A stretch of DNA of 34,602 nt, taken from Bacteroidota bacterium. Lineage in GTDB: Bacteria; Bacteroidota; Bacteroidia; Bacteroidales; FEN-979. Of the stretch, positions 1 through 34,602 are shown piece by piece. Position numbers and translations under genes: made by a program. The DNA lies in the NCBI GenBank assembly GCA_007280875.1, contig QYQJ01000155.1:1-34602 (forward strand), in the 5' to 3' direction. The notes beneath the pieces were generated by a model. That model was not told the DNA's origin. It did not search any database and saw nothing but the letters and a program-made list of their open reading frames with translations. Every line of letters starts with the position of its first letter. The stretch's first letter is position 1.

Positions 1-1
1 C

Positions 2-1045
2 CGACCCCTCCCCAACAAGGGAGGGGGGGCTGGAGTATCCGGCATCCGGCATCCGGCATTGTCACTGCGAGCGGAGCGAAGCAGCGGCATCCGGTTATCC
101 GATATCCTCGCCGGTAACAATTTCCTTTACGCGGGGAACCCCGCAACCACTCCCCTGTCTCAATTCGGTCTGATTAACCACTCATTTATCTCCTCTTCCT
201 GGCGCCTGGCAGGTGGCAGCCAGCAAATTGCCGACATCCTGGCGGAAGGAATACGGGCTCACGGCGGGGAGGTGCTGGCTAAAAAGAAAGTGGTTGGAAT
301 CCAAAAGAAAGGGGTACAATTCGATGTCATGACTGCTGACGGAGACCATTTTAAGTCCGGTCAGTTGATCTCAGACATTCACCCGGCAGTGACCCTGCAA
401 CTGCTGGAAGGGATTCCCGTCCAGAAGGCTTACCGGGAACGGATCAGTTCCCTTGAAAATTCCATCTCCGTATTCTCGGTATACCTCGGACTGAAACCCG
501 GCACTTTTCCGTTTCTCAATCACAATATATATCATCATACATCACCAAATGTCTGGACAGATACGAGATCCCAGTTTCTTTTTATGACCCCACCGGAGAA
601 GAGCCAGGGAACATTTGCCAATACGGCTATCGTGATGGCACCCATGCAGTTCAATGAGGTCAGGAAGTGGGAAAAGAGCGACTCGGGCGTTCGGGAGAAA
701 GCCTACTTTGTGTTCAAGGCGCGGAAAGCCAAGCAACTGCTGGAGGCTGTCTATCAGAAGTTCCCGGACCTGAAGGAAGCGATGATGACCATCGAGATTT
801 CTACGCCTCTTACCTGGCGCGATTATACCGGGTCACCGCAGGGATCCATGTACGGTATTGTGAAAGACGCCGCGAATCCTCAGAAAACCATCATATTCCC
901 GAAAACCAAGATCCACGGACTCTACCTCACCGGGCAGAGTATCAACCTCCATGGTGCGCTGGGTGTGACCATCGGGGCCGTGATGACCTGCGGGGAGATC
1001 CTGGGAATCCCTCGTGTGATGGAAACCATTAAACGAGCACTTTAA
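2..1045 (+). CDS. NAD(P)/FAD-dependent oxidoreductase (phytoene desaturase / retinol saturase-like), C-terminal portion; 5' part absent or interrupted by a repeat
   Basis: Translation from about nt 92 (RLSDILAGNNFLYAGNPATTPLSQFGLINHSFISSSWRLAGGSQQIADILAEGIRAHGGEVL ... GLYLTGQSINLHGALGVTIGAVMTCGEIL) resembles the C-terminal two thirds of CrtI-like oxidoreductases. No N-terminal GxGxxG. Frame is open to the window edge through the repeat at 37-85; the listed TTG start at 59 lies inside the repeat. Confidence 0.75.
   Translation, partial: RPLPNKGGGAGVSGIRHPALSLRAERSSGIRLSDILAGNNFLYAGNPATTPLSQFGLINHSFISSSWRLAGGSQQIADILAEGIRAHGGEVLAKKKVVGIQKKGVQFDVMTADGDHFKSGQLISDIHPAVTLQLLEGIPVQKAYRERISSLENSISVFSVYLGLKPGTFPFLNHNIYHHTSPNVWTDTRSQFLFMTPPEKSQGTFANTAIVMAPMQFNEVRKWEKSDSGVREKAYFVFKARKAKQLLEAVYQKFPDLKEAMMTIEISTPLTWRDYTGSPQGSMYGIVKDAANPQKTIIFPKTKIHGLYLTGQSINLHGALGVTIGAVMTCGEILGIPRVMETIKRAL
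5..26. repeat. Short perfect inverted repeat CCCCTCCC-N6-GGGAGGGG
   Basis: Read directly: cccctccc caacaa gggagggg (8-bp arms, 6-nt loop). Confidence 0.8.
37..59. repeat. Heptanucleotide tandem repeat (ATCCGGC)x3 + AT
   Basis: atccggc atccggc atccggc at read directly. Confidence 0.9.
56..85 (+). repeat. 30-nt dispersed repeat, copy 1 (GCATTGTCACTGCGAGCGGAGCGAAGCAGC)
   Basis: Perfect reverse complement of 17379-17408. Confidence 0.92.
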
Positions 1046-1079
1046 AGAACCCGCCCCTGCAACCAATATTAAAAACCGT

Positions 1080-1087
1080 TATTTTTG
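1080..1087 (+). promoter_or_regulatory. Candidate Bacteroidota -7 element TAttTTTG upstream of the C45 gene
   Basis: tatttttg, 24 nt upstream of ATG 1112. Confidence 0.4.
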
Positions 1088-1111
1088 CTGCGCACTACCA
1101 ATCGCTGTTCA

Positions 1112-2815
1112 ATGTCTGACTACCGCCCGTTTTTCAGAAAGAAACGCTACTTCATCCCGGCAGTCTTAATTGTCATTAGCGGGATCCTGATTATCTGGTA
1201 TGCAATCGCAACATCGGTTTCCCCTCCGGAGGTTGCGGACCGCTCTGCCCTTGAATGGCCGGTTTCACAGCCCGATTCGGGATTTTATCTATGCAAAAAT
1301 AACTGGCTGAAACAGAGCAATTCAGGACTATGGGAACTCTACCTTCAGGGTGACCCGTTTGATCGTGGTGTGACCAATGGAAAACTTTGCCGGGAACTGA
1401 TCTTCAAGCAAGAGGAGGCCTTTGTTGGACAGATCAAGCAGTTGGTGCCATCCACCTTGTATCAGCGCTTTCTGAAATATTTTATCTACTGGTTTAACAG
1501 AGATCTTGATAAATACCTGATGGAGGAGTTCAAACGGGAAATTTACGGGATTTCCTTCTCAGCAAGCGATTCCTTCAATTTTATCGGCACACCGTACCAG
1601 CGGTTACTGAACTACCATTCTGCCCACGATATCGGTCATGCCCTGCAGGACCTGATGATGGTGGGTTGTACTTCCTTCGGGGTATGGGATGAATTCAGCC
1701 GTGATTCTTCCCTGATCATCGGCCGGAATTTTGATTTCTTCGTTGGGGATGCATTTGCCGAAAATAAAATTGTATGTTTTGAAAAGCCTGACAACGGTTT
1801 CGGATTTATGATGGTTACCTGGGGTGGGATGATTGGTGCAGTTTCCGGAATGAATGAACGAGGTATCACAGTGACTATCAATGCAGCCAAATCGGAGATC
1901 CCGCTTTCAGCCCGGACCCCGATCTCAATCCTGGCTCGTGAAATACTCCAGTACGCCACCTCCATTGATGATGCCTATCAGATTTCCTGTGCACGTGAGA
2001 CATTCGTATCAGAGTCGATCCTGATCGGGTCAGGAGATGAGAACCGCGCTGCCATCATTGAAAAGGCACCGTTCGGGATTGCTCTCGTGTACCCATCGAA
2101 ACACTATATCATTTGTGCAAATCACTTCCAGGACACAACCTTTTCCCAGGATCCTCTCAACAGGGAGAACATCCGTGATAATGCGTCTCTTTATCGGTTC
2201 TGTCGCACGACTCAGGAGATTACCAATCTGAAGCCGATGGATATTCAGTCAGCTGCCAGACTGCTCAGAGACCCGCAAGGCATCAATGGAACGGATATAG
2301 GGATGGGAAACGAAAAGGCTATCAATCAGCTGATTGCACATCATTCTGTCATTTTCAAGCCGGCAGAAAGACTTGTCTGGGTTTCCACTAACCCCTGGCA
2401 ACTAGGACCCTATGTCTGTTACAACCTGTCTGAAATTTTTTATACATTTGCACCGCTGCGACAGCGGGTTGAGATCACGGAGCAGGCCCGGACCATTCCA
2501 TCCGATCCATTTCTTGGTTCAGAGGATTATCAGCGGTTTCTTCGGTTCCGCGAAATGCGGTCGAACTTGATAATGAAGCTGCATGAGAACGAGGTATCCC
2601 TCCCGCCGGATTCGATGTTCCTTGAGGCTTTTCAGGCCACCAATCCCCTCTATTATGAGGTTTGGTCCCTTTCGGGCGATTACCTGTGTAAAACCCTGAA
2701 TCCGAGGGAGGCAATCGCCTGCTACAGAAAGGCCCTCTCCCTGGAGATCCCGCGCTGGGACGAAAAAGAACGGATCATTCGCAGCATTACACAGTGTAAC
2801 AATCAAATAAAGTAA
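1112..2815 (+). CDS. C45 family (Ntn-hydrolase) autoproteolytic acyltransferase/hydrolase, membrane anchored
   Basis: Candidate nucleophile Cys in MVGCTSFGVWDEFSRDSSLIIGRNFDF; N-terminal TM segment FIPAVLIVISGILIIWYAIA. ATG at 1112 preferred over the listed TTG at 1085. Confidence 0.75.
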   Translation: MSDYRPFFRKKRYFIPAVLIVISGILIIWYAIATSVSPPEVADRSALEWPVSQPDSGFYLCKNNWLKQSNSGLWELYLQGDPFDRGVTNGKLCRELIFKQEEAFVGQIKQLVPSTLYQRFLKYFIYWFNRDLDKYLMEEFKREIYGISFSASDSFNFIGTPYQRLLNYHSAHDIGHALQDLMMVGCTSFGVWDEFSRDSSLIIGRNFDFFVGDAFAENKIVCFEKPDNGFGFMMVTWGGMIGAVSGMNERGITVTINAAKSEIPLSARTPISILAREILQYATSIDDAYQISCARETFVSESILIGSGDENRAAIIEKAPFGIALVYPSKHYIICANHFQDTTFSQDPLNRENIRDNASLYRFCRTTQEITNLKPMDIQSAARLLRDPQGINGTDIGMGNEKAINQLIAHHSVIFKPAERLVWVSTNPWQLGPYVCYNLSEIFYTFAPLRQRVEITEQARTIPSDPFLGSEDYQRFLRFREMRSNLIMKLHENEVSLPPDSMFLEAFQATNPLYYEVWSLSGDYLCKTLNPREAIACYRKALSLEIPRWDEKERIIRSITQCNNQIK

Positions 2816-2822
2816 CCACTGA

Positions 2823-4088
2823 ATGAAATTCAAACTGATATATCCCCGCTGGGAGAAACTCGAAGGACAAACCACATTCAACCTGCCCCCGCACGGGCCT
2901 GTAGTCATGGCAGCCGACATTCCCGGTACTATCGAGATCGAGTTCACGGATGAGAACGTGGAAGACCTCGTTATAAACGATTCGCCCGATTTCGTTGGCA
3001 TCTCCATGATGCTCACCACCCAGGTGAAACGGGGCTGGTCCATTGCGGATCAGTACCGGAAACTAGGAAAAAAGGTCATTTTCGGAGGGATCTCCACCAT
3101 GTTGCATGCCGAAGAAACCCTGGAGCATGCCGATGCTATATTCCTCGGAGAGGTAGAAGGCAGGATGGCAGATATATTCGAAGATTTCCGCCGGAATGAG
3201 TTGAAGAAGGTTTATAACTTTATAGCCAGTCCTCCCGACATGAATCTGGTCGGTCCGGCCAACCGGGATATCCTGAAGAAGGACCATTATTACCACAAAG
3301 GATTCCGCATGGTTGACCTGTTCCATGCCTCCCGCGGCTGTATTTACGACTGCTACCCCTGTGCTGTGCGATACCTTGGAGGACGGGGATTTCGTCCGCG
3401 TCCACTGGACCGTGTAATAGAGGAACTGGAGCAGATTGACAACAACAGGCTTTTTATTGTAGATAACTCACTGGCGCTTGATACGCAATGGGAAAAGGAG
3501 CTCTTCCGGGCCATGATCCCCCTGAAAAAGAAATGGGTCAGCCACACCATAGAAGATAAAGAAGAGGTCCTGGATCTCGCAGCTCAGGCTGGGGCCTGGT
3601 ATGTCTATCAGGCTGTGTTCGATACATCCGACTACATCCGGAACCGGATCAAGCAGTATCATGATTACGGTATTGCCGTGGAGGGAACGATCCTGCTGGG
3701 GTTGGATAACCAGACTGAAGATGACATCAAGCGGCTGATCGACTTCTTGCTGGAGATCGACCTTGACCTGGCGGAATTCACGGTTCTGGCACCATTTCCG
3801 CATACCAAAGCCTATGCCGACCTGATCAAGCAAAACCGGATCTTCGATTACGACTGGGATCATTACAATGCCGGAAAGGTGGTTTACCATCCGAAGCATA
3901 TGCCGGCAGAGCGTTTGCAGGAGCTCTATCACTATGCCTGGGAGACCTTCTACCGGAATGAGCCGCAGACCATGAAGATGTTCAACCTGATCACCCGTGT
4001 CATCAACCGGGAGATCGAGGACGGCACTTACGCTCCCAGGAGGCGTGATCTGGTCGACGTGAGCTTTGGAAGAGAGGTAGGGGCATAG
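2823..4088 (+). CDS. B12-binding-domain type radical SAM protein
   Basis: CxxxCxxC motif in SRGCIYDCYPCAV; upstream GGISTMLHAEETLEHADAIFLGEVEGR resembles B12-binding-type radical SAM N-termini. Confidence 0.85.
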   Translation: MKFKLIYPRWEKLEGQTTFNLPPHGPVVMAADIPGTIEIEFTDENVEDLVINDSPDFVGISMMLTTQVKRGWSIADQYRKLGKKVIFGGISTMLHAEETLEHADAIFLGEVEGRMADIFEDFRRNELKKVYNFIASPPDMNLVGPANRDILKKDHYYHKGFRMVDLFHASRGCIYDCYPCAVRYLGGRGFRPRPLDRVIEELEQIDNNRLFIVDNSLALDTQWEKELFRAMIPLKKKWVSHTIEDKEEVLDLAAQAGAWYVYQAVFDTSDYIRNRIKQYHDYGIAVEGTILLGLDNQTEDDIKRLIDFLLEIDLDLAEFTVLAPFPHTKAYADLIKQNRIFDYDWDHYNAGKVVYHPKHMPAERLQELYHYAWETFYRNEPQTMKMFNLITRVINREIEDGTYAPRRRDLVDVSFGREVGA

Positions 4089-4099
4089 GAATGTATCTA

Positions 4100-4150
4100 T
4101 AGGGGCGGGTTTATATGTTATATTAGGGGCGGGTTTGGAACCCGCCCCTA
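4100..4150. repeat. GC-rich dispersed repeat: TAGGGGCGGGTTT twice, second copy forming a near-perfect hairpin
   Basis: taggggcgggttt at 4100-4112 and 4124-4136; taggggcgggtt tgg aacccgccccta at 4124-4150 has 12-bp arms and a 3-nt loop. Confidence 0.85.
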
Positions 4151-4186
4151 CGGACGACAATTGATTTTATAGATTTTATTTGATAA

Positions 4187-4573
4187 ATGGAAACCAATCC
4201 AGCATTTGACCACTACATGGATCGCTACTTCGACTTCCTGGGACAATGGGAAACGCCCTCCCGCTGCGGATTGAAAGTTGTACGAAGAAAAGACGGTAAA
4301 ACCCTGGTGATTGCCACAGAGATCTACCGGCAGAATCCGGGTACGCCGGTCACGGAATGGGTAGCTCCGCTGGCTACTCAGATCATGCATCACATCGTTG
4401 AACAGCCTGAAAACTATATTTTCATCGAGCATACCCCTGATCTGCGAAGCAAACTGACTTTCTACGGAGAGACTTTTGACCTGGTGGAGTTCGACTGGGA
4501 TGGAGGTAAGTTCATCAATCCAAAATGGACCCGACTTTCCAACGAAGAAGTTGATCAATTAATGGAAGAATGA
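4187..4573 (+). CDS. Conserved-looking hypothetical protein (128 aa)
   Basis: Intact ORF, ATG start, co-directional, tightly followed by the next CDS. Confidence 0.65.
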   Translation: METNPAFDHYMDRYFDFLGQWETPSRCGLKVVRRKDGKTLVIATEIYRQNPGTPVTEWVAPLATQIMHHIVEQPENYIFIEHTPDLRSKLTFYGETFDLVEFDWDGGKFINPKWTRLSNEEVDQLMEE

Positions 4574-4576
4574 TCA

Positions 4577-6970
4577 ATGAATTACTTCACTACTTTGTCC
4601 TTCGTGTCTTTGTTCCTTTGTGGTTTGTCTTTTTTCTTACTTTTTCCCAACCCCGGCTTATCTCAACCTATCCTTCGTCAGTCAATTAAAGGAATTGTTG
4701 TGGATCAGCAAACCCTCTCCCCTCTTCCCGGAGCTACCATCATCCTCCTGGGAAGCGATCCCCTGATCGGAACGGTTTCCGATTCAGAAGGACATTTCAT
4801 CCTGGAGCGGATCCCCATCGGGACTCACCGGATCCGGGTGACCTATATTGGCTATGCGCCTTACGAATCCACAGATATCATTGTCAGCACCGGCAAAGAG
4901 AGTGTCATTACAGTCTGCCTGAAGGAGATGGTGCTCACGGCCCAAGAAGTGGAGATCAAGGGGGACTACCAGAACTATGAACCCATTAACCGGATGGCGA
5001 CGGTAAGTGTCAGGAACTTCAGTGTGGACGAAACCTTCCGGTTTGCCGGGAGCTACAATGATCCGGGCCGCATGGTGCAGAATTTTGCCGGGGTTACTTC
5101 CGGTGTGGATAACCGGAACGATATCATTGTTCGCGGGAACAGTCCAATGGGATTGCAGTGGAGGCTGGATGATATGGAGATTCCAAATCCCAACCATTTT
5201 GCTGCGGTTGGTACTACCGGCGGCCCGGTTACCGTATTGAATAACAACTTGTTAACAAATTCCGATTTTTTTACCGGCGCCTTTCCGGCTCAGTACGGCA
5301 ACACCCTGGCCGGGATCTTTGACCTGCGGATGCGAAATGGGAACAGCGACCGGAGGGAGTACTGGTTCGAGATCGGCTGGAACGGACTGGAGTTCGGAAC
5401 AGAGGGACCCTTCTCAAAAAAATCCCCTGCCTCCTATCTCTTCTCCTATCGATATTCTCTTCTGGAGGTGGTCAGTTACATCGGAATTGATCTTGGGGTG
5501 ATTCCCCGGTACCAGGATCTGAACCTGAAAATCACAATGCCTACCAGAAAAGCAGGGACATTTTCCCTGACGGGGATGGGAGGTCTCAGCTACATCCAGT
5601 TGTTCGACAGCCGGAAGTCGCCCGACAAATGGATGTTCCCCGATTACGGCCAAGATCTGGCAAACGGGTCCAGTCTGGGGGTGCTCGGGCTGACCCACCA
5701 GATCCTGCTGACACCGAAAACACGCTGGAAAAATATGATCTACCTGGTTGGATCTCTTGTGTATACAAAGATCGATACGTTTTCCAATGTGGTCACTACA
5801 CCAGCGCCGTGGGCCGGAGAACGGTCGCAGGAGATCAAGGGCTCGGTCTCCTCTCAGATCTTTCACAAATTCTCTCCCCGGAACAGCCTGGACGCTGGAA
5901 TTTTTTACGATCAGTACTGGCTTTCCTATGCAGACAGCATGATGTGGAAAGGGGCTTTCCTTGTCAATACAGGAAGCCGAGAGCAGATGGGATTCCTGCG
6001 GGGGTATGCCCAGTGGAAACACAGTTTCTCCGACCGGTTCTCCATCACGACGGGACTGTTTGGTTCCCTGTTTACCCTCAACAACAACCAGGCACTGGAA
6101 CCGAGGATCGGGTTTGACTGGATCATTAACGACCGCCACAGCCTGAACTTCGGTACCGGTCTCTATTCCCAGATGCAACCAAGGGTAATCTATTTTATTT
6201 TGACCCATCATCCCGACGGGAGTATTTCACAACCTAATTTGTCGATGGACTTCACCCGCAGTTGGCAGTTGGCAGTGGGCTACAATTACTTGTTGACAGA
6301 GAATCTTCGTTTCAAGGTGGAGACATATTACCAATACCTGTATGATATTCCGGTTAAACGTTCCATTCCGCAGTATGCGTTGCTGAACCAGGGACATGAA
6401 TTCTTTCTGGACAGGCAGTATTCAGACAGCCTGATCAATCTGGGCTCAGGGGAGAATTGGGGGGTGGAGTTTACCTTTGAACGGTTTTTCAGGAAAAACT
6501 ACTATTTCCTTCTTACTTCCTCTCTATTCAACTCAACGTACCAGGGATACGATAAGGTTGTCAGAAACAGCGCCTTCAATGTCAACTATGTCCTGAATGC
6601 CGTGGGAGGCTATGAATTTGTAATCGGAAAACGGAAATGGGGGATCATGGCTTTCGGACTACGGGCAACCTGGGCTGGCGGAAACCCATACATCCCCTAT
6701 GATGTGGATGCCACTGTTGCTGCAGGTGAACCCATTCCCGACTGGAGGTTTGCCTACGATCCCCGCTATCCGGAATACAAACGCCTCTCGTTTCGTTTCG
6801 GCGTGAAAAGGAATTTGCCGAAGTACAACATTGAGTTTCTGTTGGACCTGCAGTACCGTACTAACTACACGAACATCGCCCTGCAGCGGATTGATCCGAA
6901 AACCGGGGATATCCACTATTATTTCACTATGGGTTTCTTCCCGATGGGGACTTGGAGGATTCAGTTTTAA
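4577..6970 (+). CDS. TonB-dependent receptor with N-terminal carboxypeptidase regulatory-like domain
   Basis: Signal peptide; IKGIVVDQQTLSPLPGATIILLGSDPLIGTVSDSEGHFILERIPIGTHRIRVTYIGYAPYES; plug region NDIIVRGNSPMGLQWRLDDMEIPNPNHF; C-terminal beta-barrel ending in F. Confidence 0.93.
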   Translation: MNYFTTLSFVSLFLCGLSFFLLFPNPGLSQPILRQSIKGIVVDQQTLSPLPGATIILLGSDPLIGTVSDSEGHFILERIPIGTHRIRVTYIGYAPYESTDIIVSTGKESVITVCLKEMVLTAQEVEIKGDYQNYEPINRMATVSVRNFSVDETFRFAGSYNDPGRMVQNFAGVTSGVDNRNDIIVRGNSPMGLQWRLDDMEIPNPNHFAAVGTTGGPVTVLNNNLLTNSDFFTGAFPAQYGNTLAGIFDLRMRNGNSDRREYWFEIGWNGLEFGTEGPFSKKSPASYLFSYRYSLLEVVSYIGIDLGVIPRYQDLNLKITMPTRKAGTFSLTGMGGLSYIQLFDSRKSPDKWMFPDYGQDLANGSSLGVLGLTHQILLTPKTRWKNMIYLVGSLVYTKIDTFSNVVTTPAPWAGERSQEIKGSVSSQIFHKFSPRNSLDAGIFYDQYWLSYADSMMWKGAFLVNTGSREQMGFLRGYAQWKHSFSDRFSITTGLFGSLFTLNNNQALEPRIGFDWIINDRHSLNFGTGLYSQMQPRVIYFILTHHPDGSISQPNLSMDFTRSWQLAVGYNYLLTENLRFKVETYYQYLYDIPVKRSIPQYALLNQGHEFFLDRQYSDSLINLGSGENWGVEFTFERFFRKNYYFLLTSSLFNSTYQGYDKVVRNSAFNVNYVLNAVGGYEFVIGKRKWGIMAFGLRATWAGGNPYIPYDVDATVAAGEPIPDWRFAYDPRYPEYKRLSFRFGVKRNLPKYNIEFLLDLQYRTNYTNIALQRIDPKTGDIHYYFTMGFFPMGTWRIQF
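6259..6279. repeat. Intragenic heptamer tract (CAGTTGG)x2 + CAGTGGG
   Basis: cagttgg cagttgg cagtggg inside the TonB receptor CDS; same unit as 8046 and 18221. Confidence 0.6.
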
Positions 6971-6997
6971 TCATATTTCTCACAGATTTACCTTACT

Positions 6998-7326
6998 ATG
7001 GCACTAAAAAAAGATTTGACCTGCATGAGCGGGAGAACATCCATGATCCGGAAGCTCTGGAAGCCAACGATTATACGATCCGTATCCTGTCGGACGCCTA
7101 CCAGCACGTGCAGCAATTTAAACCATACGCCCATCTTCTCACGGGATTTCTTGATACCGGCCTTTTCCCAGAGTACATCTACCCTACGGTAGATATTGTG
7201 CTTCAGTTGGCACAGAAAGTTCCTCCAATGGAAAACCATCCGGTGGGGATGACATCCTGGGCAGAGGCCTGCGAAGATCCTGATTTGATTGAAAATAGTA
7301 TCTTTGTCAATCAGAAAATAAAATAA
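6998..7326 (+). pseudogene. Small hypothetical protein (about 110 aa if frame-corrected), interrupted at an A7 run
   Basis: ATG 6998 reads ATG GCA CTA AAA AAA GAT. Re-reading one A (-1) gives MALKKRFDLHERENIHDPEALEANDYTIRILSDAYQHVQQFKPYAHLLTGFLD... to TAA 7326. The listed ORF starts at a TTG inside the previous gene. Confidence 0.5.
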
Positions 7327-7333
7327 CAAATAT

Positions 7334-8041
7334 ATGAAATTAGATATAACAAAATACGCAATTTCGCTGGCATTTATTGTATCCCTGACAGCCTGTCAGT
7401 CCAGATCGACAAAAAAAGTGGAGAACCTCGCCCCCAATGCTCACCAGGTTGTAGCCGAAGAGGTGATCCTGACCAGCCGGTATACTTACGTCCTGGTTTC
7501 GGCCGACGAAAATGAGTACTGGGTGGCTATTCCCAAAGCCAACATCATTGAAGGGAATACCTACTTCTGGTCTGTTGGATCAGAAATAAATAATTTTACC
7601 TCCACCGAATTGAACCGCACTTTTCCGAGTATCTTTTTTGTGCAGGATTTCACCGATCAACCCATTCTGTCCGGCAACGAAAATGTTCCCTTGACCATGG
7701 GCGGCAAGCTGCCCTCTGCAGAAAAACCAGGCATCAGTGTGGAAAAGGCTGAAGGTGGCATCACCATCGCTGAATTGTTTTCCGACCCAGCTGCCTATTC
7801 CGGTAAAACCGTGAAGATCAACGGCGAAGTCGTCAAATTCCTTCCCGAAATTATAAACCGGAACTGGGTTCACCTGCAGGATGGCACCCGGGATGGCGAC
7901 AATTTTGATCTGACTGTTACTACTGACGCTTTTGTAAATGTGGGGGATGTGGTGACCTTCGAAGGCATTGTAGCCATCGATAAGGACTTCGGCGCCGGCT
8001 ATTTCTATCCGGTGATCGTGGAAGAGGCCGTAGTGAAGTAG
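7334..8041 (+). CDS. Lipoprotein with C-terminal OB-fold-like region
   Basis: Lipobox-like FIVSLTAC; C-terminal YSGKTVKINGEVVKFLPEIINRNWVHLQDGTRDGDNFDLTVTTDAFVNVGDVVTFEGIVAIDKDFGAGYFY. Confidence 0.7.
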   Translation: MKLDITKYAISLAFIVSLTACQSRSTKKVENLAPNAHQVVAEEVILTSRYTYVLVSADENEYWVAIPKANIIEGNTYFWSVGSEINNFTSTELNRTFPSIFFVQDFTDQPILSGNENVPLTMGGKLPSAEKPGISVEKAEGGITIAELFSDPAAYSGKTVKINGEVVKFLPEIINRNWVHLQDGTRDGDNFDLTVTTDAFVNVGDVVTFEGIVAIDKDFGAGYFYPVIVEEAVVK

Positions 8042-8045
8042 TCCT

Positions 8046-8073
8046 CAGTTGGCAGTTGGCAGTTCACAGTCCG
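8046..8073. repeat. Heptanucleotide tandem repeat (CAGTTGG)x2 plus two degenerate copies
   Basis: cagttgg cagttgg cagttca cagtccg immediately after the stop at 8041. Confidence 0.75.
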
Positions 8074-8103
8074 CATTATTCAGCATTATTTTTCTGTAAA
8101 CTC

Positions 8104-8134
8104 TTGACTTTTTCATTTTTACATTATACCTTTG
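8104..8134 (+). promoter_or_regulatory. Bacteroidota-type promoter TTG-N20-TAccTTTG for the tetR-efflux operon
   Basis: ttg 8104-8106, 20-nt spacer, tacctttg 8127-8134. Confidence 0.6.
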
Positions 8135-8139
8135 TCAAT

Positions 8140-8160
8140 AAAATGACCGACAGTCATTTT
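8140..8160. promoter_or_regulatory. Candidate TetR operator AAAATGAC-CGACA-GTCATTTT
   Basis: Perfect 8-bp inverted repeat with 5-bp spacer at the expected transcription start, 26 nt upstream of the tetR ATG (8186). Confidence 0.75.
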
Positions 8161-8185
8161 TTATAATACATATTAATCTTTCAAT

Positions 8186-8845
8186 ATGGGCATAGCAGAA
8201 CGCAAAGAACGGGAAAAGGAGCAGCGCCGGCAAGCGATCATCGATGCCGCCGAGAAGGTCTTCTTCACCAAAGGGTACGACAGCTCCACCATGGACGATA
8301 TCGCCGAAGCGGCTGAACTGAGCAAAGGGACACTCTACCTCTATTTCCAGAGCAAGGATGAGCTTCATTTTGAGATCATGGACAGGGGAAATGAGATCCT
8401 GATGGGCTTTATGGAAAAGGCGATCGATCCGGAAAAAAGTGGACGGGAAAACCTCCGGTTCCTGGGTGAAGCCTTTGTGGAGTTTTCCAACCGGTATCCG
8501 GAGTATTTCCAGGCCATGATGTTCTTTCAAAGCCGGGATGTGGTGCAGCAGAAACTGAATGAACAGAAACTGAAAAAATTCATTGAGGGCAGATCATCCA
8601 TCAGCTTGCTGAATGCCATGGTGACCAAAGGCATCGCTGACGGCTCGGTGCGAAATGATCTGCCTGTTTCACACCTGACCACTCTGCTCTGGTCACAGAT
8701 GATGGGTATCCTTGTGATGTATTCCACCAAGAAGCCGGCATTTGAATACCAGCAGATCAGCCGGGACCAACTGGTCAGCATTCACCTCGACCTGGTCCGG
8801 GACGGTTTGAAACCCCGACATACGGAGGATTCCGGTCATGAATAG
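8186..8845 (+). CDS. TetR/AcrR family transcriptional regulator
   Basis: RRQAIIDAAEKVFFTKGYDSSTMDDIAEAAELSKGTLYLYFQSKDELHFEIM. Confidence 0.95.
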   Translation: MGIAERKEREKEQRRQAIIDAAEKVFFTKGYDSSTMDDIAEAAELSKGTLYLYFQSKDELHFEIMDRGNEILMGFMEKAIDPEKSGRENLRFLGEAFVEFSNRYPEYFQAMMFFQSRDVVQQKLNEQKLKKFIEGRSSISLLNAMVTKGIADGSVRNDLPVSHLTTLLWSQMMGILVMYSTKKPAFEYQQISRDQLVSIHLDLVRDGLKPRHTEDSGHE

Positions 8846-10210
8846 CTATTTCTTTGCGACAATCGCCCTGAGCGCTCTTTATGCCACCTCCTTCCTCCCT
8901 TGCTCGGCCCAGGAAACCATCCTGGACTCCTACATCCGGCAGGGATTTGAAAACAACCTGGCTCTGAAGCAGCACGAACTGAACTACAACAGGAGCCTGG
9001 CCCTTCTCCGTCAGTCGAAAGCGCTGTTCTATCCGAACGTCGGGTTCAACGCCCGGTTCAGTGTGGCCGACGGGGGTCGGACCATCGATTTTCCGGTTGG
9101 TGACCTGTTGAATCCTGCCTACTCCACGCTTAACCAACTCACGCAATCCCAAAAGTTCCCGCAGGTCAATAACGAGCAGATCTATTTTCTCCGTCCCACG
9201 GAACAGCAGACCATGCTGACCCTGGAACAACCTCTCTTCAACGGCGATATCTGGTTCAACTATAAAATCAGGAAGAATCTCTCGGAGGCAGCCTTCATCG
9301 GGATCGACATCTACCGCCGTGAACTGGTCCAGGAGATCAAGACGGCTTATTACGACTATTTGAAGACGGTGAAGGCCCTTGATCTCTTTGAGCAGACCCT
9401 CGATGTGGTCAGGGAGAACCTTCGGGTAAGTGAAAGCCTGTATGCCAATGACAAGGTCACCGTGGATGCCGTCTACCGCTCCCGGGCTGAACTCAGCAAA
9501 GTGGAACGGCAGATGGCGGAGGCCGAGAAATTTCACGAATCGGCCCGGGCATACTTTAATTTCCTGCTCAACAGGTCGCTTGAATCTAAAATTGAGGTAG
9601 ATATTCGTAATATACTGATCGATAGTTTATTATCAAACGTCAATGAATCCATAGGTCTGGCCCTTTCCCACCGGGAAGAGCTGAAACAGACCGATGCTTA
9701 TCTCAGCGCCTCCGAGAACAATGTCAGGCTCACTAAGTACAACCACACCCCCACTCTGGGTCTTGGAGTGAACTATGGCATTCAGGGGGAGACCTATGAA
9801 TTTAATGATCAGTCGGATTTTGTGATCGCCTCCCTGGTAATGCAGTGGAAACTGTTTCACGGCATGGAGACGCGCTCCCGGATCCAGCAGGCCACTATTG
9901 AACAGCAGTTGCTGAAAGAACGGTATGACGAGCTTCAAAACCAGATCTCAATGCAGGTGATCGATGCCTGGTATGGTGTGCAGGCTGCAGCCAAAGCGGT
10001 CGGAGCCGCTACCGTACAGAGTCAGAGCGCCTCCAAAGCGTTTGAGATCATCCGTAAAAAATACACCAGGGCCAGACCAGCCTGCTTGAGTTCATCAATG
10101 TACGTACAGACATGACCACTGCCGACCTGAACCTGATCCTGGCAAACTACGATTATGAGATCAGCCGGGCAGAACTGGAGCGGGCGCTGGCGACCTATCC
10201 GATTGAATAA
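8838..10210 (+). pseudogene. TolC family outer membrane efflux protein with a frameshift near its 3' end
   Basis: ORF ends out of frame as KYTRARPACLSSSMYVQT at 10115. A -1 shift at AAA AAA (10056-10061) restores HQGQTSLLEFINVRTDMTTADLNLILANYDYEISRAELERALATYPIE to TAA 10208-10210, a typical TolC-family C-terminus. Confidence 0.85.
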
Positions 10211-10222
10211 TCTAAACACTAT

Positions 10223-11251
10223 ATGAAAAGATTATCATTACTAGTTATCGTTCTGATCCTTACTGGATGTAACAGGCAGGAAGTAACGGACCGGCAGGAA
10301 AAAGTCCACCGGGTGACAGTCACGGAGGTCAAGATGCAGGAGATCAGTCAGCCGATCCGTGCTTCCGGGAAATTATCTTCGCGGGAGGAGACAAAACTGA
10401 GCTTCAAAACCGGCGGTGTGATCGAAAAGATCCGGGTGGCCGAAGGCGAAGCGGTGCGCAAAGGGACCCTTCTGGCCAGCCTGAACCTGACCGAGATCAA
10501 CGCCCGGACCGAACAGGCCGACCAGGCCTTCCGAAAAGCCGAACGGGATTACAAGCGGGTCGAGAACCTGTACCACGACAGCGTAGCAACCCTGGAAAAC
10601 CTCCAGGATGCCGGGACCGCCCTGGAGGTGGCGCGCACCAATGTCGATATCGCCCGGTTCAACCTGAAATACTCGACCATCGAGGCCCCTGCCAACGGGA
10701 AGATCCTCCTGAAACTGGCCGAAGAGAGCGAAATCGTCTCTGCCGGACAACCGGTATTCCTCTTCGGTTCCTCGGAGGGAGACTGGGTGGTCAGGGTAAG
10801 TCTGACAGATCGGGATATCATCCTGGTGAACCTGGGCGATCCGGCCCTGGTCTATTTCGATGCCTATCCCGGTAAGGCCATTTCGGCAACGGTTTCGGAA
10901 ACCGGCAAATCGGCCGATCCCTATACCGGAACCTATGAGGTGGAACTGACGATCAAGCCGGTACTACTGGAACTGGCATCCGGATTTGTGGCGCAGGCCG
11001 AGATCCTTCCTCCCCAGTCCGACAGCTGCCTGATGGTGCCCGTCGATGCCCTGGTGGAGGCCGAAGGAAATTCCGGCTATCTCTTCGTTGCCAGGGATTC
11101 CGTGGCTGAAAAGCGCAAGGTCACGATCCGGCGGGTGGAAGGCATGGTCTGCGTCACAAGCGGACTGGATAAAGGTGAACGGGTGGTGATGGAAGGAGCG
11201 CCCTATCTGTCTGACGGAGACAAGATTCAACTTGTGAAACCGGTCAAGTAA
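10223..11251 (+). CDS. Efflux RND transporter periplasmic adaptor subunit (lipoprotein)
   Basis: Lipobox VLILTGC; GGVIEKIRVAEGEAVRKGTLLASLNLTEINARTEQADQAF; IEAPANGKIL. Confidence 0.93.
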   Translation: MKRLSLLVIVLILTGCNRQEVTDRQEKVHRVTVTEVKMQEISQPIRASGKLSSREETKLSFKTGGVIEKIRVAEGEAVRKGTLLASLNLTEINARTEQADQAFRKAERDYKRVENLYHDSVATLENLQDAGTALEVARTNVDIARFNLKYSTIEAPANGKILLKLAEESEIVSAGQPVFLFGSSEGDWVVRVSLTDRDIILVNLGDPALVYFDAYPGKAISATVSETGKSADPYTGTYEVELTIKPVLLELASGFVAQAEILPPQSDSCLMVPVDALVEAEGNSGYLFVARDSVAEKRKVTIRRVEGMVCVTSGLDKGERVVMEGAPYLSDGDKIQLVKPVK

Positions 11252-11261
11252 ACCCAGCGAG

Positions 11262-14200
11262 ATGAACCTACCCAGACTTGCCATCGACAATTTTCAGTTT
11301 ACCCTTCTGGTATTCATTCTACTCATAGTTGCGGGTGTCAACTCCTTCATCACCATGCCCCGCACGGAGGATCCCCCAATTAATGTTCCTGGTGCTTCGG
11401 TGATCGTGATCTATCCGGGAGCCTCCCCGGTCGACCTGGAAGAGTTGGTAGTCACACCGATTGAGGATGCCATCAACGAACTGGATGACATCAAGCGGAT
11501 CCAGACCACCATCCGGGAAGGGCTTGCTTATTTCTCCGTGGAGTTCTATTTCGGTACAGATGCCAAAGAGAAGTACGACGAAGTGGTGCAGAAAGTGAAC
11601 GGGATCCGGAGCAAACTCCCATCGGAGATCGCCGAACTCAATTTTTTAGAGTGGACCACATCGGATGTGGTGATCCTGCAACTTGCGCTGATCTCAGAAA
11701 AAGCCTCTTACAGGGAAATGGAACAGGAAGCCGAACGGATGAAAAAACCGCTACAGAAGGTGGAAGGGGTCAAAGAGGTGGATATCAAGGCATTCCCAAA
11801 AGAGGAGATCCGGGTCTCCCTCGATTTCCAGAAGATGGCCGCCATGAATATCTCCCTGGAACAGGTGGAACAATCCATCCGGAGCAACAACGCTAACATT
11901 CCCGGCGGGTCCATGAAACTCTCCGGGAAGACCTTTAGCATACAGACCAGTGGCTCCTACAAAAACCTGGACGAACTTGGCAACACTGTGGTGCACTCCT
12001 ACAATGGACGGTTGGTACGGTTGCGGGACATCGCCGGGATCCGGTTCGGTTACGAGGACCAGCCTTACCTGGCCAGAGTCAGCCATCAGCGGTGCATCTT
12101 TCTGGCCGTCAAGCAAAAACCCGATTTCAATATTTTCAGTATCCGGAAAGGCCTGGAACCGGAACTGGAAACCTTCCGTATGAACATCCCTTCGGATATG
12201 AAGTTGTTCACCGTATTTGATCAGTCAGTGTGGGTGGATAAGCGAATCAATAACTTCCTGCTGAACCTGCTCCAGGGTATCATCCTGGTCGGGATCTTCA
12301 TCCTGCTGGCCATGGGGGTACGGTCGTCGATTGTGGTGATCCTGGCAATCCCACTCTCCATCGTAATGGGGATCTTTGTGGTCCATCTGCTGGGATTTGG
12401 CCTGCAGCAGATCTCGATCGCCGGGCTGGTGGTGGCGTTGGGGATGCTGGTAGATAATTCCATCGTGATTGTGCAGAATATCAACCGGTACCGTTCCCTG
12501 GGCTATTCACCACGTGAAGCGGCTATCACAGCTACTTCCGAGATCGGCTGGCCGGTGGTCAGCGCCACTGCCACTACCGTCCTTGCCTTCATACCGATCA
12601 TCATGATGCCGGAAGCTTCCGGGGAATTCATCAAAAGTCTTCCCATTACCATCATCGCCACCCTTTCCATGTCATTGCTTGTCGCCCTTACCCTTACGCC
12701 ACTGATTACCAGTAAATTATTTAAACAAATCCCTCCGGACACGAGGGGTAGGGAGAACACCTATTTTTACCGCAAGATACAGGAGTTCATCGAAGGTCCC
12801 TATCGGAGAACCCTCTCCTGGGCCCTGAGACACAAGGTGCTGACCCTGTCCGTTGCAATCGTTGTTTTCCTGTTTTCACTCTACATGTTCCAGTATGTCG
12901 GATTATCCTTTTTTCCTAAAGCGGAAAAACCGCAGTTCCTGATCCAGATCAACCTGCCTGACGGTTCCAATCTAGACAAGACCAACCAGGTGGCAATACA
13001 CGTCGAATCGGTTCTGGATTCCATTCCGGAAGTGAAGTATTATACGACGAATGTCGGTCATGGCAATCCCCGGATCTATTACAATATCTTCGAAAAGAAC
13101 TATGCGAAGAATTTCGCAGAGATCTTCGTACAGCTAGATCGCTATGATCCGGAGGAGTTTGATGCGCTGATCACCCGGTTGCGCGCTGAATTATCGGATT
13201 ACCCGGGAGCCCGGATCAACGTGAAGGAATTCGAACAGGGGCATCCTATCGAAGCGCCTGTAATGGTTTATCTGACTGGGGAAAACCTCGATTTACTGGA
13301 AAAGATCTCCGGCGATGTGGAGGAGATGATCGCCGCCCGCCCCGGGGTCATCAACGTGGAGAACGAACTGTCACGCAAACAGATGGATATCCGCGTGGAG
13401 ATCAACAAAGAGAAGGCCAGTCTGTATGGCGTTCCCATCGTGGAGATAGATAAGACCGTTCGAACGGCTGTCAATGGCATGACCGTATCCAGGTTCCGGG
13501 ACGACGAAGGCAAGGAGTACAACATCGTGCTCAGGATGCCTTCCGGCGATCAGATCACGGCATCCGACTTTGACCGGATCTTTGTAAGATCGTATACCGG
13601 CCACATGATCCCCCTGAAACAGCTGGCATCCATCGCATTCACACAGTCGCCCAGCATGATCCAGCGGTTCGATCTGGAGCGGACTGCCCTGGTAAAGGCC
13701 GATCTGAAGAAGGGAGCCAACCTCGATGAAGTGATGGAGCCGGTGATCCGCCAGCTCAAATCCTACCCCTTCCCCAACGGGTACAAATATGTCATCAGCG
13801 GGGAACTGGAGAGTCGTGGCGAATCGTTTGGCGGTATGCAGATCGCCATCATCATCGCCATGATCTCGATCTTTGCCGTGCTAGTGCTCCAGTTCCGCTC
13901 CTTTATCCAGCCCCTGGTTATCTATGCAGCGGTACCGTTTGCCGTGGTCGGAATGGTATGGGCGCTGCTGATCACCGGCTACACCTTCTCCTTTTCTGCC
14001 TTTATCGGACTGATCAGCCTGGTGGGGATCGTGGTGAACAACTCCATCATCCTGGTCGACTATTCCAACAAGCTTCTGGCACAGGGACTCTCCCTGAGGG
14101 AAGCCGTGATCCGATCAGGCGAAACCCGGTTCACCCCCATCATCCTCACCAGCCTCACCACCATCGGCGGACTGCTTCCCCTTACCCTGACAGGCAGCAG

Positions 14201-14348
14201 CATGTGGGCACCGCTCGGGTGGACCATCATCGGCGGATTGTCTGTCTCCACCTTCCTGACGCTGATCATCGTGCCGGTGCTGTACCAGGTGTTTACAAAA
14301 GAAACAAGGTCGAGGGTCGAGGGTCGAAGTAATCTTTTATCCGTATGA
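11262..14348 (+). CDS. Efflux RND transporter permease (AcrB/HAE1-like)
   Basis: 1028 aa with repeated TM bundles; PRTEDPPINVPGASVIVIYPGASPVDLEELVVTPIEDAI; GLVVALGMLVDNSIVIVQNI; GIVVNNSIILVDYSNKL. Confidence 0.96.
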   Translation: MNLPRLAIDNFQFTLLVFILLIVAGVNSFITMPRTEDPPINVPGASVIVIYPGASPVDLEELVVTPIEDAINELDDIKRIQTTIREGLAYFSVEFYFGTDAKEKYDEVVQKVNGIRSKLPSEIAELNFLEWTTSDVVILQLALISEKASYREMEQEAERMKKPLQKVEGVKEVDIKAFPKEEIRVSLDFQKMAAMNISLEQVEQSIRSNNANIPGGSMKLSGKTFSIQTSGSYKNLDELGNTVVHSYNGRLVRLRDIAGIRFGYEDQPYLARVSHQRCIFLAVKQKPDFNIFSIRKGLEPELETFRMNIPSDMKLFTVFDQSVWVDKRINNFLLNLLQGIILVGIFILLAMGVRSSIVVILAIPLSIVMGIFVVHLLGFGLQQISIAGLVVALGMLVDNSIVIVQNINRYRSLGYSPREAAITATSEIGWPVVSATATTVLAFIPIIMMPEASGEFIKSLPITIIATLSMSLLVALTLTPLITSKLFKQIPPDTRGRENTYFYRKIQEFIEGPYRRTLSWALRHKVLTLSVAIVVFLFSLYMFQYVGLSFFPKAEKPQFLIQINLPDGSNLDKTNQVAIHVESVLDSIPEVKYYTTNVGHGNPRIYYNIFEKNYAKNFAEIFVQLDRYDPEEFDALITRLRAELSDYPGARINVKEFEQGHPIEAPVMVYLTGENLDLLEKISGDVEEMIAARPGVINVENELSRKQMDIRVEINKEKASLYGVPIVEIDKTVRTAVNGMTVSRFRDDEGKEYNIVLRMPSGDQITASDFDRIFVRSYTGHMIPLKQLASIAFTQSPSMIQRFDLERTALVKADLKKGANLDEVMEPVIRQLKSYPFPNGYKYVISGELESRGESFGGMQIAIIIAMISIFAVLVLQFRSFIQPLVIYAAVPFAVVGMVWALLITGYTFSFSAFIGLISLVGIVVNNSIILVDYSNKLLAQGLSLREAVIRSGETRFTPIILTSLTTIGGLLPLTLTGSSMWAPLGWTIIGGLSVSTFLTLIIVPVLYQVFTKETRSRVEGRSNLLSV
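14308..14328. repeat. Heptanucleotide tandem repeat (GGTCGAG)x2 + GGTCGAA
   Basis: ggtcgag ggtcgag ggtcgaa, encoding part of the RND permease C-terminal tail RSRVEGRSNLLSV. Confidence 0.85.
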
Positions 14349-15316
14349 AATACCTGCGTATCTTCATCTGTACTTTTTTATTCTTTTCGCTTTCCTGTAA
14401 GAAAAACAACATTCCCGACGTAGATTTCAGGCAGGAGATGAGGAACTTCATTGAAAACATCTCCACCTATGCAAGAAGTTACTCAAATGGATTTATCGTA
14501 ATCCCCCAAAACGGGCAGGAATTGATCACCTTCAATGGGGAGGCTTCCGGTCCGTTAGCCTCCGATTACAATCAGGCTATCAGCGGACAGGGAAGGGAAG
14601 ATCTCTTTTATGGATATGATGGTGATGGCATCCCAACCCCCGCCGAGGAACGAATATACATGGAGGGATTTCTGGACCGGATGAAGGCAGAAGGTAAAGT
14701 GATCCTGGTCACTGATTATTGCTCCGATCATCCTGACATGCTTAACTCCTATACGCAGAATGAAGCCAGGGGATATATCTCCTATGCAGCCGATCACCGG
14801 ACGCTGGATCATGTTCCGGCTTATCCGGTTCCCATCTACAATGAGAATACCTCTGATATTCAGTCGCTTGATCAGGCGAAAAACGTACTTTATCTAATAA
14901 ACCCGGAGTTATTTCCCACCAAAGGCCACTTCGTTGATTCTCTGATAAAAACCAATTATGACCTCCTGAACATAGATCTCTTTTTCGAGGATACAGAACA
15001 ACTTACGGTAGAGGATGTAAACGCTCTCAGAACCAAGGATAACGGAGGTAGTCGACTAGTGATCTGCTATATGAGTATCGGGGAAGCCGAAAATTACCGT
15101 TATTACTGGCAGCCCGGGTGGGAGTTCGCACGACCTGAATGGCTGGATGAACCCAACCCGGATTGGCCGGGAAATTACAAAGTAAGGTACTGGGACCCGA
15201 CCTGGCAGGCGATCATTTTCGGAAACGATAACTCCTATTTAAAGAGGATCATCGACGCCGGATTTGATGGGGTTTATCTGGATATAGTCGATGCTTTCGA
15301 GTATTTTGAGAAATAA
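14345..15316 (+). CDS. GH114-like putative endo alpha-1,4 polygalactosaminidase, lipoprotein
   Basis: Lipobox-like FSLSC; LVICYMSIGEAENYRYYW; PGNYKVRYWDPTWQAIIF; IIDAGFDGVYLDIVDAFEYF. Confidence 0.85.
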   Translation: MKYLRIFICTFLFFSLSCKKNNIPDVDFRQEMRNFIENISTYARSYSNGFIVIPQNGQELITFNGEASGPLASDYNQAISGQGREDLFYGYDGDGIPTPAEERIYMEGFLDRMKAEGKVILVTDYCSDHPDMLNSYTQNEARGYISYAADHRTLDHVPAYPVPIYNENTSDIQSLDQAKNVLYLINPELFPTKGHFVDSLIKTNYDLLNIDLFFEDTEQLTVEDVNALRTKDNGGSRLVICYMSIGEAENYRYYWQPGWEFARPEWLDEPNPDWPGNYKVRYWDPTWQAIIFGNDNSYLKRIIDAGFDGVYLDIVDAFEYFEK

Positions 15317-15348
15317 CATGTTTCCGTGGTGAACAAAACTGGAAGACC

Positions 15349-15726
15349 ATGATCAAAGAAATCTTATTCTATATTGCCAGTGTGATGACCCTCGGATGGG
15401 GGATTGCGCACCTTTTTCCAACGAAATCTGTGGTCAGGGGTTTCGGGGAAATCTCTGAAGATAACCGGAACATCATCCGTATGGAGTGGATCACTGAAGG
15501 GGTGGCCCTGATCTTTCTGGGCATCCTGGTGGTTGCCATTACACTCTTTGGAGATATTCAATCGTTAACCGCCCGGATTGCTTATGCGGCGGCTGTATTC
15601 ATGCTGATTGCCATGACACTGGTATCAGTACAGACAGGGTTCAAAGTCAATTTTCTTCCGTATAAGCTTTGCCCCTTTCTGTTCGGGACCTCAGCCTTGC
15701 TGCTTTTTATCGGCGTGATAATTTAA
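15349..15726 (+). CDS. Small four-TM membrane protein
   Basis: 125 aa with four hydrophobic segments; ATG start. Confidence 0.65.
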   Translation: MIKEILFYIASVMTLGWGIAHLFPTKSVVRGFGEISEDNRNIIRMEWITEGVALIFLGILVVAITLFGDIQSLTARIAYAAAVFMLIAMTLVSVQTGFKVNFLPYKLCPFLFGTSALLLFIGVII

Positions 15727-15737
15727 CCAACAAACGT

Positions 15738-16184
15738 ATGGAAATCATTGACTTATCCCCTGAGTATGAATCCCTCTATTGCTGCTGTCTGGAAGACTGG
15801 TCGGATGAGATGAAAGAAGCCGGAGACCATAAGGACAAGTGGTTCCAGTCCATCAGGGATAAGGGGCTCAGGGTGAAACTAGCCGTAGATGATAACGGAG
15901 TGGTGGGTGGAATGATTCAGTATCTCCCGATCGAGCTTTCCGTTACCTCATTCATCAACGGGTGGTGCCCGGATATGAACATCGTCCAAGAGCGGGCAAA
16001 ACGAGCCGTGGAAGAACTCGGGACCGGAGTTGAGTACAAGGTCATCCCAACAGACACCAAGGAATCAATCCGTGAATGGGGCCAATCGGACGCCCTGTTC
16101 ATCAATGGAAAATCGGTGAGAATGGGCCCGCCTCCCTCCTACTATAAGATCAGAAAGAAGATCTCAAAAAGAATAAAACAATAG
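15738..16184 (+). CDS. GNAT/YoaP-like protein lacking most of the GNAT domain (internal in-frame deletion)
   Basis: N-terminus MEIIDLSPEYESLYCCCLEDWSDEMKEAGDHKDKWFQSIRDKGLRVKLAVDDNGVVGGMIQYLPIE is GNAT/YoaP-like; C-terminus VTSFINGWCPDMNIVQERAKRAVEELG...GPPPSYYKIRKKISK is YoaP-like. No acetyl-CoA-binding R/QxxGxG/A region between them. ATG 15738 preferred over the listed 15669. Confidence 0.65.
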   Translation: MEIIDLSPEYESLYCCCLEDWSDEMKEAGDHKDKWFQSIRDKGLRVKLAVDDNGVVGGMIQYLPIELSVTSFINGWCPDMNIVQERAKRAVEELGTGVEYKVIPTDTKESIREWGQSDALFINGKSVRMGPPPSYYKIRKKISKRIKQ

Positions 16185-16197
16185 AATACAGGCTTTT

Positions 16198-16324
16198 ATG
16201 TCAGATCATACCCGGGCATTCCTGAACTGGAACGGATCCCTGCGGAGAGAACGGGGAGTTCCACACCTTTGCTTTCGATGGCCCGATCTTCAGTGACCCC
16301 GTTTCGTTCGGTCCGGGAGAATAG
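16198..16324 (+). pseudogene. Relic of diphthine--ammonia ligase-like (DUF71/PP-loop) gene, middle deleted
   Basis: Frame from 16198: MSDHTRAFLNWNG; frame from 16235: DPCGENGEFHTFAFDGPIFSDPVSFGPGE*. These resemble the N-terminal (xAFxxWSGGKDS) and C-terminal (DPCxENGEYHTFVYDGPIF) ends of the family. Confidence 0.7.
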
Positions 16325-16391
16325 GCTGCTGTGCTCTTCAGATTTTCTTCAGAATCGGAAATTAATTTTGATTTTCAGAACAAAGTGAACC

Positions 16392-16529
16392 ATGAGAACA
16401 GTGCAAATTGGCTTAAATGCTGGTAAGATCTGGCATCGTCTGGAGAAAGATCTGACCGATACACGGGTTGGTAGACTGGCAAAAGATTGTCTATCACGAT
16501 TTATTAATCCTAAAGATGAAACAATATGA
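16392..16529 (+). pseudogene. Shortened DUF2582-like winged-helix ORF (45 aa)
   Basis: ATG 16392: MRTVQIGLNAGKIWHRLEKDLTDTRVGRLAKDCLSRFINPKDETI*; the first 18 residues resemble the DUF2582 start (IGxNAGKIWxxL). Stop overlaps the next ATG (ATGA). Confidence 0.45.
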
Positions 16530-16717
16530 ATGTAAAAACAGAAGGGAGAAGTACTATGCATCACAGGCAGACTCCCCAGAGACAAAAAGAGATCACACAG
16601 GAAAAAATTCGCTTTCGCGCATTCGAACTTTTTAACTCGAGAAGCCCAGATCAGGGGAGTGACATGGAAGACTGGCTGCAGGCCGAAAGGGAAATCAAAA
16701 ACAACCACCATAAGTGA
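16526..16717 (+). CDS. DUF2934-like small protein
   Basis: EKIRFRAFELFNSRSPDQGSDMEDWLQAEREI matches the DUF2934 pattern (IRxRAYELxxxRGxxxGxDxxDWLxAExEL). Confidence 0.7.
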   Translation: MNVKTEGRSTMHHRQTPQRQKEITQEKIRFRAFELFNSRSPDQGSDMEDWLQAEREIKNNHHK

Positions 16718-16890
16718 TCAAAATCTCAGGGAAATTCCCTGACAGTCCTGACAGCCTTCTCCAGGTTGTCAAAGGCAAATCGGTTGACCGCAGAACCATT
16801 TTTTTATACAGAAGCAGGTAGACACTGTCCGCTTTCTTCATGGTTCCCAGCAATTCAGGACCTGACCTCCTGCCTTTTTGACATTTTGCC

Positions 16891-16898
16891 TATATTTG
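16891..16898 (+). promoter_or_regulatory. TAtaTTTG -7 element 4 nt before an ATG
   Basis: tatatttg tccc ATG(16903). Confidence 0.4.
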
Positions 16899-16902
16899 TC
16901 CC

Positions 16903-17373
16903 ATGCGTCTCAATTACATCCTCGACAAATCCTTCGGACCGGCCGGCTCCTTTGCAGGGCTGGTGCTGGTAATAGTTGGCTTGATCCTCCTCCCTTTTTA
17001 CTGGACAGGGATCATTTTGTTCGTCATTGGTGCCTTTATCGGATTCACTGTGAGCGGATGTGAAATCCATCCCGGCAAACGATTGATCCGCCAGTACCAC
17101 CTGCTGTTTGGGTTACTGAAAACCGGATCCTGGCAGAGTCTGGACCGGTTTACCTGCATCCGGGTAGTGAAAACAACTCGATTTTACAGAACACTCAGTC
17201 TCTCCAACAGAAAAAGCGAAACATCCCGGGAAGATTATCGTGTGGTCCTCGAAGGGGGAACCCCACAATCCAGGGTGGAAGTACTGAAACGCAAAACGCA
17301 TGAAGAGGCCATAGAAGAGGCCCGGCGGTTGTCCGAAATAGTGAAGATCACAATGCTGGATGCTGGATGCTAG
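16903..17373 (+). CDS. Small two-TM membrane protein of unknown function
   Basis: SFAGLVLVIVGLILLPFYWTGIILFVIGAFIGFTVSG then a soluble domain; final residues MLDAGC are encoded by the heptamer array. Confidence 0.7.
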   Translation: MRLNYILDKSFGPAGSFAGLVLVIVGLILLPFYWTGIILFVIGAFIGFTVSGCEIHPGKRLIRQYHLLFGLLKTGSWQSLDRFTCIRVVKTTRFYRTLSLSNRKSETSREDYRVVLEGGTPQSRVEVLKRKTHEEAIEEARRLSEIVKITMLDAGC

Positions 17374-17380
17374 ATGCTGC
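17353..17380. repeat. Heptanucleotide tandem repeat ATGCTGG x2, ATGCTAG, ATGCTGC
   Basis: Read directly; inverse-complement relative of the array at 37-59 (GGATGCT vs GGATGCC on the same strand). Confidence 0.9.
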
Positions 17381-17408
17381 TGCTTCGCTCCGCTCGCAGT
17401 GACAATGC
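17379..17408 (-). repeat. 30-nt dispersed repeat, copy 2 (inverted)
   Basis: gctgcttcgctccgctcgcagtgacaatgc, exact reverse complement of 56-85. Confidence 0.92.
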
Positions 17409-17422
17409 TGGATACCAGATAT

Positions 17423-17450
17423 TTGAATCTTGAATCTTGAACCTTGAACC
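17423..17450. repeat. Heptanucleotide tandem repeat TTGAATC x2, TTGAACC x2
   Basis: Read directly; the fourth unit contains the TTG start of the next ORF. Confidence 0.9.
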
Positions 17451-18247
17451 TAATCGTCTCTCCGCCCGGACCAGCTTATTTTAATGTTACAGACCTGGCC
17501 CGTCACAACATCACAAAACCAACTGATCCTGAACTGGCTGCGCAACAGCATCTCACCCTGGTCAAAACCCTGGAGCAGACCGGATGCGGGGTGATCTACC
17601 GGCCCGAACTTCCCGGGCATCCTAATTCTGTTTTTACGAAAGATCCCATCGTTTGTACTCCACGAGGATATATTATTCTCCGGATGGGACTCCCTTCCAG
17701 GATGGGTGAAGAGCTTTGGATGGCTGAATTCCTGGATAAAGCTGGGATACCCTGTATCGGAAGCATCAGACCACCCGGGACGGTGGAGGGGGGGGATGTC
17801 ATTCTGGCCGGGAAGATCGCATTCCTCGGTCGATCTACACGGACCAATCGTGCTGGTGTCCGGCAAATCGGGGATCTTCTGGAAAAGGTTGGTTTTGAGA
17901 TCAGAACGGCTGCAGTCCCCGCTCCTTTTCTCCACGTCGGAGGAGCCGTCTCCCTGGTTTCCCCTGACACCCTCCTCTGTGTCAAAGGTCTTTTCCCGGA
18001 TAGCTTTTTGGATGGATTTCAGCGAATTGAAGTTCCCAATACCGGTTTTATCAATGGAAATGTAATTTCCGCCGGCAACCGATCCGTGGTGGCCGAACTC
18101 TCCAACCAGCCGGCTATTGAAGCCCTGAGGCGACATCAGTACAGTGTTTACCCGGTCGATTTATCCGAATTTGTCAAAGGAACCGGCGGGCCCAGTTGCC
18201 TGATTCTGGAAGTAAAATACCAGTTGGCAATAGGCAGTTGGCAGTAG
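17444..18247 (+). CDS. Dimethylarginine dimethylaminohydrolase / arginine deiminase-like (amidinotransferase superfamily)
   Basis: TVEGGDVILAGKIAFLGRSTRTN, FLHVGGAVSLVS, KGTGGPSCLILEV (Glu/Asp, His and Cys motifs). Confidence 0.85.
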   Translation: MNLIVSPPGPAYFNVTDLARHNITKPTDPELAAQQHLTLVKTLEQTGCGVIYRPELPGHPNSVFTKDPIVCTPRGYIILRMGLPSRMGEELWMAEFLDKAGIPCIGSIRPPGTVEGGDVILAGKIAFLGRSTRTNRAGVRQIGDLLEKVGFEIRTAAVPAPFLHVGGAVSLVSPDTLLCVKGLFPDSFLDGFQRIEVPNTGFINGNVISAGNRSVVAELSNQPAIEALRRHQYSVYPVDLSEFVKGTGGPSCLILEVKYQLAIGSWQ

Positions 18248-18255
18248 GCAGTAAG
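18221..18255. repeat. Degenerate heptanucleotide array CAGTTGG/CAATAGG/CAGTTGG/CAGTAGG/CAGTAAG
   Basis: Five consecutive 7-mers read directly; overlaps the 3' end of the DDAH-like CDS. Confidence 0.85.
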
Positions 18256-18265
18256 ACAGTATAAA

Positions 18266-18300
18266 AATTCTTAATTCTTAATTCCTAATTCTTCATTCTC
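18266..18300. repeat. Heptanucleotide array AATTCTT x2, AATTCCT, AATTCTT, CATTCTC
   Basis: Read directly; lies 10 nt after the preceding array. Confidence 0.85.
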
Positions 18301-18310
18301 GTGTAAGTGT

Positions 18311-18318
18311 TACCTTTG
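18311..18318 (+). promoter_or_regulatory. TAccTTTG -7 element upstream of the acyltransferase operon
   Basis: tacctttg, 19 nt before ATG 18338. Confidence 0.45.
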
Positions 18319-18337
18319 CCGCAAAGATTCAGCCTGT

Positions 18338-19222
18338 ATGCGTCTCTCTTTAAGACTGATGATCTGGTTTTTAACCGTCCTCCCTTTTAGTTTCTTTTAC
18401 CGTATATCTACGTTTGTTTACTTTATGATGTATTACATTCTGGGATACAGAAAAGAGGTAGTGTGTAACAACTTACGTAAGGCATTCCCTGAAAAATCGG
18501 AAATTGAACTCAAGTATATCAAAAAAGAATTCTACAAGCACCTGGCTGATTACCTGGTAGAGGCAGTAGCAAATTTCCATATGAATGTCAGCGATTTCGA
18601 CGCCCGGTACAAGTTGACCAATACGGAGCTGCTGGACCACTATGCCAGGGATGGAATCAATGTCATTCTGGCCCCCGGCCATTACGGCAACTGGGAGTGG
18701 GTCTCTTACCTGGTGCTGAAGATCAACTTTACCTGCGTGGCCATTTATAAAAAACAATCCAATAAATTCGTGGATGAACTGATCCTTCATTCCAGGGGTA
18801 AATACGGACTCCTTCTCTACCAGTATCATGACGCTTATAAATACCTGCTCAGCGCACCGGAAACAGCACCACTCTGTCTTTATTTTGCTGCCGATCAACG
18901 CCCTGCAAGAAAAGCAAAGGTTCCCTGGGTGACCTTTTTAAATCAGCCTACAGCAGCTTTTCGTGGTCTCGAAAACCTGCACGCTAAAACGCAGGGAATC
19001 GTTCTCTACGTGCATATCCGGAAAGTTAAGCGAGGCTTTTATGAAGTGGAATTCCGTCCCCTGAATAAGCTCGGAGAGGTTGATATGGTTCCTGATCTCA
19101 TCGAACGTTATTTTGAAGCGCTGGAGAATAACATCCGGGAGGATCCCCGTTACTACCTCTGGTCACATAATCGCTGGAAGTTTACCCCACCTGTTGATGT
19201 GAAATCAATCCATGAAGCATAA
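18338..19222 (+). CDS. LpxL/HtrB-like lysophospholipid/lipid A acyltransferase family protein
   Basis: GINVILAPGHYGNWEWVSYLVLKINFTCVAIYKKQSNKFVDELILHSRGKYG; PLCLYFAADQRPARKAKVPWVTFLNQPTAAFRGLENLHAKTQGIVLYVHI. Confidence 0.9.
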   Translation: MRLSLRLMIWFLTVLPFSFFYRISTFVYFMMYYILGYRKEVVCNNLRKAFPEKSEIELKYIKKEFYKHLADYLVEAVANFHMNVSDFDARYKLTNTELLDHYARDGINVILAPGHYGNWEWVSYLVLKINFTCVAIYKKQSNKFVDELILHSRGKYGLLLYQYHDAYKYLLSAPETAPLCLYFAADQRPARKAKVPWVTFLNQPTAAFRGLENLHAKTQGIVLYVHIRKVKRGFYEVEFRPLNKLGEVDMVPDLIERYFEALENNIREDPRYYLWSHNRWKFTPPVDVKSIHEA

Positions 19223-20315
19223 ACCGCATCGATATTCCTTACCACCCCGCTGGATTGTAAAGACCCTGGCAGGTTTCAGATCTGGTCTTTTTACCCTGCA
19301 CCAGAGGCTTTTTCCCGGCAGCATTGTCGTGTATGAGAAATTCCAGTACCTCTATCTGCTTCCCTGCCTCCATGTAGCCGCTGAACTCAATGTGGCCGGA
19401 TTGCTCCAAAACGGAAACAGAAAGGTGGAGAATCTGGCCAGTGAAACAAATGTAAATGCGGAAAGCCTTTACCGGGTTCTGCGTGTGCTTGCTTCCCATG
19501 GGATATTCAGGGAGCATGCTGACAAAACCTTTTCCAATACCCGCCTGTCCAGGCCCCTGATGGAGGGGCCCGAATCACTCCGGCACATGCTTCGGCATCA
19601 CCTGGGCCCACTGAACTGGGCTATCACAGGAGAGCTTCTGGAAAGCGTGCGTACCGGGACAGATGGATTTAACCGGAAGTACGGAAAAAACATCTACGAT
19701 TACCTGGCCGGTGATTCCGACAGGTTTGCCCTTTTTGATCAATCCATGGCGGATCTCTCCTCTCTGGGGTTGGCTCCGCTGCTTCAGGCCTATTCCTTTT
19801 CACAGTTCACAACACTGGCGGACATCGGTGGCGGGGATGGAGCTTCGCTCATCAGCATCCTCCAGATCTGCCCGAATCTCCGGGGCATCCTGTTTGATCT
19901 TCCAGCCGCCCTGACAAAGGCAAAAGAGATGCTCCACCACACGGATTTAGAAAACCTCATCACCCTAATAGAGGGGAATTTCATGGAAGCAGTTCCCTCC
20001 GGTGCAGATGGATACCTGCTGAAACATGTACTGCACAACTGGGATGATCAGCACTGCGTTGCAATCCTCTCGAACATCCGGAAGGTAATGCCGGAACAGG
20101 GAAAGCTCATCGTTGTGGAGATGCTCGTACCTCCGGGAAACAGAGCTTCCGTTGCCAAAATGATCGACATCCAGATGCTCACATCCATGCCCGGTGGAAG
20201 AGAGCGTACAAGGCAGGAATTCGAAATCCTGTTCTCCCGGGCTGGCCTTTCCCTGACTGGAGAATATCCTACGGTTGCCCCATTTTCGGTGCTCGAAGCC
20301 GGGTGGAATCGTTAA
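19212..20315 (+). CDS. SAM-dependent O-methyltransferase (methyltransferase family 2, with dimerisation/winged-helix domain)
   Basis: LASETNVNAESLYRVLRVLASHGIFRE; LADIGGGDGASLISILQICPNLRGILFDLPAALTKAKE; LLKHVLHNWDDQHCVAILSNIRKVMPEQGKLIVVEML. Confidence 0.93.
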   Translation: MKHKPHRYSLPPRWIVKTLAGFRSGLFTLHQRLFPGSIVVYEKFQYLYLLPCLHVAAELNVAGLLQNGNRKVENLASETNVNAESLYRVLRVLASHGIFREHADKTFSNTRLSRPLMEGPESLRHMLRHHLGPLNWAITGELLESVRTGTDGFNRKYGKNIYDYLAGDSDRFALFDQSMADLSSLGLAPLLQAYSFSQFTTLADIGGGDGASLISILQICPNLRGILFDLPAALTKAKEMLHHTDLENLITLIEGNFMEAVPSGADGYLLKHVLHNWDDQHCVAILSNIRKVMPEQGKLIVVEMLVPPGNRASVAKMIDIQMLTSMPGGRERTRQEFEILFSRAGLSLTGEYPTVAPFSVLEAGWNR

Positions 20316-20325
20316 CTTTGCAACC

Positions 20326-21492
20326 ATGTCGAAATTCTTCGCTGCATTCCGGAAAGAGTGGATCCTCCTGATCCGGGACCTTCCCGGACTGGGAATTCTG
20401 TTTGTAATGCCGGTACTGTTGATCCTGGTGGTGACCCTGGCGCAGGAAAATGCCCTGAAAAGCCAGGTTGAAAAAAACAGTATTCTGATGTTCAGTCCTC
20501 CCGGATCCATTCTCGGCAGGCAGGTAAAGGCAGATGTCAGGGCCTCAGGCATGTACACGCTTGCCAAAGACTTTGTTAGCCTGGAAGAACTCCACCGTGC
20601 CATTCAGACAGGATCCGTTCCCCTTGGAATCGTAATTGCTCCGGGAGATTCGGCCATCACCCTGGTCATCGACCCCACCCTTCACCAGGCCTATAGAAAT
20701 TCCCTGATCATGGCCACCACCTTCATCCTGAAGGGCGCAGCCGGAAAGGTGCTGATGCAGCAGTTGTTCGCTGCCGGTCGACCGGCAGGCTCAATACCTG
20801 CACCTGAGGTGATGCTGAATAACCTTCCCCCGGTATACCAGGAACAAGCAGTCAAAGAACGTTCGTCCATCAAACCGACACCGGTACAGAATAACATCCC
20901 TGGCTTCATCCTCTTTGCCATGTTTTTTATCGTTATCCCTCTGTCTGGAAGCGTGATCAGTGAAAAGAACGAAGGGGCGTCGTTCCGGCTCCGGACGCTC
21001 CCCACCCCCCTGTGGATAATGCTGGGAGCCAAGGTCCTGTTGTTCCTTCTGGTCTGTATCATCCAGTTCCTGCTGATGTTACTGGTTGGATACTGCCTGC
21101 TGCACCTTGTGTTCGGATTTCCCGAACTGGAGATGGGATCCAGTTTTCCTGCTATGGCAGTGGCCACCGTGACGGCCGCACTCGGGGCCATCGGATTCGG
21201 CCTGCTGGTGGGAGCCGGTTCACGAACACATAACCAGGCCGCTCTGTTCGGGTCGGTGATGGTGGTGATACTCGGAGTCATCAGTGGTACCTTCCTCCCT
21301 ATTCACGTTATGCCTAAAATAATCCGGATCATCAGCGGTTTCTCTCCCATCCGCTGGGGAATTGACAACTACCTGGAACTCTTCATACGCGACGGAACCC
21401 TGCGGGATATTCTTCCCCGTTCACTCTGGTTGCTATTGTTTTTTATCTTTGCACTGCTAATCAGCCTGTTTATTTTTCAAAGACGGGATTAA
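20326..21492 (+). CDS. ABC-2 type transporter permease
   Basis: MSKFFAAFRKEWILLIRDLPGLGILFVMPVLLILVVTLAQ; C-terminal TM cluster with VMVVILGVISGTFLPIHVMPKIIRIISGFSPIRWGIDNYLELF. ATG 20326 preferred over the listed 20275. Confidence 0.88.
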   Translation: MSKFFAAFRKEWILLIRDLPGLGILFVMPVLLILVVTLAQENALKSQVEKNSILMFSPPGSILGRQVKADVRASGMYTLAKDFVSLEELHRAIQTGSVPLGIVIAPGDSAITLVIDPTLHQAYRNSLIMATTFILKGAAGKVLMQQLFAAGRPAGSIPAPEVMLNNLPPVYQEQAVKERSSIKPTPVQNNIPGFILFAMFFIVIPLSGSVISEKNEGASFRLRTLPTPLWIMLGAKVLLFLLVCIIQFLLMLLVGYCLLHLVFGFPELEMGSSFPAMAVATVTAALGAIGFGLLVGAGSRTHNQAALFGSVMVVILGVISGTFLPIHVMPKIIRIISGFSPIRWGIDNYLELFIRDGTLRDILPRSLWLLLFFIFALLISLFIFQRRD

Positions 21493-21504
21493 TGCCGTGA
21501 GATT

Positions 21505-21924
21505 ATGAAAGAGAAAGAGGGCTTTGTGGATTGTCCGGAGCAACAGATGATTGTCTATGTGGAGAAAGAAGATGGTCAGTACGGACCGATGCAAACCGGA
21601 TCCTACATCACAAAAAATTATATCGAGGATTATTTTCTGAAACGTAACAATTTGATTTCCAAATTGAAAGAGCAGGTTGATCGGGAGGAGATCAGCCCTG
21701 TGAAGTTATTTATGGTGCTGGAGGATCTGACCGTCAGCGAGCTCTCTGCCCGGACCCGCATTCCGTTCCGTAAGGTTAAAAAACACCTGCTCCCGGGACC
21801 TTTTAAAACCATCCCGAACACGTTACTTGAACACTATGCCGCTGTTTTCAACATCACCGTTGAGCAGCTCCTTGACGTTGATGCAGGTTACGAACAGAAG
21901 AACGATGAAGATGCAAGCAAATGA
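21505..21924 (+). CDS. Hypothetical protein with possible C-terminal HTH-like domain
   Basis: LEDLTVSELSARTRIPFRKVKKHLLPGPFKTIPNTLLEHYAAVFNITVEQLLDVD is HTH-like; 4-nt overlap with the next CDS. Confidence 0.55.
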   Translation: MKEKEGFVDCPEQQMIVYVEKEDGQYGPMQTGSYITKNYIEDYFLKRNNLISKLKEQVDREEISPVKLFMVLEDLTVSELSARTRIPFRKVKKHLLPGPFKTIPNTLLEHYAAVFNITVEQLLDVDAGYEQKNDEDASK

Positions 21925-22928
21925 CTACCATCCCTTTTAACCATAAGATGGGTGCCCACTGTGAATCGGGTACCGTCACCTCACTGCTCAACCACGCCGG
22001 ACTAACGATCTCAGAACCCATGGTGTTTGGCATTGCCAGCGGGATTTTTTTCGGCTACTTCCACAAACACAAATCCTTTCCCTTTCCCACCTTCATTGTC
22101 CGGAACCGTCCCGGTGAAATTCGGAAGAATATCGGGAAACAGCTGGGAATCAGGTTTCAAACTTTTTCCTTTCCCAGGGAGGAGTCCGGAATGGAGAAAC
22201 TGGACGAACTTCTTATCAGTGGGATACCGGTGGCTTGTCAGGTTGACTTTTTCTATCTGGATTATGTCCCGAGCTGGGAACGCGTCCACATCAATGTACA
22301 TTTCATGGTGGTTATCGGGAAAGAGGGATCTGACTACATCATCAGCGACAGCTATTTCCCCGGGCCGGTCCGGCTGCCGGAACATTCACTCCGTAAAGGA
22401 CGGTTTGCCGGTGGAACTATGTCACCGAAAGGATTCATCTTTTACCCAGCCCATGTTCCTTCGAGCTCAGACCTGCGGAAACCGATCCTCAAAGGAATCC
22501 GGAAGGCCTGTTTCAATATGCTCAGTATTCCGGTTCCTTTTATCGGGATCAAGGGGATCCGGCTCTTTGCCAAACGGGTAGCGGATTGGCCGAAGCTGGC
22601 CAGAGATACGGAGCACCTCTCCCATGAAGTGATGAAAATCAATATCCTCCTGGAAGACCAGGGAACAGGAGGTGCCGGATTCAGGTACATGTATGCCACG
22701 TTTCTGCAGCAGGCAGCCGATATCGTTGAACTACCGGAGTTGAAAGAGCGGTCGGCAGAGCTGATGGCCATTGGCGACGGCTGGCGGGAGATCTCGCTTT
22801 TTGCTGCCCGGATCGGCAAGAACCGGGATCTGGGAACTGCCCGTATGAAGGAGCTGGGCGACCTGATCATGGATCGTGCTGCCGTTGAAGAAAGATTCTT
22901 CAACGGATTGAAAAAGAGCGTAAAATAG
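21921..22928 (+). CDS. BtrH N-terminal-domain-like / DUF4872-like protein (C39-like fold)
   Basis: MGAHCESGTVTSLLNHAGLTISEPMVFGIASGIFFGYF; GIPVACQVDFFYLDYVPSWERVHINVHFMVVIGKEGSDYIISDSYFPGPVRLPEHSLRKGR. Confidence 0.82.
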   Translation: MTTIPFNHKMGAHCESGTVTSLLNHAGLTISEPMVFGIASGIFFGYFHKHKSFPFPTFIVRNRPGEIRKNIGKQLGIRFQTFSFPREESGMEKLDELLISGIPVACQVDFFYLDYVPSWERVHINVHFMVVIGKEGSDYIISDSYFPGPVRLPEHSLRKGRFAGGTMSPKGFIFYPAHVPSSSDLRKPILKGIRKACFNMLSIPVPFIGIKGIRLFAKRVADWPKLARDTEHLSHEVMKINILLEDQGTGGAGFRYMYATFLQQAADIVELPELKERSAELMAIGDGWREISLFAARIGKNRDLGTARMKELGDLIMDRAAVEERFFNGLKKSVK

Positions 22929-22937
22929 GAGAAAGAC

Positions 22938-23219
22938 ATGGCCATTGAACCGAGTGAAGAGCTGAAGATGGAGATCAAGAACCTGATTATGACCACCCTC
23001 AATATCACAGACGTGGATCCGAATGATATAGATGACACTGAACCGCTTTTTGGTGGTACCAATGCTCTTACGCTTGACTCTGTCGACGGCATTGAGATCA
23101 TCATGGCGTTGCAGCGACACTACAATGTCAGATTGAATGATCAGAACCTGGCACGACATATCATCCGGTCCATTCATACTATCGCGGAATTCGTTGCGCG
23201 GGAAAAAGCAGCTAATTGA
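22938..23219 (+). CDS. Acyl carrier protein
   Basis: 93 aa; phosphopantetheine-site-like TLDSVDGIEIIMALQRHYNVRL. Confidence 0.88.
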   Translation: MAIEPSEELKMEIKNLIMTTLNITDVDPNDIDDTEPLFGGTNALTLDSVDGIEIIMALQRHYNVRLNDQNLARHIIRSIHTIAEFVAREKAAN

Positions 23220-24304
23220 AAGACTCTTACCTCATCGCAGGGATGCGTTGCGGCCCCCTTATGCGTCTGTTATCCCGTAATCACATTGCCTGTACCCCGA
23301 GGAACCTGATCCGGATTGTGTTTTTGCTTCAGAGTTCCTGCTGGTCATCCCTCTTTTCACGTATCGAGCAGGCACGATTCGGCGCTGCACTGGCCAGAAC
23401 ACCAATTCCACTGGATCCGGTATTCATTGTCGGACACTGGCGTACAGGTTCCACCCTGCTGCATCAACTCCTGGTACAGGACCCTGAAATGACCGCTCCT
23501 ACCCTTTTTCAGGTCGCACTGCCGGAACATTTTCTGGTCTCCTATCGCTTTTACAAACCGCTTCTCACTTCCCTTATGGGCTCTACCCGGCCGATGGACA
23601 ATGTGAAGATCGGCATGAATGAACCCCAGGAAGATGAATATGCCTTTTTTCGGCTGACCACCCATTCTCCGCTGGAACACCTCATCTTTCCGCGGAAGCA
23701 AGAGTATTTTCTCAAAGAGGCCCCATTTCTTCCTTCCGGAGAAGACCTTACCCGGTGGGAATCCTGTATGACCGACTTTTTCAGAAAACTCCATTTCGCC
23801 TCGGGCCGGCGAATCGTATCCAAAAATCCATTCAATTCGTTTCGTATTCCCCAACTGATTAAACTTTTCCCCGAAGCCCGGTTTATTCATATTGTCCGCC
23901 ACCCCTTTGCGGTTGTCCCGTCAACCACGCATCTCTGGCGGGTGGTTCAGAAGCAAAATATCCTTAACCGGAATTCCTGCACCCCGGAGGCAGAAGAGAT
24001 CTCTCTTTTCCTTTTACAGATGATGGAGACCATTCAGGAAGAATTTCTCCAGCTGCCTTCCCATCGTCAAGCAGTAGTCCTGTATGAAGATCTGGAGCAA
24101 GATCCGGTGGGATGCCTGCAAACACTTTACGGCAGGCTTGAACTTCCGTTTTCAAATGCATTTGAAAGAAATTTATCCTGCTATCTGGCAACACTTGCTG
24201 GATATAGAAAAAATGTCTATTCACTTTCTGAGAATGAAAAAAAATTGATCGGTAGTATCATGTATCTGCAAATGGAACGTTATGGTTATACTGAATGTAG
24301 TTAA
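23216..24304 (+). CDS. Sulfotransferase family protein
   Basis: 5' PAPS loop-like FIVGHWRTGSTLLHQLL; 3'-phosphate-like ARFIHIVRHPFAVVPSTTHLWR. TTG start overlapping the ACP stop, or ATG at 23243. Confidence 0.88.
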   Translation: MKDSYLIAGMRCGPLMRLLSRNHIACTPRNLIRIVFLLQSSCWSSLFSRIEQARFGAALARTPIPLDPVFIVGHWRTGSTLLHQLLVQDPEMTAPTLFQVALPEHFLVSYRFYKPLLTSLMGSTRPMDNVKIGMNEPQEDEYAFFRLTTHSPLEHLIFPRKQEYFLKEAPFLPSGEDLTRWESCMTDFFRKLHFASGRRIVSKNPFNSFRIPQLIKLFPEARFIHIVRHPFAVVPSTTHLWRVVQKQNILNRNSCTPEAEEISLFLLQMMETIQEEFLQLPSHRQAVVLYEDLEQDPVGCLQTLYGRLELPFSNAFERNLSCYLATLAGYRKNVYSLSENEKKLIGSIMYLQMERYGYTECS

Positions 24305-24339
24305 CTTTACACCTTGATACACTCCAAATTTGCATTACC

Positions 24340-25020
24340 ATGAATCGATATTCCCTTCTCATCATGACTTTTCTGATCTGCACTGGAATTGCTGCTGCTC
24401 AGAACGAGGGTGGACAACAGGCAGGTAACGTTGCAAAACCCAACCTGATACGCACCGGTTTTTATCTGAAATTGGGTCCTGTCATCCCCATGGGCTCTTT
24501 TGCATCGGATCAGACTATCATTGACCTGCCTCCTTTCGATCGCGATACAACCGTTTTCTCTGCTGCTCATATAGGTGGGAATTTAGGACTGGGGTATCTC
24601 ATCTACATCGGGCCCGGTGTGGCGAACAACTATCTGCGATTTGGAATTGACGCCACCTTTCTGGATGGATGGTTCGTAACATCCAAACCAACCCTCCCGT
24701 CCGGCTCCAGTAAAAAGGAGACCGAATTCTGGTATTATTTTATCGGACAAAAGTTCGGGCCTCTGATCACCATCAATCCGATTGATAAACTGATGATTGA
24801 CCTGAGTTACAAGTTGAACTTCAACGTCAGCTGGCACAACAGTGACTGGGGTTACCGCATCACCGGCCAGGAGTTGATGATGAACATCCGGTACCGGATC
24901 ATTCTGGTCGCATTCCAGTATAACTTTAGCACAATGAACTACAACGACTTTGACAACTCACGCCCGGATCACAGTATTGATATTACCAACTTCAGGATAC
25001 TGCTAGGATTTAAATTTTAG
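24340..25020 (+). CDS. Secreted/outer membrane beta-barrel-like hypothetical protein
   Basis: Signal peptide ending in AAAQ; alternating beta-strand pattern, C-terminal LLGFKF. Confidence 0.65.
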   Translation: MNRYSLLIMTFLICTGIAAAQNEGGQQAGNVAKPNLIRTGFYLKLGPVIPMGSFASDQTIIDLPPFDRDTTVFSAAHIGGNLGLGYLIYIGPGVANNYLRFGIDATFLDGWFVTSKPTLPSGSSKKETEFWYYFIGQKFGPLITINPIDKLMIDLSYKLNFNVSWHNSDWGYRITGQELMMNIRYRIILVAFQYNFSTMNYNDFDNSRPDHSIDITNFRILLGFKF

Positions 25021-25029
25021 CTGGAATAG

Positions 25030-25060
25030 TTGGAAAATAGAATAAGTCCATATACTTTTG
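25030..25060 (+). promoter_or_regulatory. Bacteroidota-type promoter TTG-N20-TActTTTG
   Basis: ttg 25030-25032 and tacttttg 25053-25060, before ATG 25102. Confidence 0.5.
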
Positions 25061-25101
25061 TTCACGTTTAAATTAGGAACATTAACCAAATCCAAAGACC
25101 T

Positions 25102-25713
25102 ATGAAACGAGTTATTTTAATGCTTGTTGTCGGCGTTTTTGTTGCCGCTGGTGGATCTCTCTTTGCCCAGAAAATCAAATCAGGGAGTTTCGCTGCACTG
25201 CAGGGTCAAACGGTCGTTAACCTGGAGTATGATTATTCCAACATGGCCGTTGGCAAATTTAAAAAAGAAGCTGATTACGTTGCAAAACGTACTGCTGATA
25301 TGAACAAAAAAGAGGCAGGAAGTGGCGATACCTGGGCGCAGGCCTGGGTGAATGACCGTTCTGCGAGATTTCATCCGATGTTCGAAAAGAACTTCAATGG
25401 AAATGCTGATAAATGCGGATTAACAGGAAAGGAAGCGGCCAGTGATGCAAAGTATACGCTGATCATCCGGACCATCTTCACTGAACCCGGCTTCAATGTG
25501 GGTGTAACGCGGCAAAATGCTTACATCAACATGCTGGTGGATCTGGTAGAGACAGCCGATCCCGGCAAAGTTCTCGGATCGATTGAGTATAAAAATGTGC
25601 AGAGTGTGAACATGATGGGGTACGACTTCGATACGGGCGGACGGATCCAGAGTTGTTACGATCGTGCCGGCGATAAAATTGCCAACACCATCTGTAAAGC
25701 CATTTCAAAGTAA
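25102..25713 (+). CDS. Secreted hypothetical protein (203 aa)
   Basis: Signal peptide MKRVILMLVVGVFVAAGGSLFAQ; intact ORF with its own promoter-like sequence. Confidence 0.65.
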   Translation: MKRVILMLVVGVFVAAGGSLFAQKIKSGSFAALQGQTVVNLEYDYSNMAVGKFKKEADYVAKRTADMNKKEAGSGDTWAQAWVNDRSARFHPMFEKNFNGNADKCGLTGKEAASDAKYTLIIRTIFTEPGFNVGVTRQNAYINMLVDLVETADPGKVLGSIEYKNVQSVNMMGYDFDTGGRIQSCYDRAGDKIANTICKAISK

Positions 25714-25721
25714 CCTTTAGA

Positions 25722-27371
25722 CTACCGGGAATATACTTTTTCCCCACTTACCCACGTTTCCATCACCCTTACTTCCGGCACCTCTGCCATGGGAATTTCC
25801 ATAATGTCCTTTTCAAGCACCACGAAATCAGCCCATTTCCCGGGCTCAAGACTTCCGTATTCGCCGTCATCAAAATTTGCTCTGGCAGCCCAGATGGTCA
25901 TGGAACGGATCGCCTCCTCCCGGGACAGGGCGTTTTCCGGCTGAAACCCTCCTTCAGGGTATCCGGTAAGATCTTTTCGTGCCACGGAGGCATAAAAAGT
26001 CAACATGGGATTGACCTGTTCGATCGGAAAGTCGGTTCCGTTAGCCAGCCAGCCGTTTTGTTTCGACAGGTCCTTATAAGCATAGGCCCATTCAATCCGT
26101 TCAGGACCAAGACGGCTTCCTGCCCAGTACATATCGGAGGTAGCATGGGTTGCCTGCACAGAAGGAATCACATTGTATTTCTGAAACAGGACCAGATCCG
26201 CAGGATCCACTACCTGGGCATGCTCAATGCGCCAGCGCCTGTCATTCTTCCCCTGCAGAAATTCACCGTACACATCGAGTACCTCCCGTACTGCTTTATC
26301 TCCGATGCAATGTGTGTTCACCTGGAAGTTGTTGTCATAGGCCATCCGGCAAATTTCCCTCATTGAATCGGGCGAGGTGACCTGGATCCCATTGTTAAAG
26401 GGATCGTCGCTGTATGGTTGCTTGAGAAGTGCCGTGCGGCTGCCCAGACTCCCATCAGCATAAAGCTTAATAGAGCAGATGTGAAACCGGTTGTTGTGGT
26501 ACGGACCGTGTGTCACATATTCCTCCAGGTTCTCCTGTGTGGGTTCAACCATGGCATAGATATGGATTTTTAACTTGCCCTGCTGCAGGGCCGAATCCAT
26601 CAGATGCAAGGTGGTGTTCTTCAGACCGGCATCGGAAATGCCTGTGAGGCCATATGAAAAGCAGCGCGCTTCCGCTTCGCGGAGCAGTTCCAGGATAGTT
26701 TCCGGGTCAGGTTTTGGAATGGTACTTTTGATATGGTCGGCTGCCGTTTCACGAAGAATTCCTGTCAGCTTTCCATCCATCATATCTACTTCCAACGGCG
26801 GAAACCGGTGGTGGGCAATTAATCCGGCCCTGTTAAGCGCTTCCTGATTGGCCAGGACGACATGTCCGTCGATCCGGACGAGCACGACAGGTCGGTCGGG
26901 CCAGCGCTTATCCAGTTCTTCTTTGGCAGGGAACTCCTTCACCTGCCAGAGATTCTGATCCCAGCCCCGGCCGGTAATCCAGCTAGTATCATCCAGTGTA
27001 TCTGCCCTGACGACCCGTTCAACGACTTCATCAAATGAGCGGCAACCCACCAGATCGATCCACTGAAGGCCCAGCGCCAATCCGTAAAAATGACAGTGGG
27101 CATCAAGAAATCCCGGAAAAACGGATCGACCTTCGTTATCAACCCTTTTGACTGCATTGTACCTGGAGATCAGCTCCTCGTCCGTACCGGTTTCAATGAC
27201 TTTCCCATGGTCAATCGCCATCGCTTCCACCACGGTACCGGCCTCATCCAGGGTATAGATACGTGCATTGTATACAAGGGTGTCAACGCTCTTTTTCATG
27301 GTACAGGATTGCGTGAAAAGAATAGGAATTAGTAAAATACAGACAAGCAAATATCTATTATTCAGACACAT
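25722..27371 (-). CDS. Amidohydrolase family protein (YtcJ-like), lipoprotein
   Basis: Lipobox LFTQSC; VFPGFLDAHCHFYGLALG; QVNTHCIGDKAVREVLDVYGEF; NGTDFPIEQVNPM; EYGSLEPGKWADFVVLEKDIM. Confidence 0.92.
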   Translation of the reverse strand: MCLNNRYLLVCILLIPILFTQSCTMKKSVDTLVYNARIYTLDEAGTVVEAMAIDHGKVIETGTDEELISRYNAVKRVDNEGRSVFPGFLDAHCHFYGLALGLQWIDLVGCRSFDEVVERVVRADTLDDTSWITGRGWDQNLWQVKEFPAKEELDKRWPDRPVVLVRIDGHVVLANQEALNRAGLIAHHRFPPLEVDMMDGKLTGILRETAADHIKSTIPKPDPETILELLREAEARCFSYGLTGISDAGLKNTTLHLMDSALQQGKLKIHIYAMVEPTQENLEEYVTHGPYHNNRFHICSIKLYADGSLGSRTALLKQPYSDDPFNNGIQVTSPDSMREICRMAYDNNFQVNTHCIGDKAVREVLDVYGEFLQGKNDRRWRIEHAQVVDPADLVLFQKYNVIPSVQATHATSDMYWAGSRLGPERIEWAYAYKDLSKQNGWLANGTDFPIEQVNPMLTFYASVARKDLTGYPEGGFQPENALSREEAIRSMTIWAARANFDDGEYGSLEPGKWADFVVLEKDIMEIPMAEVPEVRVMETWVSGEKVYSR

Positions 27372-27424
27372 AACAAATAAAATGTTTGATTGTTCAAAAA
27401 TATGAAAACATTTCCTGTAATCAC

Positions 27425-27456
27425 TTGACTTTTATTAAAAGGTTTTATTATTTTTG
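27425..27456 (+). promoter_or_regulatory. Bacteroidota-type promoter TTG-N21-TAttTTTG
   Basis: ttg 27425-27427 and tatttttg 27449-27456, before ATG 27481. Confidence 0.55.
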
Positions 27457-27480
27457 TGAAATACAAATTCAACTATATAA

Positions 27481-28041
27481 ATGAACTATAAAACCTTTAA
27501 TCTTAGGTTTTTTATTGTTTTCTCAATTATTCTGGCTGCAGCGCTCATGCGATTGCTACCGCACTGGCCTAACTTTACTCCGGTGGCAGCCATGGCATTG
27601 TTTGCGGGAACCTATTTCGAGAGAAAGCAGTTTGCTTTCGCCATACCAATCGCTGCCATGTTTCTGAGCGATATCGTTCTCGGGTTCCACGTCCTCATGC
27701 CGGCTGTATACCTGAGTTTCGTTATTACGGTAGTCATCGGAGCGACCATCCGAAAGCACATCTCGGTGCGTAACGTTGTGCTGGCTTCTCTCGCCTCAGC
27801 GGTGATCTTTTTCCTGATCACCAATTTTGCGGCCTGGCTTGCAACTCCATTCTACCCACAAAACTTTATGGGACTGATGGAGAGTTACCTGGCGGGACTT
27901 GCATTTTTTAACGATGGATCCAAGGGGATCTCCTTTTTTGTGAATGACATCCTCGGGACTCTCTTCTTCAGTGCAGTATTCTACGGAGTCTATTACCTGG
28001 CTCAGATGCGTTTTCCGGTACTTGACCGATCCAGGTTTTAG
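27481..28041 (+). CDS. DUF6580-like integral membrane protein
   Basis: AALMRLLPHWPNFTPVAAMALFAGTYFERKQFAFAIPIAAMFLSDIVLGFH; multiple TM segments. Confidence 0.8.
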   Translation: MNYKTFNLRFFIVFSIILAAALMRLLPHWPNFTPVAAMALFAGTYFERKQFAFAIPIAAMFLSDIVLGFHVLMPAVYLSFVITVVIGATIRKHISVRNVVLASLASAVIFFLITNFAAWLATPFYPQNFMGLMESYLAGLAFFNDGSKGISFFVNDILGTLFFSAVFYGVYYLAQMRFPVLDRSRF

Positions 28042-28421
28042 GAGAAAAGCTCCTCATCCCTCTCCAGGAGAAGGATGGAATGCTGAGGAACAATAAAATA
28101 CTTTTCGTCATTCAGCATGATTTCGATGGCGCCCTTCTGTAAAAATATAGCAAGGTCGCCTTTTTTTGCCTGCAACGGAATATAGCGCACTCTCTCATCC
28201 GTTGGTTTCCAGGATTCATGTTCATCATCCGACGGAATGGGCACCGGATACCCGGGCCCACATTTCACCACATACCCGGTCTGGAGCTCCTCTTTCTCCT
28301 GGTATCCGGGAGGCAGGTAGAGTCCCGCTTTCGTTTTATTGGATATCTTTTTCGGCTTGATGAGGACCCTGTCTCCAACCACAATCAGGTTTTGGTGGTT
28401 CCCCTCCGGTTCACTGTTCAT
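28038..28421 (-). CDS. GroES-like co-chaperone family protein
   Basis: NLIVVGDRVLIKPKKISNKTKAGLYLPPGYQEKEELQTGYVVKCGPG...QAKKGDLAIFLQKGAIEIMLNDEKYFIVPQHSILLL. ATG at 28421 preferred over TTG 28436. Confidence 0.85.
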   Translation of the reverse strand: MNSEPEGNHQNLIVVGDRVLIKPKKISNKTKAGLYLPPGYQEKEELQTGYVVKCGPGYPVPIPSDDEHESWKPTDERVRYIPLQAKKGDLAIFLQKGAIEIMLNDEKYFIVPQHSILLLERDEELFS

Positions 28422-28493
28422 GCCTGTAAAATTCAACTGTCAAAGATATAAAATCCGGATGAGAGCAGCGCTCTTCATTTCAGGAAAAAGCGG

Positions 28494-28501
28494 TACTTTT
28501 G
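28494..28501 (+). promoter_or_regulatory. TActTTTG -7 element 5 nt before the mutL ATG
   Basis: tacttttg tgcca ATG(28507). Confidence 0.45.
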
Positions 28502-28506
28502 TGCCA

Positions 28507-30357
28507 ATGGAAGACATCATTCGTTTATTGCCGGAGTCGGTCGCGAATCAGATTGCTGCAGGTGAGGTTGTTCAGCGACCGGCTTCTGCAGTTAAGGAAT
28601 TACTGGAGAACTCCATCGATGCCGGTTCTACGGAGATCACACTGATTGTGAAAGACGCCGGGAAAACGCAGATCCAGGTAGTGGACAACGGATGCGGGAT
28701 GTCGGAACGGGATGCCCGGATGTGCTTTGAACGACATGCTACTTCCAAGATTAAAACAGCCAACGACCTGCTGGCGGTCCGGACTCTTGGTTTTCGCGGG
28801 GAAGCCCTGGCTTCTATCGCCTCCATCGCGCAGGTCGAACTCAAATCAAAACGAACGGAAGAGGAGAACGGTACACTCGTCAAGGTAAACGGTTCCGAGT
28901 TCATCTCTCAGGCTCCGGTCAGTTGTAAGGACGGCACGTCGGTCACCGTCAAGAATCTCTTCTATAATGTCCCTGCCAGAAGGAACTTTCTTAAAAGCAA
29001 CACACTTGAGCTCAAGTACATAATGGAGGAGTTCAACCGGGTTGTCCTGGTTCACCCCGACATCACCTTCCGCCTGTACAACCAGGAGAAACTGCTTCTT
29101 CAACTCTCCCCGTCGAACCTGAAGCAGAGGCTTGTGGCCTTGTTGGGTAATAGCTATAACCAGCGCCTCATCCCGGTGAGCCAGGAGACACAACTGGTGA
29201 ATCTCTCGGGCTACATCGGAAAACCTGAATTTGCAAAAAAAACAAGAGGAGAGCAGTATTTCTTCGCCAACGGACGCTTCATCAAGAACCCTTATCTGAA
29301 TCATGCGGTGGAGAACGCCTATCATGAATTAATTCCAACTGACGCATTTCCCACCTATTTCATTCACCTTGAGGTGGATCCTCAGACCATCGACGTCAAT
29401 ATCCATCCGACCAAAACTGAGATCAACTTCCAGGATGCCAGGAGCATCTATGCCATTCTCAACTCGGCTATCAAACAGTCGATTGGAAGGTATAACCTCA
29501 CCCCCTCGTTAGATTTTGAGACGGAAAAATCGATGGACCTTCCTCCGATCCCGGAAGGCCACCCCGTGCAACAGCCGGCCATCCGGATTAATCCTGAATA
29601 CAATCCCTTCGAGAAACAGACAAAACCACAACTTGAGATCAATTACCGGGCACCCGCTGGTGAGGGAGGTAACCAGTGGAAGAGGCTTTTCGATCCCATC
29701 AAAGAGATTCATCCCGGACATCGGCAACCCACCGAATCCGGGGAGGAGCCTCAGCCTGTCATTCCATTGGAAAAACCGGTTGAAGAGGTAAATTCCGTTC
29801 TACAGATAGACCATCAATACCTGGTTACTACGATCCCTAACGGAATCGTCATTATCGACCAGCAGTCTGCCCATGAACGAATTTTATACGAACTATTTCT
29901 CCGCCAGGGAGATAGCCCTTCGTCTGCTCCCCAACGGCTGCTGCTGCCACAAACCATTCAGGTAACTCCCGACGATGCGGAAGTGGTCAGGGATATCTCC
30001 GGGTTATTGGAAAAGCTTGGATTCGAGATCTCTGAATTCGGAAAAAATACATTCCTGGTGCACACTGTCCCTTCGGGTGTTGCACAATCGGAGATCCAGT
30101 CGTTGATCGAGGCCGTGCTGGAATCCTCTAAAACCGAAACTGAGGGTTTCAGTCAGAAAGGAGAGCAAAAACTGGCCCGTACCATGGCCCGGAAGCTATC
30201 GATCAAACCGGGCAGATCACTGAGTCAGCAAGAGGCCATGTCCCTAATCCGGCAATTGGTGAATTCCTCCGCCCCCGACCTCTCTCCGGAAGGCAAACCT
30301 ACAATGTTTCTGTTAAGCTTCGAGGACCTGGACAAGAAATTCAAACACACAACCTGA
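28507..30357 (+). CDS. mutL: DNA mismatch repair endonuclease MutL
   Basis: MEDIIRLLPESVANQIAAGEVVQRPASAVKELLENSIDAGSTEITLIVKDAGKTQIQVVDNGCGM; RTLGFRGEALASIASIAQVEL; VHPTKTEINF-type region. The listed 28339 start is upstream of the true N-terminus. Confidence 0.97.
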   Translation: MEDIIRLLPESVANQIAAGEVVQRPASAVKELLENSIDAGSTEITLIVKDAGKTQIQVVDNGCGMSERDARMCFERHATSKIKTANDLLAVRTLGFRGEALASIASIAQVELKSKRTEEENGTLVKVNGSEFISQAPVSCKDGTSVTVKNLFYNVPARRNFLKSNTLELKYIMEEFNRVVLVHPDITFRLYNQEKLLLQLSPSNLKQRLVALLGNSYNQRLIPVSQETQLVNLSGYIGKPEFAKKTRGEQYFFANGRFIKNPYLNHAVENAYHELIPTDAFPTYFIHLEVDPQTIDVNIHPTKTEINFQDARSIYAILNSAIKQSIGRYNLTPSLDFETEKSMDLPPIPEGHPVQQPAIRINPEYNPFEKQTKPQLEINYRAPAGEGGNQWKRLFDPIKEIHPGHRQPTESGEEPQPVIPLEKPVEEVNSVLQIDHQYLVTTIPNGIVIIDQQSAHERILYELFLRQGDSPSSAPQRLLLPQTIQVTPDDAEVVRDISGLLEKLGFEISEFGKNTFLVHTVPSGVAQSEIQSLIEAVLESSKTETEGFSQKGEQKLARTMARKLSIKPGRSLSQQEAMSLIRQLVNSSAPDLSPEGKPTMFLLSFEDLDKKFKHTT

Positions 30358-30361
30358 ACGC

Positions 30362-31195
30362 ATGAGTTCCAACCAATATACCCCCAGCGGCTTCCGGCTT
30401 CTTCCGCCGGTAGTTAAAAACCTGTTGATTATCAATGGCCTGTTCTATCTGGCGACCCTGACCTTTGAAAGCACCTTCCACATTGACCTGGTCAGGTTTC
30501 TTGGACTTCACTATTTCCAGTCGGAATATTTTCAACCCTACCAGTATGTATCCTATATGTTTCTGCATGCTGACTTCTGGCACATCTTTTTCAATATGTT
30601 TAGTCTCTGGATGTTCGGGTCGCTTCTTGAAAACGTCTGGGGTCCGAAACGGTTCCTTACCTTCTATATGATCACCGGGATCGGAGCAGCCCTCATTCAG
30701 ACGCTGGTCAACTGGTGGGACTTCTCCTCCCTGCAGCAGGAGGCTCTTCTTTATGCTGATCAACCCACCCTCGATACCTTTGTGGGCTTTGTCAAACAGA
30801 ATTTCCCCAACTACTACGATTACCATGATACGATCCGGGCCTTCATCAGCCAATGGACACTCAATCCTGCCAATCCGGGGTATGCTTCCCAATCGGTCGA
30901 TTATGTGAACCAGTTGATTCAGATGCAGATGAACATTCCAACCATTGGAGCCTCCGGGGCCGTATTTGGCATTCTGCTCGCATTCGGGATGCTGTTTCCC
31001 AATATGCTGGTTTACATCTACTTTCTAATCCCTGTAAAAGCCAAATGGATTGTTATTATCTTGGGTGCCATTGAGATCTTCTCCGGGATATCCAGGAATC
31101 CTAGCGACAATGTGGCCCATTTTGCCCACCTGGGCGGGATGCTATTCGGATTTTTCCTGATCCTCTATTGGAGGAAAAAGCAATTTAGTAATTAA
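30362..31195 (+). CDS. Rhomboid family intramembrane serine protease
   Basis: HADFWHIFFNMFSLWMFG; GASGAVFGILLAFGMLFP; NVAHFAHLGGMLFGF. Confidence 0.94.
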   Translation: MSSNQYTPSGFRLLPPVVKNLLIINGLFYLATLTFESTFHIDLVRFLGLHYFQSEYFQPYQYVSYMFLHADFWHIFFNMFSLWMFGSLLENVWGPKRFLTFYMITGIGAALIQTLVNWWDFSSLQQEALLYADQPTLDTFVGFVKQNFPNYYDYHDTIRAFISQWTLNPANPGYASQSVDYVNQLIQMQMNIPTIGASGAVFGILLAFGMLFPNMLVYIYFLIPVKAKWIVIILGAIEIFSGISRNPSDNVAHFAHLGGMLFGFFLILYWRKKQFSN

Positions 31196-31207
31196 CACTG
31201 CGTTGGT

Positions 31208-32134
31208 ATGAATATGACTCGACAATCACAAAATCCCTGGTTTGATGCCCGTAACTTCTTCAGACAGAAGTCGATGCTCTCTTACCTTGTGCTCATCAAC
31301 ATCGCCGTCTGGATCCTGCTTCAGATCATCCGGGTACTGGCCTTCCTGTTTGAAAATACCGAGACTGCTTCGGCATTTTCAGCCGTGATCGACTACCTCG
31401 CAGTACCGGCTTCGCTACCACTGCTGTTGCATCGCCCCTGGACACTCTTGACTTATATGTTCCTCCACGTCAGCATCTGGCATATCCTCTTCAACATGCT
31501 CTGGCTCTTCTGGTTCGGCCGCATTTTCCTGGAATACCTGACGGAAAAGCAGTTGCTCCTGGTCTATATGCTGGGCGGACTGGCCGGAGCCTTTGCATAC
31601 ATTTTTGCCTATAATGTATTCCCGGTTTTTGCACCGATGCTGGGACGATCTTACGCACTGGGAGCTTCGGCATCGGTGATGGCCATCGTAACAGCCATCG
31701 CTTTTTACGTCCCGAACTACAGCCTTTACCTCCTTTTTTTCGGAAGGGTCAAAATCATCTACATCGCAATAGTACTTTTCATCCTGGACTTCTTCACCAT
31801 TCCCGGTGGAAATGCAGGTGGACAAATTGCACACATTGGAGGTGCATTGCTTGGATTTCTCTATATCAAAACCCTTCGGCCATCATCCATCTCCGGATTT
31901 AGTTCCAAGGTTTCCATCTCGTCCTGGTTTACCCGTATGTTCACCGTCAGTAAAAAAGGTCGGGACAAGAAACGGACTGCACGAAGGCCCATGACCGATG
32001 ATGAATTCAATTATCAAAAGAATCAACAGCAGAAGCGGATCGATATGATCCTGGACAAGATCTCCAAGGGAGGGTATGATAGTCTGACCCGCGAGGAGAA
32101 GGAGTTCCTTTTCAAATCATCCGGAAAACATTGA
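31208..32134 (+). CDS. Rhomboid family intramembrane serine protease (second, tandem)
   Basis: HVSIWHILFNMLWLFWFG; GASASVMAIVTAIAFYVP; QIAHIGGALLGFLYI. Confidence 0.92.
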   Translation: MNMTRQSQNPWFDARNFFRQKSMLSYLVLINIAVWILLQIIRVLAFLFENTETASAFSAVIDYLAVPASLPLLLHRPWTLLTYMFLHVSIWHILFNMLWLFWFGRIFLEYLTEKQLLLVYMLGGLAGAFAYIFAYNVFPVFAPMLGRSYALGASASVMAIVTAIAFYVPNYSLYLLFFGRVKIIYIAIVLFILDFFTIPGGNAGGQIAHIGGALLGFLYIKTLRPSSISGFSSKVSISSWFTRMFTVSKKGRDKKRTARRPMTDDEFNYQKNQQQKRIDMILDKISKGGYDSLTREEKEFLFKSSGKH

Positions 32135-33267
32135 TTTCAGCTATGGGGAAGTACCGCAACACATCCTCCCGTATCTTTGCCTACGCCCTACTGATCATTA
32201 ACCTGTTGGCGGTCATCTCTCTCTTCTGTTCCTATGCCGCGCAGTATATCGACCCTCATGAATCATGGATCTTTGCCGTTTTCGGACTTCTGTACCCATG
32301 GATCCTGATTGTCAATGTCTGCTTTATAATTCTCTGGCTCATCCTATGGAAAAAATATGCCCTGATCTCCCTGATTGCCATCCTGATCGGATGGAAAGAA
32401 TTGAATACCATGATCTCCCTACCGGGTGAGAATCCCATCCTCTTGCCTGGTCCAAACTTCAACCTAATGACGTGGAACCTTCACGGGTTTGCCGGACAAA
32501 TGAATGTCAGTGGTGATGTCAGACCTGAAGTTACCGAATACCTGAACGCGGAGAGTGCGGATCTGGTCTGTCTCCAGGAGTTTTACATCCGGGAAGCCGA
32601 ATCGGACCCCGTGATCCAGAAAATGGCCAGAATGTGGGGACTCCCCTATTATTATGTGGCAGATTACTACCATACCGGGAAATTGAACGAGGTGATCGGA
32701 ATTGCCACATTCAGCAGGTTCCCGATTGTAAGGAGAGGGTCGCTCAGCCATCAACCCAGAAATTGCTTCTGCATCTTTACCGATGTGGTTCTGGATCAGG
32801 ATACTATTCGGATCTTTAACGTTCACCTGGCTTCGCTGCGTCTCGGACAAAAAGACATTAATTTTTATTACCAGCTGAAGAAAAATGAAACAGATAACGT
32901 GAATCTGAGAGCCGGGTTTTTCAGTATCCTGAAAAAACTGAAGCAGGCTTTCCAGCAACGTGCCACGGAGACAGATAAACTACAGGAAGCTATCAGTCAA
33001 TCTCCCTATCCTGTGATCGTTTGCGGAGACCTGAACGATTCCCCGTTCTCCTATACCTATCGTCAGCTTACACGGAACCTGACAGATGCCTACCGGGAAG
33101 CCGGCGAAGGATTCTTCGGAAGCACTTACGACGGAGCCTTCCCAAATTACCGGATTGATTATATTTTCTACGATACCCATTTCAAAGCCTTCTCCTACAA
33201 AAAATCGGATGTCCAGTTCTCCGATCACTATCCGGTATCGGGACTGATCATGATTTCCACCAGGTGA
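32131..33267 (+). CDS. Endonuclease/exonuclease/phosphatase family protein with N-terminal TM segments
   Basis: [70 protein letters not shown]. Confidence 0.93.
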
Positions 33268-33268
33268 T

Positions 33269-34602
33269 ATGGAGTTTAAACTGACCAGTGAGTTTCAGCC
33301 AACCGGTGACCAGCCTGAAGCGATCAGACAACTGGTAGAAGGACTGGGGCGGGGAGATGAATGCCAGGTGCTGCTGGGAGTGACCGGATCAGGGAAAACA
33401 TTTACAGTAGCGAATGTCATACAGCAGGTACAGCGCCCCACCCTGGTCCTCAGTCACAACAAGACGCTGGCTGCCCAGCTGTATGGAGAATTCCGGCAGT
33501 TTTTCCCGGAAAATGCCGTGGAATTCTTCGTTTCCTACTATGATTATTACCAGCCGGAAGCCTATATCCCGACCACCAACACCTACATTGAAAAAGATCT
33601 CTCTATCAATGATGAGATTGAGAAACTGCGGTTAAGCACCACCTCATCTCTCCTCTCTGGCCGGAGGGATGTCATCGTGGTCTCCTCTGTATCGTGTATA
33701 TACGGGATCGGAAATCCGGATGATTTTGCCAGCAATGTGATCCATATCAAGGTGGGGGACAATCTCAGCCGGAACAAGTTCCTGCTGGCCCTGGTGAACA
33801 GTCTCTATGCCCGGACTGAAGGCGATTTTATACGGGGTCGTTTTCGTGTACGGGGTGACACCGTGGATATTTTCCCGGCATACCTTGATTTCGCTTACCG
33901 GGTCATCTTCTGGGATGACGAAGTGGAGAATCTGGAGGCCTTTGATCCGACAACCGGCCGGAAGATTGATCAGTATCCCTACCTGAATATTTATCCGGCT
34001 ACTATTTTCGTGACCTCCCCAGATAAGATGAAAGAGTCTCTCACTGAGATCCGGGATGACCTGATCAGGCAATGTGCCTATTTCAGGGAAAACGGAAGGG
34101 AATTCGAGGCCAAGAGACTGGAGGATCGGGTGTCGTACGACATAGAAATGATGGGTGAACTGGGTTACTGTTCAGGGATCGAGAACTATTCACGCTATTT
34201 TGACGGCCGGGCACCCGGCTCCAGGCCTTTCTGCCTGCTCGATTACTTCCCGGATGATTTCCTGATGGTTGTCGATGAGAGCCATGTTGCCGTACCGCAG
34301 ATCCGTGCCATGTACGGAGGAGACCGTTCACGCAAGCAAACTCTGGTGGAGTATGGATTCCGGCTTCCCTCTGCCCTGGATAACAGGCCTTTGAAATTTG
34401 ACGAATTTGAAAGGATGATCCATCAGATGTTGTTTGTCAGTGCCACTCCTGCCGATTACGAATTGCAGCGGTCTCAGGGTGTGCTGGTGGAACAGGTGAT
34501 CCGGCCAACCGGGTTGCTTGATCCGGAGATCGTCGTGCGGCCCAGTCAGAACCAGATCGATGACCTGCTGGAGGAGATCGATCACCGGGTCCGGAGCAAG
34601 GA
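33269..34602 (+). CDS. uvrB: Excinuclease ABC subunit UvrB, truncated by window end
   Basis: [26 protein letters not shown]...[82 protein letters not shown]. Absent from the ORF track because it runs off the edge. Confidence 0.97.

Follow-up and report, generated by a model that had tools for sequence, protein, structure and literature searches.

The window, i.e. the whole 34,602-nucleotide contig analysed here, carries seven co-directional, closely packed genes (Table 1), all of them open between positions 18338 and 24304, where the first-pass annotation had placed them. The genome record titles of these uncultivated Bacteroidales include an isolate name of the 750-m Black Sea type and Lac Pavin. 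In operon order, Pfam assignments were Lip_A_acyltrans, Methyltransf_2, ABC2_membrane_3, no match for the fourth protein (139 aa), BtrH_N with DUF4872, PP-binding and Sulfotransfer_3. The gene overlaps described previously proved genuine (ATGA between DarG and DarH at 21921, TTGA between the acyl carrier protein, ACP, and the sulfotransferase at 23216). Likewise, the LpxL-like and O-methyltransferase genes overlap by 11 bp, and DarH and ACP are separated by 9 bp. Wherever dS was computable, comparison with a genome of the same genus gave dN/dS values of 0.06-0.13, indicating purifying selection on the operon genes. The TTG start of the sulfotransferase is credible because 29 orthologues keep residues Y5 and G9. 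The permease start was corrected and is probably ATG 20326 instead of TTG 20275. The promoter-like motif TAnnTTTG occurred 17 times in the window against about 7 expected, and the copy at 18311 is weak because a search for a -33 partner found none.

Table 1. Features of the window, in order of position
Feature	Position	Strand	Evidence and remarks
CrtD/phytoene-desaturase-like FAD oxidoreductase, 5' end cut by contig end	1..1045	+	TIGR02733
C45-family autoproteolytic acyltransferase/hydrolase	1085..2815	+	NF040521, 214 bits (cut-off 85); occurs in flexirubin clusters
B12-binding radical SAM protein	2823..4088	+	PF02310 + PF04055
128-aa conserved protein, no Pfam family	4187..4573	+	co-occurs with the radical SAM gene
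TonB-dependent receptor-like protein	4577..6970	+	part of the cluster, in collinear position in most relatives
TAnnTTTG, Bacteroidota-type -7 promoter-like motif	18311..18318	+	TACCTTTGC at 18311; 27 bp 5' of first gene
LpxL-like (Lip_A_acyltrans) acyltransferase	18338..19222	+	PF03279, E 7e-30; HX4E motif GHYGNWE
SAM-dependent O-methyltransferase, Methyltransf_2 + dimerisation domain	19212..20315	+	PF00891, E 3.9e-49
Second TAnnTTTG motif, candidate internal promoter	20313..20320	+	TAACTTTGC at 20313, immediately 5' of permease start
ABC-2 type permease	20326..21492	+	PF12698
DarG-like protein, directly 5' of DarH	21505..21924	+	NF053545, 60.7 bits, under cut-offs
DarH, BtrH_N + DUF4872, carrier-protein-dependent acyltransferase family	21921..22928	+	NF053550, 323.6 bits
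Acyl carrier protein of DarH module	22938..23219	+	PF00550; phosphopantetheine Ser48 in LDS
PAPS-type sulfotransferase (Sulfotransfer_3)	23216..24304	+	PF13469, E 7.5e-32
Secreted outer-membrane-like protein	24340..25020	+	conserved neighbour; FlxY next in most relatives, missing here

The BtrH-like protein and the ACP had been proposed as an acyl-transfer pair, and this view was strengthened. The protein passed the cut-off (300) of the DarH equivalog of NCBIfam, as did a second DarH (403 bits) encoded on another contig of the same genome (C66). Its Cys-His-Asp triad (C14-H127-D143, papain-like) was conserved across 81 sequences. The predicted fold matched those of the acyltransferases CtaG (closthioamide) and CcbD (celesticetin) and of AziU3 (Foldseek, E 1e-9 to 4e-7), which share the triad; the His-Asp spacing of 16 residues equals that of CtaG (H128-D144), at only 13-16% identity to the three proteins. 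A DarH profile run against PDB sequences found only AziU3/Azi29 (E 0.3). Lack of a modifiable serine in the ACP had been named as a possible refutation; D47-S48 was present in 38/38 sequences.

The fourth gene, previously unnamed, is DarG-like, as judged by profile match and by its conserved location 5' of DarH. Its score was below both the equivalog cut-off (170) and the subfamily cut-off (57.3 bits against 70), the latter being passed by the DarG of C66 (116 bits). The only domain matched by its structural model was a predicted C-terminal HTH (XRE/SinR-like) fold, with a best E value of 0.023.

In the sulfotransferase, the 5' and 3' PAPS motifs (GHWR.G at 73-78, R228/S236) were conserved in 29 sequences, and a supply of PAPS is supported by an APS kinase encoded on contig C45 of the same genome. 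Joint conservation of the operon genes was also checked as a possible refutation; neither this check nor that of the serine refuted the earlier reading. The sulfotransferase stays with DarH and ACP: the three genes were adjacent in 26/32 family genomes and in each of 14 loci examined beyond the family (9 further genomes and 5 sister loci). From its distribution, the sulfotransferase is an ancient part of the module; it was missing from the locus in 6/32 family genomes and is therefore not essential to the pathway. No relative of it was found in 16 flexirubin producers (a set of genomes containing no positive control), and no link between a sulfotransferase and a flexirubin-type cluster was found in the titles and abstracts of the papers searched.

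The SAM-site residues of the O-methyltransferase (D204, G206, G208, G210) were kept across 30 orthologues, and its nearest solved structures include CalO6, AlpH and MmcR. The permease is a relative of the flexirubin-cluster permease and is 30% identical to the one encoded on C66. None of the seven operon genes codes for an ABC ATPase, for which a search elsewhere had been suggested; one is encoded in the cluster on C66 (see below). The LpxL-like protein combines its PF03279 domain with the HX4(D/E) motif, and its top NCBIfam score (101.8 bits, cut-off 248) fell short of the curated equivalog level. Its gene adjoined the operon in 5/5 genus genomes and in no other family genome. Beyond the genus the locus lacks it, which rules it out as a core member; by gene order it joined the operon only within the window's genus, a correction to the initial reading.

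No PF00109 match was found on the window contig, and a ketosynthase is missing there because the window is an entire contig. The earlier remark that no ketosynthase lies nearby thus holds for the window but not for the genome, where C66 and C70 carry them; in relatives, the counterparts of these two contigs lie next to the window region in collinear order. The other chain-building enzymes, noted at first as not visible, were likewise found on C66 and C70. Six relatives have contigs long enough to show C66, C70 and the window as collinear sections of a single 50-56 kb cluster. The join of the three contigs is based on synteny and on a split gene, two parts of which lie at the ends of C66 and C70; between C70 and the window it spans a gap and was deduced from the relatives' synteny, and no exact sequence overlap was found between the contig ends searched. 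Of the other window genes, those for the CrtD-like, C45 and B12 radical SAM proteins belong to the cluster; the CrtD-like one is collinear in relatives and also occurs in flexirubin clusters, and the B12 radical SAM gene adjoins the sulfotransferase in other families (directly 3' of it in the sister loci).

Flexirubins are chemotaxonomic pigments of Bacteroidota. The polyene backbone order of C66/C70 matched that of flexirubin-type clusters in three genomes (G266, G230 and G392), and the flexirubin equivalogs FlxB, LolA2, LolB2 and DarH scored over their NCBIfam cut-offs in the window's genome. The likeness to resorcinol/aryl-polyene clusters noted at first therefore amounts to membership of a flexirubin-syntenic cluster, a membership read, like residue conservation, from the sequences. 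On balance, the operon appears to be the distal acyl-transfer and tailoring module (O-methyltransferase, ABC-2 permease, DarG, DarH, ACP and sulfotransferase) at one end of a flexirubin-type type-II polyketide cluster of about 50 kb, the remaining two thirds of which would lie on C66 and C70; we consider this reading somewhat better than even. Within this cluster it is, by homology, a second, deeply diverged DarG-DarH-ACP module that has gained a sulfotransferase. From the DarH tree, topology alone was used; score-threshold group labels put some flexirubin rows under 'window_type'. FlxA and FlxY were each above cut-off in 31/37 family genomes. Both were absent from their syntenic positions in the window's genome and have been cleanly lost in most of its genus. 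The chain in this genome is therefore probably not started from tyrosine/4-coumarate.

In the pathway that we propose, the ketosynthase/chain-length-factor pairs, ketoreductase, dehydratases, ACPs and radical SAM enzymes of C66/C70 would build a polyene or modified fatty acyl chain, which would then be loaded onto the module's own ACP at Ser48. DarH would form an acyl-enzyme on Cys14 and hand the acyl group on to an acceptor, at a hydroxyl (or amine), presumably in parallel with the DarH/DarE-type proteins that join polyene and resorcinol in flexirubin and arcuflavin. The O-methyltransferase would cap one hydroxyl and the PAPS-dependent sulfotransferase would sulfate another; the ABC-2 permease, together with the cluster's ABC ATPase and Lol/RND parts, would bring the product to the outer membrane. 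Acyl transfer and sulfation are suggested by the protein families, from which we also infer substrates, step order and a sulfated product. This product is predicted to be a sulfated flexirubin relative, apparently undescribed. The pathway of the first-pass annotation thus stood as regards DarH/ACP transfer and cluster likeness, and PAPS supply is supported too. It did not stand as regards missing chain builders, a missing ATPase and lipidation, the last being weak because the LpxL-like gene was added only at genus level. Should the proposal be true, sulfated polyene lipids are to be expected as a class not yet on record, and nature would offer a test of the roles of DarG and DarH. Moreover, a lineage that jointly lost both aromatic-starter enzymes and kept the rest would make the starter question directly testable.

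The sulfotransferase may, however, leave no sulfate behind: sulfonation of a hydroxyl on the ACP-bound chain would create a leaving group, and elimination, decarboxylation or ring closure would then give an unsaturated or cyclised chain. We regard this as unlikely, though worth weighing. AziU3, which we take to be tied to sulfate-eliminating aziridine formation in the azinomycin system, is among the top fold matches of DarH. Such aziridine formation is reported in a title cited in PMC9570651. The overlap of the sulfotransferase and ACP genes also fits, as does the presence among the closest solved sulfotransferases of those of OLS (4gox) and CurM (4gbm), which activate beta-hydroxyacyl chains (PMC3903477), also adjoin an ACP and resemble the window protein over the 3' PAPS region. 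Yet these sequence similarities are modest (E 7e-7 and 2e-4), and 2z6v matches at least as well (E 1.3e-7). Moreover, unlike OLS and CurM, the window sulfotransferase stands alone, with no PKS fusion and, by gene order, no thioesterase fused or adjacent, those of the cluster lying only on C66 and C70; DarH is nearly as close to CtaG and CcbD as to AziU3. An extended version, which we hold to be improbable, adds the neighbouring B12 radical SAM enzymes: under anoxic conditions an ACP-bound polyene might undergo chemistry that depends on sulfonation, with sulfate leaving by elimination or ring closure, so that the flexirubin pathway would yield outer-membrane lipids of a class that is non-aromatic, cyclised or new in some other way.

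Very unlikely, in our opinion, is a main product resembling ladderanes or polyunsaturated hydrocarbons, made by B12 radical SAM enzymes and only given a polar head by the operon. The cluster does encode five B12-type radical SAM proteins, together with phytoene-desaturase-like FAD proteins, a combination noted in Kuenenia and Desulfotalea (PMC2649909). One of them, on C66, exceeded the cut-off of the 'lipid biosynthesis B12-binding/radical SAM' family TIGR04072 (406 bits against 360; the window protein reached 41 bits only). The ladderane-associated clusters of these two organisms also share several FabF-like proteins and a phenylacetate-CoA-ligase-like AMP ligase with the window-type cluster, the likeness to Kuenenia being one of gene content, not of sequence alignment. 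Backbone order and curated equivalogs are nevertheless those of flexirubin clusters, and ladderanes were not found in Desulfotalea despite its similar genes (PMC2649909).

A stand-alone pathway, in which the LpxL-like enzyme lipidates the acceptor and ordinary metabolism provides the chain, is highly improbable. The LpxL gene does overlap that of the O-methyltransferase and keeps its place there throughout the genus, and about 11 kb of unrelated genes separate the operon from the remaining cluster in the window's genome. Against this, LpxL is missing from the locus elsewhere, the module lies within a few kb of the cluster outside the genus, and in one locus (L049) a ketosynthase and a chain-length factor directly precede OMT-DarG-DarH-ACP-ST; on the synteny in relatives we reject a stand-alone operon. 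An ordinary flexirubin, with DarH joining polyene acid and dialkylresorcinol, would agree with the synteny and equivalogs but has almost no chance of being the product and is rejected because DarB (no protein passing the cut-off in any of 37 family genomes) and DarA (no homologue matched in the clusters examined) are missing, quite apart from the absence of FlxA and FlxY. A KSIII-like protein of C70 did not qualify as DarB (83 bits against 550).

The preferred reading, a tailoring module of a flexirubin-type cluster, can be set beside known systems. The dar cluster of Azoarcus sp. BH72 (arcuflavin) was published with darD, darE (BtrH-like), darF (ABC ATPase), darI (permease) and darC (ACP) (PMC3949708). 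As in the operon, it combines a BtrH-like protein and small partner with an ABC permease and an ACP; its published list has no sulfotransferase or O-methyltransferase but includes darA and darB. Backbone order, in contrast to that of ladderane-associated clusters, is shared with the flexirubin-type clusters examined, the flx/dar type known from Flavobacterium johnsoniae and Chitinophaga pinensis: FlxA, FlxB, ketosynthase, ACP, acyltransferase, dehydratase, DarG, DarH, followed by ABC ATPase, ABC-2 permease, thioesterase, chain-length factor, ACP, ketosynthase, chain-length factor and deacetylase, and finally by LolA, LolB, dehydratase, glycosyltransferase, RND, FAD and C45 proteins and, in relatives, a terminal FlxY. 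The window-type cluster differs from these in being a flexirubin-type cluster of uncultivated Bacteroidales that lacks the resorcinol genes DarA and DarB and into which genes for five B12 radical SAM enzymes and a further FAS-like set have been inserted. It further distinguishes itself by an O-methyltransferase and a second DarG-DarH-ACP module with its own sulfotransferase, which several families of the order have kept.

The operon at 18338-24304 is a second DarH module, carrying a sulfotransferase, within a flexirubin-syntenic cluster without DarA and DarB. Its seven co-directional genes, already recognised in the first-pass annotation, proved real by sequence and domain searches (see table) and displayed dN/dS values of 0.06-0.13 where computable (versus one same-genus genome). 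A promoter-like TAnnTTTG motif lies 27 bp 5' of the first gene and a second one 5' of the permease gene. The LpxL-like gene was found at this locus in 5/5 genomes of the window's genus, and only in that genus. The DarG-like protein displays a predicted XRE/SinR-like HTH domain, according to modelling, and may act in regulation or serve DarH as a structural partner. A DDAH-like (dimethylargininase) gene (17444-18247) immediately precedes the operon and occupies the same place in three of four further congeners inspected.

Genes of the operon and content of C66 and C70, two other contigs of the window's genome (KS, ketosynthase; CLF, chain-length factor; OMT, O-methyltransferase)
Feature	Location	Basis
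LpxL-like acyltransferase	First gene of operon	Domain search
OMT	Second gene of operon	Domain search
ABC-2 permease	Better start 20326	Domain search
DarG-like protein, 139 aa	21505-21924	NCBIfam score below cut-offs
BtrH_N+DUF4872 protein (DarH)		NCBIfam 323.6 bits, cut-off 300
ACP	Between DarH and sulfotransferase genes	Domain search
Sulfotransferase	Last gene of operon	Domain search
FlxB, KS, ACP, LpxL-like acyltransferase, TIGR04072 B12 radical SAM, dehydratase, DarG, DarH, ABC ATPase, ABC-2 permease, thioesterase, CLF, ACP, KS	C66	FlxB 394 bits, cut-off 340
KS/CLF, deacetylase, flexirubin-type LolA2 and LolB2, thioesterase, two crotonases, KSIII, radical SAM proteins, FabF, MAT	C70	

The operon had initially been interpreted as a tailoring unit in which a BtrH-like protein transfers an acyl group from the ACP, with no ketosynthase nearby. 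The observation proved correct and this reading partly so. Acyl transfer is well supported; the cluster ketosynthases are not missing, since a search of the contigs of this 3.03-Mb, 88% complete genome, of which the window is all of contig C131, located them on C66 and C70. In six family-mates with long contigs, C66, reversed C70, the window left end (FAD, C45, radical SAM, 128-aa protein and usually TonB receptor) and then the operon (OMT, permease, DarG, DarH, ACP and, where present, sulfotransferase) form one collinear stretch, with a FlxA-to-FlxY span of 50-56 kb in the three measured. One CLF gene is split between the C66 right end and a C70 end. In the window's genome, 11 kb comprising an efflux operon, DDAH and other genes lie between the window left part and the operon. 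GC-rich repeat-like sequence was noted at the C66 right end and the window left end; C66 breaks off within the CLF gene, where a small repeat may have been inserted.

DarH residues C14, H127 and D143 were conserved across 81 aligned sequences, and its model (pLDDT 81, pTM 0.83) matched the folds of AziU3, CtaG and CcbD (E 1e-9 to 4e-7). CtaG, whose structure entry titles list variants C11A, H128A and D144N and thus the same His-Asp spacing as DarH, was proposed to move hydroxybenzoyl between carrier proteins (PMC6772006), CcbD is named in an entry title as a complex with a carrier-protein domain, and BtrH acts as an ACP:aminoglycoside acyltransferase (PMC10318531). The ACP kept D47-S48 in 38/38 sequences, both PAPS motifs are present in the sulfotransferase, and the genome encodes an APS kinase. 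Taken together, sequence and model provide good support for transfer of an acyl group from the ACP by DarH, and sulfation by the sulfotransferase is likely; substrate and step order are inferred. Instead of a stable sulfate, sulfonation might possibly serve as activation, as in the OLS/CurM type.

The window DarH clade, whose module includes the sulfotransferase, stands apart from flexirubin and C66 DarH on a branch of 1.59 changes per column (support 100/100; only the topology of this tree was used). With near-duplicate loci taken once, the sulfotransferase adjoined the ACP in 26 of the 32 family genomes with enough flank and was absent in six. An order-wide scan (295 genomes) displayed an identity gap between a close set (at least 39%) and the next sequence (34%). 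Close sulfotransferases of other families were directly 3' of DarH-ACP in 9/9 loci fetched (a tenth, from genome G458, was left out), likewise in five sister loci. In several loci outside the family, they were followed by a B12 radical SAM protein orthologous to that of window 2823-4088.

In relatives, the cluster is bounded on the left by FlxA (819 bits, cut-off 700) and on the right by FlxY (708 bits, cut-off 520), just 3' of the sulfotransferase and an outer-membrane-like protein; a study of Chitinophaga pinensis had characterised both (PMC3992019). Each was above cut-off in 31/37 family genomes. Located at opposite cluster ends, both are in their places in G003, from the window's genus, and both absent from its congeners G000, G002, G004 and G005, where flanking genes are in place. 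Clean loss sites lie upstream of 5032 in C66 (locus L009) for FlxA and at window 25020-25102 for FlxY. Since G003 (row L036) is nested in the DarH tree among genus members devoid of FlxA and FlxY, the pair was either lost several times together, or lost then regained. In these genus members, which retained OMT and sulfotransferase, 4-coumarate is probably not the starter of the chain.

Among relatives, the LpxL-like acyltransferase and TIGR04072 B12 radical SAM, two separate genes in the window's genome, are fused into one 760-780 aa protein in genomes G012 (L062:9250-11577), G008, G019, G027 and G031 (domains checked in G012 only), which suggests that both act on the same lipid. In the C66-type part, DarG-DarH was tandemly duplicated as a unit, strongly diverged, at L057:8450-11342 (G031) and L153 (G004). 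Within the lipid cluster, 6/6 relatives keep a protein that has a haem-binding domain and, at its N terminus, a signal-like stretch (L010:13299-13670). The family's locus also occurred in MAG records L042 (SACF01000019.1) and L045 (DYSO01000075.1), whose titles, Alphaproteobacteria and Draconibacterium orientale, look wrong.

The FlxA-to-C45 order matches flexirubin-type clusters of three genomes from other families. DarG flanked DarH in 30/30 flexirubin-type DarH loci, ABC ATPase and DarG both in 27/30, and C66 DarH is flanked likewise by both. A sulfotransferase relative was not found in 16 flexirubin producers, a search set without positive control. DarB was above cut-off in 0/37 family genomes and a search of the clusters examined found no DarA match. 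The cluster thus works like those of flexirubin, whose gene order it shares, but without DarA and DarB it is not one of them by membership.
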